Assembly (NCBI RefSeq): GCF_900188435.1
Contig: NZ_FYFA01000001.1
Location: forward strand, 1,240,001 to 1,304,000
Origin: Marinobacter sp. es.048
GTDB taxonomy: Bacteria > Pseudomonadota > Gammaproteobacteria > Pseudomonadales > Oleiphilaceae
Direction: 5' to 3'
Length of the DNA stretch: 64,000 bases
In this document: piece by piece, positions 1 to 64,000 of the stretch
How positions within the stretch are numbered: position 1 is the stretch's first letter
Layout of the letters: each line of letters starts with the position of its first letter
Translations under genes and position numbers: made by a program
Notes under the pieces: generated by a model
The model's input: only the letters and a program-made list of their open reading frames with translations
The model's database searches: none
What the model was told of the DNA's origin: nothing

Positions 1-2
1 GC

Positions 3-245
3 CCGGTCCTTGAAGCGCGTACCGACAGCCTGAAAACCCTGGTGACCAGTCACCCGAAGGAACTTCATGGCACCAATGAAGATACTGGCGAAACCTGTCT
101 GATCGCTGCCGGCGAGCGTGAACAGTTCCGCTGCACCCTGACACCGGTCGCTGAAACGCTGGACGACAAACTCAAGGTTCCGGTCTCGACCTGGAAGACC
201 CTGAACAGGACCGCGGGTGACCGGGTAAGGATCGGGCCGCTATGA
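3..245 (+). CDS. aruF: Arginine N-succinyltransferase, alpha subunit, 3' end (partial)
   Basis: Only the last 80 codons are present; the frame is open from base 3. The product would transfer succinyl from succinyl-CoA to arginine or ornithine, the first step of the AST pathway. The visible tail ends in GDRVRIGPL, matching the GDPVRLAPL tail of the complete paralogue that follows, as expected for the paired alpha (AruF) and beta (AruG) subunits of Pseudomonas. The next gene starts 52 bases downstream in the same direction. The assignment rests on this tail similarity and the operon context. The internal GTG at base 42 is not the real start. Confidence 0.7.
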   Translation, partial: PVLEARTDSLKTLVTSHPKELHGTNEDTGETCLIAAGEREQFRCTLTPVAETLDDKLKVPVSTWKTLNRTAGDRVRIGPL

Positions 246-297
246 AAGGTATGGGAATAGTAAAGTATCAACTCGCCTGGATCAGGGAGGCGACACC

Positions 298-2861
<2,564 letters not shown>

Positions 2862-2875
2862 CGGAACCCAGTGCC

Positions 2876-4216
2876 ATGGTGAAACACGCGGTAGAAGCAA
2901 ACTTCGATGGTCTGGTTGGCCCCACCCACAATTACGCCGGACTGTCTTGGGGTAATGTGGCCTCCAAGTCCAATGTCAGTTCCGTCTCGAATCCGAAAGA
3001 GGCGGCACTGCAGGGCCTGGCCAAAATGAAGCGTCTGGCGGACCGGGGGTATGTGCAGGGCGTTCTGCCACCCCATGAACGCCCGCATGTTCCAACGCTT
3101 CGGGCCCTGGGATTTGAAGGGACGGACGCCCGTGTGCTGGAGCAGGCGGCCAGATCCAGCCCGTCGATCCTGGCGGCGGTCTCTTCTGCCTCGCCGATGT
3201 GGACGGCCAATGCCGCCACGGTATCGCCCAGTGCGGATACCTCAGACCACCGCGTGCATTTCACCCCGGCCAACCTGAGTGCCAAGTTTCACAGGTCCAT
3301 CGAACACACGGTGACCGGCCGCTCCCTGAAAGCCATCTTTGCTGACGAAAGCTACTTTGCCCATCATCCTGCGCTGCCGTCTGTCAGCCACTTTGGTGAC
3401 GAGGGCGCGGCCAACCACACCCGGTTGTGTGCCGGTTACGGCGAGCCCGGTGTGGAGCTGTTTGTATATGGTCAGATTGCGTTCAATGAGCAGGCACCAG
3501 CCCCGAAGAAATACCCGGCCAGACAGACCCTCGAGGCGTCCCGGGCGGTGGCGCGGCTGCATGGCCTCAAGGAGCAGCATGCGGTGTTTGCCCAACAGAA
3601 TCCGGACGCCATTGATGGCGGCGTTTTTCACAACGATGTAATCGCCGTGGGCAATGGCAATACCCTGTTCTATCACGAGATGGCTTTTCTGAAGGAAGAG
3701 CAGGTGCTGGCGGACATCCGGGAGCGCCTTACCGGCGCGGAGCTGGAAGCGGTTCGTGTCAGCAGCGCCGATGTGCCGCTGGAGGATGCGGTGGCCTCGT
3801 ACGTGTTCAACAGTCAGTTGCTGAACACGCCCGACGGTATGCTACTGGCGGTGCCCGGCGAGTGCCGGGAAGTGGCTTCAGTCAGCCGTTACCTGGATAG
3901 TCTGGTGAATTCCGGCGGGCCGATTACGGCGGTGGAAGTGTTCGACGTCAAGCAGTCTATGCGCAACGGTGGTGGCCCGGCCTGTCTGAGGTTGAGGGTG
4001 GTGCTCAACGACGATGAGCTGAAGGCCATCAACCGGAGTGTGCTGCTAACCGATGAACTCTATGAGCGTTTGACCACCTGGGTGGAAGCCCATTACCGGG
4101 ATAAGCTTAGCCAGAACGAGCTTGGCGATCCGATGTTGCTGGAAGAGGTCCGCAAGGCCCTGGATGAACTTACCGGGATCATGGGCCTCGGCTCGATCTA
4201 CGATTTTCAGCTTTAG
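2876..4216 (+). CDS. astB: N-succinylarginine dihydrolase
   Basis: This 446-residue enzyme hydrolyses N-succinylarginine to succinylornithine, CO2 and two ammonia molecules, step two of the AST pathway. It belongs to the amidinotransferase (guanidine-modifying) fold. The expected triad is visible: E176 in FGDEGAAN, H252 in [11 protein letters not shown] and C370 in GGGPACLRL, close to the positions in the E. coli enzyme. It ends the + strand AST run; the next gene on this side is the convergent tetR gene 19 bases away. The transaminase gene astC is not seen and presumably lies upstream of the window. Confidence 0.95.
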
Positions 4217-4235
4217 CGAGCGGCCTGCCGGCCTG

Positions 4236-4871
4236 TCAGGCGGAAATCGAGGACGTCAGCATATCCATGGTATGCCGGATCAGCTGCTCGGCAGGAAACT
4301 CCGGATTGCCTTCGCCCATTTCCGACTGGCAGAGCAGGATCACCCCGTGCAGGGCGCCGCGCAGGTATAGTGAGGTCTGAACGGGGTCGTTAATCCGTTC
4401 CCGGTTCATGGTGCCGTCCCGGAGCCCCAGTTCGATGGCCCCTACCATCAGCTCCATCAGGTCTGATTTGGAGCACAACATTTCTTCCGTCTGACTTTCA
4501 TCTGCCTCCGCCATGGCGGTGGACGCCTTGGTCAGCGCCGAGAAGTAATCCGGTTCTTCCAGATAAAATCGGTAGTAGGATTCCCCCATTGCCCGTATCT
4601 GGGCCAGGCCGTTATCGGCGGTCTGTCTTGCCTCCTCGAATCGCCGGAAAAGGCTGTGCCCCGCTCTGAGCATGATGCCCCGCTGTATGGCGGCCTTGTC
4701 CTTGAAGTACACGTACAGCAAGGCCCGGCTGAGACTGGCGGTGCGGGCAATGTCGTCCATGGACGTTCGCTCGTAGCCCTTTTCTGAAAACACCAGTTCG
4801 GCGGCGTCCAGAATGGTGTCGTAACGGGCCTGTTTCTCCCGTTCGCGGCGGGTCTTCAGCGGTTCGCTCAT
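4236..4871 (-). CDS. TetR/AcrR-family repressor of the adjacent RND pump
   Basis: This 211-residue protein has an N-terminal TetR helix-turn-helix: TILDAAELVFSEKGYERTS, then MDDIARTASLSRALLYVYF. The C-terminal two-thirds is a ligand-binding domain I cannot assign to a ligand. It is transcribed divergently from a periplasmic adaptor and RND pump, the classic arrangement for a local repressor. Two TGACA/TGTC-type palindromes lie in the shared intergenic region (4936-4967), one over the likely -35 box of the pump operon. Regulation of the pump and of itself is inferred from this layout. Confidence 0.88.
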   Translation of the reverse strand: MSEPLKTRREREKQARYDTILDAAELVFSEKGYERTSMDDIARTASLSRALLYVYFKDKAAIQRGIMLRAGHSLFRRFEEARQTADNGLAQIRAMGESYYRFYLEEPDYFSALTKASTAMAEADESQTEEMLCSKSDLMELMVGAIELGLRDGTMNRERINDPVQTSLYLRGALHGVILLCQSEMGEGNPEFPAEQLIRHTMDMLTSSISA

Positions 4872-4935
4872 TCAATGATCCGGTTAGTTGGTAACAGCGG
4901 GCACAGGATACCTGAAAACGAATCAAACACGATTA

Positions 4936-4967
4936 TTGACAAAATGTCAAAGAATGACATTATGTCT
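4936..4967. promoter_or_regulatory. Probable TetR operators overlapping the RND operon promoter
   Basis: A 5-5-5 palindrome TTGACaaaatGTCAA (4936-4950) is followed by an imperfect TGACAttaTGTCT (4955-4967). The first palindrome contains a perfect -35 hexamer TTGACA (4936-4941); a weak -10 (CATTAT, 4958-4963) follows with 16-base spacing. Repressor binding here would block RNA polymerase at the adaptor promoter. That the neighbouring TetR protein binds these sites is inference. Confidence 0.55.
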
Positions 4968-5037
4968 AAAATTACCGTCGGGTTTCTCCATGGACAGGAT
5001 CCCGCCAACTACACAAGCATGGATGAAAGGACGAGTC

Positions 5038-6117
5038 ATGACACCACTTCGAATCCCCGTCGTCATCGTTTCTCTTGCGGTTTTTTCACTGTTTCTGTCG
5101 GGCTGTAAAGCCGGTGACGTAGCCCCGGAATCCGGGCAGCATAAGGTTTCAGTGCGTGTGTCAGAGGTTACCGGCGGAGAAAGCCAGGATATGCCGCTGC
5201 GGTTCTCAGGTATTGTTCGCGCCACTCAGCGCGCGACGCTGACCTTCCAGGTCAGTGGCACCCTCAAAGAGCAGGCGGTGGAGCTCGGGCAGAAGGTGCA
5301 GGCCGGTGATCTGCTCGCCCGGGTCTACAATCCTGGCCTGGAGCCAGCCCGGGATTCTGCCAGGGCCCGGCTGGCAGAATTGAGAACGCAGTATCAGCAG
5401 GCACAGCGGGAGTGGGAACGTTCCAGCCGATTGCATGAGCGTGGCGTTGTATCCGAGCAGACCCTCGAGCAGCTTGCCGCACGGCGGGATTCCCTGGAAG
5501 CCAGCGTGGCAACGGCGCGGGCGTCCCTGGCAGAGGCAACCCAGTTGCTGGAAGAGAGTAGTCTTCGGGCGCCCTTTTCCGGCCGCGTAGAAGCCCTGCT
5601 GGTCGAGCGGGATGAATTTGTTGCCGCCGGGCAGCCGGTGATGCGGCTTTCCTCGCCGGAGGGTCGCGAAGTGGAAGTGCGGGTGCCGGCGTATCTTCTG
5701 GACCACGTGGAGCTGGAGCAAACCTTGCCTGTGTGGTCGGTTCAGGACCGAAGTCGCCCGCCACAGTCCGGTTCGGTGGTCGAGATTGCCCAGGCCAGTG
5801 CCATTCGCGGCGAGCTGCATCCGGTTCTGGTGAGTCTGCCGGTTAACACGCTGGAGCCTGGCGAGCCAGTCGAGGTCGGTATTACGCCGGTTCGGGAGTC
5901 GGCGCTCACGGTGCCCTTGCTATCGGTGATCCGCAACGCCGAGGGCGTCAGTGTGTTCCGGGTACGGGATAATGTGGCCTCCCGTGTTGCGGTAGAAGTC
6001 GACCGAGTCGTTGGCGAGCGGGTGGTGGTTACCTCCGGCGATCTGTCCCCCGGTGATCAGGTGGTTTATGCCGGCATGACGCGGCTGGCGGACGGTGATG
6101 CCGTGGAGGTACGCTGA
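5038..6117 (+). CDS. RND efflux periplasmic adaptor (membrane fusion protein), lipoprotein
   Basis: This 359-residue adaptor would link the inner-membrane RND pump to an outer-membrane channel. I place the start at 5038, where AAGGACGAG precedes the ATG and the product begins with a lipoprotein signal ending in a lipobox (FLSGC), so the mature protein is probably lipid-anchored at Cys. A barrel-sandwich half (VQAGDLLARVYNPGLEP) is followed by a coiled-coil hairpin at about 95-165 and the second lipoyl half (LRAPFSGRVEALLVERDEFV). An in-frame extension back to 4888 crosses the operators and is not expected to be translated. It overlaps the pump gene by one base (TGATG). Confidence 0.9.
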   Translation: MTPLRIPVVIVSLAVFSLFLSGCKAGDVAPESGQHKVSVRVSEVTGGESQDMPLRFSGIVRATQRATLTFQVSGTLKEQAVELGQKVQAGDLLARVYNPGLEPARDSARARLAELRTQYQQAQREWERSSRLHERGVVSEQTLEQLAARRDSLEASVATARASLAEATQLLEESSLRAPFSGRVEALLVERDEFVAAGQPVMRLSSPEGREVEVRVPAYLLDHVELEQTLPVWSVQDRSRPPQSGSVVEIAQASAIRGELHPVLVSLPVNTLEPGEPVEVGITPVRESALTVPLLSVIRNAEGVSVFRVRDNVASRVAVEVDRVVGERVVVTSGDLSPGDQVVYAGMTRLADGDAVEVR

Positions 6118-9100
6118 TGACCCGCCGGCTTCTGAACTGCCAGCGCCTGCTGGGCATGGTGGTCACCATGCTCTGCCTGCTTGGTATCGCTGCCTACAGC
6201 ACCATGCCGCGCCAGGAAGATCCATCCTTTCCATATCGGGCAGGTCTGATCAGCATCAATTATCCGGGCGCCAGCGCCGAGGCTGTCGAACGGCTTGTGC
6301 TTCGGCCTTTGGTGGATGAGCTTCGGCAGGTGGAGGAGGTGGATTTTACCCAGTCAACTGCTCGCACTGGCGTGGCTCTGGTCCGCCTGCGTCTGAACGA
6401 TGACATTTACGACACCGATCCCGCGTGGGACCGGGTACGTCAGGCCATGGAACGAGCGAAGCAGGACTTCCCGGACGATGTGGGTCGGATGGTGCTCGAT
6501 GATCGCCTGATTGATATCCCCGCCATTGTCATGGCCGTGGGTGGCTCGCCGTCAGTAACGGAATTGTCCGACGTCGCTGAACGGCTGAAGCAGAACCTCT
6601 CGGATTTGCCGGGGGTTTCCCGGATTGAGCTGGAAGGTGATGCCGACGAGCAGATCACGCTGGCCCTGGACGATACCGCGCTCTTCCGGCTTGGTATCTC
6701 ACCTGCGCGGGTGCTGGACACGCTGGCGCGGCGAAACCAGACCATTCCCGGCGGCTTCGTGGTGGTCAATGGCCGCCGCCTCTCAGTGCTTCCCAACAGC
6801 GAATTTGCCGATATTGACGCGATTCGGGCCACGCCCATTGAATTGCCCGACGGCTCCCAGGTACCGCTGGCCGCAGCGGCGGATGTCTGGCGCGGACCGG
6901 CTGAACCTCGGCAGCCGGAAACCTGGTACGACGGCGAACGGGTGGTGCTGGTCTCCATCATCATGGAAGAGGGCACCACCGATGCGATCCGCTTTGGTGA
7001 GCATGTGCGCGAACGCATGGACCAGATTCGCGGAGATTTTGAACCCTACGAGATCCGCGAGATGTTTTTTCAGCCGGACAAGGTACAGGAACGTCTCGAT
7101 AACCTGGCCTGGAGCCTGGTGCTCTCGGTACTGATCATCGTTGCAGTGGTTTTCACCGGCATGGGCATCCGGATGGGCCTGCTGGTGGCCTCGATTCTAC
7201 CGCTGGTTGCCCTGATCAGTGTCGGGCTCTACGACCTGGGGGGCGGTGTGCTGCACCAGATTGCGGTGATCGGCATGGTGATCTCATTGGGTATCCTGAT
7301 CGACAACGCCATCGTGATTGTTGAAAACATCCAGGGGCATCTGGATGAGGGCATGCGCCGACTGGACGCCCTGCGCAAGGCCGTCAGTGAACTGGCCGGT
7401 CCGCTGGGGGCCTCAACGGGAACCACGTTGGCTGCCTTCGCACCCCTGCTCCTTGCCAAGGGCGGTGCCGCGGATTTTACCCGTGGCGTGCCGGTCATGA
7501 TCATGCTGACACTGTCCGTCAGCTACCTGCTCGCTATCTCGGCCGTTCCCCTTCTGGCGGCCAGGTTCCTGAAACCCCGCCGCAAGGCCGGTCAGGACCG
7601 ATTGATTGGATTGGCGCGCTTCCTGGGAAGCCTGGTGTCCCGCTATCCCGGACGGCTGATTACCGCCGGCGCCATTCTGGTGGGCATTAGCCTTGCGATG
7701 ACCCCCTTTATGGCTAAGCAGTTCTTCCCCAATGCCGATCGCCCGAGGGTGATTGTCGAAGTCTTCATGCCCGAGGGCACCGACCAGGCCCGCACGGCAG
7801 AGGCCACGGAAAGCCTGGAACGAATTATACGTTCACAGCCGGATGCCCTGGAGGTTCACCGGTTTGTGGGCTTCACCGGGCCGTCCTTCTATTACAACCT
7901 GCAACGCGCCCCCCAGGCACCAAACCGGGCACGGCTGGTGGTTACCACGCCCACACTGGAAGACACTACCGGCATGATCCGCTGGATTCGCGCACACGTG
8001 AAAGAACAGATGCCGGAACTGGATGTGACCGTGGGTATCCTGGGGCAGGGGCCACCAAGGGCTGCGCCGGTGGAAATTCGGGTTTACCACGCCGACGACG
8101 GCACCCGGATCGAAGCGGTGGAACAGATTTTCAGCATCCTGAGAGGTGTTGAGGGCACTGTTGATGTCCGCCATGACCTGGATATTGGCGTTCCGAGTAT
8201 TGCCATCAACGTCGACGATGCCACGGCGGCCCGATATGGCCTGACCCGAGCCGATGTGGCCCAGAGCCTCTATGGCCAGAGCTTTGGTGTGGTGGCTGAG
8301 CGCTATCGCCAGGAAGAGGATCCCATTCCCCTGGTGCTGCGTTCCCGCGAAGGCACGGCCCTGTCGCTTTCACGGTTGCTGTCAGTGAATATTTACAACG
8401 ACCGAGGCGACGCCGTACCGCTCTCAGCAGTGGCGACAGTGGATACCACCTGGGAACCGGCGGCTCGATACCTGCGTGACGGTGTGCGGATGAACACCGT
8501 CACGGCAAACCTGGAAACCGGCTACAGTTTCAGCCAGGCTTTGGACGGGCTTTACGCAGGGCTTGAGAAAAAACCGTTACCACCGGGTACCCGCATGGCC
8601 ATGGGCGGTGACGCCGAAGGCTCCGGTGAAGCCAATACCGCATTGCTCACCGCAGCTCCCATCGGGATGCTGTTGCTGCTGTTCTTCCTGCTGCTGCAGT
8701 TCAACTCCTTCCGCCGGGTCGGCATTATCCTTCTGACGGTGCCGCTGGCTACCGTCGGTATTTTCCCCGGATTGGTGCTGTCCGGCTCACCCTTCGGTTT
8801 CCAGTCTCTGCTGGGCGTGATCGCCCTGGTGGGAATCGTGGTGAACAACGCCATCGTTCTGCTGGACGTGATGGATCGGGAACTGGAGAAAGGAAGAGAT
8901 ATCCGCGACGCCATGCGCAACGCGGTAGAGCAGCGCACCCGCCCGATCCTGCTGACCACCGCAACCACCGTGGCTGGCCTGCTGCCCCTGGCGTTCTCAA
9001 GCTCCACGCTCTGGCCACCCATGGCCTGGGCCATCATCTCCGGCCTGCTGGCCTCAACGGTGCTCACGCTGCTGGTCATCCCCGCTGTCTGCACCCAGTT

Positions 9101-9143
9101 GATCAAAGTCAGCGTGCCGGAACCTGAAAACGCCCCGGCCTGA
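6117..9143 (+). CDS. RND-family efflux pump, inner-membrane subunit
   Basis: This 1008-residue protein has the AcrB-type architecture: one N-terminal membrane helix, a large periplasmic loop, a six-helix bundle from about 330, then a second copy of the same plan. Its TM4 proton-relay motif reads GILIDNAIVIVENI. Many HAE1 pumps have DD where this has DN, a variant found in other RND subgroups. No outer-membrane factor is encoded nearby, so it would need a TolC-like protein from elsewhere. Substrate cannot be told from sequence; the TetR neighbour suggests hydrophobic drugs, dyes or solvents. Its 3' end faces astE across a terminator. Confidence 0.9.
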   Translation: MTRRLLNCQRLLGMVVTMLCLLGIAAYSTMPRQEDPSFPYRAGLISINYPGASAEAVERLVLRPLVDELRQVEEVDFTQSTARTGVALVRLRLNDDIYDTDPAWDRVRQAMERAKQDFPDDVGRMVLDDRLIDIPAIVMAVGGSPSVTELSDVAERLKQNLSDLPGVSRIELEGDADEQITLALDDTALFRLGISPARVLDTLARRNQTIPGGFVVVNGRRLSVLPNSEFADIDAIRATPIELPDGSQVPLAAAADVWRGPAEPRQPETWYDGERVVLVSIIMEEGTTDAIRFGEHVRERMDQIRGDFEPYEIREMFFQPDKVQERLDNLAWSLVLSVLIIVAVVFTGMGIRMGLLVASILPLVALISVGLYDLGGGVLHQIAVIGMVISLGILIDNAIVIVENIQGHLDEGMRRLDALRKAVSELAGPLGASTGTTLAAFAPLLLAKGGAADFTRGVPVMIMLTLSVSYLLAISAVPLLAARFLKPRRKAGQDRLIGLARFLGSLVSRYPGRLITAGAILVGISLAMTPFMAKQFFPNADRPRVIVEVFMPEGTDQARTAEATESLERIIRSQPDALEVHRFVGFTGPSFYYNLQRAPQAPNRARLVVTTPTLEDTTGMIRWIRAHVKEQMPELDVTVGILGQGPPRAAPVEIRVYHADDGTRIEAVEQIFSILRGVEGTVDVRHDLDIGVPSIAINVDDATAARYGLTRADVAQSLYGQSFGVVAERYRQEEDPIPLVLRSREGTALSLSRLLSVNIYNDRGDAVPLSAVATVDTTWEPAARYLRDGVRMNTVTANLETGYSFSQALDGLYAGLEKKPLPPGTRMAMGGDAEGSGEANTALLTAAPIGMLLLLFFLLLQFNSFRRVGIILLTVPLATVGIFPGLVLSGSPFGFQSLLGVIALVGIVVNNAIVLLDVMDRELEKGRDIRDAMRNAVEQRTRPILLTTATTVAGLLPLAFSSSTLWPPMAWAIISGLLASTVLTLLVIPAVCTQLIKVSVPEPENAPA

Positions 9144-9155
9144 GTAGTTGAAAGT

Positions 9156-9184
9156 GGGGTCAGATGAAGCTTTCATCTGACCCC
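9156..9184. terminator. Bidirectional terminator hairpin between the RND pump and astE
   Basis: A perfect 12-bp stem (GGGGTCAGATGA, 9156-9167, pairing with 9173-9184) with a 5-base loop is followed by GTTTTT on the + strand. It separates two convergent genes. The palindrome reaches into astE: its left arm encodes the last astE codons and the stop. A related hairpin with the same GGTCAGATG core lies downstream of glcF. Confidence 0.75.
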
Positions 9185-10215
9185 GTTTTTGGCCGGATCA
9201 TCAGCCCGACTCGATGGCCGACCGGCACCTCCGGATTGGGAAACACAATCGCCTCCGGCGAATGCCCGACCCGGTAACTGGTCTCGTCGTCCTCCCAGAT
9301 GACTGTGCCGGGCTGATACTTGGTGAAATTGGCGACATCGTCCGGAATATGGAACCGGAAGTTCTTTCCGGTGTTCAGAATCTCATGCACCACCTCGAAC
9401 ACCGTCAGGTGATCAAACGGCGGCTGCGGGGAAGGTGAGGGCTGCCCCCGGAACCGCCGTCGCAAGGCATCCTGTATACCGGAAAAGTGCCCCAGATCAT
9501 TCTGCCCGAACGGCCGCACCTTACCCAGCTCCACGGTAAAACTCTCGGCTTTCAGCAGCGACGAGGAAAACGACGAAAACGTTGTGCCCGCCTTATGCTG
9601 TAGCAGAAGCGTCTCCACCTCCGCCTCCAGCAGAAAATCACACTGGTCTACTGGAACCGAACGATTCTCAACAAACGGATACAGGGCAAACCGCTCGCGG
9701 TGAGAAGGGCGAATGGCCGTGTGCAGATCGTAGTGGTAAAGCGCCTGAGGGTTGGCCATTGCAAACTGCCGACAGGCCTCCTCAAGCTCCTGCGCCCGCG
9801 CAGCCTCATCCAGCCCCTCATATTCGCTCCGCCCATGAGCACCATCGAACAGCCGGTTAAGGTTCACTTCCAGAAAGCGTTTTCCAGCCACCATCGCAGG
9901 TGGGTTACCCAGAATCAGCAAGACCGGGCAAGCCAGCTCCCATTCGCCATCAATCAGTTCGGCAACCAGTTTGTTCAGAACCTCGATAGGCGCTGTTTCG
10001 TTCCCATGAACACCCGCGGAAACGATGATGGCTTCAGCGTTCGGATTGCTCCGGCCAGCCGGAGGAATAATGTCCAGAACGCCCACGGCCTTGCGGCTTA
10101 TGCGGGTGCCGTCGGGGAGGAAGGTCTTGGTTTCGGGAAGTGACGCATCCGAGTTGTCGAGGGTGTGGGAAAGCCAGTCTGAACTAGTTCCGAACAGGTC
10201 ACGTTTTGCCGACAT
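9160..10215 (-). CDS. astE: Succinylglutamate desuccinylase
   Basis: This 351-residue enzyme performs the last AST step, releasing succinate and glutamate from N-succinylglutamate. It is a zinc carboxypeptidase-like protein: the metal ligands appear in SAGVHGNETAP (H70, E73) and YDLHTAIRP (H165). I choose the ATG at 10215, with GGGGA before it. The frame stays open to 10278, but that extension is encoded by the arm of an intergenic palindrome and does not look like protein. The last residues (GSDESFI) come from the terminator palindrome. astE is separated from astADB by the TetR-RND cassette and lies downstream of the importer genes. Confidence 0.93.
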   Translation of the reverse strand: MSAKRDLFGTSSDWLSHTLDNSDASLPETKTFLPDGTRISRKAVGVLDIIPPAGRSNPNAEAIIVSAGVHGNETAPIEVLNKLVAELIDGEWELACPVLLILGNPPAMVAGKRFLEVNLNRLFDGAHGRSEYEGLDEAARAQELEEACRQFAMANPQALYHYDLHTAIRPSHRERFALYPFVENRSVPVDQCDFLLEAEVETLLLQHKAGTTFSSFSSSLLKAESFTVELGKVRPFGQNDLGHFSGIQDALRRRFRGQPSPSPQPPFDHLTVFEVVHEILNTGKNFRFHIPDDVANFTKYQPGTVIWEDDETSYRVGHSPEAIVFPNPEVPVGHRVGLMIRPKTGSDESFI

Positions 10216-10237
10216 AGAATCCCCGAACCAGGTCTGG

Positions 10238-10347
10238 GGGCGGGCAGGGTATTGCCTCCCGGGAATGTCTGAAGCCATGGCTGGCTTCAGTCAAGCGCAC
10301 ATGGATGTGCTCGTAGCGGTTCCCGGGAGGCAATACCCTGCCTGCCC
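10238..10347. repeat. Intergenic cloverleaf-like palindromic element A
   Basis: Two long arms (10243-10264 and 10321-10342) are perfect 22-bp inverted copies; allowing one mismatch the pairing runs 26 of 27. Between them sit two smaller hairpins: CTGAAGCC/GGCTTCAG (10269-10276 with 10283-10290) and GCACAT/ATGTGC (10297-10302 with 10305-10310). As single strand this folds into a stem carrying two loops. It lies between astE and the permease gene, both on the - strand, and abuts the astE ribosome site. It resembles the short palindromic repeats scattered between genes in many gammaproteobacteria. Copy number elsewhere in the genome is unknown. Confidence 0.8.
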
Positions 10348-10373
10348 GGGCACCCAAGTCAGAATCAGCAGGG

Positions 10374-11402
10374 TCAGCCGTTGACGGGTCGCTGGTGCTT
10401 CAACAGATGGTTTTCGAGTTTGCGGAAGGCAAAAACCAGTATAAACGTGAGTGCCATATAGCAAAGTGCTACAAAGATAAACGCATCAAACGGCGCATAA
10501 AACCGGGAGTAAATGTTTCGTGCCGCCCCGGTCAGATCCACGATGGTCACCACACTGGCAATGGCACTGGCGTGCAGCATGAAGATCACCTCGTTGGAGT
10601 AGGCCTGCACCGCCCGCCGCGCTGCACTTGGCAACACAATCCGCCGCATGCGCATAAACCAGTTCATGCCATAGGCCTTGGCCGCCTCAATCTCACCGTT
10701 GGGCGTAGACACAATCGCACCACGGATAATCTCCGTGGTATAGGCCGCTGTGTTCAGTGTGAAAGCCAACAGGGCCAGATAGACAAACGCCACCGGAATG
10801 AAAAAGTGGAACGGCATGCGCTCCGCCTTGGCAGCTTCTTCAGCCACACGAACCATGTCCGTCAGGCCGATAATGGAAACCAGGGCGGTGGTCTTCAGCA
10901 GAACCTGCCAGTTGTTGCCCAGACCGGGCAGGGCATGGCGCATCATTTGTGGCAGCATGATTCTGCGGAAGGTATGAAAACGGGTAAAACCATAGGCTCG
11001 GGCAGCCTCGATCTGGCCGGTTTCAACGGCCAGGAAAGCCCCGCGGAAGGTTTCGGTCATATAGGCGCCGAAAATCAGCCCGATCGTTACTACGCCGGAG
11101 ATGAACGGGTCGAACTGGAAGAAAAAGTCGATTTCGTAGGCTTCCCAGACGTAATCCGAGAGCATATTCACTGCAACCTGGCCGCCATAGTAGAACAGCA
11201 GCATCATGACCAGGTCTGGAACGCCACGAATCAGTGTGGTGTAGGTAGTGGCGATACCTTTGGCAACCCGGCTTTGTGAGAGCTTGGCAGACGCGCCAAT
11301 CAGCCCCAGGGCAACCGAGAGGGCAAGAGACAGGAAGGCCAGTTCAATGGTGACTATTGCCCCTTCCATCAGGGCCGGGCCATAGCCTTTCAGATCAAGC
11401 AT
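10374..11402 (-). CDS. Basic amino-acid ABC permease: apparent HisQ-HisM in-frame fusion
   Basis: This 342-residue protein joins two permease halves. Residues 1 to about 210 match a HisQ/AotQ subunit: LSQSRVAKG, TTLIRGVPDL and the EAA loop GQIEAARAYGF at 129-139. From about 211 it reads as the C-terminal half of HisM/AotM: AFTLNTAAYTTEI, a second EAA loop GEIEAAKAYGM at 236-246, and AYSNEVIFMLH. The HisQ tail (about 20 residues) and the first 110 or so residues of HisM are missing, so a typical 230+235-residue pair has become one chain with about seven membrane helices. I use the ATG at 11402 (MLDLKGYGP, the usual HisQ start) rather than the GTG at 11441. It follows the binding-protein gene. 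Confidence 0.85.
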   Translation of the reverse strand: MLDLKGYGPALMEGAIVTIELAFLSLALSVALGLIGASAKLSQSRVAKGIATTYTTLIRGVPDLVMMLLFYYGGQVAVNMLSDYVWEAYEIDFFFQFDPFISGVVTIGLIFGAYMTETFRGAFLAVETGQIEAARAYGFTRFHTFRRIMLPQMMRHALPGLGNNWQVLLKTTALVSIIGLTDMVRVAEEAAKAERMPFHFFIPVAFVYLALLAFTLNTAAYTTEIIRGAIVSTPNGEIEAAKAYGMNWFMRMRRIVLPSAARRAVQAYSNEVIFMLHASAIASVVTIVDLTGAARNIYSRFYAPFDAFIFVALCYMALTFILVFAFRKLENHLLKHQRPVNG

Positions 11403-11453
11403 GGGAGCGTCCGGTAAGCAGGGGCGGCCCCAAAGGGCCACCCCTCGGCAGAT

Positions 11454-12206
11454 TTACATCTTGATGTCGTAAGCGAAGTACTTCTGCATGATGGTGTCGT
11501 AGGTACCATCTTCCTTCAGGGTACGAAGGGCAGCATTCACTTCCTCCGCAAGCTCGGTATCACGCTGGCGCATCGCAACACCCACGCCTTGTCCAAGCTT
11601 GACCGGCTCACCAACTTCCTTGAAGCCCTCTTTGGAAAGAACGGTTTCTTCACCCACCGGGTAATCTACGAAGACTACATCCAGACGCTGGCCTTCCAGG
11701 TCCAGAACCATGTCGTCCGCAGTGGTGTAACGTTTGATGGTGACAATGCCGCCCATGTTTTCCGTTACGTAGGTGTCCATGGTAGTGCCGCGCTGAACGC
11801 CAACGGTCTTGCCTTCCATCGCATCCATGTCGGTGACGTCGGTGTTGAAGCTCTCAGGGCCAAACCAGCCACCCGGGGTGTTGTAGTACGGTTCGGAGAA
11901 CAGAACCCGCTCCGCGCGTTCGGGGGTGATGGACATAGAGGACATGATCAGGTCGAATTTACGTGCCAGCAGGCCCGGAATCATGCCGTCCCATGCCTGG
12001 ATCACGAACTCGCAGTTGGCGCTCATTTCTTCGCACATGGCTTCGGCCAGTTCCACTTCGAAACCGGTCAGTTCGCCATTTTCGTCTTTGTACTCAAACG
12101 GGGCATAGGGCACGTCGAACGCGATTCGGAGATCCCGTTCCTGGGCCTGTGCGCCACCGGCAATCATGGCGAGGGCGCAGCTTGCTGCAACAATCATTTT
12201 CTTCAT
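11454..12206 (-). CDS. Periplasmic basic amino-acid binding protein of the ABC importer
   Basis: This 250-residue protein has a Sec signal peptide (MKKMIVAASCALAMIAGGAQ, cleavage after AQAQ likely) and the SBP_bac_3 fold: RIAFDVPYAPFEYKD, GFEVELAEAMCEEM, WDGMIPGLLARKFD, and VGVQRGTTMDTYV. It resembles AotJ, ArtI and HisJ, which bind arginine, ornithine, lysine or histidine. The neighbouring astE and the AST genes favour arginine or ornithine. It lies between the ATPase gene upstream and the fused permease gene downstream, and is likely the most abundant component. Confidence 0.92.
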   Translation of the reverse strand: MKKMIVAASCALAMIAGGAQAQERDLRIAFDVPYAPFEYKDENGELTGFEVELAEAMCEEMSANCEFVIQAWDGMIPGLLARKFDLIMSSMSITPERAERVLFSEPYYNTPGGWFGPESFNTDVTDMDAMEGKTVGVQRGTTMDTYVTENMGGIVTIKRYTTADDMVLDLEGQRLDVVFVDYPVGEETVLSKEGFKEVGEPVKLGQGVGVAMRQRDTELAEEVNAALRTLKEDGTYDTIMQKYFAYDIKM

Positions 12207-12306
12207 GTCTAACTTCTCCAGTGGTTTGCCTTTTGGGCTTTATTTTTGATGGAAGTTTTTGGTTCCAACATTTTATTTCTTGACCGGTTCAAGATAGCAC
12301 CGAGTG

Positions 12307-13077
12307 TCAGAAGTTGGGAGTCAGGAACTGCTTCATGCGCTCTGAATCCGGATGATCAAACACTTTCTCGGGGGTACCCTGTTCCTCGATCACGCCCTGA
12401 TGCAAAAACAGGACCTGACTCGAAACATCCCTTGCGAATGACATCTCGTGGGTGACCACGATCATGGTTCGGCCTTCCTCCGCCAGGCTTTGCATAACCT
12501 TGAGAACTTCGCCCACCAGCTCAGGGTCCAGAGCTGAGGTGGGTTCGTCAAACAGCATGACTTCCGGTTCCATGGCCAAGGCCCGGGCAATTGCCGCCCG
12601 CTGCTGCTGTCCGCCGGACATCTGGGCCGGGTAGTAATCCTTGCGCTCGTAGATGCCCACTTTGTTCAGGTAGGCTTCGGCGCGCTCGATGGCCTCCTTC
12701 TTGGGTACTTTCAGGACGTGGATCGGGGCTTCAATGATGTTTTCCAGAACAGTCATATGAGACCACAGATTGAAGCTCTGGAAGACCATGGAAAGTTTTG
12801 CCCGGATCAGTTCAACCTGTTTGTTATCGGCCGGAATACGTTCGCCCTTGCGGTTGGTTGTGAACCTTATTGGGTCACCGTGCACGATAATATCGCCGGA
12901 GGTGGGTGTTTCCAGCAGGTTGATGCAGCGCAGAAAGGTGCTCTTGCCCGAGCCGGAGCTGCCGATCAGGGAAACCACGTCGCCTTTGCGGGTCTCCAGT
13001 GAAATACCTTTGAGCACCTCGAGTTGGTCAAAGGTCTTATAAATGTCCCTGCAGATCAAAGGCGCTTGGTCCGCCAT
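12307..13077 (-). CDS. ATP-binding subunit of the basic amino-acid ABC importer
   Basis: This 256-residue ATPase (AotP/HisP type) shows a Walker A motif ([11 protein letters not shown]), ABC signature ([15 protein letters not shown]), and Walker B ([12 protein letters not shown]), then the H-loop [13 protein letters not shown] set the start at 13077 because AGGAGT precedes that ATG and [16 protein letters not shown] aligns with family starts; the frame extends 21 codons further upstream. Gene order ATPase, binding protein, permease differs from the Pseudomonas aotJQMOP order. A 100-base gap follows before the binding-protein gene, so that gene may also have its own promoter. Confidence 0.93.
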
Positions 13078-13232
13078 GGGTGACTCCTGGGGCTGTAATT
13101 CAAAGGCGCATGTTTTACGGACTGTGGATGCGGAAATCAATCCCTTAAAGGGAGCGTTTTGCCGAATTTCACCGCCGTTCGCTGCATGTCATTGTGGTCG
13201 AATGATTGTCCAGTGCAAGCTTTTTGCCATGC

Positions 13233-13991
13233 TCAGGCCTCTGCCCGCAGATGATCGCTTGCTTTGTCCTGTTCAATGGGCATCCTGATCAGTTTGCCGC
13301 CGTCTTTCTCCATGTCTCTCATGGCCTCACTCACAAACCGCACGTGGGCCATCGCCACCTTCTGGGCATTGGCCGGTTTGCCGGCAATGACGGCTTCATA
13401 GAGCTGCCGATGCTGGCGGACGATTTTCTTCCGCATTTCTTCTCTCGGGTTCAGGTTGGCAACGGAGGCCTGAACGGTCAACAGCATCATGTTCTTGAGG
13501 CTATTCAGGACATGCACCAGAACCGGGTTGTGGGATGCTTCCACAATCGCCAGGTGGAAGCCGTGGTCGAGCCGGGCGTTGCGAAGCGGATCGGTATCCT
13601 CAAGTGCTCGGAACGCCTTCGTGATGCGATGCCGGTCCAGCCGGGTTGCCCGCAGGGCAGCGAGATAGGCGGCCTGACCTTCCAGTTGTTCGCGTACTTC
13701 CAGAAGGTCGAAAAGGGTTCGCGGATGCCCTTCGAAAAGATGCATCAGTGGGCTTTGCTCCCCGAGCTCGTTTGCGCCGGGCACCATGCTGGCGACAAAC
13801 GAGCCCTTGCCGTGGCGGGTTTCGATCACGCCACGGCCCTGGAGTTCATGCAGGGCTTCCCGAATGACCGCACGGGACACGCCCAGCCGCGTTGCCAACT
13901 GACGTTCGGACGGTATCTTTTGCTCCGGAGCCAGCCCGCCATCGAGAATAAGGCGTTCCAGCCGGTATGAGATTTCCTGGGAGATTGCCAT
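13233..13991 (-). CDS. GntR-family (FadR/FCD) regulator, GlcC/LldR-like
   Basis: This 252-residue regulator has an N-terminal GntR winged helix (EQKIPSERQLATRLGVSRAV, then EALHELQGRGVIETRHGKG) and a C-terminal FCD ligand domain containing LLEVREQLEGQAA and FHLAIVEASHNPVL. FCD regulators of this kind sense glycolate, lactate or other small acids. The start is set at MAISQEISYRLERLI (13991); a longer frame to 14081 would run through an operator. It is divergent from the TRAP/glcDEF genes, and a TGGTC/GACCA palindrome lies near each promoter, suggesting control of both sides. GlcC-like function is inferred from context. Confidence 0.88.
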   Translation of the reverse strand: MAISQEISYRLERLILDGGLAPEQKIPSERQLATRLGVSRAVIREALHELQGRGVIETRHGKGSFVASMVPGANELGEQSPLMHLFEGHPRTLFDLLEVREQLEGQAAYLAALRATRLDRHRITKAFRALEDTDPLRNARLDHGFHLAIVEASHNPVLVHVLNSLKNMMLLTVQASVANLNPREEMRKKIVRQHRQLYEAVIAGKPANAQKVAMAHVRFVSEAMRDMEKDGGKLIRMPIEQDKASDHLRAEA

Positions 13992-14012
13992 TTTGGGGCC
14001 TGTCTGTGCTCT

Positions 14013-14025
14013 CTGGTCTGACCAG
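14013..14025. promoter_or_regulatory. GntR operator copy proximal to the regulator gene
   Basis: CTGGTCTGACCAG is a perfect 13-bp palindrome 21 bases upstream of the regulator start. It matches the TGGT-N3-ACCA core bound by FadR-subfamily GntR proteins such as PdhR, LldR and GlcC, which suggests autoregulation. Confidence 0.65.
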
Positions 14026-14129
14026 TGAGTGCTTCTGATTGTTGGTGTTTCCGTTCTCACCTGATGTGCGTCCGAGCCCATTAAATATGGCCGATTCAGC
14101 GTATTTCGTCCATTTTTAATACTTCAAAA

Positions 14130-14144
14130 ACTGGTCAGACCAGT
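14130..14144. promoter_or_regulatory. GntR operator copy proximal to the TRAP/glc operon
   Basis: ACTGGTCAGACCAGT is a perfect 7-1-7 palindrome 110 bases before the dctP start. It shares the whole CTGGTC-N-GACCAG core with the site at 14013-14025. Two copies 117 bases apart centre to centre could allow looping across the divergent promoters. Confidence 0.68.
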
Positions 14145-14254
14145 GCTCACCGAACTGGACTAAACCGGGATTGGCTACGAAGATCAGTGTAATGTCGGCC
14201 TGTGCCGGCGTTGCCATAGACGCTGATAAAAACAAAGCCAACGGAGACGTTTCG

Positions 14255-15391
14255 ATGAATTCGAAGAATAACATCCGGAATAGTTGTGACACTGGCGAGC
14301 TCCCACCTCGCAGAAGCTTTTTTAAAACAGTCGCGGTAGGCGCGGCATTTGCCGGCGCGATGCTGATGGGTGCCGGACAGGCCCATGCTGCAACAACCTG
14401 GAAAATTCAGTCCGTATGGGACGCCGGCACGGTCGGCTATGACCTGTTCGAAGACTGGTGTAATGGCATGGAGGAGAAGTCAGGTGGTGAACTGATTTTC
14501 AAGTGTTTCCCTGCCAAAGCTGTCGCTGCTGATAGCAATTCACTGTTCGATTCGGTTCGCAGTGGTGTTCTTCAGGGCATGAACCCGTTCACGCTGTACT
14601 GGTCCGGCAAGATTCCCGCATCCGTGTTTCTATCGTCCTACCCGGCCGGCCCTGACCAGCCTCACCAGTGGGATATTATGTTCTATTCCATGGGGATGCT
14701 GGAAAAGACCCGGGAGATCTACGAAAAGTTCGGGCTGTTCTACGTTGGCCCGATCCAGCACGATGCAAATATTATCCACTCGAAGCAACCGGTTAACAGC
14801 CTCGAAGACCTTAAAGGCCTGAAGCTCCGGGTTCCGGGTGGCATGGTCGCTGAAGTTTTCCAGGCATTCGGTGCATCTACTGTGAGCATGCCGGGTTCTG
14901 ACATCTTTCCGGCTCTGGAAAAAGGCACCATCGACGCGGCCGACTATGTGGGCCCTGCGGTGAACTGGGAACTGGGCTTTTCTCAGGTGACGGATTACAT
15001 CCTGTTTGGGCCTCCCGGCGTGATGTCGATCTACCAGCCGGTGGATCTGATGGATCTGACCGTGAACCTGCGTGCCTGGAACGCCCTGGATCCGAAGCTC
15101 CAGCAACTGGTTGAGGATGAAGTCCGGATTTATTCCCAGAAGCACTACCTGACCATCCAGAAGCGTAACGTTGAGGCCATGAAGAAGTTCAAGGACGCGG
15201 GCGATACGGTAAGCCGTCTCAGCCAGGATGACGTGGATGAATGGCGCCGTAGGGCCATTCCGATCTGGTACAAGTGGGCGAACAAGGACGAAGATGCCCG
15301 TGCCATCTTTGACATTCAGGTTGAGTACATGATGAACGAGACCGTAGGCTACATCGAGGAGTCTGATCTGGAAGGTGTGCCGGGCCGGTAA
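14255..15391 (+). CDS. TRAP transporter solute-binding protein (DctP/TakP-like)
   Basis: This 378-residue periplasmic protein captures an organic acid for the TRAP permease. The N-terminus carries a twin-arginine-like signal (PPRRSFFKTVAVGAAFAGA), ending near AHAA, which suggests Tat export. The body has the DctP pattern: SLEDLKGLKLRVPGG with the conserved arginine that binds the carboxylate, then GASTVSMPGSDIFPALEKG. I chose ATG 14255, with GGAGA upstream; the frame extends to 14171 without a good ribosome site. It heads an operon with dctQ, dctM, glcG and glcDEF, so the ligand is probably glycolate, lactate or a similar 2-hydroxy or 2-oxo acid. Confidence 0.88.
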   Translation: MNSKNNIRNSCDTGELPPRRSFFKTVAVGAAFAGAMLMGAGQAHAATTWKIQSVWDAGTVGYDLFEDWCNGMEEKSGGELIFKCFPAKAVAADSNSLFDSVRSGVLQGMNPFTLYWSGKIPASVFLSSYPAGPDQPHQWDIMFYSMGMLEKTREIYEKFGLFYVGPIQHDANIIHSKQPVNSLEDLKGLKLRVPGGMVAEVFQAFGASTVSMPGSDIFPALEKGTIDAADYVGPAVNWELGFSQVTDYILFGPPGVMSIYQPVDLMDLTVNLRAWNALDPKLQQLVEDEVRIYSQKHYLTIQKRNVEAMKKFKDAGDTVSRLSQDDVDEWRRRAIPIWYKWANKDEDARAIFDIQVEYMMNETVGYIEESDLEGVPGR

Positions 15392-15420
15392 CACTCTCCG
15401 AACCAATAACAAAGAAACAG

Positions 15421-15465
15421 GGGGAAGGTCAGGGACGACTCCGAAAGAGGCGTCCCGCCTTCCCC
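15421..15465 (+). terminator. Stem-loop between dctP and dctQ (attenuator or mRNA stabiliser)
   Basis: GGGGAAGG (15421-15428) pairs with CCTTCCCC (15458-15465), and inside it GGGACG (15432-15437) pairs with CGTCCC (15451-15456). A short run of four T follows. Placed directly after the binding-protein gene, it may reduce read-through or protect the upstream mRNA so that dctP is made in excess of the membrane subunits. Confidence 0.6.
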
Positions 15466-15490
15466 GTTTTGTGGCTGAGGAAGTATCAAC

Positions 15491-16195
15491 ATGTCTGATC
15501 TTGAAGGTTTCGGATTCGTAATGCCGCACTGGTTCTATTGGGGCTGGCTGGCGGTTATGCCGCTGATCATGATGGCCTGGGACAAGTGGAGCAGTGGTCA
15601 CGGAGGCGAGGCTGCAGAACCGGAATTGACGCCGGGAGAATTGCAGGCGGAAGAGGATGATCCCCTGATTTATCTCCAGTTCGAAGGGAACTGGTTTACC
15701 AGGGTAGTGGACTGGATCTGTGACAAATCCGGCCTGTTCGTGTCGTTCTGGACAATCAATGCCGTTGTTTTCTATTTCTTTGGTGTGGTCATGCGCTACA
15801 TCTTTAACATGCCCACCATCTGGGTTCATGAAGCCAGCTTCCTGTTACTGGGTATGCAGTATATGCTGGCCGGCGCGTTTGCCATGCTTCATGGTGCTCA
15901 TGTTCGTGTCGATGTCATGTACAACATGCTGCCGCCGCGGGGGAGAATCGGTCTGGATATCTTTACTTCCCTGTTCTTCTTCATGTTTGCCCTGATTCTG
16001 CTGGTTACCTCCTGGACCTTCTTCCAGGATTCCTACGCAATGAATGAACGCACGGTCGAGACCTGGGGCATCCAGCACTGGCCGGCTAAAGGCATGATGG
16101 TGCTGGGTTCATTTCTTCTGTTACTCGCAGGCATATCCAAGCTGATCAAAGATATCGTCCTGTTTGTTCGTCTTGGCCGGGAGCGCATGGCATGA
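15491..16195 (+). CDS. TRAP transporter small permease (DctQ)
   Basis: This 234-residue membrane protein has the DctQ domain in its second half (FGVVMRYIFNMPTIWVHEAS, then AHVRVDVMYNMLPPRGRIGLD). About four DctQ helices are preceded by an extra N-terminal helix (WGWLAVMPLIMMAW) and an acidic loop, making it longer than the usual 160-190 residues. GAGGAAG precedes the start. It overlaps dctM by four bases (ATGA), indicating coupling of the two membrane subunits. Confidence 0.88.
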   Translation: MSDLEGFGFVMPHWFYWGWLAVMPLIMMAWDKWSSGHGGEAAEPELTPGELQAEEDDPLIYLQFEGNWFTRVVDWICDKSGLFVSFWTINAVVFYFFGVVMRYIFNMPTIWVHEASFLLLGMQYMLAGAFAMLHGAHVRVDVMYNMLPPRGRIGLDIFTSLFFFMFALILLVTSWTFFQDSYAMNERTVETWGIQHWPAKGMMVLGSFLLLLAGISKLIKDIVLFVRLGRERMA

Positions 16196-17727
16196 CTACA
16201 AATACAACAACTGCGCCGGGTAGTAACCTTGTCGGGAAACTGAGCACCTGGCTGCTGATCATTGCCACGGTTGGTCTGGCATTCGTCATCTGTGTCGAAA
16301 TGATCAACATTCTTTTCTATGACCCGTGGAGCGACGAGAAATTCCTGTTCAAGCTCTCCGGTAGCCTTTCTGACGTCAAGATCGGGCCTTTGACTTATCT
16401 GATGTTCGGTTCCCTCGCCGTGGCTCTGATGATGGGGCTGCCGCTGGCTTTTGTGACCGGTGGTCTCGGGGTGATGTTTATCTACCTGGTGGGCGATGCA
16501 CTGATGCTGAACATCGTGCCGGGGCGCATCTTCCCGATGATGACCAACTCTGATCTGGCGGCGATACCGCTGTTTATCTTCATGGCCTCCATGCTGGAAC
16601 GAGCGGGGCTGATTGAGGAGATGTTCAGTGTCGTCTATAAATGGATGGGCGGCCTGAGCGGTGGTCTGGCGACTGCAACTATTCTGGCGTCTACCCTCCT
16701 GGCAGCCATGGTGGGTGTAATTGGGGCCGCAGTTGTCACGATGGGTATCATCGCTTTACCTGCGATGCTCAAGCGCGGTTACGATCAGAAGATCGCGCTG
16801 GGCTCGATCATGGCTGGCGGTACTTTGGGCATACTGATTCCTCCCTCAATCCTGGCGATTCTCTACGCGGTTGTTGCGCAGCAATCGGTCGGTGAGTTGT
16901 ACCTCGGCTCTGTAATTCCGGGCCTCATGCTTTCCTCCCTGTATATTGCCTATGTGCTGATCCGTAGTTGGATAAATCCGAAGCTTGGGCCACCTGTACC
17001 GGTGGAGGAGCGGATTTCCCTGAAAGAAAAGCTCATTCTCACGAAAAACCTGATTGCTCCACTGGTTTTGGTGTTTTTGGTGCTGGGCCTGCTGTTTGGT
17101 GGCATTGCGACGCCGGTAGAGGCGGCCGGTATCGGCTCCTTTGGCGCCATTGTGGTGGCCATGATGCACGGTAAGTTCTCCATTGCCGGACTGCGGGAAG
17201 CATCTGTAACCACTACCAAGGCATCCGCCATGGTGTTGTGGATCATGTTCGGTGCCTCGGTCTTTGTGGGCTTCTATATCCTTCAGGGGGGGCAGCAATT
17301 TGTCACGGATGCCATCCTCGGTACTGGCATGTCGCCTTACGGCATCCTGTTCCTGCTGATGTTCCTGCTGGTGGTTCTGGGTATGTTTCTGGACTGGGTG
17401 GGTATTCTTCTGCTCGCAGTTCCTATCTTCATTCCCATTGTCAAAGCGCTGGAGTTCCCGGGTCTTCTGGGTTTTCCGCCTGTGGCAGGTGATGACGTTG
17501 TGCTCTGGTTTGGTGTGCTCTATCTGGTCAACATGCAGATGTCATTCCTCAGTCCGCCATTCGGTTACGCCTTGTTTTACCTCCGTGGGGTGTGCCCGCC
17601 GGAGATATCCATGGGTACGATTTTCAAGTCATCCCTGGTGTTTCTGGCGATTCAGGCGTTCGGGCTGTTCATGTGTATCCTGATCCCCGGCATCGTAACC
17701 TGGCTGCCAGGGCTGGTTTACGGTTAA
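16192..17727 (+). CDS. TRAP transporter large permease (DctM)
   Basis: This 511-residue protein is the main transport subunit, with about twelve to thirteen hydrophobic segments. Family motifs include AIPLFIFMASMLERAGL, MAGGTLGILIPPSI and VEAAGIGSFGAI. It works with the preceding DctQ and the periplasmic DctP, using a sodium gradient in characterised TRAP systems. It is followed 22 bases later by the glcG-like gene with an AAGGAG ribosome site, so transport and oxidation genes appear to be cotranscribed. Confidence 0.92.
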   Translation: MTTNTTTAPGSNLVGKLSTWLLIIATVGLAFVICVEMINILFYDPWSDEKFLFKLSGSLSDVKIGPLTYLMFGSLAVALMMGLPLAFVTGGLGVMFIYLVGDALMLNIVPGRIFPMMTNSDLAAIPLFIFMASMLERAGLIEEMFSVVYKWMGGLSGGLATATILASTLLAAMVGVIGAAVVTMGIIALPAMLKRGYDQKIALGSIMAGGTLGILIPPSILAILYAVVAQQSVGELYLGSVIPGLMLSSLYIAYVLIRSWINPKLGPPVPVEERISLKEKLILTKNLIAPLVLVFLVLGLLFGGIATPVEAAGIGSFGAIVVAMMHGKFSIAGLREASVTTTKASAMVLWIMFGASVFVGFYILQGGQQFVTDAILGTGMSPYGILFLLMFLLVVLGMFLDWVGILLLAVPIFIPIVKALEFPGLLGFPPVAGDDVVLWFGVLYLVNMQMSFLSPPFGYALFYLRGVCPPEISMGTIFKSSLVFLAIQAFGLFMCILIPGIVTWLPGLVYG

Positions 17728-17749
17728 TCAAATCAAGGAGTAATGCTTT

Positions 17750-18175
17750 ATGTTGACGATCAAACGACTGGACCTTGCCGAGGCGCGCATCCTCATTGAG
17801 GGCGCCGCTGAAAAGGCCCGTGAAATCGGCGTACCCATGTGTATCGCGGTGGTGGACGAATCCGGCAACCTTGTGGCCTTCGAGCGCATGGACGGCGGCA
17901 AGGTTACCAGTGTGACCATTGCCCAGGACAAAGCCTTCACTGCGGCTGCAGCCAAAAAAGCCACCCATGACTACAACAAGGTGAACGTGCCCGGCAGTCT
18001 GGCCTTCGGGATTCATACCGAAGTTGGCGGACGCATCAGCTCTGTTGGCGGTGGTCTGCCGGTGATCGTCGACGGCGACGTGGTGGGTGGTATCGGGATC
18101 AGTTCCGGTACCCCCCAGCAGGATATGGACTGCGCCCAGGCCGGTCTTGACCACTTTGAAACAAAGCGCGGTTGA
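17750..18175 (+). CDS. glcG: GlcG/HbpS-family protein
   Basis: This 141-residue protein belongs to the DUF336 (GlcG/HbpS-like) family: AEKAREIGVPMCIAVVDESG near residues 20-40, then GGLPVIVDGDVVGGIGISSG near 100. GlcG is encoded in glycolate operons of enteric bacteria and pseudomonads but its biochemical role is unsettled; some family members bind heme or cobalamin. Its position just before glcD supports a role tied to glycolate oxidase. No signal peptide is seen. Confidence 0.85.
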   Translation: MLTIKRLDLAEARILIEGAAEKAREIGVPMCIAVVDESGNLVAFERMDGGKVTSVTIAQDKAFTAAAAKKATHDYNKVNVPGSLAFGIHTEVGGRISSVGGGLPVIVDGDVVGGIGISSGTPQQDMDCAQAGLDHFETKRG

Positions 18176-18214
18176 TGACTGTCACACTGACGTAATTCAC
18201 ACTCAGAGAGTGCT

Positions 18215-19687
18215 ATGACTACCAAGCCGAAAGTCAGCAAAGCCGAGCTGGCGGAGCAGTTCCGGGCGTTTATCGACCCGGACTTCGTTATCACTGATGA
18301 CGAGACCATGAAGCCCTACGAATGCGACGGCATGTCGATGTATTGCGAGATGCCGTTGCTGGTGGTGCTGCCGGAGACCGTTGAACAGGTGCAGCGGGTG
18401 ATGCGCATCTGTAACGAAAACGCAGTACCGGTCGTGGCCCGTGGTGCGGGAACCGGGCTCAGTGCCGGTGCAATGCCCAACAAAGAGGGCGTAGTGCTGT
18501 CGCTGGCCAAGTTCAACCGCATCGTGGAAATCGATCCACTGGCCCGAACGGCCAGACTGCAGCCCGGGGTGCGCAACCTCGCCATCAGCGAAGAGGCGGC
18601 CCAGGATGGTCTGTATTACGGGCCGGATCCCTCCTCCCAGATCGCCTGCACCATTGGCGGTAATGTCGCCGAGAATTCCGGCGGCGTGCATTGCCTCAAG
18701 TACGGTCTGACGGTTCACAACATCCTCAGCGTGGAAATGGTCACCGCCGAGGGCGATGTTGTGACCGTGGGCAGTGATGGTCTGGACGGCTGCGGTATGG
18801 ATTTGTTGGCGCTGATGACCGGCTCGGAGGGGCTGCTTGGTGTGGTGACGGAAGTCAAAGTAAAACTGCTGCCCAAGCCGGAAGTGGCCCAGGTTGTCAT
18901 GGCCGGGTTTGATGACGTTCAGAAGGGTGGTGATGCCGTGGGCGGAATCATTGCCCATGGCATTATCCCCGGTGGCCTGGAAATGATGGACGGCCATGCC
19001 ATTGTTGCTGCGGATGATTTCGCACAGGCCGGTTATCCGAGGGATGCCAAGGCCCTGCTGCTGTGTGAAGTGGACGGCACCGAGGAGGAGGTTCACGAGC
19101 ATATCGCTGAGGCCGAGGAAGTCTTCCGCAAACTCGGTGCGACGTCCGTCCGGACCTCCCAGAGTGAGGAAGAGCGCGCGCTGTTATGGAAAGGCCGTAA
19201 ATCCGCTTTCCCGGCCGTGGGCCGGATTTCCCCGGATTACTACTGCATGGATGGCACCATTCCCCGCCGCGAGATTGCTTACGTTCTCACCGAAATGGAA
19301 AAGATGTCCGAGGAATTTGGACTGCGCGTAGCCAACGTATTTCATGCCGGCGATGGCAACCTGCACCCGCTGATTCTGTTTGATGCCAATGTGCCCGGCG
19401 AATTCGAGCGCACCGAGGCTTTTGGCTCACGCATTCTGGAAATGTGTGTGGAAGTAGGTGGCTGTATTACCGGCGAGCATGGCGTTGGCGTTGAGAAGAT
19501 TCGTCAGATGGCGGTGCAGTTCAACGACGAGGAACTGCAGCAGTTCCACGACGTGAAGGCCGCGTTTGATCCCGCCGGTATCCTGAACCCGGGCAAGGGT
19601 GTGCCGGCCCTGCGGTTTTGCCAGGAATACCGCTCCCTTGAGCACAAACAACACACGCACGAGCATACGGAAGCCGCCCATGGCTGA
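18215..19687 (+). CDS. glcD: Glycolate oxidase FAD-linked subunit
   Basis: This 490-residue flavoprotein has an N-terminal FAD_binding_4 domain (VVARGAGTGLSAGAMPN, then PGVRNLAISEEAAQDGLYY and the ISGGNVAENSGG-like TIGGNVAENSGGVHCLKYG) and a C-terminal FAD-oxidase domain with NVFHAGDGNLHPLI and TGEHGVGVEK. It oxidises glycolate, and in some homologues D-lactate, to the 2-oxo acid, passing electrons through GlcE and GlcF. It overlaps glcE by eight bases. GlcD and D-lactate dehydrogenases are related; the accompanying glcE and glcF make GlcD the better call. Confidence 0.93.
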   Translation: MTTKPKVSKAELAEQFRAFIDPDFVITDDETMKPYECDGMSMYCEMPLLVVLPETVEQVQRVMRICNENAVPVVARGAGTGLSAGAMPNKEGVVLSLAKFNRIVEIDPLARTARLQPGVRNLAISEEAAQDGLYYGPDPSSQIACTIGGNVAENSGGVHCLKYGLTVHNILSVEMVTAEGDVVTVGSDGLDGCGMDLLALMTGSEGLLGVVTEVKVKLLPKPEVAQVVMAGFDDVQKGGDAVGGIIAHGIIPGGLEMMDGHAIVAADDFAQAGYPRDAKALLLCEVDGTEEEVHEHIAEAEEVFRKLGATSVRTSQSEEERALLWKGRKSAFPAVGRISPDYYCMDGTIPRREIAYVLTEMEKMSEEFGLRVANVFHAGDGNLHPLILFDANVPGEFERTEAFGSRILEMCVEVGGCITGEHGVGVEKIRQMAVQFNDEELQQFHDVKAAFDPAGILNPGKGVPALRFCQEYRSLEHKQHTHEHTEAAHG

Positions 19688-20747
19688 TATTTCCCAACAG
19701 TTGAAGGAGCAGGTGCTCCAGGCCCGGGACAGCGGGCACAAACTCAATATTGTCGGTGGTGGCACCAAGGCCTTCATGGGCCGGGCCGCCGATCCCGATG
19801 CCGGAACCCTCAACGTGGGCGAGCACACCGGTATCGTTGACTATCACCCGGTCGAGCTGGTGCTGACTGTCCGTGCCGGCACGCCGCTGAGCGAAATCGA
19901 GGCGACTCTGGCTGAGGAAGGTCAGTGCCTGCACTTCGAGCCACCGCATTTTGGCGCGGCCTCCACCATCGGCGGCACTTTGGCATGTAACCTCTCTGGT
20001 CCGGGGCGCCCCTGGGCCGGTTCGGTGCGTGACCAGGTGCTGGGTATCCGGCTGCTGAACGGTAAAGGAGAGCACCTCCGGTTTGGCGGTCAGGTTATGA
20101 AAAACGTGGCCGGTTACGACGTATCCCGGCTGCAGGCAGGAGCCCTGGGAACCCTGGGCGTGATCACCGAAATCAGCATGAAAGTGATGCCGAAGCCGGC
20201 GGCCTCCCTGACTCTGGTTCAGGAAATGGGCATGGATGAGGTGATTCATTACATGAACAGCCGCGCGGCAGAGCCCAAGCCAATCACGGCCGCCTGCTGG
20301 GTGGACGGTAAGGTTTATCTGCGCCTGGCCGGTGCGAAATCCGGTGTGGAAGCCACAGCTGAAAAGTGGACAGGCGAAGTGATGGAGCAGGGCGACGAGT
20401 TTTGGCAACAGGTGCAGGACATGCAGCACGAGTTTTTTGCCGGTAACGACGTACCGCTTTGGCGCTTCTCGGTAGGTTCTACCGCTGCCACGCCGAAACT
20501 GGAAGGCAACTGGTTTATCGACTGGGCCGGTTCCCAGCGCTGGTTCCGTGGCGGAGGTGAGTTGAAAGATCTGGAATCTTCCGCCCGTGCTGCCGGTGGC
20601 CAGGTCAGCCTGTTCCGGGGTGGCGATCGCAGCGGTGAGGTGATGCACCATCAGCCGGAGGCCCTTAAAGGCATTCAGCGCCGAATCAAGAACGCGTTTG
20701 ATCCGGACAACATCTTCAATCCCGGACGTTTATACAGCTGGTTGTAA
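19680..20747 (+). CDS. glcE: Glycolate oxidase subunit GlcE
   Basis: This 355-residue subunit has a shorter FAD_binding_4 fold (KLNIVGGGTKAFMGR, GTLACNLSGPGRPWAGSVRD, VMKNVAGYDVSRLQAG) without the large C-terminal catalytic extension of GlcD. It is one of the three subunits of the membrane-associated oxidase. I start it at ATG 19680 (MADISQQLKEQ), which overlaps the glcD stop; the frame extends upstream to 19599 only inside glcD. glcF begins two bases after its stop. Confidence 0.93.
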   Translation: MADISQQLKEQVLQARDSGHKLNIVGGGTKAFMGRAADPDAGTLNVGEHTGIVDYHPVELVLTVRAGTPLSEIEATLAEEGQCLHFEPPHFGAASTIGGTLACNLSGPGRPWAGSVRDQVLGIRLLNGKGEHLRFGGQVMKNVAGYDVSRLQAGALGTLGVITEISMKVMPKPAASLTLVQEMGMDEVIHYMNSRAAEPKPITAACWVDGKVYLRLAGAKSGVEATAEKWTGEVMEQGDEFWQQVQDMQHEFFAGNDVPLWRFSVGSTAATPKLEGNWFIDWAGSQRWFRGGGELKDLESSARAAGGQVSLFRGGDRSGEVMHHQPEALKGIQRRIKNAFDPDNIFNPGRLYSWL

Positions 20748-20749
20748 TT

Positions 20750-21958
20750 ATGCAAACGAATCTGGTTCAACAATTTGCCAACACTAAGGAAGGCCAGGAA
20801 GCCGAGTCCATCCTGCGGGCCTGTGTGCATTGTGGATTCTGTACCGCGACCTGTCCCACATACCAGGAACTGAACGACGAGCGTGACGGTCCTCGTGGCC
20901 GGATCTACCTGATGAAAATGTTCCTGGAAGGGGCGGAAGTTACCGAGAAAACCCGCGAGCACCTGGACCGCTGCCTGACTTGCCGCAGCTGTGAGACCAC
21001 CTGTCCGTCCGGTGTCCAGTACGGCCGCCTGGTGGACATCAGTCGCGGCCTGATGGAAAAGGAGATGCCCAGGGAGCCGAAAGACAAGTGGCTGCGCTGG
21101 GCCCTGGCGCGGGTCATTCCCAATCGTCAGTTGTTCGGTGTTCTGCTTCGCCTGGGGCAAGTGTTCCGCCCGGTATTGCCGGAAAAACTGCGCACCAAGG
21201 TGCCGCCCAGAAAGCAGGCCAGCCCTTGGCCTGCAGCCAGCCACAGCCGCATTGTGCTGGCACTGGCAGGCTGCGTGCAGCCTTCCGCCACGCCGAACAC
21301 CAATGCCGCCGCCGCCCGGGTTTTGGACCGGCTTGGTATTACTATGGTGGAAGCGCCTGAGGCTGGCTGCTGTGGTGCCGTGAACTACCACCTTTCCGAG
21401 CATGAGAGAGGCCTGGAAAGAATGCGCCAGAACATTGATGCCTGGTGGCCCGCCATCGAAGCGGGTGCGGAATCGATCATCATGACGGCTTCCGGCTGTG
21501 GCGCCATGGTTCAGGATTACGGCCATCTGCTGAAAGATGATCCGGTCTATGCCGCCAAGGCCCAGAAGGTAAGCGAGCTGTGCACCGATCTTGGCGCCTT
21601 CCTGCTGAAACAGGATCTGGAGAAACTCAAGGTTCGCCAGGACCCGGGCAAGGTGGCATTCCATTGTCCCTGCACCTTGCAGCACGCCATGAAGCAGAAC
21701 GGTGTGGTGGAACAGGTCCTGACCCGTGCCGGTGTCAATCTTGCGGCAACAAAGGACAAGCACCTTTGCTGTGGCTCTGCTGGTACCTATTCGGTGACCC
21801 AGCCCGAGATGAGCCAGAAGTTGCTGGGCAACAAACTCAAGGCTTTGACCGTCGATAATCCGGACCGCATCGTAACCGCCAACATTGGCTGCCAGATGCA
21901 TCTGGAGACCAAGTCGCCGGTGCCGGTTCAGCACTGGGTTGAGCTACTGGATCAGTAA
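20750..21958 (+). CDS. glcF: Glycolate oxidase iron-sulfur subunit
   Basis: This 402-residue protein holds two 4Fe-4S ferredoxin motifs, CVHCGFCTATCP and CLTCRSCETTCP, near residues 25 and 75. Two CCG-type domains follow, with AGCCGAVNYH and HLCCGSAGTY. It carries electrons from the GlcD/GlcE flavins to the respiratory chain. It closes the operon and is followed by a strong terminator. Its clusters depend on Fe-S assembly, which the suf operon at 49-55 kb could supply. Confidence 0.94.
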   Translation: MQTNLVQQFANTKEGQEAESILRACVHCGFCTATCPTYQELNDERDGPRGRIYLMKMFLEGAEVTEKTREHLDRCLTCRSCETTCPSGVQYGRLVDISRGLMEKEMPREPKDKWLRWALARVIPNRQLFGVLLRLGQVFRPVLPEKLRTKVPPRKQASPWPAASHSRIVLALAGCVQPSATPNTNAAAARVLDRLGITMVEAPEAGCCGAVNYHLSEHERGLERMRQNIDAWWPAIEAGAESIIMTASGCGAMVQDYGHLLKDDPVYAAKAQKVSELCTDLGAFLLKQDLEKLKVRQDPGKVAFHCPCTLQHAMKQNGVVEQVLTRAGVNLAATKDKHLCCGSAGTYSVTQPEMSQKLLGNKLKALTVDNPDRIVTANIGCQMHLETKSPVPVQHWVELLDQ

Positions 21959-21980
21959 GGCCTGAAATCGGGTCTGGAAA

Positions 21981-22013
21981 AGGGTCAGATGGCAAACTCA
22001 TCTGGCCCTTTTT
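21981..22013 (+). terminator. Rho-independent terminator after glcF
   Basis: An 11-bp stem (AGGGTCAGATG, 21981-21991, with 21999-22009, one G-U pair) and a 7-base loop lead into TTTTT. The arm shares the GGTCAGATG core with the astE hairpin at 9156-9184, suggesting a common repeat-derived terminator type. Confidence 0.8.
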
Positions 22014-22087
22014 CATATGCCCCAAGGCCGGCGCTTTTTTCGCTATACTGCCCGACCAAAATACCGAACCACAGGGAGTGGAACCGT

Positions 22088-22528
22088 ATGCCAAGGATGA
22101 TGGCGGGTCTTGTTTTGTCTTTTTTTATCGCTTCAGTAGCCAACGCTGAGGTCTATACCTGGATAGACAGCCGAGGCGTGGCACATTTCTCCGATTACCC
22201 GCCGGGAGAGATTCCCCATAAACAGCTTCAGGTGCAGGCGCCTGTGACAGTACCGATGTCGGAGAACCTCAGGCAAGGGAAGCGTGTGTCCGGAATTCGT
22301 AAAGACGTTGAAGGCCTGCTTGCCTCGGGCCGCCCGGGAGGTTCGGGAATAACCGCGAAAGAAAAGGCCGATGCCCAGCTTGAGAAGACCTGTGCAACCT
22401 ACAGAAGCAAGCTGGAGCGGATCCAGTCCAAACTGCGGGCGGGCTATAGCAACGATAGGGGGAATACGCTCAGGCGGCAGCGCAGGACGCTCAGCCAGAA
22501 GCTGAGCCGGGAATGTATCCTGCGTTGA
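22088..22528 (+). CDS. DUF4124-domain secreted protein
   Basis: This 146-residue protein starts with a signal peptide (MAGLVLSFFIASVANA) followed at once by the DUF4124 motif EVYTWIDSRGVAHFSDYPP. The rest is basic with a probable C-terminal helix (CATYRSKLERIQSKLRAGYS). Many gammaproteobacteria have several such small periplasmic proteins; no activity is established. The start at 22088 follows AGGGAGTGG, and a possible -10 (TATACT, 22044-22049) lies upstream. It is convergent with the LysE-type gene. Confidence 0.85.
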   Translation: MPRMMAGLVLSFFIASVANAEVYTWIDSRGVAHFSDYPPGEIPHKQLQVQAPVTVPMSENLRQGKRVSGIRKDVEGLLASGRPGGSGITAKEKADAQLEKTCATYRSKLERIQSKLRAGYSNDRGNTLRRQRRTLSQKLSRECILR

Positions 22529-22540
22529 TTCAGCCTGGTA

Positions 22541-23161
22541 TCAGGCGCGCTTGAAGCTGGCCAGGGCGACGGCGGCGGTCACGAACAGCCCCCCAAACAC
22601 ACGGTTCATTTGCCGCTGACGTCGGGCCGTGGTCATGAACCGGAACAGCTGGCTGGCGAGCAGGGCGTAGCCCAGCATTACCAGGCAATCCACCAGAATC
22701 AGTGTGACGCCCATGGTGAGCAACTGCGGGCCATGGGGTGCGCCTGCTACCAGAAACTGTGGAAATAAAGCCACCAGAAAGACTGTGGCCTTGGGGTTGG
22801 TGAGGTTCACGAACACGGCATTCCAGAACCGCTTGTACCCGCTAACGGGCTGACGGTCATCGTCCATGGATTCCATCACCGGCTCTCGCCATTTGGAAAT
22901 GCCCAGCCAGATCAGGTAAGCCACACCCAGCCATTTGATGACTGACAGGGCAAGGTTCGAGGAGGCAATGATGGCGCCTAGCCCGGCACCCACCAACAGA
23001 ATCTGAATCCCAAAACCAAGCTGCAGCCCCATGATGGCCGGCAGCGATCGGCGAACGCCGTAACGCATACCATTGCTCATGGTATTGATCGCCCCAGCAC
23101 CCGGGGAGACACTGATCAGAACGGCTGCAACAAGGAAGGTCAGCCAGGCTGCAAGTGACAT
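22541..23161 (-). CDS. LysE/RhtB-family amino-acid exporter
   Basis: This 206-residue membrane protein has the LysE-type signature SPGAGAINTMSNGMRYGVRR near its N-terminus and about six hydrophobic segments. The family exports lysine, homoserine, threonine or related amino acids. The substrate here cannot be told. The usual helix-loop VNLTNPKATVFLVALFPQF is present near residue 120. Immediately upstream lies a short remnant of a cation-antiporter gene on the same strand. Confidence 0.9.
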   Translation of the reverse strand: MSLAAWLTFLVAAVLISVSPGAGAINTMSNGMRYGVRRSLPAIMGLQLGFGIQILLVGAGLGAIIASSNLALSVIKWLGVAYLIWLGISKWREPVMESMDDDRQPVSGYKRFWNAVFVNLTNPKATVFLVALFPQFLVAGAPHGPQLLTMGVTLILVDCLVMLGYALLASQLFRFMTTARRQRQMNRVFGGLFVTAAVALASFKRA

Positions 23162-23173
23162 GATTTACGCTCC

Positions 23174-23251
23174 TTAAAAGGCCAAGAAATACACCGAATA
23201 GGCAGCAATGGCAAGCAGCAGGACGCAGCCCTCAAACCGGTTAATGCTTCC
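23174..23251 (-). pseudogene. Remnant of a calcium/cation antiporter C-terminus
   Basis: Read on the - strand, a short open stretch ends in GSINRFEGCVLLLAIAAYSV plus YFLAF and a TAA stop, just upstream of the LysE-type gene. An NRFEG motif followed by one hydrophobic helix and a stop is how many CaCA-family (YrbG-like) antiporters end. An in-frame stop lies directly upstream, so only about 25 codons survive. The family call rests on one short segment and is tentative. Confidence 0.4.
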
Positions 23252-23399
23252 CGTTCAACGGGAATCACAGCCATTTGCAAACAGTGTCTGGGTTTTCTGA
23301 ATAGATTTTGATGCCTTGTCTTCTACACTGAGTCATAGCGGTTCAAGGAATGAATGGTGTTCAGCGGAAATTTAAGCCCTCAAGGAGTCACCCGGGTGT

Positions 23400-23440
23400 A
23401 TGACTTGGGTCAATCATCCGGCTTGCGCATCAGTGTTATG
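23400..23440 (+). promoter_or_regulatory. Candidate Anr/FNR-type promoter of the universal stress gene
   Basis: The dyad ATGACttggGTCAA (23400-23413) matches 7 of 10 bases of the FNR/Anr consensus TTGAT-N4-ATCAA. A -10-like TGTTAT lies at 23434-23439. This puts the dyad centre about 41 bases before the expected start of transcription, the position used by class II FNR activation. In Pseudomonas several usp genes are Anr-controlled, which fits. No experiment supports this site. Confidence 0.4.
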
Positions 23441-23475
23441 TTGAAAATACATCCAATAGGAAGGGAGAGACGACC

Positions 23476-23916
23476 ATGGCAAACGGTACTCAAAGCTTTG
23501 TAGTCGCGTGTGACGGTTCAGAGCATTCATTGCAGGCCGCCAAAATGGCGGCCGAGCTTGCCAAGGCGACTGGCCAGTCACTCAAACTGCTGGCGGTTTT
23601 TCCGGGCACAAGGGTGGAAAAACTGATTGTCAGCGGCGTGTGGCAAAGTGATATCGATGAGGAGGCAAACGAATACGGACGCAAGGCATTTGATGCCGCA
23701 AAGCAAGCCGTAAGCGGGATTGTTGAACCTTCTGAAGAAGTCCTGCTCAAGGGTGACCCAGCCAAGGAGATCGTAGAATATCTCGACGAAAATCCCGGCG
23801 CCCATATGTTTCTGGGGCGGCGTGGTGACTCGATGTTGAGAAGCCTCACTCTTGGCAGTGTCAGCGAAAAGGTGGTCAGACACGCCCACCGTCCGGTGAC
23901 GGTTGTAAGTGAATAA
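23476..23916 (+). CDS. Universal stress protein (UspA family)
   Basis: This 146-residue cytoplasmic protein begins with the family pattern FVVACDGSEHSLQAAKMA and ends with the ATP-binding loop GRRGDSMLRSLTLGSVS followed by HRPVTVV. The G-2X-G-9X-G-S spacing suggests it binds ATP. Usp proteins support survival under starvation or low oxygen. AGGAAGGGAGAG precedes the ATG and a strong terminator follows, so it is a single-gene unit. The promoter region contains a possible Anr site. Confidence 0.92.
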   Translation: MANGTQSFVVACDGSEHSLQAAKMAAELAKATGQSLKLLAVFPGTRVEKLIVSGVWQSDIDEEANEYGRKAFDAAKQAVSGIVEPSEEVLLKGDPAKEIVEYLDENPGAHMFLGRRGDSMLRSLTLGSVSEKVVRHAHRPVTVVSE

Positions 23917-23937
23917 TAACGGTCTCACTGCCGAAAA

Positions 23938-23963
23938 ACCGCGACCTTGGTCGCGGTTTTTTT
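23938..23963 (+). terminator. Terminator after the universal stress gene
   Basis: ACCGCGAC (23938-23945) pairs with GTCGCGGT (23950-23957) around a CTTG loop and runs straight into seven T residues. Confidence 0.88.
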
Positions 23964-24008
23964 GGCTCAGAGGCTTGCACTAGGTATCGACACGATAGCG
24001 GCGCAATT

Positions 24009-25580
24009 ATGGAACTGGACCAAATCAATGCCATAGAAAGGGCGACCCGTTACGGTCGAGCTGAGGTTTTTCGTATCGGCCTGGCGGTGATATTCCTGGC
24101 CGGGATCATGTTGTACGTGCGCTCGATCGGGGCTGACGCGCCGAACATGGTCATGCTGGTTATAGCGGCCATGATCGGCGGGTACATGGCGATGAACATC
24201 GGCGCGAACGATGTCGCCAATAACGTGGGCCCTGCGGTTGGTTCCAAAGCACTGACCCTGGCCGGTGCAATCGCGATAGCAGCGATCTTTGAGGCCAGTG
24301 GCGCGCTGATAGCCGGCGGTGATGTCGTGGGCACCATCAAGAAGGGGATTATCGACCCTGCGCTGATCGGAGATTCTGACACTTTCATCTGGCTCATGAT
24401 GGCGGCGCTACTTGCCGCGTCGCTCTGGTTGAATACCGCCACCTACATCGGGGCACCGGTCTCCACGACCCACTCAATCGTCGGCGGTGTCATGGGCGCG
24501 GGTATAGCGGCGGGTGGCGTCGATATCGTGGATTGGACCCAGTTTGGCCAGATAGCTGCCAGCTGGGTCATATCGCCAGTACTTGGCGGGGCGATTGCAG
24601 CGCTGTCGCTGTATCTGATCAAGCGCCGGATTACTTACAAGCGAGACATTGCTCAGGCCGCCAGGTACAACGTACCGCTGTTCGTGGCAATAATGGCCTG
24701 GGCCTTTGCCACGTATCTTGTGGTCAAGGGGCTGGGCAAGATCATCGAAGTCGGATTTCTACCCGCCATCGTGTTCGGTGGGGTAGTTGCGGTCATAGTA
24801 TGGTGGCTTACGAAATGGCTTATTGCCCGGTCCTCTGCCGAAGTGGAAAACAGTAAGGCGGGGGTGGATAGCCTGTTCACTTATCCGCTTATTTTTTCGG
24901 CTGCACTTCTGAGTTTTGCGCACGGGGCGAATGATGTTGCGAATGCGGTGGGCCCGTTGGCCGCGATCAATGAAGCTGTGCTTCAGGGCGGCGTCGCAGC
25001 CCAGGCGGCGATTCCCAGCTGGGTGTTGTTGGTCGGGGCGCTCGGGATTGCGCTGGGTCTGGCTCTTTATGGCCCGAAGCTAATCCGGACCGTTGGTTCG
25101 GAGATCACAGAACTCGACCGCATGCGTGCGTTCTGCGTGGCCATGGCCGCGGCTATTACGGTCATCATTGCAAGCCAGTTGGGCCTGCCCGTGAGTTCGA
25201 CCCATATTGCTATAGGTGGCGTGTTCGGAGTCGGCTTTTTGCGAGAGCATCTTAAAACCACCTACCGCAGGAAGATAGACGAAATCGAGGCCCACCATGC
25301 CGGAGAAGATCGGGCAATAGTGGAGCGTTTACTCAAGGAGTTTGATGAGGCCTCGTTCGAAGAGAAGGGTGAAATCCTCGAGAACCTGAAAAAGCAAAAG
25401 GGCCTCTCCGCACCGATCTCGAAAAGCGATCGTAAAAGTCTGAAACAAGTGTACCGTCAGGAGCTCGTCAAGCGATCGGCGGTGCTCAGAATCGTGGCGG
25501 CATGGTTGATTACGGTACCTTTATCAGGGTTATTAGCCGCTGTGCTGTTTTTCACCATTAGAGGGATGCTTCTTCCATGA
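24009..25580 (+). CDS. PiT-family inorganic phosphate transporter
   Basis: This 523-residue membrane protein has the two PHO4 signature halves: GANDVANNVGPAVGSKALTL near residue 60 and GANDVANAVGPLAAINE near 305, each followed by helices with PVSTTHSIVGG and PVSSTHIAIGG. PiT transporters take up metal-phosphate or drive phosphate with protons or sodium. A long cytoplasmic insert (about 415-490, rich in E and K) is present near the C-terminus. Its last 23 bases overlap the 3' end of a convergent small gene. The opposite strand encodes an unrelated Na/Pi transporter. Confidence 0.92.
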   Translation: MELDQINAIERATRYGRAEVFRIGLAVIFLAGIMLYVRSIGADAPNMVMLVIAAMIGGYMAMNIGANDVANNVGPAVGSKALTLAGAIAIAAIFEASGALIAGGDVVGTIKKGIIDPALIGDSDTFIWLMMAALLAASLWLNTATYIGAPVSTTHSIVGGVMGAGIAAGGVDIVDWTQFGQIAASWVISPVLGGAIAALSLYLIKRRITYKRDIAQAARYNVPLFVAIMAWAFATYLVVKGLGKIIEVGFLPAIVFGGVVAVIVWWLTKWLIARSSAEVENSKAGVDSLFTYPLIFSAALLSFAHGANDVANAVGPLAAINEAVLQGGVAAQAAIPSWVLLVGALGIALGLALYGPKLIRTVGSEITELDRMRAFCVAMAAAITVIIASQLGLPVSSTHIAIGGVFGVGFLREHLKTTYRRKIDEIEAHHAGEDRAIVERLLKEFDEASFEEKGEILENLKKQKGLSAPISKSDRKSLKQVYRQELVKRSAVLRIVAAWLITVPLSGLLAAVLFFTIRGMLLP

Positions 25581-25803
25581 GGTCTCGCAGTTTCGCGAGT
25601 TGGGCCTCGACCACTCTCAGACGAACTTCGGTCTGAGCGGGGGTTTCCCGGGAAGAGCCGGACTTGAGCTGATCGCGGTATTTTGCCTGTTTTTTTTCAA
25701 GCTCCTGCTGCAGGCGCTTCAGTTCCTTACGCTTGAGGGATTTGCCCTTGTCGTGCTCGCGGAGTACATCGTCGAGCCTGGCCACCAAGTCTTTGAAACC
25801 CAT
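25558..25803 (-). CDS. Small coiled-coil protein downstream of the Na/Pi transporter
   Basis: This 81-residue, highly charged protein is almost wholly helical: KGKSLKRKELKRLQQELEKK then a second heptad-rich stretch ending AQLAKLRDLMEEASL. I do not recognise a named family. It lies 62 bases after the Na/Pi gene on the same strand, so it may be cotranscribed, and its final 23 bases overlap the PiT 3' end on the other strand. A guess would be an accessory to phosphate transport, but only position supports that. Confidence 0.65.
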   Translation of the reverse strand: MGFKDLVARLDDVLREHDKGKSLKRKELKRLQQELEKKQAKYRDQLKSGSSRETPAQTEVRLRVVEAQLAKLRDLMEEASL

Positions 25804-25865
25804 TGTCCGACTCCGTCACATTCGAAGGTTGGTCGGCCCGCATGTAATCTCGAGCCATGGGCGCC

Positions 25866-27674
25866 TCAAACGGTGATTTCTGCCTGCCCCTCATCGTCCA
25901 CAGACAGCGCCTCTGTGGTTCTGGCAACGTCCACGTCTGTCGCTGTAAGGAGCGCCCGCGTCCCCGTTAGAATAGCATCCACTGTCTCGCTGGCATAGGC
26001 GGAATCGTTGAGCAGGGAGGTTGCCATTGCGGAATCGATCCGCTTTGTTCCCAGGAGTCGCGTAACGCGCGCAACCATGGATTCACGGTCCACTCGGGCA
26101 CGCACCGCGATCTCGTCCAGCTCCAGTATTGCCGTGCTGGCATCGTCAAATTTGCCTTCGTAAAACCGATGGGTTTCACGTAACACCATCGCGACACGCA
26201 GTCGGAGATCGTTGTACTCCTGTCTGATAGCAGCGTTCTCTGACACCATGTAGGTCGTGAGATTCTTGCGCAGATGTTTAACGTGCTTGATGGCTTCCAC
26301 CATCTCGGCGGCTGCATGCTGCAGACGATAGAGTGATTCAGTGGAGCTGGCCGGAGACATGCGGGCCATTCGCCCGGAAATGAAGTCGAGGATGGCGTTG
26401 TAGAGGCGCTTGACGCGCTGCCGATAGACCAGATCAATGTCAATGTCGATGCGTTCCCGGCTATGATTGATCATCCATGCCAGGTCATCGCAGTTGCGGA
26501 TCTTCTCACGGTGAAGATGGAGACCGTGGGCAAGGATAACGAAGGCCTGATCAAAGAGGTGCCAGACTTCACGGCGAACAGCGGCGTTTGCGCTATCGGG
26601 GAAGTCCATTGCTGCCGGATTCAGGTACTTGGGCTGCGCTTCAGTCTCTTCTTCGCTTTCCGGCAGCCAGTGTTCCAGCGCGTTCGCCATCCGGGAAATT
26701 AAAGGCAACATTACAGCTACACCCAGGCAGTTGAACAGGGTGTGGAACACGGCGAGCTTGACTGTGTAATCGTCCTCGGCAATCGACATGAGTGCCGACA
26801 GGCTGTCGACTGACCAGCGTAGCGGTTCGATCAGCATCAGGGCGATTGCTGCCGTTGCGATATTGAACAAGAGGTGGGCGCCTGCCAGCCGCTTGCCGGC
26901 GATATTCGCACCGAGACCGCCGATCAGCGCGGTCACTGTGGTGCCAATATTGGCACCGATCGCCAGGGCCAGAGCGTTTTCGTAGGTTACCTGACCTGTG
27001 GCCAGGCCAGCCAGGGTCAGGGCCAGCGTCGCGTGGCTCGACTGCATGACAACGGTCGCCAGAATTCCGAGCCCGGTATAAACGAGCAGTCCGGTTACGC
27101 CCGTCATTGCATAGTCGCGCAGATCGACTGCCGACTGGTAGCTCTCGAATCCTTCCTTCATGAAATCTATTCCGAGAAACAGGAAGCCCAGGCCGGCCAG
27201 AATCGCGCCGAAGGCTTTCAGTACGCGAGATTGCTGGAAATTCAGCACCACGCCAAAAACCAGCATCGGCAACGCGAAGGCGGAGAGGCTCATCTTCATG
27301 CCGATAGTCGCGAACAGCCAGGCACCTGTTGTGGTGCCAAGGTTGGCTCCGAAAATAATGCCAATGCCTGTGATCAGCGGAAGCAGGCCGGCGCTCAGGA
27401 AGGATATGGTAATGATCGATACCAGAGAACTGGATTGCATAATGGCGGTGCTGACGATGCCAAAGCCCAGACTCTTGGGAATCGTGTCCGTGGTCCGGCG
27501 CAACACCCTCTCCAGGAATCCACCCGTAAAGCGACGAAACCCATTCTCGAGCGAGAACATGCCAAACAGGAAGATGGCAACGCCAGCGGCAATCTGTTTG
27601 AACTCTGGGCTCGCCCAAAGCGCAAAAGCCAGAAGTCCGAGTATTCCGATGAGAACGAGTTGGCGGTAGTTCAT
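25866..27674 (-). CDS. Na/Pi cotransporter family protein with C-terminal PhoU-like domain
   Basis: This 602-residue protein has two Na_Pi_cotrans repeats in its first 340 residues, with QSSSLVSIITISFLSAGL, GANLGTTTGAW, VMQSSHATLALTLAGLA and GANIGTTVTALIGGLG (the paired QSS and GAN-GTT motifs of the family). The remaining 250 residues are helical and PhoU-like. Such proteins move phosphate with sodium; many bacterial homologues act in either direction. It stands divergent from a small hypothetical gene and converges with PiT, so two phosphate carriers of different type lie side by side. Confidence 0.9.
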   Translation of the reverse strand: MNYRQLVLIGILGLLAFALWASPEFKQIAAGVAIFLFGMFSLENGFRRFTGGFLERVLRRTTDTIPKSLGFGIVSTAIMQSSSLVSIITISFLSAGLLPLITGIGIIFGANLGTTTGAWLFATIGMKMSLSAFALPMLVFGVVLNFQQSRVLKAFGAILAGLGFLFLGIDFMKEGFESYQSAVDLRDYAMTGVTGLLVYTGLGILATVVMQSSHATLALTLAGLATGQVTYENALALAIGANIGTTVTALIGGLGANIAGKRLAGAHLLFNIATAAIALMLIEPLRWSVDSLSALMSIAEDDYTVKLAVFHTLFNCLGVAVMLPLISRMANALEHWLPESEEETEAQPKYLNPAAMDFPDSANAAVRREVWHLFDQAFVILAHGLHLHREKIRNCDDLAWMINHSRERIDIDIDLVYRQRVKRLYNAILDFISGRMARMSPASSTESLYRLQHAAAEMVEAIKHVKHLRKNLTTYMVSENAAIRQEYNDLRLRVAMVLRETHRFYEGKFDDASTAILELDEIAVRARVDRESMVARVTRLLGTKRIDSAMATSLLNDSAYASETVDAILTGTRALLTATDVDVARTTEALSVDDEGQAEITV

Positions 27675-27992
27675 TAGTTCACCCTTCCCGTAATTGGCTC
27701 GGGTTTGGCTTCGCGCAGCCTGGGCGCGAGATCATGAATCTGGCAGGGTTTGGCTCCTGCCACATTACTTTGTCACATTTATGTAATGGAAGTAAGCTCA
27801 GTGCTTCCGGGCCTGTACAGTCAAGCTGCAGGCATCTCTCGCAGTCGTTCTTGCTGCGCGAACTGATGCATTCCTCAGTGTTGGCCCGCAACGAATGCCA
27901 TCATTTGCCACAATTCATGCGAAAAACAACCGAGATGGATCCGGCCCCAGATCGTTATGCTGAGTCAGTGAATTCAAGTAAACGAGGTGGCT
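27675..27992. other. Intergenic region between the Na/Pi gene and a small ORF
   Basis: The 318 bases contain a GGCAGG/CCTGCC hairpin (27742-27761) and a candidate + strand promoter at 27770-27798. No longer frame with a convincing start was found. Confidence 0.5.
27770..27798 (+). promoter_or_regulatory. Candidate promoter with Pho-box-like repeat
   Basis: TTGTCAC-ATTT-ATGTAAT (27770-27787) resembles the PhoB box, two CTGTCAT-type repeats separated by an A/T tetramer, at about 11 of 14 repeat positions. The same bases give a -35 TTGTCA with TAAGCT (27793-27798) 17 bases on. It points to the + strand, towards the small gene at 27993. The phosphate-transporter context makes Pho control plausible, but the match is weak. 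Confidence 0.3.
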
Positions 27993-28181
27993 ATGCAGAC
28001 GACAGAATTAATTGAGAGATGGCTCGATAAATGTGACCTGGCGAGACTGGCTCAGCGACGTTATGAAGAGGATCCCAGCCCGACGAACTACACCGAACTG
28101 AAACGAGCCATGTGTGAACGACTGCTGATGGAAGAGCGCATTGATCCCAGGGCGAGTCATGCCCACAGAGTTTCAATGTGA
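27993..28181 (+). CDS. Small hypothetical protein
   Basis: This 62-residue protein (MQTTELIERWLDKCDLARLA at the start) is charged, largely helical and has no signal or membrane segment. CGAGGTGG precedes the ATG. I do not recognise the family. It is not part of any obvious operon: the Na/Pi gene is divergent upstream and tRNA-Phe lies on the other strand downstream. Codon use resembles its neighbours, which is why I believe it is real. Confidence 0.6.
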   Translation: MQTTELIERWLDKCDLARLAQRRYEEDPSPTNYTELKRAMCERLLMEERIDPRASHAHRVSM

Positions 28182-28211
28182 GTCGATTTTCGCAGGCCTC
28201 GGAAACAACAA

Positions 28212-28230
28212 AACCCGCACAAGGCGGGTT
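28212..28230 (-). terminator. Terminator of the tRNA-Phe transcript
   Basis: AACCCGC (28212-28218) and GCGGGTT (28224-28230) form a 7-bp stem with a 5-base loop. Read on the - strand it is followed by TTTTGTTGTTT, 16 bases after the tRNA 3' end. Confidence 0.75.
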
Positions 28231-28246
28231 CTGTCTGAATTCTTAA

Positions 28247-28322
28247 TGGTGCCCGGAGGCGGAATCGAACCACCGACACGGGGATTTTCAATCCCCTGCT
28301 CTACCAACTGAGCTATCCGGGC
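28247..28322 (-). tRNA. tRNA-Phe (GAA)
   Basis: A 76-base tRNA is encoded on the - strand with the CCA end included in the gene. The acceptor stem is GCCCGGA/TCCGGGC. The D arm includes AGCTCAGTTGGTAGAGC, the anticodon loop is TTGAAAA on a GGGGA/TCCCC stem, and the T arm contains GGTTCGATTCC. The GAA anticodon reads Phe codons. It follows yggX in the same strand-wise neighbourhood as in Pseudomonas. Confidence 0.97.
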
Positions 28323-28353
28323 ATGTTGCGCTACTGCTGTGCAACGGGGCGCT

Positions 28354-28382
28354 ATTAAACCGGTTTCGATGTTTTGAGTCAA
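28354..28382 (-). promoter_or_regulatory. Sigma-70 promoter of tRNA-Phe
   Basis: On the - strand TTGACT (28377-28382) and TTTAAT (28354-28359) are separated by exactly 17 bases. A GC-rich discriminator (AGCGCCCC) follows, as in growth-rate and stringently controlled stable-RNA promoters. Confidence 0.8.
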
Positions 28383-28443
28383 GGCTGAGCTGGAAAAATT
28401 TCTGAATCTTTTCAGGCATGCTCAGGCTTTGATCAATCCGGGG

Positions 28444-28716
28444 TCATTGTTCCGGTGGAACGTAGCCTTCGGCCTTGTCGAACGGTTCGTTGTGGAAGAA
28501 ATGTTCCATCTGCGCCTGCAGATACTTGCGTGTGTTCGGGTCCATCAGGCTCAGGTGTTTCTCGTTGATCAGCATGGTCTGCTGGGCCTGCCATTCTTCC
28601 CAGGCCTGTTTCGAAATATTCTCGAAAATATCCTGGCCCTTGGCGCCGGGCATGGGCGGGAAGTCCAGGCCTTCCAGTTCTTTCTGGTATTTGCGGCAGA
28701 AAACGGTACGGCTCAT
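28444..28716 (-). CDS. yggX: Oxidative damage protection protein / Fe(II) trafficking protein YggX
   Basis: This 90-residue protein matches YggX through its length: [20 protein letters not shown] at the start with the single conserved cysteine, then [17 protein letters not shown] and [12 protein letters not shown]. YggX protects Fe-S enzymes from oxidants and may deliver iron. The start is set at 28716, the usual family N-terminus, and not six codons upstream. It follows mutY, whose Fe-S cluster it was first linked with genetically in enteric bacteria. Confidence 0.95.
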
Positions 28717-28791
28717 GGTGGCTCCTGTTGGCAAATGTTGCTGGCGGTGATGATAACAGATCGTTGCGGTTGAAGGCTCTCGCGGACCGGA

Positions 28792-29859
28792 TCAAAGCAG
28801 AGCCGCTTGCTCCGGTTCGGTCAGCAGCGACCGGATCGGTGCCGGCAGCCCGAGATTCAGGGCTTCATGGCGGTGCAGCCATTTCAGATGATCCTTGTCT
28901 GCAACGGTGTTGGCACTGCCGGTGACGTTCAGCCGGGCGGGCTGTATGTGCAGGTGGTAATGGGAGAAGGTATGGCGGAAGCCGCTAATCAGCTCCGGCT
29001 CTCCGCAATCCAGCCCAAGGCTCTGTTCGCAGGCCTCCTGAAGCTCATCGGCGCCATAGGCCGGGTCCAGTTCCGGCAGGCTCCAGAGGCCGCCCCAGAT
29101 GCCGCTGGGCGGGCGACGTTCCAGCAGAATGCGGCCTTCGCAGTCTTCAAGGATTACCATCCAGGTGGTTTTCTCCGGTTTGGCTTTCTTCGGCTTTGAA
29201 CCCGGGTAAAGCCCGGTTTCACCCCGGGCGTAGGCCTTGCAACCGTGTTGCAGTGGGCAACTGTCACAGGCCGGGCGGCTACGGGTACACACCGTGGCGC
29301 CGAGATCCATAATGCCCTGGGTGTAGTCACGTACCCTTCGTTCTGGCGTATGTTGCTCGGCCCGTTGCCAGAGCTGGTTGAGAACGGCGGTCTGTCCGGG
29401 CCAGCCCGGAATGGCATGGTAGCGGGCCAGCACGCGTTTCACGTTGCCGTCCAGAATGGCTGCGCGAATGCCGAAGGCCTGGGCCATTATGGCGGCCGCC
29501 GTGGAACGGCCGATGCCGGTCAGGGATTCAAGCTCTTCCTGGGTTTGTGGAAACTCACCATCAAGATCCCGAACAATGGTCTGCGCGGCTTTCTGCAGGT
29601 TCCGGGCCCGTGCGTAGTAACCAAGGCCAGACCAGTGGCTGAGTACATCATCCACGGGGGCCTCGGCCAGGGTGTGGACGTCCGGGAAGCGCTCCATGAA
29701 CGCCTCGAAGTAGGGGATTACGGTAGTTACCTGGGTTTGCTGCAACATGATTTCCGAAACCCACACACGGTAGGCGCTTCGGTTGTGGTGCCACGGCAGG
29801 TCATGCCGGCCGTGGCTGTCGTACCAGTGCAGCAGCTTGTCGGCGAAACGGTCGGGCAT
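28792..29859 (-). CDS. mutY: A/G-specific adenine glycosylase
   Basis: This 355-residue DNA repair enzyme removes adenine mispaired with 8-oxoguanine. The helix-hairpin-helix region with catalytic residues is visible (VSEIMLQQTQVTTVIPYFE, ESLTGIGRSTAAAIMAQAF, DGNVKRVLARY with the catalytic Asp). The 4Fe-4S loop CTRSRPACDSCPLQHGC has C-6-C-2-C-5-C spacing. A MutT-like C-terminal domain follows (LLERRPPSGIWGGLWSLPE). It overlaps asmA by one base (TGATG) and precedes yggX, all on the same strand. Confidence 0.96.
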   Translation of the reverse strand: MPDRFADKLLHWYDSHGRHDLPWHHNRSAYRVWVSEIMLQQTQVTTVIPYFEAFMERFPDVHTLAEAPVDDVLSHWSGLGYYARARNLQKAAQTIVRDLDGEFPQTQEELESLTGIGRSTAAAIMAQAFGIRAAILDGNVKRVLARYHAIPGWPGQTAVLNQLWQRAEQHTPERRVRDYTQGIMDLGATVCTRSRPACDSCPLQHGCKAYARGETGLYPGSKPKKAKPEKTTWMVILEDCEGRILLERRPPSGIWGGLWSLPELDPAYGADELQEACEQSLGLDCGEPELISGFRHTFSHYHLHIQPARLNVTGSANTVADKDHLKWLHRHEALNLGLPAPIRSLLTEPEQAALL

Positions 29860-32024
29860 CAGTTGAACAGGCCCTTCAGCTTGTCACCGATTTGTTCCTG
29901 GACCTTTTCTTTTACTTTTTCCTCTGCCTTGGTTTTTGCCTTGTCCACTTCCTCTCGAGCTTTTGCCTTGGCGGCATTTTCAGCGATGGTTTTCAGGGTG
30001 TCCCGGAAGCGGGAGCCGTCGAAGGAGCAAAGGCCGGCCGGGTCCTCAGCGAAGTTGCCGCGGCACTCCACCGGAATAACTGCATTTTCCACGTATTCGG
30101 TAACACGGCAGGCGTTGTCCCTGTGGATTTCACCGACGATTCTCAGGCCCACTTCGTAGTCCAGCTGGCTCTGGGCCATATCGACTGTGCCATTGCCCTC
30201 AAGGCGCATCCCGGCCAGCGCCGCCACCAGGTCTGTGTTGTTGAGGGTGTTGCCTTTGATGTCGAGAGTGCCGCGCATGTCGTTGAACGGTGTGCTGGTA
30301 CCCCAGTCTGTGGTTGTCAGCTCATCCTGGTTGACCAGGGCGATACCCTGGCAGGCCATACGGGTCAGGTTCATGCGGCGGAACTCGCCCTCTGCGAGGT
30401 TAAAGTTGATCTGGCCGTCAGCATTGCTGCGCAGGGCCGAGATGCGGTTACCGGTGGTGGTGGCATTAACCTTCAGGTTTGCGCCGCCGGCGAGCATATC
30501 TACCTCCGCCAGATCGGTGAGCAGGGGCAGGGTTTGCACGTTGGTGACGTCTGAACCCACGGTCCATTTCGGATTGTCGCTGCGGGCGTCGATGGTCACG
30601 TTGGCGCCAAAGCTGCCTTCGTAGAGTTTGCCGCTGAATTCATCAACCTTGAGCAGGCCATTTTTCGCGGTGGTACTGGCCTTGATTTCGTTGATGGTCA
30701 GGTTACTGACGATCAGCTGGCCGAGACCCAGATCAATATCCAGCAACAGGCTGCGAATGGTCTCCAGAGGCAGCAGGTCGCCCTCCGGCCCGGTTGCAAC
30801 GGTTTCCTGTGATGCGGCTGCTTCCTCGGCTTCTCCCTCTGCCTGAGGTGGCAGGTAACGGTCGGCATTCAACTGGTCGCCCTGAAGCTGAAAAACAATG
30901 CCAGTGTCGGCCAGATTGTAACTGCCGGAGCCGTTGAAGGTGGTGTCATCCAGTTTGATTGTCAGGTCGGTGAGCTCCACCTTTCCGGCGGGGCCGCCAA
31001 TATCGGTGGAGAACGCGATGGCTTCTAGCACGTCTGGATCGCTGGTTTCCACCGCGGGTTGGCCAAGGTTGTTCAGCAGATCCTTTAGCGAAAACTCGGC
31101 GATGGATACCTTGCCGCTCAGGGTAGGCTTGTCGCCGAATCCGGAAACATTCAGATCGGTGGAGAGGTCCAGGTTGGCCAGGCTGGCGGTAAAGCCGCTC
31201 AGATTGGCGGTTTCGTTTTCCAGGTTTGCCGTGGCCGAGCCCTCAAGCTCAGCCGTGACCTCTTTACCGCCGAACGGTTCGCCAGTCATGTCGAACACGG
31301 CATTCAGGCCGGATACGGCGAACTCGTTGAGCGCCTCGTTGGCGGCAAGGCGGGCGCTGATGCTGCCATCCACTTCAAACGTGGGCTGGGTGGTGGCAAC
31401 CCGGAACCCGATCTCCAGCGGGAATTCGGAGCCCAGAGTGATGTTGCTGGCGTTGACGGTGAAGTTCTCAAGCGTGGCCGACTGGCCGGTGCTCTTGTCG
31501 GTATAGTGCACCTGGGCGTTGCTGATCTGAACATTTTCAACATTGAAGTTCAGAGGCTCACCGCCGGCACCCTCGCTTTCCTGTGCCTGTTCATCCTGGG
31601 TGCCTGCAGTCTCTTCACCTGCGGCTTCCGCCGACTTTTCGGGCATGATCCGGGTCCAGTTGCCGCTGCCCTGTTCGTCCACTTCGAGGCGGGCGTCCAG
31701 TCCGTCCAGAACGAAGGTGTTTACCCTTGGAGACATGGCAATCAGCGACCAGAAATCAATCTGGGCCACCAGTTGCTCAAGGGCAACAAAGCGGTCACCT
31801 TCCAGTGTGGCCTCTACGGAATTGAGCTCAAGGCCAAGCGGGATAAAAGACCAGCCAATGTCGCCTTCCAGGACCAGATCCATGTTCGTTGCATCCTCAA
31901 CGGCCTGCTCAATCTGGGGCTTGTAGTCGTTGGGGTTGATCACGGCCATGGCGATGGCAACGGCAGCCACGGCAAGAACGATCAGTGCAACGATGGCAAT
32001 CAGCACATAACGGACGGCTTTCAT
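29859..32024 (-). CDS. AsmA-family envelope protein
   Basis: This 721-residue protein starts with one membrane helix (YVLIAIVALIVLAVAAVAIA) followed by AMAVINPNDYKPQIEQAVED, the typical AsmA N-terminus. The long periplasmic part is beta-rich and low in cysteine, with a short acidic, Q/E-rich linker near 130-150. The C-terminus is a charged helix (KAKAREEVDKAKTKAEEKV). AsmA-like proteins are thought to help lipid transport or outer-membrane assembly. It sits directly before mutY, as in Pseudomonas. Confidence 0.88.
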   Translation of the reverse strand: MKAVRYVLIAIVALIVLAVAAVAIAMAVINPNDYKPQIEQAVEDATNMDLVLEGDIGWSFIPLGLELNSVEATLEGDRFVALEQLVAQIDFWSLIAMSPRVNTFVLDGLDARLEVDEQGSGNWTRIMPEKSAEAAGEETAGTQDEQAQESEGAGGEPLNFNVENVQISNAQVHYTDKSTGQSATLENFTVNASNITLGSEFPLEIGFRVATTQPTFEVDGSISARLAANEALNEFAVSGLNAVFDMTGEPFGGKEVTAELEGSATANLENETANLSGFTASLANLDLSTDLNVSGFGDKPTLSGKVSIAEFSLKDLLNNLGQPAVETSDPDVLEAIAFSTDIGGPAGKVELTDLTIKLDDTTFNGSGSYNLADTGIVFQLQGDQLNADRYLPPQAEGEAEEAAASQETVATGPEGDLLPLETIRSLLLDIDLGLGQLIVSNLTINEIKASTTAKNGLLKVDEFSGKLYEGSFGANVTIDARSDNPKWTVGSDVTNVQTLPLLTDLAEVDMLAGGANLKVNATTTGNRISALRSNADGQINFNLAEGEFRRMNLTRMACQGIALVNQDELTTTDWGTSTPFNDMRGTLDIKGNTLNNTDLVAALAGMRLEGNGTVDMAQSQLDYEVGLRIVGEIHRDNACRVTEYVENAVIPVECRGNFAEDPAGLCSFDGSRFRDTLKTIAENAAKAKAREEVDKAKTKAEEKVKEKVQEQIGDKLKGLFN

Positions 32025-32217
32025 GATTCAGGCTTCCTTCCTATTGTTAGGAGCTTGCAGTATTCGCTTTGAATACCGACGCTAATGACCCAAAGGATAA
32101 CGCAGGGTTAACAAATTAACAGCGGGGGAGTATGACAATGCGGTAGTGTTGGGCCAGAATACACGACCCTGATTTTCCGACTACATTGATACCTATAAAC
32201 ACAAGAAGGAGTTGGCC

Positions 32218-32679
32218 GTGGCTATTACCGTTTCTATTGAGCTGAACCGCGAACTTGAGATTCCGGGCAGCTATGATGAAGTGTTCGATCTGCTGGCGGA
32301 TGTGCCACGTTCAGCCAGTCACTTCCCGAAAGTCCACAAACTGACCGACCTGGGCGACAACGCCTACCGCTGGGAAATGGAAAAAGTGGGCGTCGACAAA
32401 CACGCCATCCAGTCGGTGTATGCCTGCAAATACCACTCGGACAAAGACGCCGGCAAGATTACCTGGGAGCCGGTGAAAGGTGAGGGCAATGGCGTTGTAA
32501 GCGGTTCATGGACCATCAAGTCCAAGGGCGATAATGCCACCGCCGTGAAGTTCCAGACCAGCGCAGAGTTGACTGTGCCCCTGCCCAGCCTGCTCAAATT
32601 GGCCATCAGCCCTGTCATCAAACACGAGTTCAACAGCCTCGTGGACACCTACATGAACAACCTCAAGAAGGCTTTCTGA
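32218..32679 (+). CDS. SRPBCC-family (START/polyketide-cyclase-like) protein
   Basis: This 153-residue soluble protein has the SRPBCC pattern: SYDEVFDLLADVPRSASHFP near the start, then a beta-sheet region and a long C-terminal helix (VIKHEFNSLVDTYMNNLKKA). The fold binds hydrophobic ligands, but no ligand can be named. I choose the GTG at 32218, six bases after AAGGAG; a TTG two codons upstream overlaps that site. It is divergent from asmA and lies before hisB, with a separate promoter between. Confidence 0.82.
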   Translation: MAITVSIELNRELEIPGSYDEVFDLLADVPRSASHFPKVHKLTDLGDNAYRWEMEKVGVDKHAIQSVYACKYHSDKDAGKITWEPVKGEGNGVVSGSWTIKSKGDNATAVKFQTSAELTVPLPSLLKLAISPVIKHEFNSLVDTYMNNLKKAF

Positions 32680-32759
32680 CAAAGCCATTTCTGCCGTATA
32701 CCCGCACTTCGCTATCGTAGCGATTAAACCGGTTGTGGGACTCCAGCGGACATAAAAGG

Positions 32760-32765
32760 TATAAT
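32760..32765 (+). promoter_or_regulatory. -10 element of the hisBHAF promoter
   Basis: A perfect TATAAT lies 53 bases before the hisB start, with a poor -35 (TGGGAC at 32736-32741, 18-base spacing). No histidine leader peptide or attenuator hairpin was seen between it and hisB. Confidence 0.45.
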
Positions 32766-32817
32766 CCCTGGATAGAATTTTTCCGGCGTTATGCCGCTCA
32801 ATTGTCACGGAGTCCCC

Positions 32818-33411
32818 ATGGCCGAACGTAAGGCTCGGGTAGAAAGAAATACCCTTGAAACCCAGATCACCGTTGAGATTGATCTCGACGGCACCGGCAA
32901 ATCCAGCTTCGACACCGGCGTGCCCTTTCTGGAGCACATGATGGACCAGATCGTCCGTCATGGTCTGGTAGATCTGAACATCGTTTCCAGGGGCGATCTG
33001 CACATCGACGATCACCACACCGTGGAAGACATCGGCATCACCCTTGGCCAGGCATTCAAACAGGCTGTTGGCGACAAAAAGGGCATCCGCCGCTACGGCC
33101 ACGCCTATGTGCCGCTGGATGAGGCTCTCTCCCGAGTGGTTATTGATCTGTCCGGCCGCCCGGGCCTGATGATGGATGTGCCATACACTCGCGGTGCCGT
33201 GGGTGGCTTTGACGTTGACCTGTTCGAGGAGTTCTTCCACGGCTTTGTGAACCACTCCATGGTGACCCTGCACATCGACAATCTGAAGGGCAAGAATACC
33301 CACCACCAGATTGAAACCGTGTTCAAGGCCTTCGGCCGTGCCCTGCGTATGGCGATTGAAATGGACGAGCGGATGGCCGGCATTACACCGTCCACCAAGG
33401 GTTCTCTGTAA
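32818..33411 (+). CDS. hisB: Imidazoleglycerol-phosphate dehydratase
   Basis: This 197-residue enzyme dehydrates imidazoleglycerol phosphate to imidazoleacetol phosphate. It is the single-function form, without the phosphatase domain fused in E. coli. Metal-binding motifs [14 protein letters not shown] (about 68) and [17 protein letters not shown] (about 160) are intact. The start is 32818 ([10 protein letters not shown]). It opens the hisB-hisH-hisA-hisF run, the order seen in Pseudomonas. Confidence 0.96.
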
Positions 33412-33482
33412 ACACCTCTTCGCCAGAAGGCTCGCTTTAACCGGTCACTTTTCACCGGTCAATCAAGGACACTGCAACAACC

Positions 33483-34124
33483 ATGAAAACCGTTGCCATA
33501 ATCGACTACGGCATGGGCAATCTTCACTCTGCCAAAAAAGCGGTAGAGCACGTTGCCCCGGACACTACCGTACTGGTCACCGATAACGCCGAGAAAATCC
33601 GTGAAGCCGATCGTGTCATCCTGCCGGGCGTTGGCGCCATCCGCGACTGCATGGCAGAAATGTATCGTCTCGGAGTAGTGGATCTGGTCCGTGAGGTCTC
33701 TCAGGACCGCCCGTTTCTTGGTATCTGCGTGGGCATGCAGGCCCTGATGTCCCGCAGTGAAGAAAACGGCGGCGTTGACTGTATCGGTCTGTTCCCTTCG
33801 GAAGTGCGCTATTTCGGGGACCACCTCACGGAAAATGGCGAGCGCCTGAAAGTGCCTCACATGGGCTGGAATCAGGTACAGCAGACCATCGATCATCCCC
33901 TTTGGCACAATATTCCCGAGGGTGACCGTTTCTACTTCGTGCACAGCTTTTACGCAGAAGCCGAGGGTAATGCTGATATGGCGGGCCGAACCCACTATGG
34001 TGTAGACCTTGCAGCAGCAGTGGCACGAGACAATATTTTTGCGGTGCAATTCCACCCGGAGAAAAGTGCCCGGGCGGGTTTGCAGTTGCTTGAGAATTTT
34101 ACGAACTGGACTGGAAAATGCTGA
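33483..34124 (+). CDS. hisH: Imidazole glycerol phosphate synthase, glutaminase subunit
   Basis: This 213-residue class I glutamine amidotransferase feeds ammonia to HisF. The nucleophile elbow [10 protein letters not shown] holds the catalytic Cys and the His-Glu pair is in VQFHPEKS. The oxyanion-region [10 protein letters not shown] is also typical. It overlaps hisA by seven bases, so translation is probably coupled. HisH and HisF are separated by hisA in this operon, as is common. Confidence 0.96.
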
Positions 34125-34855
34125 TAATTCCCGCGATCGATCTGAAAGATGGCAAATGTGTACGCCTGCGTCAGGGCCGGATGGACGACTCCACGGTGTT
34201 TGGTGACGATCCTGTTGAGATGGCCACACGCTGGGTGGAGGCTGGCGCCCGCCGTCTGCACCTGGTTGACCTGAACGGCGCCTTTGCCGGAGAGCCGGTC
34301 AACGGCGAGATTGTCCAGGCTATTGCCCGCAAGTACCCGGATCTGCCGATCCAGATCGGCGGTGGCATCCGGTCTGCAGAAACCATCGAGGCCTATCTGA
34401 AGGCCGGCGTGCAGTGGGTCATTATCGGCACCAAGGCCGTGAAAGAGCCGGAATTCGTGACCGGGATGTGCAAGAAATTCCCCGGCCACATCATCGTTGG
34501 CCTGGACGCCAGAGACGGCCGCGTGGCTACCGATGGCTGGGCAGAGGTCTCGGAAGTGATGGCTACCGACCTCGCCAAGCGCTTTGCCAACGACGGCGTG
34601 GACGCGATTGTGTACACCGACATCAGCCGCGACGGCATGATGCAGGGTGTGAACGTGGAAGCCACTGCGGCATTGGCCGAAGAAGGTGGGATCCCCGTCA
34701 TCGCCTCTGGCGGCGTGACCAATATGGATGACCTCAAGCGCCTCGCCACCGTGGCGGACAAGGGCATCCTTGGCGCTATCACCGGCCGTGCAATCTACGA
34801 GGGCACTCTGGATGTGGCCGAGGCCCAGGCCTTCTGCGACAGCCTGAAGGGTTAA
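34118..34855 (+). CDS. hisA: Phosphoribosyl-formimino-AICAR-P isomerase
   Basis: This 245-residue TIM barrel catalyses the Amadori isomerisation of ProFAR. The two catalytic aspartates are in [14 protein letters not shown] (residue 8) and [14 protein letters not shown] (about 130). Phosphate-binding loops QIGGGIRS and IASGGVTN are present. It lies between hisH and hisF with a nine-base gap to hisF. Confidence 0.96.
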
Positions 34856-34864
34856 GGACGACTT

Positions 34865-35638
34865 ATGGCTCTGGCGAAACGCATCATTCCCTGCCTCGAT
34901 GTCGACAAAGGCCGCGTGGTGAAGGGCGTCAATTTCGTTGATATCCGCGATGCCGGCGATCCGGTGGAGGTAGCCCGTCGTTACAACGAGCAGGGTGCCG
35001 ACGAGATCACCTTCCTGGACATCACGGCCAGTCACGAGAGCCGTGACACCACCTATGAAACAGTCGAGCGGATGGCGGCGGAAGTCTTCATCCCGCTGAC
35101 CGTCGGCGGCGGTGTGCGCACCGTAGACGACATTCGCAAGCTGCTGAATGCCGGCGCCGACAAAGTCTCGATCAACACTGCGGCCGTGTTCAACCCGGAG
35201 TTTGTGCGGGAAGCGGCGGAGCGCTTTGGCAGCCAGTGCATTGTGGTTGCCATTGATGCCAAGCGGGTCAGTCGGGAGGGCGAGGAGCCATGCTGGGAAA
35301 TCTTTACCCACGGTGGCCGCAAGCCCACCGGGCTGGACGCCATTGAATGGGCCCGCAAGATGGTGGAAATGGGCGCAGGCGAGTTACTGCTGACCAGCAT
35401 GGACCGCGACGGCACCAAGATCGGCTTTGATCTGGGGCTGACCAAAGCCATCAGCGATGCTGTGATTGTGCCGGTGATTGCCTCCGGTGGTGTCGGAGAG
35501 CTGCAGCACCTGGCCGATGGCGTCACCCGGGGCGGAGCTGATGCGGTTCTGGCGGCATCGATTTTTCACTTCGGGCAGCACACCATTCCAGAAGCGAAAG
35601 CCTTTATGAAGGCTCAGGGCATAGAAGTTCGCGAATAG
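34865..35638 (+). CDS. hisF: Imidazole glycerol phosphate synthase, cyclase subunit
   Basis: This 257-residue TIM barrel uses ammonia from HisH to make imidazoleglycerol phosphate and AICAR. Catalytic Asp residues lie in [15 protein letters not shown] and in [12 protein letters not shown] (about 180), and the phosphate loops read TVGGGVRT and IASGGVGE. It ends the histidine run. A REP-like palindrome pair follows between it and the convergent deacetylase gene. Confidence 0.96.
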
Positions 35639-35650
35639 AGTGAATGGTTT

Positions 35651-35737
35651 GTCGGATTACGACTTCGTCTAATCCGACCTACTGTTATCCGCGTGCATTC
35701 CTCTCGTAGGTCGGATTAGGCGAAGCCGTAATCCGAC
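35651..35737. repeat. Inverted pair of REP-like GTCGGATTA palindromes
   Basis: Copy one (35651-35682) begins GTCGGATTACG and ends CTAATCCGACCTAC. Copy two (35706-35737) is its inverse, GTAGGTCGGATTAG through CGTAATCCGAC, matching at 30 of 32 positions. Each copy is itself a hairpin with a CTTCG or CGAAG loop region. The unit is a widespread gammaproteobacterial REP-type repeat; placed between convergent genes it may end transcription or protect mRNA ends. Confidence 0.88.
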
Positions 35738-35745
35738 AGCCCAGG

Positions 35746-36561
35746 TTACTTTTTCTTTGCAAAAGCAGGTCGAATGGTCTGCTTTTCTCCCTCTGCAAAC
35801 ATCTCCCGATTGCCGTTGCGCATGGCCCATAGGCCACTGACGGTGGCAATGGCTATACCTTGCTCATCCAGTTTGGGCAGATGCTTCTCCAGGTAATCCA
35901 CGGTCACCTTGTGAGGATGGCCAATGCCGATGGCACTGCCGTTTTCCCGGGCACGCTTGATCAGCAGTTTGAACTGGCGGTCTACAAACTCCTCGGTTTG
36001 CTCATGGTCGAGAAACACGTCACGGGTCATGGTTGGAATCTGGTAGGCGGCTGCGACATCACCGGCTACGGATGAAGCGATTGTGCGGCTGTCGATAAAG
36101 TACACCGGGTAGCGGAACAGCTCTTTCATCACCCAGTCCATGGGCTGCAGCTGTTGGGTCAGCAGACTGCCCATGTGGTTGTTGACGCCCTGGACATGGG
36201 GGATGGACTGGAGTGCCCTGCGCAGGGTGGTCACCATGTTCTGTTCGTCCATATCCGGCGTCAGGCCTCCTGCCCCGAGCCCATAGTTGCGGGTGTTGGC
36301 CATGGGGGCGTGCAGCATGATTTCCTTGTGCTGCTTGTAGGCGAGCCGGGCAAGGCTGTCCGTATGCCGGCGATAGGGCAGGAATGCCAGTGTCAGCGGC
36401 TGGTCGAGATTTGCCAGTCGCTCGCCTTCAACAAGGCTGTGGCCCATATCATCAATAATGATGGCAATGGTTGGTGGCAGAGCCGTTCTTGTCGGTTCTG
36501 CCGATACCGCGCCAGCGGCAATGAAGAATGCCAGGGCCAGCAGAGAGCGAGCCACTCTCAC
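35746..36561 (-). CDS. YibQ-like divergent polysaccharide deacetylase
   Basis: This 271-residue protein has a signal peptide (LLALAFFIAAGAVSAEP) and the divergent polysaccharide deacetylase domain: TIAIIIDDMGHSLVEGERLA, then LTLAFLPYRRHTDSLA and IMLHAPMANTRNYGLGAGGL, with GVNNHMGSLLTQ later. These correspond to the NodB-fold metal-binding motifs. The E. coli homologue YibQ also sits beside envC. It overlaps ctpA by four bases and is last in the gpmI-envC-ctpA-yibQ series. Its true substrate is not established. Confidence 0.88.
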   Translation of the reverse strand: MRVARSLLALAFFIAAGAVSAEPTRTALPPTIAIIIDDMGHSLVEGERLANLDQPLTLAFLPYRRHTDSLARLAYKQHKEIMLHAPMANTRNYGLGAGGLTPDMDEQNMVTTLRRALQSIPHVQGVNNHMGSLLTQQLQPMDWVMKELFRYPVYFIDSRTIASSVAGDVAAAYQIPTMTRDVFLDHEQTEEFVDRQFKLLIKRARENGSAIGIGHPHKVTVDYLEKHLPKLDEQGIAIATVSGLWAMRNGNREMFAEGEKQTIRPAFAKKK

Positions 36562-37964
36562 TGATCGCTTCCTTCTGCCTTGTCCTTTTTGTTCGGGTTC
36601 AGAATCTGGATGCCCTTGAGCAGGTTCAGTGCCGAGCGCAGCTGATAATCCCTGTCTGCAAGGGAGCTGGTTTCAGCCTCTGGGTTGTTTTCACCGTCCT
36701 GTTGCTGATCCTCGTTCTGGCCTTCAAGGTGTCCGCTCAGATCTGCTTCGGTGAAGAAGGGTTTGCTGTCGAGTTCCTTCAGCTCCGCCGGACGTACTTC
36801 GATGTCCGGCTTGATTCCGGTCGCCTGGATGGAGCGGCCATCAGGTGTGTAATAGCGCGCAGTGGTCATCTTGATGGCGTGGGTCTCATCCAGCGGAATC
36901 ACTGTCTGAACGCTGCCTTTGCCGAAGGATTTTGTGCCCATAACCACGGCCCGTTCATGGTCCTGAAGGGCACCGGCCAGGATTTCCGAGGCGGAGGCGG
37001 AGCCGCCATTGATCAGAACCACAATGGGCGTGCCTTCCATGATATCCCCGGCCCGTGCGCTGAAGCGCAGACGCGAACTCTGGATGCGGCCCTCAGTATA
37101 GACGATCAGTCCTTCATCAAGCAGGGCATCCGCAGACTTTACAGCCGCCTGCAGCACGCCTCCCGGGTTGTTGCGCAGATCGATGATGAGCCCGTCAAGG
37201 TCCCGGCCCAGTTCGTCTTCCAAACCGTTCAGGGCATCCTTGAACTGTGAGCCGGTATCGGCCTGGAACTGGGTAATGCGGACATAGCCGTAGCCATTTT
37301 CCAGCATCCGGGACTTCACGCTGGTGACCTTGATGATGTCGCGCTCTACATCGATTTCAATGGGCCCGGTCTCGCCCTCTCTCATGATAGTCAGCGTCAG
37401 CACAGAACCGGGTTTGCCCCTCATCAACTGGACGGCTTCTTCCAGGCTCATGCCTTTCACCGGTTTTTCATCAAGCTTGATGATCAGGTCTCCGGCCTGG
37501 ACGCCCGCCTTCTGTGCCGGCGTGTCGTCGATGGGCGCGATCACTTTAACAAAACCGTTTTCCATGCCCACTTCAATGCCAAGCCCGCCAAACTCGCCAG
37601 AGGTGCTTTCTTCCAGCTCTTCGTAGTCCTTCGGTGCCAGGTAGGTGGAGTGAGGGTCGAGGTCTGACAGCATACCTTTGATAGCACTTTCGAGGAGTTT
37701 GCGGTCGCTTACTTCCTCGACATAGGCATCTTTTATGCGGCTGAATACCTCGGTGAACTTGCGGAGGTCGTCCAGGGGAAGCTGTTTCTCGGGATCGGGC
37801 AGGCTGATTTCCACCCGTTCGCCATTCTGGATACCTTCCAGGAGCTGTTCGGTGGCGGCGTCTTCATCCTGGGCCCAGGCTAGTCCGGAAGCGGTTGCGA
37901 AACAGGTAGCGAGCGCAATGCTGCGTAATGGAAAGCCGTGGAGTGTACTTCTGACCCGTTTCAT
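36558..37964 (-). CDS. ctpA: Carboxyl-terminal processing protease (S41)
   Basis: This 468-residue periplasmic protease has a signal peptide (cleaved near GLAWAQD), a PDZ domain at about 105-190 (GFVKVIAPIDDTPAQKAGVQ) and the S41 core with nucleophile Ser in NGGSASASEILAGALQDH and general-base Lys in GTKSFGKGSVQTV. Pseudomonas CtpA homologues trim peptidoglycan hydrolases. Its neighbours EnvC and the YibQ-like protein also act at the cell wall. An acidic, Q-rich tail follows the catalytic domain. Confidence 0.94.
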   Translation of the reverse strand: MKRVRSTLHGFPLRSIALATCFATASGLAWAQDEDAATEQLLEGIQNGERVEISLPDPEKQLPLDDLRKFTEVFSRIKDAYVEEVSDRKLLESAIKGMLSDLDPHSTYLAPKDYEELEESTSGEFGGLGIEVGMENGFVKVIAPIDDTPAQKAGVQAGDLIIKLDEKPVKGMSLEEAVQLMRGKPGSVLTLTIMREGETGPIEIDVERDIIKVTSVKSRMLENGYGYVRITQFQADTGSQFKDALNGLEDELGRDLDGLIIDLRNNPGGVLQAAVKSADALLDEGLIVYTEGRIQSSRLRFSARAGDIMEGTPIVVLINGGSASASEILAGALQDHERAVVMGTKSFGKGSVQTVIPLDETHAIKMTTARYYTPDGRSIQATGIKPDIEVRPAELKELDSKPFFTEADLSGHLEGQNEDQQQDGENNPEAETSSLADRDYQLRSALNLLKGIQILNPNKKDKAEGSDQ

Positions 37965-38061
37965 TCACATATCCCGTTTTTATTCCGATAGTTGGACTGG
38001 TTTCCCTGACTCCGGACAGTATGGCGTTACCTTTGACGTTTGTCAGCCCTCCAGGAGCCTC

Positions 38062-39195
38062 TCAGTTTGCCAGCCATCGGCCAGGATTGTCGGGTTTACC
38101 ATTGTGCCGGACTTCAAAGTAGAGCGCCGGGGCATCGGTGCCACCAGTGCGGCCAGCCTCTGCGATGGGCTCGCCAGCGGCCACCCAGTCTCCCGGGCTG
38201 GTGAAAAGGCTGCTGCTGTGGCCATACAGAGTCATGTAGCCATCGCCGTGATCAATGATGGTAATCAGGCCAAAGCCCCGAAGCCAGTTGGCGAATACGA
38301 CCCGGCCATAATGTATGGCGCGAACCTCCGCTTCGTCCCGGGTTTCGATAAGCAGGCCGTTACGCCGCAGTTTGCCGTCGGCGTAGCGATCACCGTAGCG
38401 GCTTAATACCTGGCCCTTTGCTGGCCAGGGCAGTTGGTTGCGTAGTGAGGCAAAAGGCTGGGATTCATTGGGGGAGGGGATGTTGTTGATCGCCTGCTGC
38501 ACTTCCGCCAGCAGGCTTTCAAGCCGTTTGCGATCTGATTCCAGCTCCTCCCGTTCGCTCAGGCGATTCTGGATATCGGCTTTGAGTGCTGCGAGGGTCT
38601 GTTGGCGTTTCTGTCTGGATTCGGTCAGTTCCTGCTGGCGTTTGGCGACGTTTTCCTCGGTTCTCGCCAGTTCGACCCGGGTCGATTGCACGGCAGCCTG
38701 TGTGTTTCTGAGCTCTTGCAGGCTTTGCCTGAACGCTTCGAGGCGGTCGACGGTGTCCTTGCTGAGGTATTCGTAATAGGTCATGGTCCGGGCAATCTTG
38801 TCCGGATCTATTTCATTGAGCAGAACTTTTACCGCCGGCGCGTCCCCTTCCATCCAGGCGGCGCGGATCTGCTTCTTGAGGCTGTCCCGCTGGCGATCAA
38901 GGGTTCGGGTAAGCTCCTGCGCCTCGTTCTCCAGTTGCCGGAGCCGTTGCTGCTGTTGTTCTGCCTGCTGTCGCAGGGAGCGGCGTTCACGGGTCAGGCG
39001 GCTGATGTTCTTCTCGGTCGCAGCAAGCTGCCGCTCCAGGGAGGAGCGGTCTTCCTCGGCGTCCGCCAGCCAGTCGTCGATGTCCTCAATGCGTTCCTTG
39101 AGTTCCTCGATCTGGGCCGGGGTGACATCCTGTTGGGCGAGTGCCGGCGCCGCACCCAGTAGGAGGGTGAGCGCCAGAATTGCGGAAAGTCGCAA
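38062..39195 (-). CDS. envC: Murein hydrolase activator EnvC
   Basis: This 377-residue periplasmic protein has a signal peptide, long coiled coils (about 25-245) and a C-terminal LytM domain (RNGLLIETRDEAEVRAIHY, DHGDGYMTLYGHSSS). The zinc ligands of active LytM enzymes are missing: the usual HxxxD is replaced by NGLLI and the usual HxH by EVRH. This is the degenerate pattern of EnvC, which activates cell-division amidases and is not itself a hydrolase. It lies between gpmI and ctpA, as in Pseudomonas and E. coli. Confidence 0.93.
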   Translation of the reverse strand: MRLSAILALTLLLGAAPALAQQDVTPAQIEELKERIEDIDDWLADAEEDRSSLERQLAATEKNISRLTRERRSLRQQAEQQQQRLRQLENEAQELTRTLDRQRDSLKKQIRAAWMEGDAPAVKVLLNEIDPDKIARTMTYYEYLSKDTVDRLEAFRQSLQELRNTQAAVQSTRVELARTEENVAKRQQELTESRQKRQQTLAALKADIQNRLSEREELESDRKRLESLLAEVQQAINNIPSPNESQPFASLRNQLPWPAKGQVLSRYGDRYADGKLRRNGLLIETRDEAEVRAIHYGRVVFANWLRGFGLITIIDHGDGYMTLYGHSSSLFTSPGDWVAAGEPIAEAGRTGGTDAPALYFEVRHNGKPDNPGRWLAN

Positions 39196-39215
39196 GGGTT
39201 GGTTCCGTTCCCGGA

Positions 39216-40766
39216 TCAGTTGATCTCAACCAGGCTGTGCCCAGTCATTTCTTTCGGTTGCTCTAGCCCCATCAGGGCGAGCAGAGAGGGTGCAACGTCG
39301 CTCAGGCTGCCGTCGTTCTTCAGCACTACATTGCGGTGGCCGGTGTATACCAGCGGCACCGGACCAATGGTGTGGGCGGTGTGAACCTGGCCGGAGTTCG
39401 GATCGGTCATCTGCTCGCAGTTTCCGTGGTCAGCCGTGATCAGTGCTTCGCCGCCCGCTTCATCCAGGGCCTCGACAACGCGCTTCACGCATTCGTCCAG
39501 ACATTCAGCCGCCTTGATCGCCGCATCCAGCTTGCCGGTGTGGCCAACCATGTCGCCGTTGGCGTAGTTGCAGACCACCAGGTCGTATTTGCCGCTCTTG
39601 ATGGCCTCCACAAGCTTGTCGGTAACCTCTGGCGCGCTCATTTCCGGCTGCAGATCGTAGGTAGCCACCTTGGGAGAGGGCACAAGAATGCGCTCTTCAC
39701 CGTCAAACGGCGTTTCCAGGCCGCCGTTGAAGAAGAAGGTAACGTGGGCGTATTTCTCGGTTTCGGCAATACGCAACTGGGTTTTGCCCTGCTTCGCCAT
39801 GTACTCGCCAAGGCCATTGGAAAGCTGCTCGGGCGGGTAGGCGCAGGAGGTTTTGATGTCGGCCGCGTACTCGGTCAGCATAACAAAATCAGCCAGTTCC
39901 GGATGCTTCTTGCGTGCGAAACCGTCAAAGTCCTTCTCTACAAAGGTGCGGGTCATTTCACGCGCGCGGTCGGCACGGAAATTCATGAACAGCACCGTGT
40001 CGCCATCGTTGATGGTGCCTTCTGGCTCGCCCGCGGCATGGATGCGGGTTGGTGTTACAAACTCGTCGTTCTCCCCGCGTTCGTAGGCCTGCTCCAGGCC
40101 GGAAACCGGATCGGCCGCGGTGAATTCTGCAGTACCCTGGGTCATCAAATTGTAGGCGGCTTCAACGCGATCCCAGCGGTTATCGCGATCCATGGCATAG
40201 TAACGGCCCACAATCGAGGCAACGCGGCCGACCCCGAGGCTCCGGAGTTTGGCTGCGGCTTTCTCCAGCGACGGTTTGGCGCTTCGGGGGGGCATGTCAC
40301 GGCCGTCGAGGAAAGCATGAATGTATACTTCCTTGGCCCCGCGTGCAGCGGCGAGTTCGGCAGCGGCAATGATGTGGTCTTCGTGGCTGTGTACACCACC
40401 GGGAGACATCAGGCCCATCAGATGAACGGCTCGACCGCTCTGAACAGCTTTGTCGATTGCGGAGCAGAGTGCTTCGTTTTTCTGGAAACTGCCTTCTTCG
40501 AGATCCTTGTCGATGCGAGTCAGGCTTTGATACACCACACGCCCTGCGCCCAGGTTCATATGGCCAACTTCCGAGTTACCCATTTGCCCTTGCGGCAGCC
40601 CGACAAACATGCCTGAAGTATTGATCAGGGTCTTGGGCTGGTTCTGCCAGAGCTGGTCCCAGAACGGGGTGCTGGCGTTGCTGATGGCGTTGTCTTCAGC
40701 CGGGTCGCGGTGGCCCCAGCCGTCCAGGATAATCAGTGCAGTCGGCTTGCGCTTTGCAGTCATCAT
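39216..40766 (-). CDS. gpmI: 2,3-bisphosphoglycerate-independent phosphoglycerate mutase
   Basis: This 516-residue glycolytic enzyme interconverts 3- and 2-phosphoglycerate with two Mn ions. Metal and phosphoserine motifs are intact: [12 protein letters not shown] near the start, [17 protein letters not shown] with the phosphorylated Ser, [16 protein letters not shown] and [13 protein letters not shown]. Two adjacent ATG codons begin the frame and either may be used. A perfect 16-bp palindrome lies 20 bases before the start. Confidence 0.96.
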
Positions 40767-40785
40767 TAGTTCCGGATGTGAAATA

Positions 40786-40801
40786 TTAGTAAATTTACTA
40801 A
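40786..40801. promoter_or_regulatory. Operator-like palindrome upstream of gpmI
   Basis: TTAGTAAATTTACTAA is a perfect 16-bp palindrome in the short space between divergent gpmI and the rhodanese gene. Perfect AT-rich dyads like this are typical of repressor operators. I cannot name the protein. Confidence 0.45.
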
Positions 40802-40875
40802 AACAAAGATGAAGTCTAGCTATTTTCGCATTTAGTGGCCAGTTTCGTCACCTTCTGTCAGGGAGTCAGGCTGTG

Positions 40876-40881
40876 TATAAT
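40876..40881 (+). promoter_or_regulatory. -10 element for the YibN-like/secB genes
   Basis: TATAAT preceded by TGTG gives an extended -10 (TGTGTATAAT) 30 bases before the rhodanese-like start. A possible -35 (TTCTGT) lies near 40850. Confidence 0.5.
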
Positions 40882-40910
40882 CCCGCCAAACTCATTATCA
40901 GGGTAAGTTC

Positions 40911-41327
40911 ATGGACCGGTTGTTTGAATTTGTCGTTAACCACTACATTCTCGTGTCGCTCTTCGTGGCATTTCTGGTCGCCATCCTTATTCTGGAGTCC
41001 CGTCGTGGCGGAGCCAAGATCTCAGCCCAGGGCGCGGTCAATCTGATCAACAAGGATGAAGCCGTTGTAGTCGACATCCGGGATCGCAAGGAGTTTGGTG
41101 AGGGGCGCATCACGGGCTCTGTCAATATTCCGTTGAACAGCCTGAAGAGTCGGGCTGGCGAGCTGAGCAAGTTCAAGGACAAGCAGATCATCGTTGCCGA
41201 CAAGATGGGTCAGCATTCCGCCATGGCGGTCAAGCAGCTGAACGGGGAAGGCTTCAGCAATGTGGTTCGCCTGAACGGCGGCGTTGCGGACTGGAAAGCC
41301 AGCAATCTTCCGCTGGTGAAGAAATAG
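40911..41327 (+). CDS. yibN: Membrane-anchored rhodanese-like protein (YibN type)
   Basis: This 138-residue protein has an N-terminal membrane helix (HYILVSLFVAFLVAILIL) and a rhodanese domain (INKDEAVVVDIRDRKEFGEG, VVRLNGGVADWKASNLPLV). At the active-site loop the usual cysteine is absent: the sequence reads IIVADKMGQHS, so sulfur transfer by the classic mechanism is unlikely. E. coli YibN also departs from the consensus and is also near secB. The glutaredoxin gene often found between these two genes is missing here. Confidence 0.86.
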   Translation: MDRLFEFVVNHYILVSLFVAFLVAILILESRRGGAKISAQGAVNLINKDEAVVVDIRDRKEFGEGRITGSVNIPLNSLKSRAGELSKFKDKQIIVADKMGQHSAMAVKQLNGEGFSNVVRLNGGVADWKASNLPLVKK

Positions 41328-41472
41328 GGCGGCCCTTGATCTGAAGATCATTCTGCCGCACTGTTTCACATAAGCCGGCCCAGCCTAGACGAAAAATGTT
41401 CCGGCATCACGCTCCATAGCATTCCATAATAACGGGCCTCCGAGCCCATGATCGAGAACGAAAGGACTGAAA

Positions 41473-41976
41473 ATGGCTGAGAATCAGCAAGCCGCAGCAG
41501 GCAGTGACAACCAGAACCAACCCCAGTTTGCCCTTCAGCGCATCTATGTGAAGGACCTGTCTTTTGAGTCGCCCAACTCTCCCACCGTGTTTCAGGAGCA
41601 GTGGAAGCCGCAGGTTAACCTGGATCTGAATACCTCCCACAATAAGGTCAGCGACAACCAGTATGAGGTTGTACTCTCCCTGACCGTCACCGCAAAAGTG
41701 GGCGAGAAGGTGGCTTACATCGTCGAGATCCAGCAGGGCGGCGTGTTTCTGGTGCAGGGCATTGAAGGTCAGCAGCTGGGCCAGATGCTGGGCGCCTACT
41801 GCCCGACTATCCTGTTCCCGTATGCTCGTGAAGCGATCGACGGTATCGTGAACAAGGGCAGCTTCCCGGCGCTGATGCTGGCGCCGGTGAACTTCGATGC
41901 CATCTACGCCCAGGCGCTCAAGCGCAAGCAGGAAGAAGCGGCGGGCGAGGCAAACGAAGAGCAGCAGACTCACTGA
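41473..41976 (+). CDS. secB: Protein-export chaperone SecB
   Basis: This 167-residue cytoplasmic chaperone holds precursor proteins unfolded and delivers them to SecA. Family signatures include FALQRIYVKDLSFESPN, the beta-strand VVLSLTVTAKVGEKVAYIVE and CPTILFPYAREAIDGIVNKG. An N-terminal glutamine- and asparagine-rich stretch and an acidic C-terminus are normal for the family. A UUCG-loop terminator follows. Confidence 0.96.
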   Translation: MAENQQAAAGSDNQNQPQFALQRIYVKDLSFESPNSPTVFQEQWKPQVNLDLNTSHNKVSDNQYEVVLSLTVTAKVGEKVAYIVEIQQGGVFLVQGIEGQQLGQMLGAYCPTILFPYAREAIDGIVNKGSFPALMLAPVNFDAIYAQALKRKQEEAAGEANEEQQTH

Positions 41977-42000
41977 TTGGCGATACGTCGTTCAGAAATA

Positions 42001-42027
42001 AAAAAACCGGCTTCGGCCGGTTTTTTT
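42001..42027. terminator. Bidirectional terminator between secB and trmL
   Basis: ACCGGC (42006-42011) and GCCGGT (42016-42021) form a stem closed by a TTCG tetraloop, flanked by A6 on the left and T7 on the right, so it can stop transcripts arriving from either side. Confidence 0.9.
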
Positions 42028-42490
42028 ATGTCGCTCCGTAAAACCCGAGTTGCCTCCAGGCTTCGTAAACCACCAGGGCCGCGGTGTTGGATAGGTTCAG
42101 GCTTCGGCTTTCCGGTTGCATTGGAACCCGCAAACGGTGCTCGGGCAGTAGACCCTCTCGAACAACGGCAGGGAGGCCTCGGGTTTCCGGGCCGAACATC
42201 AAGTAGTCGCCATCCTGATAGCTCACTTGATGGTAGTGGGTGCTGCCTTTGGTGGTCAGCCCGAACAGGCGTCCGGGCTGCTCGCTGGCCAGGAAGTCCT
42301 GGTAATTCCTGTGGATCTTGACTGTGGCGTACTCGCTGTAATCCAGCCCGGCCCTCCGCATCTGTTTGTCCTCCAGGTTAAAACCCAGCGGTTCAATCAG
42401 ATGCAGCTGGCAGCCGGTGTTGGCGCACAGCCGGATGATATTGCCGGTATTCGGCGGTATTTCCGGCTCGTACAGCACAACGTGGAGCAT
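42026..42490 (-). CDS. trmL: tRNA (cytidine(34)-2'-O)-methyltransferase
   Basis: This 154-residue SPOUT enzyme methylates the wobble ribose of tRNA-Leu isoacceptors. It begins [20 protein letters not shown] and includes [20 protein letters not shown] and the knot motif GPETRGLP, with [19 protein letters not shown] near the end. Length is as expected for TrmL. It is next to secB, as in Pseudomonas, and five bases downstream of the thiolase gene on the same strand. Confidence 0.95.
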
Positions 42491-42495
42491 GAAGC

Positions 42496-43674
42496 TTAGC
42501 GCTCAACGGCCAGGGCAACACCCATGCCGCCACCGATGCACAGTGTGGCCAGGCCCTTGTGAACATCGCGGCGAACCATTTCATGCAGCAGGGAGACCAG
42601 AATGCGGCAGCCGGATGCGCCGATGGGATGGCCCAGGGCAATGGCACCGCCGTTCACGTTAACCGTGCCGGTGTCCCAGCCCATGTCGCGATTTACAGAA
42701 ATAGCCTGGGCTGCGAAGGCTTCGTTGGCTTCCACCAGGTCCAGATCATCCGTGCTCCAGCCGGCAAGCTTCAGGCAGCGTTGACTGGCGGGAATCGGGC
42801 CGGTGCCCATAATCCTCGGGTCCACGCCGGCGTTAGCGTAAGCCTTGATGGTGGCGATCGGAGTCAGCCCCAGTTCTTTGGCTTTCTCGGCACTGCAGAC
42901 CATCACGGCAGCGGCGCCATCGTTCAGGGATGAGGCATTGCCGGCGGTAACGGTGCCGTCCTTTTTGAAGGCCGCACGCAGTTTGCCAAGCCCCTCGGCA
43001 GTGACGCCGTCGCGGGGGCCTTCGTCTCGGTCAACGACAATCGGGTCACTCTTACGCTGGGGAATGGAGACCGGAACAATCTGGCCATCGAAATAACCGG
43101 CCTCGCGAGCGGCGGCGGCTTTCTGCTGGGACGCCGCGGCAAATTCGTCCTGCTCGTTACGGCTGATGCCGTATTTCTCGACGATGTTCTCGGCCGTAAT
43201 GCCCATGTGGTAATCGTTGAAGGCATCCCACAGGCCGTCCTTGATCATGGTGTCCACCATGGACCAGTTACCCATGCGCTGCCCGTTGCGGCTGTTGGGC
43301 AGCACATGAGGCGCCTGGCTCATGCTCTCCTGACCGCCGGCAATCATCATCTCAGCATCACCACAGCGGATGGCCTGTACTGCCATATGAACCGCTTTAA
43401 GGCCGGAGCCGCAAACCTTGTTGATGGTCATGGCTGGCACCGACGCCGGAAGGCCCGCGTTGATGGCGGACTGGCGAGCGGGGTTCTGGCCAACACCGGC
43501 GGTGAGAACCTGACCCAGAACCACCTCGTTGATCTGGTCACCGGCGACGCCGGTTTCTTCCAGTAGTGCCTTGATGACGGCGGTTCCAAGCTGGTCTGCG
43601 CTCAGGCTTGCGAGACCTCCGCCAAAGGTTCCGATAGCTGTGCGGCGGGCGGCAACAATAACGACATCACGCAT
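42496..43674 (-). CDS. Acetyl-CoA C-acetyltransferase (thiolase II)
   Basis: This 392-residue thiolase condenses two acetyl-CoA to acetoacetyl-CoA or runs in reverse. The nucleophilic cysteine is in [14 protein letters not shown] (about 88), the histidine in [15 protein letters not shown] (about 348) and the second cysteine in [10 protein letters not shown] (about 378). It resembles PhaA/AtoB enzymes. No phaB or phaC is in the window, so its role (ketone-body, butyrate or PHB metabolism) cannot be fixed. It shares a strand with trmL downstream. Confidence 0.93.
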
Positions 43675-43800
43675 GGGAATTCTCCGGATAAGTGGCGCGA
43701 GGGGTTTGGGCCGGCGCGCGCAGGGTTGACAACCTCTTTAATTGTATCCGGAAAGCAGCGCTCCGCCAAAGCAAGTGAGCGTAGAGGACGGCTGAAAGGC

Positions 43801-44547
43801 CTACATGTTCAGGCTACGACCCCCATCAACCGAGATGATCTGACCCGTGATGAACGGCGCATCGCAGATCAGGAACGCGATGGTTTCGGCAATATCATGC
43901 GGATTGCCGGTGCGGGCCAGTGGGGTCTTTTGGAGAATCGCCTGCTGGGCGGACTGATCCATCTCGGCTTCGCCTTCAGGCCAGAGGATTGCGCCTGGCG
44001 ATACGCCGTTCACCCGCACATCCGGCGCCAGGTCCTTGGCCCAGGAGCGTGTCAGGGCGGCCAGGCCGGCCTTGCTGGCGCAGTACAGCGGGTGGTCGTC
44101 GATGGGTCTTTCGCTGTAAATATCGATCAGGTTTACCACGCTGCCGCGGTTTCGCCGCAGTTCAGTCAGACAAGCCTGAAGCAGGAAGAATGGGGCCCTG
44201 AGGTTGGTGTTCAGGATTGTGTTCCAGTCGTCTTCGGTGGCTTCCGCCACCGGTGTGGGATAGAACACCGACGCATTGTTCACCAGTGCGTCCAGTCGGC
44301 CCCAGTGTGCGACGGCGTCACTGGCCAGTCGATTTACAGCGGGTGTCTGGCTCAGATCCGCCTGAAGGGCGCAGGCGGAGTCCGGCCGTTGCCTGTTCAT
44401 CTGTTCAATGAGTGAGTTCGCCTGCTCGTCCCGGCTCCGGAAGTGAATCACCAGGTTCCAGCCTCTTGCATGGAGTGTCCGGGCAGTCTGTGCGCCAAGA
44501 CGGTGGGCTGCTCCGGTAACCAGGGCGACGGGCGTTTTGGACGGCAT
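43801..44547 (-). CDS. Short-chain dehydrogenase, pteridine-reductase-like
   Basis: This 248-residue SDR has the NADP-binding motif VTGAAHRLGAQTARTLHARG with a basic position after the glycine-rich turn, the NNAS motif (LVNNASVFYPTP) and catalytic YCASK with the upstream serine in NLIDIYSERP. The HRLGA pattern is typical of FolM/pteridine reductase-like SDRs, which reduce dihydromonapterin. It is nine bases downstream of the cca gene on the same strand, so the two are likely cotranscribed. Confidence 0.82.
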   Translation of the reverse strand: MPSKTPVALVTGAAHRLGAQTARTLHARGWNLVIHFRSRDEQANSLIEQMNRQRPDSACALQADLSQTPAVNRLASDAVAHWGRLDALVNNASVFYPTPVAEATEDDWNTILNTNLRAPFFLLQACLTELRRNRGSVVNLIDIYSERPIDDHPLYCASKAGLAALTRSWAKDLAPDVRVNGVSPGAILWPEGEAEMDQSAQQAILQKTPLARTGNPHDIAETIAFLICDAPFITGQIISVDGGRSLNM

Positions 44548-44556
44548 GATGGCTCC

Positions 44557-45678
44557 TCAGTGGTTGATCGGGGCGATGGCGTCGCCGATGCGTTTCAGGC
44601 GCTCGGTGCGGATCGCGCTGCCCAGTTCCTTGCCTTTAAAGCCCTTCGCCAGGAGTGCTTTTGGATCAACGCCGGTAGCCACCTTTGATGCTGTTCGAAG
44701 CAGGTCAATGGTCTGGGACTCATCAGTTAGGGCGCACTCAAGAACGCTCAGAAGTTGCAGAAAACGCTCCGGCCGACGCCACAAATCCGCCTGGTCGAGC
44801 AGCTCAAGCAAGGTTCCGGCGTCCGGTTGTTGCGGGTCGATGCTCCGGATCTCCGGTGTAAAGGCTGTTACCAGTCTTGCCAGATTCTGGCAGTCGTTGG
44901 GCACCTTCAGAGCTTTGGCCCGTTCCAGGGCTACCGATTCATCCAGGGGCGAGAGCAGGGCTGCCAGGCGTTCCTCCGTTGCGGTATTGGTCTGCTTGTC
45001 GACGCAGCGAAGCGCCTTCATTGCCAGGGGGAATACCGCGGGAGGCGTGATTTCGGGGACCAGCACCGAGAGGGCTCCGCAGTCGCGGAGAACGTCAAAG
45101 AAAGCCTCCGGCGCCTTCTCGTGCAGCGCCCGCTGGAATTCCTGCCAGACCCTTTCCGGCACCAGGTGGTCTACCTCACCGGTAGCCACCATGTCTTGCA
45201 TCAGGGCCATTGTCTGCTCGCAAACCGTAAATCCCAGCGGACGGAACCGCGCTGCAAAACGGGCGGTGCGCAGTATTCTGAGGGGGTCCTCGGAGAACGC
45301 TTCCGAAACATGTCGAAGCTTGCGAACTTTGATGTCATCGCGGCCATGGAAAGGGTCCACCAGATCGCCGTCTTCGGTTTTGGCGATGGCGTTGATGGTC
45401 AGGTCCCGTCGCCTCAGATCCTGCTCAAGCGTGACATCCGGTGCGCTGTAGACGGTGAACCCATGGTAGCCGCGCCCCTGTTTGCGCTCGGTACGGGCCA
45501 GCGCGTACTCCTCCCGGGTGCGCGGGTGCAGGAATACAGGAAAGTCCGCGCCTACCTGCTTGAAGCCGTTGGCAAGCATTTCCTTGGGTGTTGCGCCGAC
45601 CACAACCCAGTCCCGGTCCTTGACCTCAAGGCCGAGTAATTCATCACGAACGGCACCGCCAACCAGATAGGCCTGCAT
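44557..45678 (-). CDS. cca: CCA-adding tRNA nucleotidyltransferase, HD domain degenerate
   Basis: This 373-residue enzyme adds or repairs the CCA end of tRNAs. The nucleotidyltransferase motif is intact: GGAVRDELLG (7-16) and DRD at 21-23, then RRDLTINAIA and DPLRILRTARFAARF. E. coli-type enzymes of about 410 residues also carry an HD phosphohydrolase domain. Here the LLHDLGK-type segment reads LLSPLDES and some 20-30 residues with the other histidines are missing, so phosphohydrolase activity is probably lost. It is followed by the SDR gene. Confidence 0.92.
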   Translation of the reverse strand: MQAYLVGGAVRDELLGLEVKDRDWVVVGATPKEMLANGFKQVGADFPVFLHPRTREEYALARTERKQGRGYHGFTVYSAPDVTLEQDLRRRDLTINAIAKTEDGDLVDPFHGRDDIKVRKLRHVSEAFSEDPLRILRTARFAARFRPLGFTVCEQTMALMQDMVATGEVDHLVPERVWQEFQRALHEKAPEAFFDVLRDCGALSVLVPEITPPAVFPLAMKALRCVDKQTNTATEERLAALLSPLDESVALERAKALKVPNDCQNLARLVTAFTPEIRSIDPQQPDAGTLLELLDQADLWRRPERFLQLLSVLECALTDESQTIDLLRTASKVATGVDPKALLAKGFKGKELGSAIRTERLKRIGDAIAPINH

Positions 45679-45767
45679 GAAATCTTTGATTCCTTTCGGG
45701 AGTGTGTCGGTGGATTATCCGGTTCCCGGGCAGGGCAGGCAAACCTCTGACGCAGCTCGCCATAAAA

Positions 45768-45799
45768 AAAGCCCGCCCGGAATCGTCCCGGCGGGCTTT
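45768..45799 (-). terminator. Terminator between traF-like and cca genes
   Basis: AAAGCCCGCC (45768-45777) pairs with GGCGGGCTTT (45790-45799). On the - strand a run of seven T follows, so it ends the TraF-like transcript before cca. A wider inverted repeat, CAAACCTCTG and CAGAGGTTTG, flanks the terminator at about 45740-45749 and 45801-45811. Confidence 0.85.
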
Positions 45800-45813
45800 G
45801 ACAGAGGTTTGCG

Positions 45814-47136
45814 TCAGAACGCGGTGCCAAGCTCCAGAGCTGCGCCGACATCGGCATCGCTGTATAGCGCGCCGAGATCAAGGCGGACACCAACAATATT
45901 CAGGCCAAGACCGGCGGTGAACTGGGTTTTCTCTTCAATGCCGTCGTTGTCATCGTTGCTGGCCAGGTTGTGGCGAACGCCGACTCGCAGTTGGGCGTAG
46001 CGGAAGGCATCGAATTCGGCGCCCAGGGCGAGCCACTGGGTGTCATCTTCATAGCCAAAGGCTTCTTTTTTGGTCAGGTCGATTTCTGCGGTGACCACGT
46101 GGTATTCGCTCCTGTGGGCAATACCTGCCGTTGCCATCGGGTTGAGCTCCAGTGTGCGGACCTCTTCACCCAGCTCCGGGCGGCTGGCTGCAGAGTCCAG
46201 CTCCATCGGGATGAGATTCTTGACCACGATACCTGCATTCCACTGCTTCTCATCGCCGAACGCGTAAGCCGCGCCAATATCCAGGTTAAAACCGCTCTTA
46301 TTCGTCTGGTACTGGTCGTCGTCGAATTCGTCGTCCTCGAATCCCGACACAGATTCCGTGTACTGGAAGGTGCGGAGCTCGACGTATTTTGGGGAAAGCC
46401 CGAGCTGGAAGCTGTTTCCGTTGGAAAGTTCGAATTGGCGGGCGAAGGAAACGCCTACCTCACCAACGGCCGAGGCGAGAATCTTGCCTCTGGAGTTAAA
46501 CAGAATATTTCCGTCCTGATCGACCGCGGCGTTGTCGATCACGTTTTCCACGTCGCCCACATTGCCGATTTCTGCGGCTGTCACAATATTGTCGAGCAGC
46601 AATCGGTCATCGTTGGAGAGCTCGCCGCGAACCGTCGCTGTGAGGTTTGCGTTGGTAAATACACCAACAGAAATGGACTTGCTGGGAACTACCAGGGCCA
46701 GACCCAAGCTCGCGTTAGCGCGCATGGTATCCCCGTCGAAATCCACCAGGCGATCTCGAAGGTCGCCCGCGGTTAATGCCAGGGAGTCCGCATTGTTCTG
46801 GCTAGGATCAACTTCGAGTTGTGAAACCAGTTGATCAAATTCGTCGATCACATCCTGGATATCATCCACCTGATCAACCGTTTCTTCCTCATCCGCAGCC
46901 CGCGCATTCACCGAAGGGAGCATCAGCCCGAAATCATCGTTCCAGCTATGGTGATCCGCAGCCATCATCGCCGGGTTGTCTGTTGGCGCAGTTGAAGGCG
47001 TTGCTACAGCAACCCCGGTGCCGCCCATGGCAAAAGAGCGGGCAGACATAAAAGACTGTGGGCTGGCCAGTGCAGAGGAGGTGGCAATGGATAGGCCAAT
47101 GGCTACAGAAAGTTTGGTCAGACGATATCCGGTCAT
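45814..47136 (-). CDS. TraF-like (PF13729) outer-membrane beta-barrel protein
   Basis: This 440-residue protein has a signal peptide (LSVAIGLSIATSSALASPQS) and a repeat-like beta-rich body ending in alternating hydrophobic strands (VRLDLGALYSDADVGAALEL). The start region SARSFAMGGTGVAVATPS is the mark of the 'conjugal transfer TraF' family found in chromosomes of marine bacteria, where conjugation is not implied. The start at 47136 avoids nine extra codons. It probably forms an outer-membrane porin-like barrel; substrate unknown. It is divergent from the flgP-like gene. Confidence 0.78.
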   Translation of the reverse strand: MTGYRLTKLSVAIGLSIATSSALASPQSFMSARSFAMGGTGVAVATPSTAPTDNPAMMAADHHSWNDDFGLMLPSVNARAADEEETVDQVDDIQDVIDEFDQLVSQLEVDPSQNNADSLALTAGDLRDRLVDFDGDTMRANASLGLALVVPSKSISVGVFTNANLTATVRGELSNDDRLLLDNIVTAAEIGNVGDVENVIDNAAVDQDGNILFNSRGKILASAVGEVGVSFARQFELSNGNSFQLGLSPKYVELRTFQYTESVSGFEDDEFDDDQYQTNKSGFNLDIGAAYAFGDEKQWNAGIVVKNLIPMELDSAASRPELGEEVRTLELNPMATAGIAHRSEYHVVTAEIDLTKKEAFGYEDDTQWLALGAEFDAFRYAQLRVGVRHNLASNDDNDGIEEKTQFTAGLGLNIVGVRLDLGALYSDADVGAALELGTAF

Positions 47137-47384
47137 GAGGAATCCTGTCAGGTAAAAAAGCAAAATAGATATGACGTAGCTGAGAGGTTAATGCAGAACC
47201 TTGTCCGGCACATGACGCATGGGGTTACGGTTTGTTTTTGATGTGTAAACGGAGGCAGTTTTTTGCCGCATAGGGATTGCAAAACTGCGCGGTTGGCAGT
47301 TGTTGAATGGAATATCAGGGGGTTAGGAAAACTGGCGTAATTTTTTCATGGGAAACCGGAAATGATGCTTTTTGGAGACACCCA

Positions 47385-47933
47385 ATGAACCTTCGCTGGA
47401 TACTCATGCCTCTGCTGGCAACAACGGTTGCGGCCTGTGCGCCGGTTGGCAGTTACCAGGGGAATAACGGCAGCCAGTCCCGTCAGGATACGATGCTGGA
47501 GCCAATCACTGTGCGGGTGAGTGGTCTGGGTACCTATGAGGATGTTGCAGCCGACCGTTCGGATACCCGCAAGCGCCTGATGGCCCGGCGTGCCTCCCAG
47601 CTGGATGCCTACCGGAACCTTGTTGAACGGGTTTACGGCACAGTGGTCTATGGCAGTTCCACGGTTAATGACTTTGTTTTGCGTAATGACATGTTCAGAA
47701 CCTACGTCGACAGCTACATTCGCGGCGCCAAGCTGGTTGCAGTGAACGAACATAGCGACGGTGTGTTCGAAACTGTTATGGAATTGAAACTCGAGCCACG
47801 TTTCCGGGCCTGTGTGGCCAAGGTTGCTGATGATCAGGTGCAGGATCTCTGCCCGATTCCCATGCCGCAAGAAAATGACAGCGTGGGCGATGTGCAGAGC
47901 AAAGGCGTGGATTCCCTGTATTACCTTGATTGA
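47385..47933 (+). CDS. flgP: LPP20-family lipoprotein, FlgP-like
   Basis: This 182-residue outer-membrane lipoprotein has a lipobox TVAAC after a short signal (MNLRWILMPLLA). The LPP20 domain shows KRLMARRASQLDAYRNLVER and VYGTVVYGSSTVNDF. In Vibrio, FlgP is needed for the flagellar H-ring and motility. The next gene, 18 bases on, encodes FlgT, which supports the flagellar role. The start at 47385 has GGAG upstream; the frame extends to 47307 without support. Confidence 0.82.
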   Translation: MNLRWILMPLLATTVAACAPVGSYQGNNGSQSRQDTMLEPITVRVSGLGTYEDVAADRSDTRKRLMARRASQLDAYRNLVERVYGTVVYGSSTVNDFVLRNDMFRTYVDSYIRGAKLVAVNEHSDGVFETVMELKLEPRFRACVAKVADDQVQDLCPIPMPQENDSVGDVQSKGVDSLYYLD

Positions 47934-47951
47934 TCGAGAGTGTCGAGAGTT

Positions 47952-49157
47952 ATGAAACGCTTGCTGTCACTGGCTATGCTCGGGGCTCTGGCCCTTTTAG
48001 TGGTTTCTGGCGCCCATGCGGTCGTTCTGGAGGGCGTGGGCCACGCCAATATCCACAATGGAAACCTGGAAGCCGCCCGGGCCGAGGCCCGCAAGGCTGC
48101 GATCCGGGACCTTTCCCTGCAGTATGAGGCCAGGGTAAGCACGCACGACACCATGGAAAACGGCGTTATCACCGAGTCCCGGATGGACCTCGCCTCGAGC
48201 GCCCGAGCCCGGAATGTGCGGATAGTCGATGAATATCAGAGCGGCAACCTGTTGCGGGTGATAGTACGGGGCGATATCAGCGACAGTCGCAGCCAATGTG
48301 GGGTTGGAGATGCCGGGCGTCTGAAAAAGCGTGTTGCGGTGACCGGATTTCCGATGCTGTACCCGGACCAGGCCAGAGTAGGGCGCATCGATGACGCCGG
48401 CGAAATCTTGCCGCAACAACTCCAGCAGCGTTTGTTGGGCCAGGGCGGATTGCAGGTTTTCGGTGCAACCACGTCCAGGATGTTCACCGATCTGCTGAAC
48501 GCGCCTACGGTGCAACGGGGCGACAATCGATTGAGCAACGTGCTTGAACTGGCCCGTGAAATGGGCGTTCAGTTCGTTGTGACAGGTGTGATTCGGGATC
48601 TTGGCGTTGCTGATCCGTCGGCCTGGGGCACCTCCGTACTGGACAGGATGCAACGGGGCATCGGAGTGGTGGATCAACGGCGTCGGTTTGCCGCTGACCT
48701 CGTGATCTTTGATGGCTTCAGCGGCGCGCCGGTATACCGTCAGAGATTTGAAACGGCGGCAGACTGGGATGCCGGGCCTGGAAGTTCAGCAGGGTTCGGC
48801 TCAGCCGGTTTCCAGAAGACCGCCTACGGCCAGTCTGTCGATGGTGTTATCGGGGAGATGGCGGCGGCGGTAACCGAGGCGCTGGCGTGCCAGCCGTTCA
48901 TTACCAGAATTGCGCGGGTGGATGGCTTTTCGGTAACACTGGAATCCGGTGCTACAGCGGGTCTTCGGCCGGGCGACGAGCTAAAACTCTATCGCAGCAA
49001 ACGCTATCTGGAATCGCCGGACGACTCACCGGAGCTGCAGGACAGTGACCTGTCTGTGACGCTGGATAAGGTTCAGCCACATTCCAGCAGGGGCACGATG
49101 CCAAGGCTTGGCGGCATCGTGAATATACGGAGAGATGATATAGCGATTATCTGGTAG
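47952..49157 (+). CDS. flgT: Flagellar H-ring protein FlgT
   Basis: This 401-residue secreted protein (signal MKRLLSLAMLGALALLVVSG) has the three FlgT parts: an N-terminal domain with RAEARKAAIRDLSLQYEARV, a middle domain with KRVAVTGFPMLYPDQ and LQVFGATTSRMFTDLL, and a C-terminal SH3-like part with LRPGDELKLYRSKRYLES. In Vibrio alginolyticus FlgT builds the H-ring that holds the stator. I start at ATG 47952, not the GTG at 47940. No other flagellar genes are near, so the pair lies outside the main flagellar cluster. Confidence 0.85.
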   Translation: MKRLLSLAMLGALALLVVSGAHAVVLEGVGHANIHNGNLEAARAEARKAAIRDLSLQYEARVSTHDTMENGVITESRMDLASSARARNVRIVDEYQSGNLLRVIVRGDISDSRSQCGVGDAGRLKKRVAVTGFPMLYPDQARVGRIDDAGEILPQQLQQRLLGQGGLQVFGATTSRMFTDLLNAPTVQRGDNRLSNVLELAREMGVQFVVTGVIRDLGVADPSAWGTSVLDRMQRGIGVVDQRRRFAADLVIFDGFSGAPVYRQRFETAADWDAGPGSSAGFGSAGFQKTAYGQSVDGVIGEMAAAVTEALACQPFITRIARVDGFSVTLESGATAGLRPGDELKLYRSKRYLESPDDSPELQDSDLSVTLDKVQPHSSRGTMPRLGGIVNIRRDDIAIIW

Positions 49158-49172
49158 GGCTGGCGGCCATCA

Positions 49173-49643
49173 TCAACTGCCGGCGCTGGCCACCTCGGCG
49201 GCCGCAATGTCCCGGATTTTGCCGACCATGGCTCTGAGCCCGTTGCCGCGGGTCGGGGAAATGTGGCGGAACAGGTCCAGCTGCTCAAACAACTCATCGA
49301 TGTCTGTGGCCAGCAGATCCCTCGGGGTCTTGCCGTTCAGGGCGACCAGAATGATAGCGGCCAGTCCACGGACAATCATGGCGTCTGAATCAATCAGAAG
49401 ATACAGCCGTCCACTGGCCTCATCAAAGTGGTGAATCAGCCAGACCTGGCTCTGGCAGCCGTGAACATAGTTATCTTCAACCCGGGCTTCTTCCGGGAAG
49501 GCAGGAAGCTGCTTGCCCAGATCAATGATAAAGGCGTAGCGCTCTTCCCAGTCGTCCAGCAGTTCGAAGCCATCCAGAACGTCTTCGAGGGTGGTGTCTT
49601 TACCCAGGGGGTTGTTCAGAAAGTCCTGTTCACTGGCAGTCAT
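49173..49643 (-). CDS. sufE: Cysteine desulfuration protein SufE
   Basis: This 156-residue protein accepts sulfane sulfur from SufS. The active cysteine is in YVHGCQSQVWLIHHF at about residue 68, and RGLAAIILVALNGKTP is a further family motif. It is the last gene of the suf operon, abutting sufT. SufE and SufU are alternatives; the sequence is clearly SufE. Confidence 0.94.
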   Translation of the reverse strand: MTASEQDFLNNPLGKDTTLEDVLDGFELLDDWEERYAFIIDLGKQLPAFPEEARVEDNYVHGCQSQVWLIHHFDEASGRLYLLIDSDAMIVRGLAAIILVALNGKTPRDLLATDIDELFEQLDLFRHISPTRGNGLRAMVGKIRDIAAAEVASAGS

Positions 49644-50186
49644 TTACAGCATTCCCAGTTCGAGTTTGGCTTCATCGGTGAGCATGTCGTTGCTCCAGGG
49701 CGGATCGAAGGTCAGTTCAACGGTGACCTTGTCCACGTTGGGAACGTGCTCGAGCTTGGTTTTCACATCCTCGGTAATCACCGGGCCCATGCCACAGCCG
49801 GCGGCAGTCAGGGTCATCAGGACGTAGACATGGTTGCCGTCTTCGGTGCCATTTTCAATCTTGCACTCGTAAATCAGGCCCAGATCGACCACGTTCACCG
49901 GAATTTCCGGGTCGTAGCAGTTCTGCATGGCTTCCCAGACCTGGTTTTCGTTGACGGTGCCGTCTTCCGGCGTTTCGAAGCTGCTTTCCAGGGGTTTCTT
50001 GCCGAGCGCATCGGCATTGTGGCCTTCAATCCGGGCGAGATTTCCGTTAACGGCGACCGTAAACGTGCCACCCAGTGACTGTGTGATGGTCACAAAAGTG
50101 TCCGACGGAATCATGATTTCGGTTCCGGAAGGAACGAGGCGGGCTTCCACCTCGCGTTTGGTCAGGACCACTTCCCGTTCTTGCAT
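49644..50186 (-). CDS. sufT: Fe-S assembly protein SufT (MIP18/DUF59 family)
   Basis: This 180-residue protein has an N-terminal segment typical of the TIGR03406 SufT group (KREVEARLVPSGTEIMIP) and a C-terminal MIP18-like domain: CYDPEIPVNVVDLGLIYECK, MTLTAAGCGMGPVI and VELTFDPPW. It is implicated in Fe-S protein maturation when demand is high. It lies between sufA and sufE and abuts sufE exactly. Confidence 0.92.
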   Translation of the reverse strand: MQEREVVLTKREVEARLVPSGTEIMIPSDTFVTITQSLGGTFTVAVNGNLARIEGHNADALGKKPLESSFETPEDGTVNENQVWEAMQNCYDPEIPVNVVDLGLIYECKIENGTEDGNHVYVLMTLTAAGCGMGPVITEDVKTKLEHVPNVDKVTVELTFDPPWSNDMLTDEAKLELGML

Positions 50187-50226
50187 GCCTGTTCGGGCCT
50201 CGCTTTTGTCAATCTCTGGTGTCGAA

Positions 50227-50580
50227 TTACGCTACCGTAAAGCTCTCGCCGCATCCGCATTCTGCAGTGGCGTTCGGATTGCGGAAGTGGAACATGGAGT
50301 TTACGCCCTCGGTAATAAAGTCGATCTCAATGCCATTCACCAGAGGCAGGTGCTCCTCTTTAACAAAGACGTCGACACCATCAATGTGGAAAACCTTGTC
50401 GTCGGTCGCAACGTCTTCCACCCATTGGGTTTCGTATTTGAAGCCGGAGCAGCCACTCTTCTTGATGGCCAGCCGGATGCCCTTGGCGTCCGGCTTTTTC
50501 TCCAGCTGTTTGCGCACGTGCTTAACCGCGCTGGGCGTCATGGTGACGGCAACGGTCGGGGTGAAGACTTCGGCTGTCAT
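50227..50580 (-). CDS. sufA: A-type Fe-S carrier SufA
   Basis: This 117-residue HesB/IscA-family protein carries the three conserved cysteines in IKKSGCSGFKYETQ and in ATAECGCGESF, which hold or pass an Fe-S cluster. I start at 50580 (MTAEVFTPTVAVTM), where GGAGGTGG precedes the ATG; an upstream extension overlaps sufS and is not protein-like. It is thirteen bases downstream of sufS. Confidence 0.93.
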   Translation of the reverse strand: MTAEVFTPTVAVTMTPSAVKHVRKQLEKKPDAKGIRLAIKKSGCSGFKYETQWVEDVATDDKVFHIDGVDVFVKEEHLPLVNGIEIDFITEGVNSMFHFRNPNATAECGCGESFTVA

Positions 50581-50593
50581 GATTCCACCTCCA

Positions 50594-51847
50594 TCAGGCA
50601 AACAGACGCTGGACTTTCTGCAGGGCGGTAAACAATGTATCCACCTCGTCCAGTGTATTGTAGAACGCGAATGACGCCCGGGCTGTACCGGGAACTCCAT
50701 AGAAATCCATCAGCGGCATGGCGCAATGGTGGCCGGTGCGGATCGCAATGCCCTGCTGATCCAGCAGCGTGCCTATATCACTGGGGTGCAGGCCGGCAAT
50801 TTTAAAGGACATAACCGGCACTTTCTGTTTTGCGGTGCCGATGATTTCCATGCCCGGTACCGTTTCCACCAACTGGTTGGCCCGCTCAAGCAGAGCGGCT
50901 TCGGCCGCTTCCATGGCGGGGCGGTCCAGGCCGTTCAGGTAGTCGATGGCCGCTCCCAGTCCGACTGCCTCGGCAATGGCCGGCGTGCCGGCTTCGAATT
51001 TGTAGGGCAGGGTGTTCCAGGTGGTCCGCTCGAACGAGACCCGTTCAATCATCTCGCCGCCGCCCTGGTAAGGCGGCATATCCTCCAGCAACTGGGCCTT
51101 GCCGTAAAGCACTCCAATACCGGTGGGGCCGAACAGCTTGTGAGATGAAAACACGTAGAAGTCGCAGCCCAGTGCCTGAACATCCGGCTGGTAATGCGGT
51201 ACCGCCTGGGCACCGTCCACCAGGGTAATGATGCCGTGGGCTTTGGCCTGTTCAATCAGGGCTGTCACCGGGTTCACGGTACCAAGCACGTTGGAGACGT
51301 GGGTAATCGCCAGAACCCGGGTTTTCTCATTGAGCAGGCTGGTGAAAGACTCCAGATCCAGCTCGCCATCCGGTGTCACCTGGACAGGAACCACTTTCGC
51401 ACCCGTGCGCTCGGCAATCATCTGCCAGGGCACAATGTTGGCGTGGTGCTCCATATAGCTCACCAGGATCTCGTCGCCGGCTTTCAGGCGCGGGGCCAGG
51501 CCATTGGCAACCAGATTGATGGCTTCGGTAGTGCCGCGGGTCCAGATAATTTCCCGGATGCTTTCGGCATTCAGGAAGTTGCGGACGGTCTCTCGGGCGC
51601 CCTCGAAGGCCGCGGTGGCCCTGTCTCCGAGCGTATGGGCGCCACGATGAACATTGGAGTGCATCTCGCGGTAATACCGATCCATGGCGTTCAGCACGGC
51701 TTCCGGCTTCTGGGCCGACGCACCGTTATCCAGATACACCAGTGGCTTGCCGTTCACCCGCTGAGACAGGATCGGGAAGTCCCGGCGAATGGAGTCCACA
51801 TCGAAGCTGGTGCGCTTGGCGGTGCTTGCCACGGACAGATCGGTCAT
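50594..51847 (-). CDS. sufS: Cysteine desulfurase SufS
   Basis: This 417-residue PLP enzyme removes sulfur from cysteine. The PLP lysine is in FYVFSSHKLFGPTGIGVLYG and the active cysteine in RTGHHCAMPLMDFYGVPGT, the group II (SufS/CsdA) pattern. It is six bases from sufD. SufE, encoded further down, activates it. Confidence 0.95.
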   Translation of the reverse strand: MTDLSVASTAKRTSFDVDSIRRDFPILSQRVNGKPLVYLDNGASAQKPEAVLNAMDRYYREMHSNVHRGAHTLGDRATAAFEGARETVRNFLNAESIREIIWTRGTTEAINLVANGLAPRLKAGDEILVSYMEHHANIVPWQMIAERTGAKVVPVQVTPDGELDLESFTSLLNEKTRVLAITHVSNVLGTVNPVTALIEQAKAHGIITLVDGAQAVPHYQPDVQALGCDFYVFSSHKLFGPTGIGVLYGKAQLLEDMPPYQGGGEMIERVSFERTTWNTLPYKFEAGTPAIAEAVGLGAAIDYLNGLDRPAMEAAEAALLERANQLVETVPGMEIIGTAKQKVPVMSFKIAGLHPSDIGTLLDQQGIAIRTGHHCAMPLMDFYGVPGTARASFAFYNTLDEVDTLFTALQKVQRLFA

Positions 51848-51853
51848 AACCGG

Positions 51854-53140
51854 TTACGCCTCCTGAAATGTCTGTTCGAAGAAGTGGTTCAGCCGGCCCT
51901 GGACCGTCTCCCGCACTGCTTCAACAGGAATCTGCTCTACCAGTTCGTTGATAAAGGCCATGGTGAGCAGAACGTTCGCCTGACGCCGGCCGATGCCCCG
52001 TGAAACCAGGTAAAACAACGAGATTTCATCAAGTTGGCCGATGGTTGCGCCATGAGCACATTTTACATCATCGGCGTAGATTTCAAGCTCCGGCTTGGTA
52101 TCAATCTCTGCCCCATTGGACAGCAGCAGGTTCTTGTTGTTCATATCCGCATTGGATTTCTGGGCGTCCTGATGGATATGAATCCGGCCATTGAAAACCG
52201 CATGGGACTGGTCCGCTGCGATGTTGCGATAGGTTTCTTCGCTGTTGCAGTGGGCAGCCACGTGTTCAATGGTGGTGTGGTTGTCGTAATGCTGTTTGCC
52301 CTGGGTAACAACCACCCCGTTGAGCTTGCACTCCGCGCCTTCGCCCTCCAGTCGAACCTGCAGATCGTGCCGGCGCAGCGGGCCACCAAAGCCGACCGTA
52401 TGGCTTTCAAAACGGGAGCTGCGCTGCTGCACCACACCGGTAGAGCCAATGTGCTGGACATTCTCGCCTTCCATATTTAGGCGGATGCTGGTGATGTTGG
52501 CGCCGTCGGCCACACTGAATTCAGTAACGGTATTGGCCATGACCTGGGCCGAGCCACTGGAGATGTACTCCTCCACGAGGGTAATCTGGCTGTGACGGCC
52601 GGCATCCACAAAAATGCGTGGGAAGGCTGAACCGCTGGCCTCGGCCGTTACTTCGTGAACAATGAACAGCGGCTGGTCGAGTACGGCGTCTGGCTTCAGG
52701 CGAATCAGCAGGCCGTCTTCAAAACGCGCAGAGTTCAGTCTGGCCATCTGTACTGCCTTGTTGTCCAGGGTGCTGTCCAGGCGATCCGCCAGATCGCTGG
52801 CTTCCTCATCGCTCAGATCGCCGAAGCTCTTGATGCTGATACCGTCCAGATCCGGGTATTCGCAGGCTTCCGGCATCATCACGCCATTGAGAAACGCAAC
52901 CTTGTAGCCGGGTACCGCCAGGCTGCTCCCGGTCTTGCCTTCCGCCGGCAGGGAAATCGCCATGTCGTCGGACAGCTTCAGGTACTTGCTGGAATATTTC
53001 CAGTTTTCGGTCTTGCGGGTCGGCAATGGCATGTCGACCAGTGCGGTTCCCCGTTGCTTGCGCAGAGCGAGCAGGGGTTCCGGCAGTGACTGACCGGCCG
53101 GATGCAGGAAGGCGGTGGAAAGCGTGGGTGCTGGTTTCAT
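51854..53140 (-). CDS. sufD: Fe-S scaffold subunit SufD
   Basis: This 428-residue protein is a component of the SufBCD scaffold. Motifs include the C-terminal CAHGATIGQLDEISLFYLVS and RRQANVLLTMAFINELVEQI, typical of SufB/SufD proteins. It lacks the cysteine-rich signature of SufB, as expected. It lies between sufC and sufS. Confidence 0.95.
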   Translation of the reverse strand: MKPAPTLSTAFLHPAGQSLPEPLLALRKQRGTALVDMPLPTRKTENWKYSSKYLKLSDDMAISLPAEGKTGSSLAVPGYKVAFLNGVMMPEACEYPDLDGISIKSFGDLSDEEASDLADRLDSTLDNKAVQMARLNSARFEDGLLIRLKPDAVLDQPLFIVHEVTAEASGSAFPRIFVDAGRHSQITLVEEYISSGSAQVMANTVTEFSVADGANITSIRLNMEGENVQHIGSTGVVQQRSSRFESHTVGFGGPLRRHDLQVRLEGEGAECKLNGVVVTQGKQHYDNHTTIEHVAAHCNSEETYRNIAADQSHAVFNGRIHIHQDAQKSNADMNNKNLLLSNGAEIDTKPELEIYADDVKCAHGATIGQLDEISLFYLVSRGIGRRQANVLLTMAFINELVEQIPVEAVRETVQGRLNHFFEQTFQEA

Positions 53141-53155
53141 TCCGCGACCTCCCGA

Positions 53156-53941
53156 TTAGTTGACAGAACTGTTGGCTGAACTGTCGGCAGTTTCTTCATC
53201 CTTGATGCCCAGCCAGCCGTAGCCGCGTTCTTCCAGCTCCAGGGCCAGTTCGCGGCCGCCAGATTTAATGATTTTGCCGCCGGCCAGCACGTGCACGTAA
53301 TCCGGCACAATGTGGTTCAGCAGACGCTGGTAGTGGGTCACCATCAGGATGGCGCGGTCTTCCGCACGCAGAGCGTTCACGCCGTCAGAAACAACCTTCA
53401 GGGCGTCGATATCGAGGCCGGAATCGGTCTCGTCGAGAATCGCCAGCTTCGGCTGCAGCAGCAGTGCCTGCATGATCTCGTTACGCTTTTTCTCACCACC
53501 GGAGAAGCCTTCGTTAACACCGCGCTTCAGGAACGCCGGATCCAGATCCACCTGCTTGGAAATTTCTTTGGCGAGCTTCATGAACTCGGCCGCGTTCATC
53601 TCGTCCTGGCCCTTGTGCTGACGCATGGCGTTCACGGCGGTGCGCAGGAACTGCAGGTTGCTTACCCCGGGGATCTCCACCGGATACTGGAACGCCAGGA
53701 AGATGCCTTCGCGGGCACGCTCTTCGGTTTCGAGCTCCAGTAGGTTGTCGCCGTTCAGGGTGATTTCACCCTCGGTAACTTCAAATGCTTCGTTGCCTGC
53801 CAGCACCTGCGACAGGGTGCTCTTACCAGAGCCGTTGGGGCCCATGATGGCGTGAACTTCCCCGGCCTTGATTTCCAGGTTGATGCCCTTGAGGATTTCT
53901 TTGCCCTCAACGGATGCGTGCAGGTTCTTGATGCTCAGCAT
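53156..53941 (-). CDS. sufC: Fe-S assembly ATPase SufC
   Basis: This 261-residue ABC-type ATPase shows Walker A (MGPNGSGKSTLSQVLAG), signature (GFSGGEKKRNEIMQ) and Walker B (LAILDETDSGLDIDAL). It powers conformational change in the SufBCD scaffold. It is shortly downstream of sufB, with a 73-base gap that shows no obvious terminator. Confidence 0.96.
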   Translation of the reverse strand: MLSIKNLHASVEGKEILKGINLEIKAGEVHAIMGPNGSGKSTLSQVLAGNEAFEVTEGEITLNGDNLLELETEERAREGIFLAFQYPVEIPGVSNLQFLRTAVNAMRQHKGQDEMNAAEFMKLAKEISKQVDLDPAFLKRGVNEGFSGGEKKRNEIMQALLLQPKLAILDETDSGLDIDALKVVSDGVNALRAEDRAILMVTHYQRLLNHIVPDYVHVLAGGKIIKSGGRELALELEERGYGWLGIKDEETADSSANSSVN

Positions 53942-54014
53942 TTATAGCGTCTCTCTCATTTAACCGTCTGAATTCTGTTTCCCGCCCCGATCTTGGGGGT
54001 GACCCGCCGTCCTG

Positions 54015-55463
<1,449 letters not shown>

Positions 55464-55681
55464 GATCGTCGCTCCGTATTCTCTCATCGCGGGCTTGCGC
55501 CCTTGGTGTCGCCGACGGTCTCAAAAAGGGACTGTCGATCGGATGTCATCAGTTTGTGTGTTGCAGTGGTCGCTCATCCTGTGAGTACGCCCTGCAATCG
55601 CTTTTTGGATGACGGATTTTCAAAGGTGGTATTGAAAAATAAGCAAATTAGGCCGCTTCGATCCATCGCTTCTGGCGAGCG

Positions 55682-55714
55682 ATTATACAATACCAGAGTA
55701 AAATAGTCAGGTAT
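55682..55714 (-). promoter_or_regulatory. suf operon promoter with IscR type 1-like operator
   Basis: On the - strand a perfect -10 TATAAT (55682-55687) has a CTGACT -35-like hexamer 17 bases upstream. Overlapping it, 55690-55714 matches the published 25-base IscR type 1 consensus at about 23 positions: the left half reads ATACCTGACT and the right end CTGGTAT, around an A/T core. Type 1 sites are bound by IscR carrying its 2Fe-2S cluster and overlap promoters to repress them. The consensus is recalled from the E. coli literature. Confidence 0.7.
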
Positions 55715-55824
55715 TAATTTTTGCGTGAGCTGATTATACCTTAATCGGCCTTTGGGGCACTAAGGGGAGGGTGATCGGGCTGATAGCTTTTACCTAGGAG
55801 ACTTCTGGCTTGGGTGAAGCATGC

Positions 55825-55925
55825 AGGGCGGCGATCTTCCCCCAAAACACGCCGTGAACCCATCCATGGGGGCTCCGTCTTGCCCTCCTTGGCAAGACAG
55901 GGTTTTGGGAGAAGATCCCCGCCCT
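55825..55925. repeat. Intergenic cloverleaf-like palindromic element B
   Basis: Arms 55825-55848 and 55902-55925 are inverted copies at 22 of 24 positions. Between them lie CCCATCCATGGG (55859-55870) and a second hairpin, GTCTTGCC/GGCAAGAC (55877-55884 with 55891-55898). The plan (long outer stem, two inner hairpins, one with a CATCCATG-type core) is the same as in element A at 10238-10347, although the arm sequences differ. Confidence 0.78.
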
Positions 55926-55977
55926 ACACGCCCTACCTTTTGCCATTCGCTACCAAGGTCTAAGTCCGGCTTTAAGA

Positions 55978-57291
55978 CTAGTTGGAGAGGATTCTCGTCA
56001 GATAGCTGAAATCGAGAGATTCTGGTAAGCGCTCTGGCTTCGGAATACGAACGATATGTCCGCTGCCAGGCGCATAGTCCATGGCCTGGCCGTTTCGATT
56101 TTCCATGATATTGGCCGAAAACCGGATGTTGCCGGCCGGGCTGATCAGTTCCAGTTGGTCGCCGGGTGCGAATTTGTTTTTCACGTCGATGGTCAGCCAC
56201 TGGTCATCCGTGTCGGTAATGGTACCAACCACCTGCTGGGTGCCAAGGAATGAGGAGCCCTGTTCGTAGGTCTGGTATTCGCGGGGCAGGTGGCGGCGGA
56301 GGAAGCCTTCGGTGTAGCCCCGATTGGAGAGGGCTTCCAGTTCGTCCATCAGGCCCATGTCGAAGGGCTTGCCCTGCACCGCCTCGTCGATGGCTCGGCG
56401 GTAGACCTGGGTGGTGCGGGCCACGTAGTAGGTACTCTTTGTTCGCCCTTCGATTTTCATGGAGTGAACGCCCATCTTTGCCAGTTCAGCGACGTGTTGA
56501 ACGGCTCTCAAATCCTTTGAGTTCATGATGTAGGTACCATGCTCGTCTTCATAGGCGGGTATGAACCCTCCTGGACGGTTGGGCTCTTCCAGCAGGATTT
56601 CTTTTGGCGCCACTTCCTGCAATTCACCGCTCCCGCAGGTGGCGATCAGGTCGCCGGTCTGGTCGTGGCCGTGCCGGACCTGCTTGTAGCTCCAGCGGCA
56701 GGCGTTGGTGCAGGCGCCCTGGTTGGCGTCCCGGTGGTTCATGTAACCCGAGAGCAGGCACCGACCGGAATAAGCCATGCACAGGGCACCGTGAACGAAG
56801 ACTTCGAGTTCCATTTTCGGGACCCGGTCGCGGATCTCTCGGATTTCATTTAGTGCCAGTTCCCGGGACAGGATCACCCGGTTGATGCCTTGCCGGCGCC
56901 AGAACTCCACCGTGGCCCAGTTTACCGCGTTGGCCTGAACGGAAAGGTGGATGGGCTGGTCTGGCCATTTTTCCCGCACAAGCATGATCAGGCCTGGGTC
57001 TGACATGATCAGGGCGTCGGGTTTTTGTTCCAGTACCGGGGCAAGATCCCTGAGATAGGACCGCACCTTGTCGTTGTGAGGTGCTATGTTGGAGACAAGG
57101 TAGAACTGTTTGCCCAGATCATGGGCCCGATCGATGCCGGCGCCGAGCGCTGCAACGTCTTTGAAACTGTTGTTTCTTACTCTCAGGGAGTATCGGGGCT
57201 GGCCAGCATAGACAGCATCGGCGCCATAGGCAAAGGCGGTTTCCAGGTGTTCGGGGGTGCCCGCGGGGGCTAGCAGTTCCGGGGTATTCAT
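55978..57291 (-). CDS. trhP: tRNA uridine-34 hydroxylation protein (YegQ/TrhP, peptidase U32 family)
   Basis: This 437-residue protein carries the U32 signature EVFVHGALCMAYSGRCLLSG and further cysteines in QGACTNACRWSYK likely to bind an Fe-S cluster. It begins MNTPELLAPAGTPEHLETAF, the family start, after GGAGCC; the frame runs 56 codons further upstream without protein-like character. Despite the peptidase label, the E. coli member YegQ (TrhP) makes 5-hydroxyuridine in tRNA with prephenate. The role here follows from that family. Confidence 0.9.
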   Translation of the reverse strand: MNTPELLAPAGTPEHLETAFAYGADAVYAGQPRYSLRVRNNSFKDVAALGAGIDRAHDLGKQFYLVSNIAPHNDKVRSYLRDLAPVLEQKPDALIMSDPGLIMLVREKWPDQPIHLSVQANAVNWATVEFWRRQGINRVILSRELALNEIREIRDRVPKMELEVFVHGALCMAYSGRCLLSGYMNHRDANQGACTNACRWSYKQVRHGHDQTGDLIATCGSGELQEVAPKEILLEEPNRPGGFIPAYEDEHGTYIMNSKDLRAVQHVAELAKMGVHSMKIEGRTKSTYYVARTTQVYRRAIDEAVQGKPFDMGLMDELEALSNRGYTEGFLRRHLPREYQTYEQGSSFLGTQQVVGTITDTDDQWLTIDVKNKFAPGDQLELISPAGNIRFSANIMENRNGQAMDYAPGSGHIVRIPKPERLPESLDFSYLTRILSN

Positions 57292-57449
57292 TGTGGCTCC
57301 GGGGGATTCTGAAAGCGGGGCATTTTGCCGTAAACCGATGGGCATTCCCTTGATCCTGCTCAAAGGTCGTATTGATTGTTTTCGGCTAACATGTGTACGC
57401 TCACGGTTCCGGCTTTTCGGGCCGAAGCGTTGCAAAGGAGGAGTTCCAG

Positions 57450-57806
57450 ATGGCATCAAAGCCTCTGACGCCAGAGGTGGCGCGGGCTTCGCTGAGTGTC
57501 AGGGTCAGTTCCCTGATCAGTGTGCAGCTTGCTCGTGGCAAGGTTGGTGTGGAAGTCGTGGCGTCGCAGCTGCATATGAGCCGCTATACGCTGCACAAGA
57601 AACTGAAGCGCGAAGGGCTGACGTTTGCCCGTCTGCTTGAGGATGTTCGTCGCAGGCAGGCGCTTACCTACATGCAGGATAAGACCAAGCCGCTGGTGGA
57701 AATTGCCGAGCAGCTCGGGTTTTCGGAATTGAGCGCATTCAGCCGGGCTTTCAAGCGCTGGATGGGTACTTCCCCGGCTGAATATCGCTCTGTCAGGCTA
57801 TCCTGA
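57450..57806 (+). CDS. Stand-alone AraC-type HTH protein
   Basis: This 118-residue protein is little more than the AraC/XylS DNA-binding domain: KVGVEVVASQLHMSRYTLHK and KLKREGLTFARLLEDVRRRQ for the first HTH, then VEIAEQLGFSELSAFSRAFK and RWMGTSPAEYR for the second. The ligand-binding half common to AraC regulators is absent. AAAGGAGGAG precedes the ATG at 57450. It is divergent from trhP and convergent with fabB. Its target and signal are unknown. Confidence 0.85.
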   Translation: MASKPLTPEVARASLSVRVSSLISVQLARGKVGVEVVASQLHMSRYTLHKKLKREGLTFARLLEDVRRRQALTYMQDKTKPLVEIAEQLGFSELSAFSRAFKRWMGTSPAEYRSVRLS

Positions 57807-57823
57807 TCCGGTTCAGGCCTTTT
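57802..57823. terminator. Possible short terminator between AraC-HTH and fabB genes
   Basis: CCTGA (57802-57806) and TCAGG (57813-57817) form a short near-palindromic stem followed by CCTTTTT. Both stop codons lie in or next to the stem. The stem is weak. Confidence 0.4.
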
Positions 57824-59024
57824 TGAACACCAGTGAAGCGTTGGTGCCGCCAAAGCCGAAGCTGTTGCTCATCACCAGGTCGAGCTTTTGGTTATCCATG
57901 CGTTCCCGCACGATCGGGTAGCCTTCAGCTCCCTCGTCGAGACTCTGAATGTTTGCCGACGGAGCAATGAAGCCGTCACGCAGCATGATCAGGCTGTAGA
58001 TAGCCTCATGCACGCCTGCTGCACCCAGGGCATGGCCGCATAGGGGTTTGGTGGAGCTTAACGGCGGGATCTTGTCGCCAAAGGTCTCTTTGAGCGCCTT
58101 GAGCTCGGTAATATCCCCTGCCGGCGTGCTGGTGCCGTGGGTATTGATGTAGCTGATCTCGCCATCCAGGTTCTTCATGGCCTGTTGCATGCACCGCACC
58201 GCGCCTTCGCCACTCGGGGCGACCATGTCCGCGCCGTCTGAGGTGGCGCCAAAGCCGACAATCTCGGCCAGAATGTTTGCCCCCCGCGCCTCGGCGTGTT
58301 CCAGCGCCTCAAGTGCCAGCACACCGCCGCCGCCAGAGATAACAAAGCCATCCCGGTTTGAGTCATAGGTGCGCGAAGCCAGTTCCGGCGTCTCGTTGTA
58401 TTTGGTCGACAGGGCGCCCATGGCATCGAACAGCAGGCTCAGGGTCCAGTGGATATCTTCGCCGCCGCCGGCAAACATCACATCCTGACGCCCGAGAGCA
58501 ATCAGATCGGCGGCGTGGCCGATGGAGTGCGCGCTGGTTGCGCAGGCTGAGGTAATGCCGTAGTTGATGCCGCGGATACCAAATCCAGTCGCGAGAGAGG
58601 CGTTAATGGCACTGCCCATGGTGCGGGGCACGCGGTAAGGGCCGACCCGGCGGATGCCTCGGTCGCGATGAGTATCGATCGAATCGAGCAGCTCAACCGT
58701 CGAGGCGCCACCCTGGCCAAAGATAATACCGGTGGTATCAGCCTTGATGTGCTCGTCGGTCAGTCCAGCCTGTTCGATGGCTTCGAGCATCGCCAGATAG
58801 GTATAGCCGGACGCCGGGCACATGAAGCGCCACAGTTTCCGATCAATCAGTTCGGGCAGGTTCAGGTTGATCTGGCCGCAGATGTGGCTGCGCAGACCAT
58901 TATCCCGGGCCTCTTCGCTGAAGCCGATGCCGGGACGTGAGTCCCTGAGTGACTGGGCAACTTCCTTCTGGTTGGTACCAAGGCTGGAAACAATGCCCAT
59001 ACCGGTGATTACAACACGACGCAT
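57813..59024 (-). CDS. fabB: Beta-ketoacyl-ACP synthase I
   Basis: This 403-residue condensing enzyme elongates unsaturated and other acyl chains in type II fatty acid synthesis. The nucleophile is in [15 protein letters not shown] (about 160) and the two histidines in [12 protein letters not shown] and [15 protein letters not shown]. It is eleven bases downstream of fabA on the same strand, the fabAB pair that defines the anaerobic unsaturated fatty acid pathway of proteobacteria. Confidence 0.96.
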
Positions 59025-59035
59025 CCTGTTAACTC

Positions 59036-59545
59036 CTAAAAATCATCGGTCGAGGTGAACATGCCAACCCGCAGGTCTTTGGCAGTGTAGATTTCCCGGC
59101 CGTCCACTTCCATCCGGCCATCAGCGATTGCCATGGTCAGCTTGCGTCTGATCACGCGCTTGAGGTCCAGGCGGTAGGTGACCTTTTTGGCCGTAGGCAA
59201 CACCTGGCCGGTAAACTTTACTTCACCGGCGCCAAGGGCGCGCCCCTTGCCTTCGCCGCCACCCCAGGCCAGGAAGAAACCCACCAGCTGCCACATGGCG
59301 TCCAGGCCAAGACAACCCGGCATCACGGGATCGTCAACAAAGTGCACCTTGAAGAACCAGAGGTCCGGGTTGATGTCGAGCTCGGCGACAAGGCTGCCTT
59401 TACCATAGAGGCCGTCGTCGTCCGCGATGTGCGTTACGCGGTCAAACATCAGCATCTCGTTGATGGGCAGGCGCATGGAGCCGGGGAAGAGCTCTCCGTG
59501 GCCGCATTTGATCAGGTCTTCTTTATCAAAATGATCCGGGTTCAT
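59036..59545 (-). CDS. fabA: 3-hydroxydecanoyl-ACP dehydratase/isomerase
   Basis: This 169-residue enzyme dehydrates 3-hydroxydecanoyl-ACP and isomerises the product, introducing the cis double bond. The active-site His and Asp are in [20 protein letters not shown]. It begins [20 protein letters not shown], typical of FabA. The upstream region has imperfect dyads (for example TAGCTC/GAGCTA at 59586-59609) that could be regulatory, but I cannot match them to FabR or DesT sites with confidence. Confidence 0.96.
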
Positions 59546-59700
59546 AGTGCCAGTATCTCTGTTACAAAATGATATCTGTATACTTTAGCTCGAATTTCGC
59601 GAGGAGCTATTGACCTTTAGTGGATGATTGCCATTCCAGAGTTCCCGGATTCGTATGCTTATTCCGTTTGATGCTTATCTATCTGGTTGCCAGAAGCGGC

Positions 59701-60885
59701 TCAGCCTTCACTGCCATCCGGTCGTGGGCTGGCCAGGATGGCGGTGTAGCGGTACAGGAATATTCCAAAGGCGACCAGCCAGAGCAGGGCGCTGCCGCCA
59801 ATGCCGGGGTGCCATGGAATGATCTCGAAGGCTGTGAGCACCCGTACCAGCGCGGCCAGATGAATTGCAATGAATGCAAACACCATCCCCTTCGGTAACA
59901 CCAGCGGTCTGCCGCTATGGCCGAGGGCGACCCGGGCAATAACCCCCAGAATCAGGCACGCCAACGCCCCGGTGCCGGCGGCATGGCTCCAGGCGTTGGA
60001 AGGCCAGCCTGCGAACAGTGTGCCTGCCAGCAGGAACAGGGCCACCGGCACCCACAGGATGGACAGGTGCAGAATCCAGAGCAGGGGTTCCTCGCGAACG
60101 AGCCAGCCCTTCCATCCCGCCAGACGCACCAGCATAAGCGCACCGGACAGCAGCGCCAGCAAACCGGTAACGGTTTGCCAGCCAGTCACCAGGAATGCCA
60201 TCAGCAGAATCAGGCTGAATACAGTTGCCATGTCCAGCGCGGGAATGGTCTTTACAGCGTTGCTGTCGAGTCCCCTCTGGCGCAACCAGTCGGTGGAAAA
60301 CGCGGGAGTGATGCGGCCACCGACAATACTGATCAGTGCCATCGCCATGATCAGGGCACCATAGCTGAAGGTCATGTCGAGGCGGGTGACAAAGCCGATC
60401 TGCATCAGCCAGAGCAGGCCGAGTACCACCATGATCATCAGTTGCCGTTTTTGCCGGGCGTGCCAGATGCGCCAGCCGGCATCCACCATCACCAGGGGCA
60501 GGAACGCCAGATTCACTCCCTGTACCAGCCAGTAAGGCAGGTCTGCGCCGGTCGCCAGCAGCAGCCGACCGGCCAGCCATACGCCCCAAAGCAGCACTAA
60601 CCTGATCCCGTGGGTGCGCTCTGTCTGGGTCCACACGCAGACAGCGGTCAGCAGGAAGCCCGCGATTGCCGCCGACAGGAAGCCGAACAACATCTCATGC
60701 TGGTGCCAGAATAGTCCGGGGATGGCCAGCGGGAGACTGATAACACCATTGACCTGCATCACCCAGAGGGGAATGGCGGCAAGGGCCAGGACGGTCATGG
60801 ACAGAAAGAAAATCCGGAAGGGGTAGGAAAATAACTGACTGACGCTGGCAGACGCCCTTTCAGGGGAAGTTGGAATGGCCCGCAT
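59701..60885 (-). CDS. nnrS: NnrS-family membrane protein
   Basis: This 394-residue protein has about twelve hydrophobic helices and NnrS motifs: FSYPFRIFFLSMTVLALAAI, WHQHEMLFGFLSAAIAGFLL with a HEM-type histidine pair, and GRITPAFSTDWLRQRG. NnrS proteins bind heme and copper and protect against nitric oxide stress. No denitrification genes are in the window. An 8-9-8 inverted repeat lies 11 bases upstream of the start and may be its operator. Confidence 0.88.
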   Translation of the reverse strand: MRAIPTSPERASASVSQLFSYPFRIFFLSMTVLALAAIPLWVMQVNGVISLPLAIPGLFWHQHEMLFGFLSAAIAGFLLTAVCVWTQTERTHGIRLVLLWGVWLAGRLLLATGADLPYWLVQGVNLAFLPLVMVDAGWRIWHARQKRQLMIMVVLGLLWLMQIGFVTRLDMTFSYGALIMAMALISIVGGRITPAFSTDWLRQRGLDSNAVKTIPALDMATVFSLILLMAFLVTGWQTVTGLLALLSGALMLVRLAGWKGWLVREEPLLWILHLSILWVPVALFLLAGTLFAGWPSNAWSHAAGTGALACLILGVIARVALGHSGRPLVLPKGMVFAFIAIHLAALVRVLTAFEIIPWHPGIGGSALLWLVAFGIFLYRYTAILASPRPDGSEG

Positions 60886-60895
60886 AGATGTCTCT

Positions 60896-60920
60896 CATAT
60901 ACATGTATTCTGTGTATATG
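60896..60920. promoter_or_regulatory. Inverted repeat upstream of nnrS
   Basis: CATATACA (60896-60903) and TGTATATG (60913-60920) are perfect inverted arms separated by nine bases, 11 bases from the nnrS ATG. A nested ATACATGTAT palindrome (60899-60908) overlaps the left arm. The position suits a repressor of nnrS; nitric-oxide sensors such as NsrR are candidates, but the match to an NsrR site is weak. Confidence 0.45.
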
Positions 60921-61007
60921 TTAAACCCTGACATCCTCGTTAACCATACCTGCTTGTAGGTAGATTGCGTACAATGCGGCAAAACGCCTGTTAACAAAGG
61001 AACTTTC

Positions 61008-61379
61008 ATGACCGCGTACATGATTCTGAAGCACCTGCACGTGACCACCGCGTACCTCACCATCACCCTCTTTGCACTGCGTCTGCTCCTGGACGCCGTC
61101 GGAAGACCGGGTTGGCGTCAGACCCCGCTGAGGTTTATCCCCCACATCAACGACACCATTCTGCTGGTGGCGGCGATCTCTCTGGTTTTTGTGGCCGGGT
61201 ACGCTTCGGCCATGCCGGGTTGGCTGATTGCCAAAATTGTCTTGCTGGTCGGCTACATTATTGCCGGCGTATTCGCCCTGAAAACCACCCTCGGAAAGCC
61301 CGTTCGAATTTCCGCCGCGGTGCTCGCTCTGGTGCAGGTGACCGCTATCCTGCATCTGGCAATGACCAAGCCATTCTGA
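61008..61379 (+). CDS. SirB2-family membrane protein
   Basis: This 123-residue protein has about four helices and fits the SirB2/YchQ family: MTAYMILKHLHVTTAYLTIT at the start, with LRFIPHINDTILLVAAISLV in the middle. Function is unknown; the name comes from a Salmonella regulation study and does not imply an invasion role. AAAGGA precedes the ATG. Its stop is one base from that of the convergent ion-channel gene. Confidence 0.86.
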   Translation: MTAYMILKHLHVTTAYLTITLFALRLLLDAVGRPGWRQTPLRFIPHINDTILLVAAISLVFVAGYASAMPGWLIAKIVLLVGYIIAGVFALKTTLGKPVRISAAVLALVQVTAILHLAMTKPF

Positions 61380-61380
61380 G

Positions 61381-62202
61381 TCAGCGTTTTTCGCTGATCT
61401 GCTTTGTCAGCTCCCCCAGTTGTACCTGAACGGCCTGGAGCTGGCGGGCAATCTCATCCCGCTCATCGTGGGCCTTCTGGGCCTGCTTGGCGTTCTGCTC
61501 CTCGCTCATGACTTCCAGGATCGCCCCGATCATCATGTTCAGGAACACAAACGCGGTCAGGAAGATGAACGTGATGTAGAAAACCCAGCTCAGAGGGTAT
61601 TGCTCCATGGTGGCGTACATCACATCGGTCCAGTCCTCGAAGGTGGCAACCCGGAAGAGTGTCAGCATGGCAATGGCAACATCGCCCCAGAGTTCTTCGT
61701 CGACGCTGGCAAAGAACATTGAGCCCATGGCCGCGTAGATATAGAAAATGATGAACATCAGCAGGGCGATGTAGCCCATGCGCGGAATCGCTTTTAGCAG
61801 CGAGTTGATCAGGAACCGGAGTTCCGGCACCACCGACACCAGACGCAACACCCGGAAAACCCGCAACAGACGCCCCAGCAGAACCGCTTCGGAGTTATCC
61901 AGAGGAATCAGACTGCCGATTACCACCAGGGTATCGAACAGGTTCCAGCCGTCGAACAGAAAACGTTTCTTGTTGGCGCATACACCGAAGCGGAAAAGGA
62001 TTTCCAACAGGAAAAACAGCGTAATGCCGTTGTCCATCACGATAAGCGACTTCTCCACCAAGGGAGGCAGATCATAGGTTTTGGCGCCAATGGTCAGTGC
62101 AGACAGAATGATGATGGTGATGACTGCGCCCTGGAAAACCTTGCTGGACTCAATGCGGCGGAGTTTCTCGAAACCGGAGGCGGTGTTCAGTTGGGAAGGC
62201 AT
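61381..62202 (-). CDS. Voltage-gated cation channel (bacterial Nav/Cav-like)
   Basis: This 273-residue single-domain channel has six helices. S4 carries four regularly spaced arginines (R111, R114, R117, R120 in RLLRVFRVLRLV), so it should sense voltage. The pore filter reads TFEDWTD at 187-193. Characterised BacNav channels have TLESWS(M/A); aspartates at the second and last variable positions recall the engineered calcium-selective filter TLDDWSD. A C-terminal coiled coil (about 232-270) would make the tetramer. The start at 62202 (MPSQLNTASGFEKL) aligns with the soluble N-terminus. Confidence 0.88.
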   Translation of the reverse strand: MPSQLNTASGFEKLRRIESSKVFQGAVITIIILSALTIGAKTYDLPPLVEKSLIVMDNGITLFFLLEILFRFGVCANKKRFLFDGWNLFDTLVVIGSLIPLDNSEAVLLGRLLRVFRVLRLVSVVPELRFLINSLLKAIPRMGYIALLMFIIFYIYAAMGSMFFASVDEELWGDVAIAMLTLFRVATFEDWTDVMYATMEQYPLSWVFYITFIFLTAFVFLNMMIGAILEVMSEEQNAKQAQKAHDERDEIARQLQAVQVQLGELTKQISEKR

Positions 62203-62384
62203 GGCAGACGACGGCTCCAGAAGATTCGGGGAAGGCCGAATTCTAAAGGGCCGGGACAGGATTGGATAGCCTCGACAACACACGATCGTTGTTGCAAGGC
62301 GCGTGGCTGAGCGTAATTAGCAGGATTTATTCAGCTTGATCAGAAATATTCATTCGTGCCATCCGTAAACCCTTTCCATAATCA

Positions 62385-62414
62385 ACTCGCAAACAATAAA
62401 ACCGAAAAGCGAGT
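62385..62414 (+). promoter_or_regulatory. Hairpin in the leader of the permease gene
   Basis: ACTCGC (62385-62390) and GCGAGT (62409-62414) form a six-base stem with an 18-base loop, ending eight bases before the ATG. The right arm contains the only ribosome-site-like bases, so folding could limit translation. Confidence 0.3.
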
Positions 62415-62422
62415 GACATTCC

Positions 62423-63775
62423 ATGGAAGATAGACCGGAGTTAGCCGGCTGGCGCTGGGGGCCGTTCACTTTCCGCGTGCCGTTTTACCATACGCGCCTG
62501 TGCTGGTCCGAATTCCTGCAGGGGCTGTTTGTTTCGGCCGCCACAGGCCTGGCCCTGATCCCCGTGATGACGGCCTTTTTCGGCCTCAGTTTTGAAGAAG
62601 CGGTCGCATTGTCGATGATCCACGCCTCGTTGATTGCCTCGGCCGTGATTGTTTTCGGCGAACCCTACGCGGGAGGCTGGATTACCCCGGCGTTGCCCCT
62701 GATACTGGCGTTTGTGATAGGAGGCTACGAGGACCCGGTAAGCCGGTTTCAGGCGATGACCGCGCTGAGCCTGGTATTTGCCTCGCTAGTCCTGTTTCTC
62801 GGGATAACCGGCCTGGGTCGTCGCTTTGTGATCTGGCTGCCCGACACGCTCAAGGCCGGCATTATTCTCGGGGCCTCGATAGCTGCGCTCAAGAGGGTGT
62901 TCGTGGACGATGCCGAGCGTTTTCTGCTTGAGCAGCCCATTGCTACGGGGCTTGCCTGCGCCATCTGTCTCATATTCACCTTCTCCATACCGATGCAGAA
63001 GCTCAAGGAGCGCAGCCGGTTCTTCTTTATCCTGGGAGCCCTGGGCCTGCTGCCGGGCTTCCTGGCCGCGGCCATCGTCGGGCCGTTGGTTGGTGAAGTG
63101 AGTTTCGATATTCAATGGGGAATCCTGGTGCCACCACTGGGCGAGGCATTGGCGAAGGTTTCTCCGCTGGCCATAGGCTGGCCGTCCCAGGAGATGATTC
63201 TCCAGAGTATTCCGCTGGCACTGATTGCCTACATCATTCTGTTTGGCGATCTGGTCACCGGGAATGAAGTGCTGCGGGACGGCTTGAAGGTGCGCAAGGA
63301 CGAGCACGTGGATATCAACCTGAACCGCACCCATTTCTCCCTGTCGATCCGTAACGCCATCATGGGTATTGTTGCGCCCTTCTTCCCGACCCAGGGTGCG
63401 GTCTGGACCGGCGTTCACGTGATTGTGGTGCAGCGTTGGAAGCAGGGGCCGAAGGCGATGAACAGCCTGCATAGCGGCCTGGCCTCCTACTACCTGATGG
63501 GGTTGCCGTTCATCTTCTTTCTCCTGCCACTGCTGACCGGGCTGAAACCGCTGCTGGGCGTGGCGCTGTCGCTGACCCTTGTGCTGACCGGTTTTGCCTG
63601 TGCTTACATTGCCATGTCGATTCCAAGGGACAATGCCTCGAGGGGCACGGTGGTTCTGATCGGCGCTGCTCTGGCGTTCTTTGAGCCATGGATGGGGCTG
63701 TTGATCGGCGTGGTGGCAACCCTGGCTCTCGTGGGCTGGGATCGCAGCCCGGACCCGATTCCCCACGACGAGTGA
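62423..63775 (+). CDS. Multipass permease of the SulP/NCS2-like superfamily, substrate unknown
   Basis: This 450-residue membrane protein has about eleven to twelve helices. The soluble start (RWGPFTFRVPFYHTRLCWSE) leads into LQGLFVSAATGLALIPVMTA. A PxPxxL-like WITPALPLILAFVIGGYED and a middle FGDLVTGNEVLRDGLKV are distinctive, and NRTHFSLSIRNAIMGIVAPF followed by FPTQGAVWTGVH resembles the pore region of purine/sulfate-type transporters. No substrate can be assigned. The ribosome site is poor (see the leader hairpin). Confidence 0.6.
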   Translation: MEDRPELAGWRWGPFTFRVPFYHTRLCWSEFLQGLFVSAATGLALIPVMTAFFGLSFEEAVALSMIHASLIASAVIVFGEPYAGGWITPALPLILAFVIGGYEDPVSRFQAMTALSLVFASLVLFLGITGLGRRFVIWLPDTLKAGIILGASIAALKRVFVDDAERFLLEQPIATGLACAICLIFTFSIPMQKLKERSRFFFILGALGLLPGFLAAAIVGPLVGEVSFDIQWGILVPPLGEALAKVSPLAIGWPSQEMILQSIPLALIAYIILFGDLVTGNEVLRDGLKVRKDEHVDINLNRTHFSLSIRNAIMGIVAPFFPTQGAVWTGVHVIVVQRWKQGPKAMNSLHSGLASYYLMGLPFIFFLLPLLTGLKPLLGVALSLTLVLTGFACAYIAMSIPRDNASRGTVVLIGAALAFFEPWMGLLIGVVATLALVGWDRSPDPIPHDE

Positions 63776-63799
63776 CGGGCTGATGGCAGATCCCTGGTG

Positions 63800-64000
63800 T
63801 CAGTCAGCCTGGCTCAGGATGATCTGCCATTCCTCCTCGCTCACGGGCATCACCGAGAGCCGGTTACCCTTCCGAACCAAAGGCAGGTCTTCGAGCCCGG
63901 CCATGGATTTCAACTCATCCAGCGGGATCAGTCTTGGCAGGGTGCGAACATACTTCATGTCTACGGCTTGCCAGCGAGGCTTCTCAGCCGTGCTCTTGGC
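63800..64000 (-). CDS. EVE-domain protein, C-terminal part (partial)
   Basis: The last 66 codons are present; the rest lies beyond the window. The visible part reads PRWQAVDMKYVRTLPRLIPL followed by RKGNRLSVMPVSEEEWQIIL, the C-terminal half of the EVE domain (relatives of human THYN1), a PUA-like fold that binds modified bases in DNA or RNA. It is convergent with the permease gene 24 bases away. The role in this organism is unknown. Confidence 0.82.
   Translation of the reverse strand, partial: AKSTAEKPRWQAVDMKYVRTLPRLIPLDELKSMAGLEDLPLVRKGNRLSVMPVSEEEWQIILSQAD

Follow-up and report, generated by a model that had tools for sequence, protein, structure and literature searches.

A hisQ-hisM fusion frame in a Marinobacter genome, probably the product of a recent private deletion

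In Marinobacter sp. es.048, a single open reading frame runs from hisQ into hisM, the genes for the two permeases of an amino-acid importer, which raises the question of whether this importer has been condensed into one working chain or has been lost. A sequence-only reading of the locus had left room for a single-chain pseudo-heterodimer, a dead transporter, or an assembly collapse. The locus was analyzed within a window of 64,000 nucleotides, to which all coordinates refer, and compared with relatives in the genus, the class, and protein databases. The best explanation, held here with good confidence, is that a recent, private, in-frame deletion of 402 bp disables an importer of the HisJQMP/AotJQMP type, and that the open frame is incidental. 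This private loss is the most likely reading of the locus, with a new kind of transporter less likely.

The fused frame and its gene neighborhood

The hisQ-hisM (aotQ-aotM) fusion occupies positions 10374..11402 on the minus strand and is uninterrupted for 342 codons, from an ATG at 11402 to a stop at 10374; an upstream extension from a GTG start at 11441 is also open. Searched with separate profiles, residues 4-211 match the NCBIfam HisQ model (NF011714, profile positions 2-204 of 228) and residues 210-339 match the HisM model (NF011651, positions 105-234 of 237), confirming the original description of a nearly full HisQ that becomes the C-terminal half of HisM. From the profile matches and comparison with relatives, the hisQ-derived part (10770..11402, minus strand) comprises residues 1-211 of 234, with the final 23 codons and the stop absent, and the hisM-derived part (10374..10776, minus strand) extends from about residue 108/109 to residue 240, with the preceding part absent. 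Identity to the separate proteins in 80 Marinobacter-type loci is 82-99% for the HisQ part and 84-100% for the HisM part, and the fusion is therefore not a chance open reading frame.

Other elements of the sequence-only reading also held. Both EAA loops are retained, GQIEAARAYGF of HisQ at residues 129-139 (10986..11018, minus strand) and GEIEAAKAYGM of HisM at residues 236-246 (10665..10697, minus strand), and the first half of HisM is absent together with its RGTP-type motif, the HisM model being matched only from position 105 and RGTPLL being lost. A simple hydropathy scan gives seven peaks, in agreement with the seven helices predicted, and the fifth of these (residues 198-216) spans the join. 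The helix at the join would be a single hybrid helix, not two helices in tandem, consisting of what we take to be the start of HisQ TM5 and the rest of HisM TM3.

The gene cluster has the order hisP-hisJ-hisQ-hisM-astE, with the binding protein and ATPase upstream of the fusion and astE downstream, all three uninterrupted and on the minus strand. The substrate-binding protein (11454..12206, 250 aa) has the lysine/arginine/ornithine model TIGR01096 as its best match, with a score of 218.3 versus a curated cut-off of 256.35, and the HisP-type ATPase (12307..13077) best matches NF007908, with 377.9 versus a cut-off of 466. The astE gene (9160..10215, in a frame readable from 10278) encodes succinylglutamate desuccinylase of arginine catabolism. 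We infer from this setting an importer of the HisJQMP/AotJQMP type with basic amino acids as substrate, a qualified assignment because the best model match of the binding protein lies below its cut-off.

Promoter and terminator scans returned about as many candidates as in shuffled sequences. Around the start of astE lies a 28-nt inverted repeat (10238-10265 and 10320-10347, 96%) with 54 nt between its arms; it is at least partly present at the same place in the relatives compared, and its 23-base core occurs genome-wide in only these two copies when up to three mismatches are allowed. Situated between hisM and astE, the repeat is perhaps a regulatory hairpin.

Origin of the join and its occurrence among relatives

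Measured between the hisQ start and the hisM stop, the region is 1431 bases long in M. maroccanus (L036) and 1029 in the fusion genome. Compared with close Marinobacter relatives, the missing 402 bp are exactly 23 hisQ codons, the stop, a 3-base spacer, and 109 hisM codons, which supports the origin first proposed, a deletion of roughly 400 bp. The flanks remain well aligned with the closest four relatives, with 92-93% identity on the hisJ-hisQ side and 90-91% on the hisM side. The closest relatives have hisQ and hisM in one common frame, and a loss of 402 bp, a number divisible by three, preserves it; what remains is therefore a single open frame. A motif script was able to place 79 of 109 loci tried, and in 58 of these the two genes share a frame, with some genomes possibly counted twice.

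Scoring of the breakpoint against the six closest relatives places the join at ORF nucleotides 619-639, and at 626-634 in most of the six, with estimates from more distant relatives scattered over 618-639 and one locus (L045) not in register. This scoring and a repeat scan in relatives define the breakpoint interval as GGCCCTG (10770..10776, minus strand). The motif is common to the hisQ tail and hisM, with all 7 bp shared in three of the five relatives scanned, 6 bp in M. maroccanus, and 3 bp in L039. Pairs of exact 7-bp repeats abound in these genes, numbering 118-150 in each of five relatives, so the repeat at the join says little about mechanism; it would be compatible with slippage or end joining, of which it proves neither, and microhomology was rejected as proof on the same grounds. 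In locus L045 (1472-2131), from a metagenome-assembled Marinobacter, hisQ ends after 219 residues versus 234.

In the course of events that we infer, 402 bp spanning the hisQ 3' end and the 5' half of hisM would have been deleted from the hisP-hisJ-hisQ-hisM-astE cluster of a Marinobacter, with the breakpoint at the GGCCCTG common to both sides in most relatives scanned. The product would consist of nearly the whole of HisQ, to which the EAA loop and the final two helices of HisM are attached, and loss of the importer would be the most likely effect because the HisM half of the membrane pathway could not form.

An artefact of sequencing or assembly, in which both genes are whole in the strain itself and the 402 bp went missing from its sequence, is unlikely. 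The fusion is known from a single assembly and has a short repeat at its join, but the assembly (4,063,301 bases) consists of two large contigs of 2.39 and 1.68 Mb and is 99.98% complete, and the genes flanking the fusion are uninterrupted. Assemblers usually work with overlaps or k-mers far longer than this repeat of at most 7 bp, which would not be expected to collapse an ordinary assembly. The presence of an intact hisM elsewhere in the genome had been named as a point to check, and none was found: no close copy of the missing first half of hisM was detected in the 4.06-Mb genome, and the search for a second hisM gave other matches of only 27-34% identity, one of them the HisQ part of the fusion itself, so a spare intact gene was rejected. 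Three other amino-acid permease loci are present, the first adjoining a GlnH-like binding protein, the second consisting of a pair whose neighboring binding protein belongs to the wider family, and the third encoding two long permeases (395 and 362 aa).

A search with whole HisM matched 122 of 124 genus genomes, the fusion genome included, with completeness of 62% and 72% for the two unmatched genomes. In 120 of the 122, the match spans the full length of HisM (residues 1-3 to 238-240) uninterrupted by a stop, so loss of hisM is not commonly tolerated. The exceptions are the fusion genome (residues 106-240) and G035 (residues 50-238), where the hisM start lies in a different frame from the remainder of the gene (L026, 2209-2932), reflecting either an independent lesion or a sequencing error. 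The junction DNA, used as a query, was matched in 117 of the 124 genus genomes; among the matches listed, the whole 161-base query was covered only in the fusion genome, and the next best match covered bases 1-91. Of 36 other genus genomes, 35 have two separate matches to the fusion, and the remaining one (62% complete) has none of that grade. All 80 loci from another genome collection have the kept part of hisM 1042-1046 bases away from the hisQ start, versus 642 in the fusion genome.

The titles of those 80 loci name Marinobacter in 79 cases and a Halomonas MAG in one. The best segment of the latter (L062, labelled Halomonas sp. MAG) is 94% identical to the fusion query, and a protein named from Vreelandella utahensis (P0205) is 83% identical to Marinobacter HisM; either mislabelled bins or transfer could account for these labels.

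Beyond the genus, 34 genomes of a class sample of 143 (the fusion genome included) have any match, and no other match runs the query length. A few extend beyond the join, as far as residue 237, or span it with a gap (104-316 and 105-296), the two gapped matches being only 318 and 255 bases long. At the protein level, 5.8 billion proteins were searched and 8000 candidates scored; no fusion appears among the 120 homologs listed, all of 233-247 aa, and the best database protein among the candidates scored covers 62% of the fusion query. Likewise, a HisM profile search with a length window open to 342 aa listed matches of 230-241 aa only. No HisQ-HisM fusion was found reported in literature titles and abstract openings, a weak negative as subscription papers were mostly outside this scope.

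Among the genomes examined, the deletion is private to the fusion genome. Recurrence of the fusion in related genomes had been raised as a check, and it is absent from the rest of the 124 genus genomes and from all 80 loci. The sequence-only reading had also recognized that many homologs of exactly this length would mark an established family, and none of 342 aa were found in the genus genomes, the 80 loci, or the 120 listed proteins. An established family of short single-chain permeases, to which these searches lent no support, is thus extremely improbable and was rejected on the genus, class, locus, and protein searches: the fusion genome is alone among the 122 matching genus genomes, two separate matches are the rule in the others, two-gene spacing is seen throughout the 80 loci, and the listed proteins have the length of single permeases.

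Loss of function or a working single chain

The lost half of HisM holds 15 of 39 columns that are invariant in an alignment of nine HisM sequences from several genera, RGTPLL included. By contrast with this loss, the HisQ part is without one of 42 invariant columns in an alignment of eight HisQ sequences. A simple hydropathy scan of the intact HisM of M. maroccanus detected four helices, where we would expect five, and its peaks at residues 33-51 and 74-92 are both gone from the fusion. The BPD_transp_1 domain is found in the fusion in two stretches (124.8 bits versus a gathering score of 26.4), one of them whole and the second covering profile positions 55-180 of 184. Because HisM residues 1-109 are lost, and with them the 15 invariant positions and two hydropathy peaks, the fusion does not contain two whole permease domains. 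The working pseudo-heterodimer suggested at the outset is accordingly unsupported, and the dead transporter named as its alternative is the better fit. An AlphaFold model was poor (mean pLDDT 45.6, pTM 0.33, from a shallow single-genus alignment) and was set aside as evidence; a first alignment for this model had been dropped, as it placed HisM fragments onto the HisQ half at 39-47% identity.

Against six close relatives, dN/dS of the HisQ part is 0.030-0.043 and that of the HisM part 0-0.022, values within the range among those relatives or below it (0.010-0.063 for HisQ and 0.010-0.040 for HisM). Across the 336 kept codons compared in seven sequences, the fusion genome has 18 private codons with an amino acid found in another sequence and a single private amino acid. 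Decay is absent from the kept codons, and many more amino-acid changes would be expected if the gene had been free of constraint for much of the divergence time, which leaves a young deletion or a fusion product still under selection. As an arbiter between the two, dN/dS was rejected. A young deletion is favored because it is private to one genome and because a conserved half of HisM has been lost.

The chief rival holds that the fusion may still import basic amino acids, with the HisQ part homodimerizing, in the manner of arginine importers that have a single kind of permease, and the HisM helices carried as an appendage, or through another pairing, and it is quite unlikely. It draws on the near-complete HisQ part, on the absence of protein-level decay, and on the best solved relative, PDB 4yms, presumably a homodimer. 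The arginine importer of B. subtilis is also tabulated, as a prediction, with two copies of ArtQ (PMC11466899). The kept frame (1 in 3 by chance), both EAA loops, and the lack of a damaging change count against loss, and would also be expected of a working fusion. However, the fusion occurs in one genome only, with no second case in 124 genus genomes, the matches from 143 class genomes, or 120 listed proteins; HisM is kept at full length nearly throughout the genus; and youth accounts equally well for the absent decay. Continued import of basic amino acids by this seven-helix chain of 342 residues, one permease whole and the other halved, for example as a HisQ-type homodimer, is very unlikely. 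If such a chain were active, it would show that the first two HisM helices can disappear in one step, and a two-permease importer could collapse to a single chain by one mutation. As found, the locus adds a further case to the private in-frame deletions that join neighboring paralogs, and it is useful mainly as a caution that neither an open frame nor retained motifs prove a working protein.

Comparison with known permeases

The fusion is closest to HisQ/HisM and AotQ/AotM, the paired permeases of importers for basic amino acids, which it resembles in the best models for both halves (NF011714 and NF011651), in its EAA loops, and in its neighbors, a binding protein, an ATPase, and astE. It differs in being one chain, with 23 residues lost from the end of HisQ and 109 from the start of HisM. 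Coverage of both models is incomplete in comparison with the intact proteins of loci L036 and L037, ending at HisQ profile position 204 versus 224 (from position 2 in each) and beginning at HisM position 105 versus 21 (to position 234 in each). The fusion scores 300.6 with the HisQ model (cut-off 319) and 241 with the HisM model (cut-off 306), and the intact controls are also below these cut-offs, with 273.4 and 275.9 for HisQ and 233.5 and 231.8 for HisM; the curated cut-offs were therefore rejected as a test of membership. As a type I importer permease, the fusion has a BPD_transp_1 domain above the gathering score and EAA loops. As a conserved fusion family, it is represented in one of 122 genus genomes, in none of the 80 loci, and in none of the 120 listed proteins.

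The same genome encodes two natural single-chain permeases, ThiP and an unassigned protein, which likewise have two BPD_transp_1 stretches per chain but are 563 and 562 aa long versus 342 aa for the fusion. ThiP is above the cut-off of TIGR01253 and below the cut-offs of other ThiP models, and the 562-aa permease has PhnU2 as its best model, far below cut-off. Of the 184 profile positions, the stretches cover 3-164 and 5-170 in ThiP, the second of them scoring below cut-off, and 3-181 and 2-174 in the 562-aa permease, each at least 160 positions, whereas the second stretch of the fusion, at 55-180, falls short of the two near-complete domains of a ThiP-like chain. Among solved structures, the amino-acid permease of PDB 4yms aligns with the HisQ part over residues 3-211; its chain of 220 aa, unlike the fusion, carries no appended half permease.
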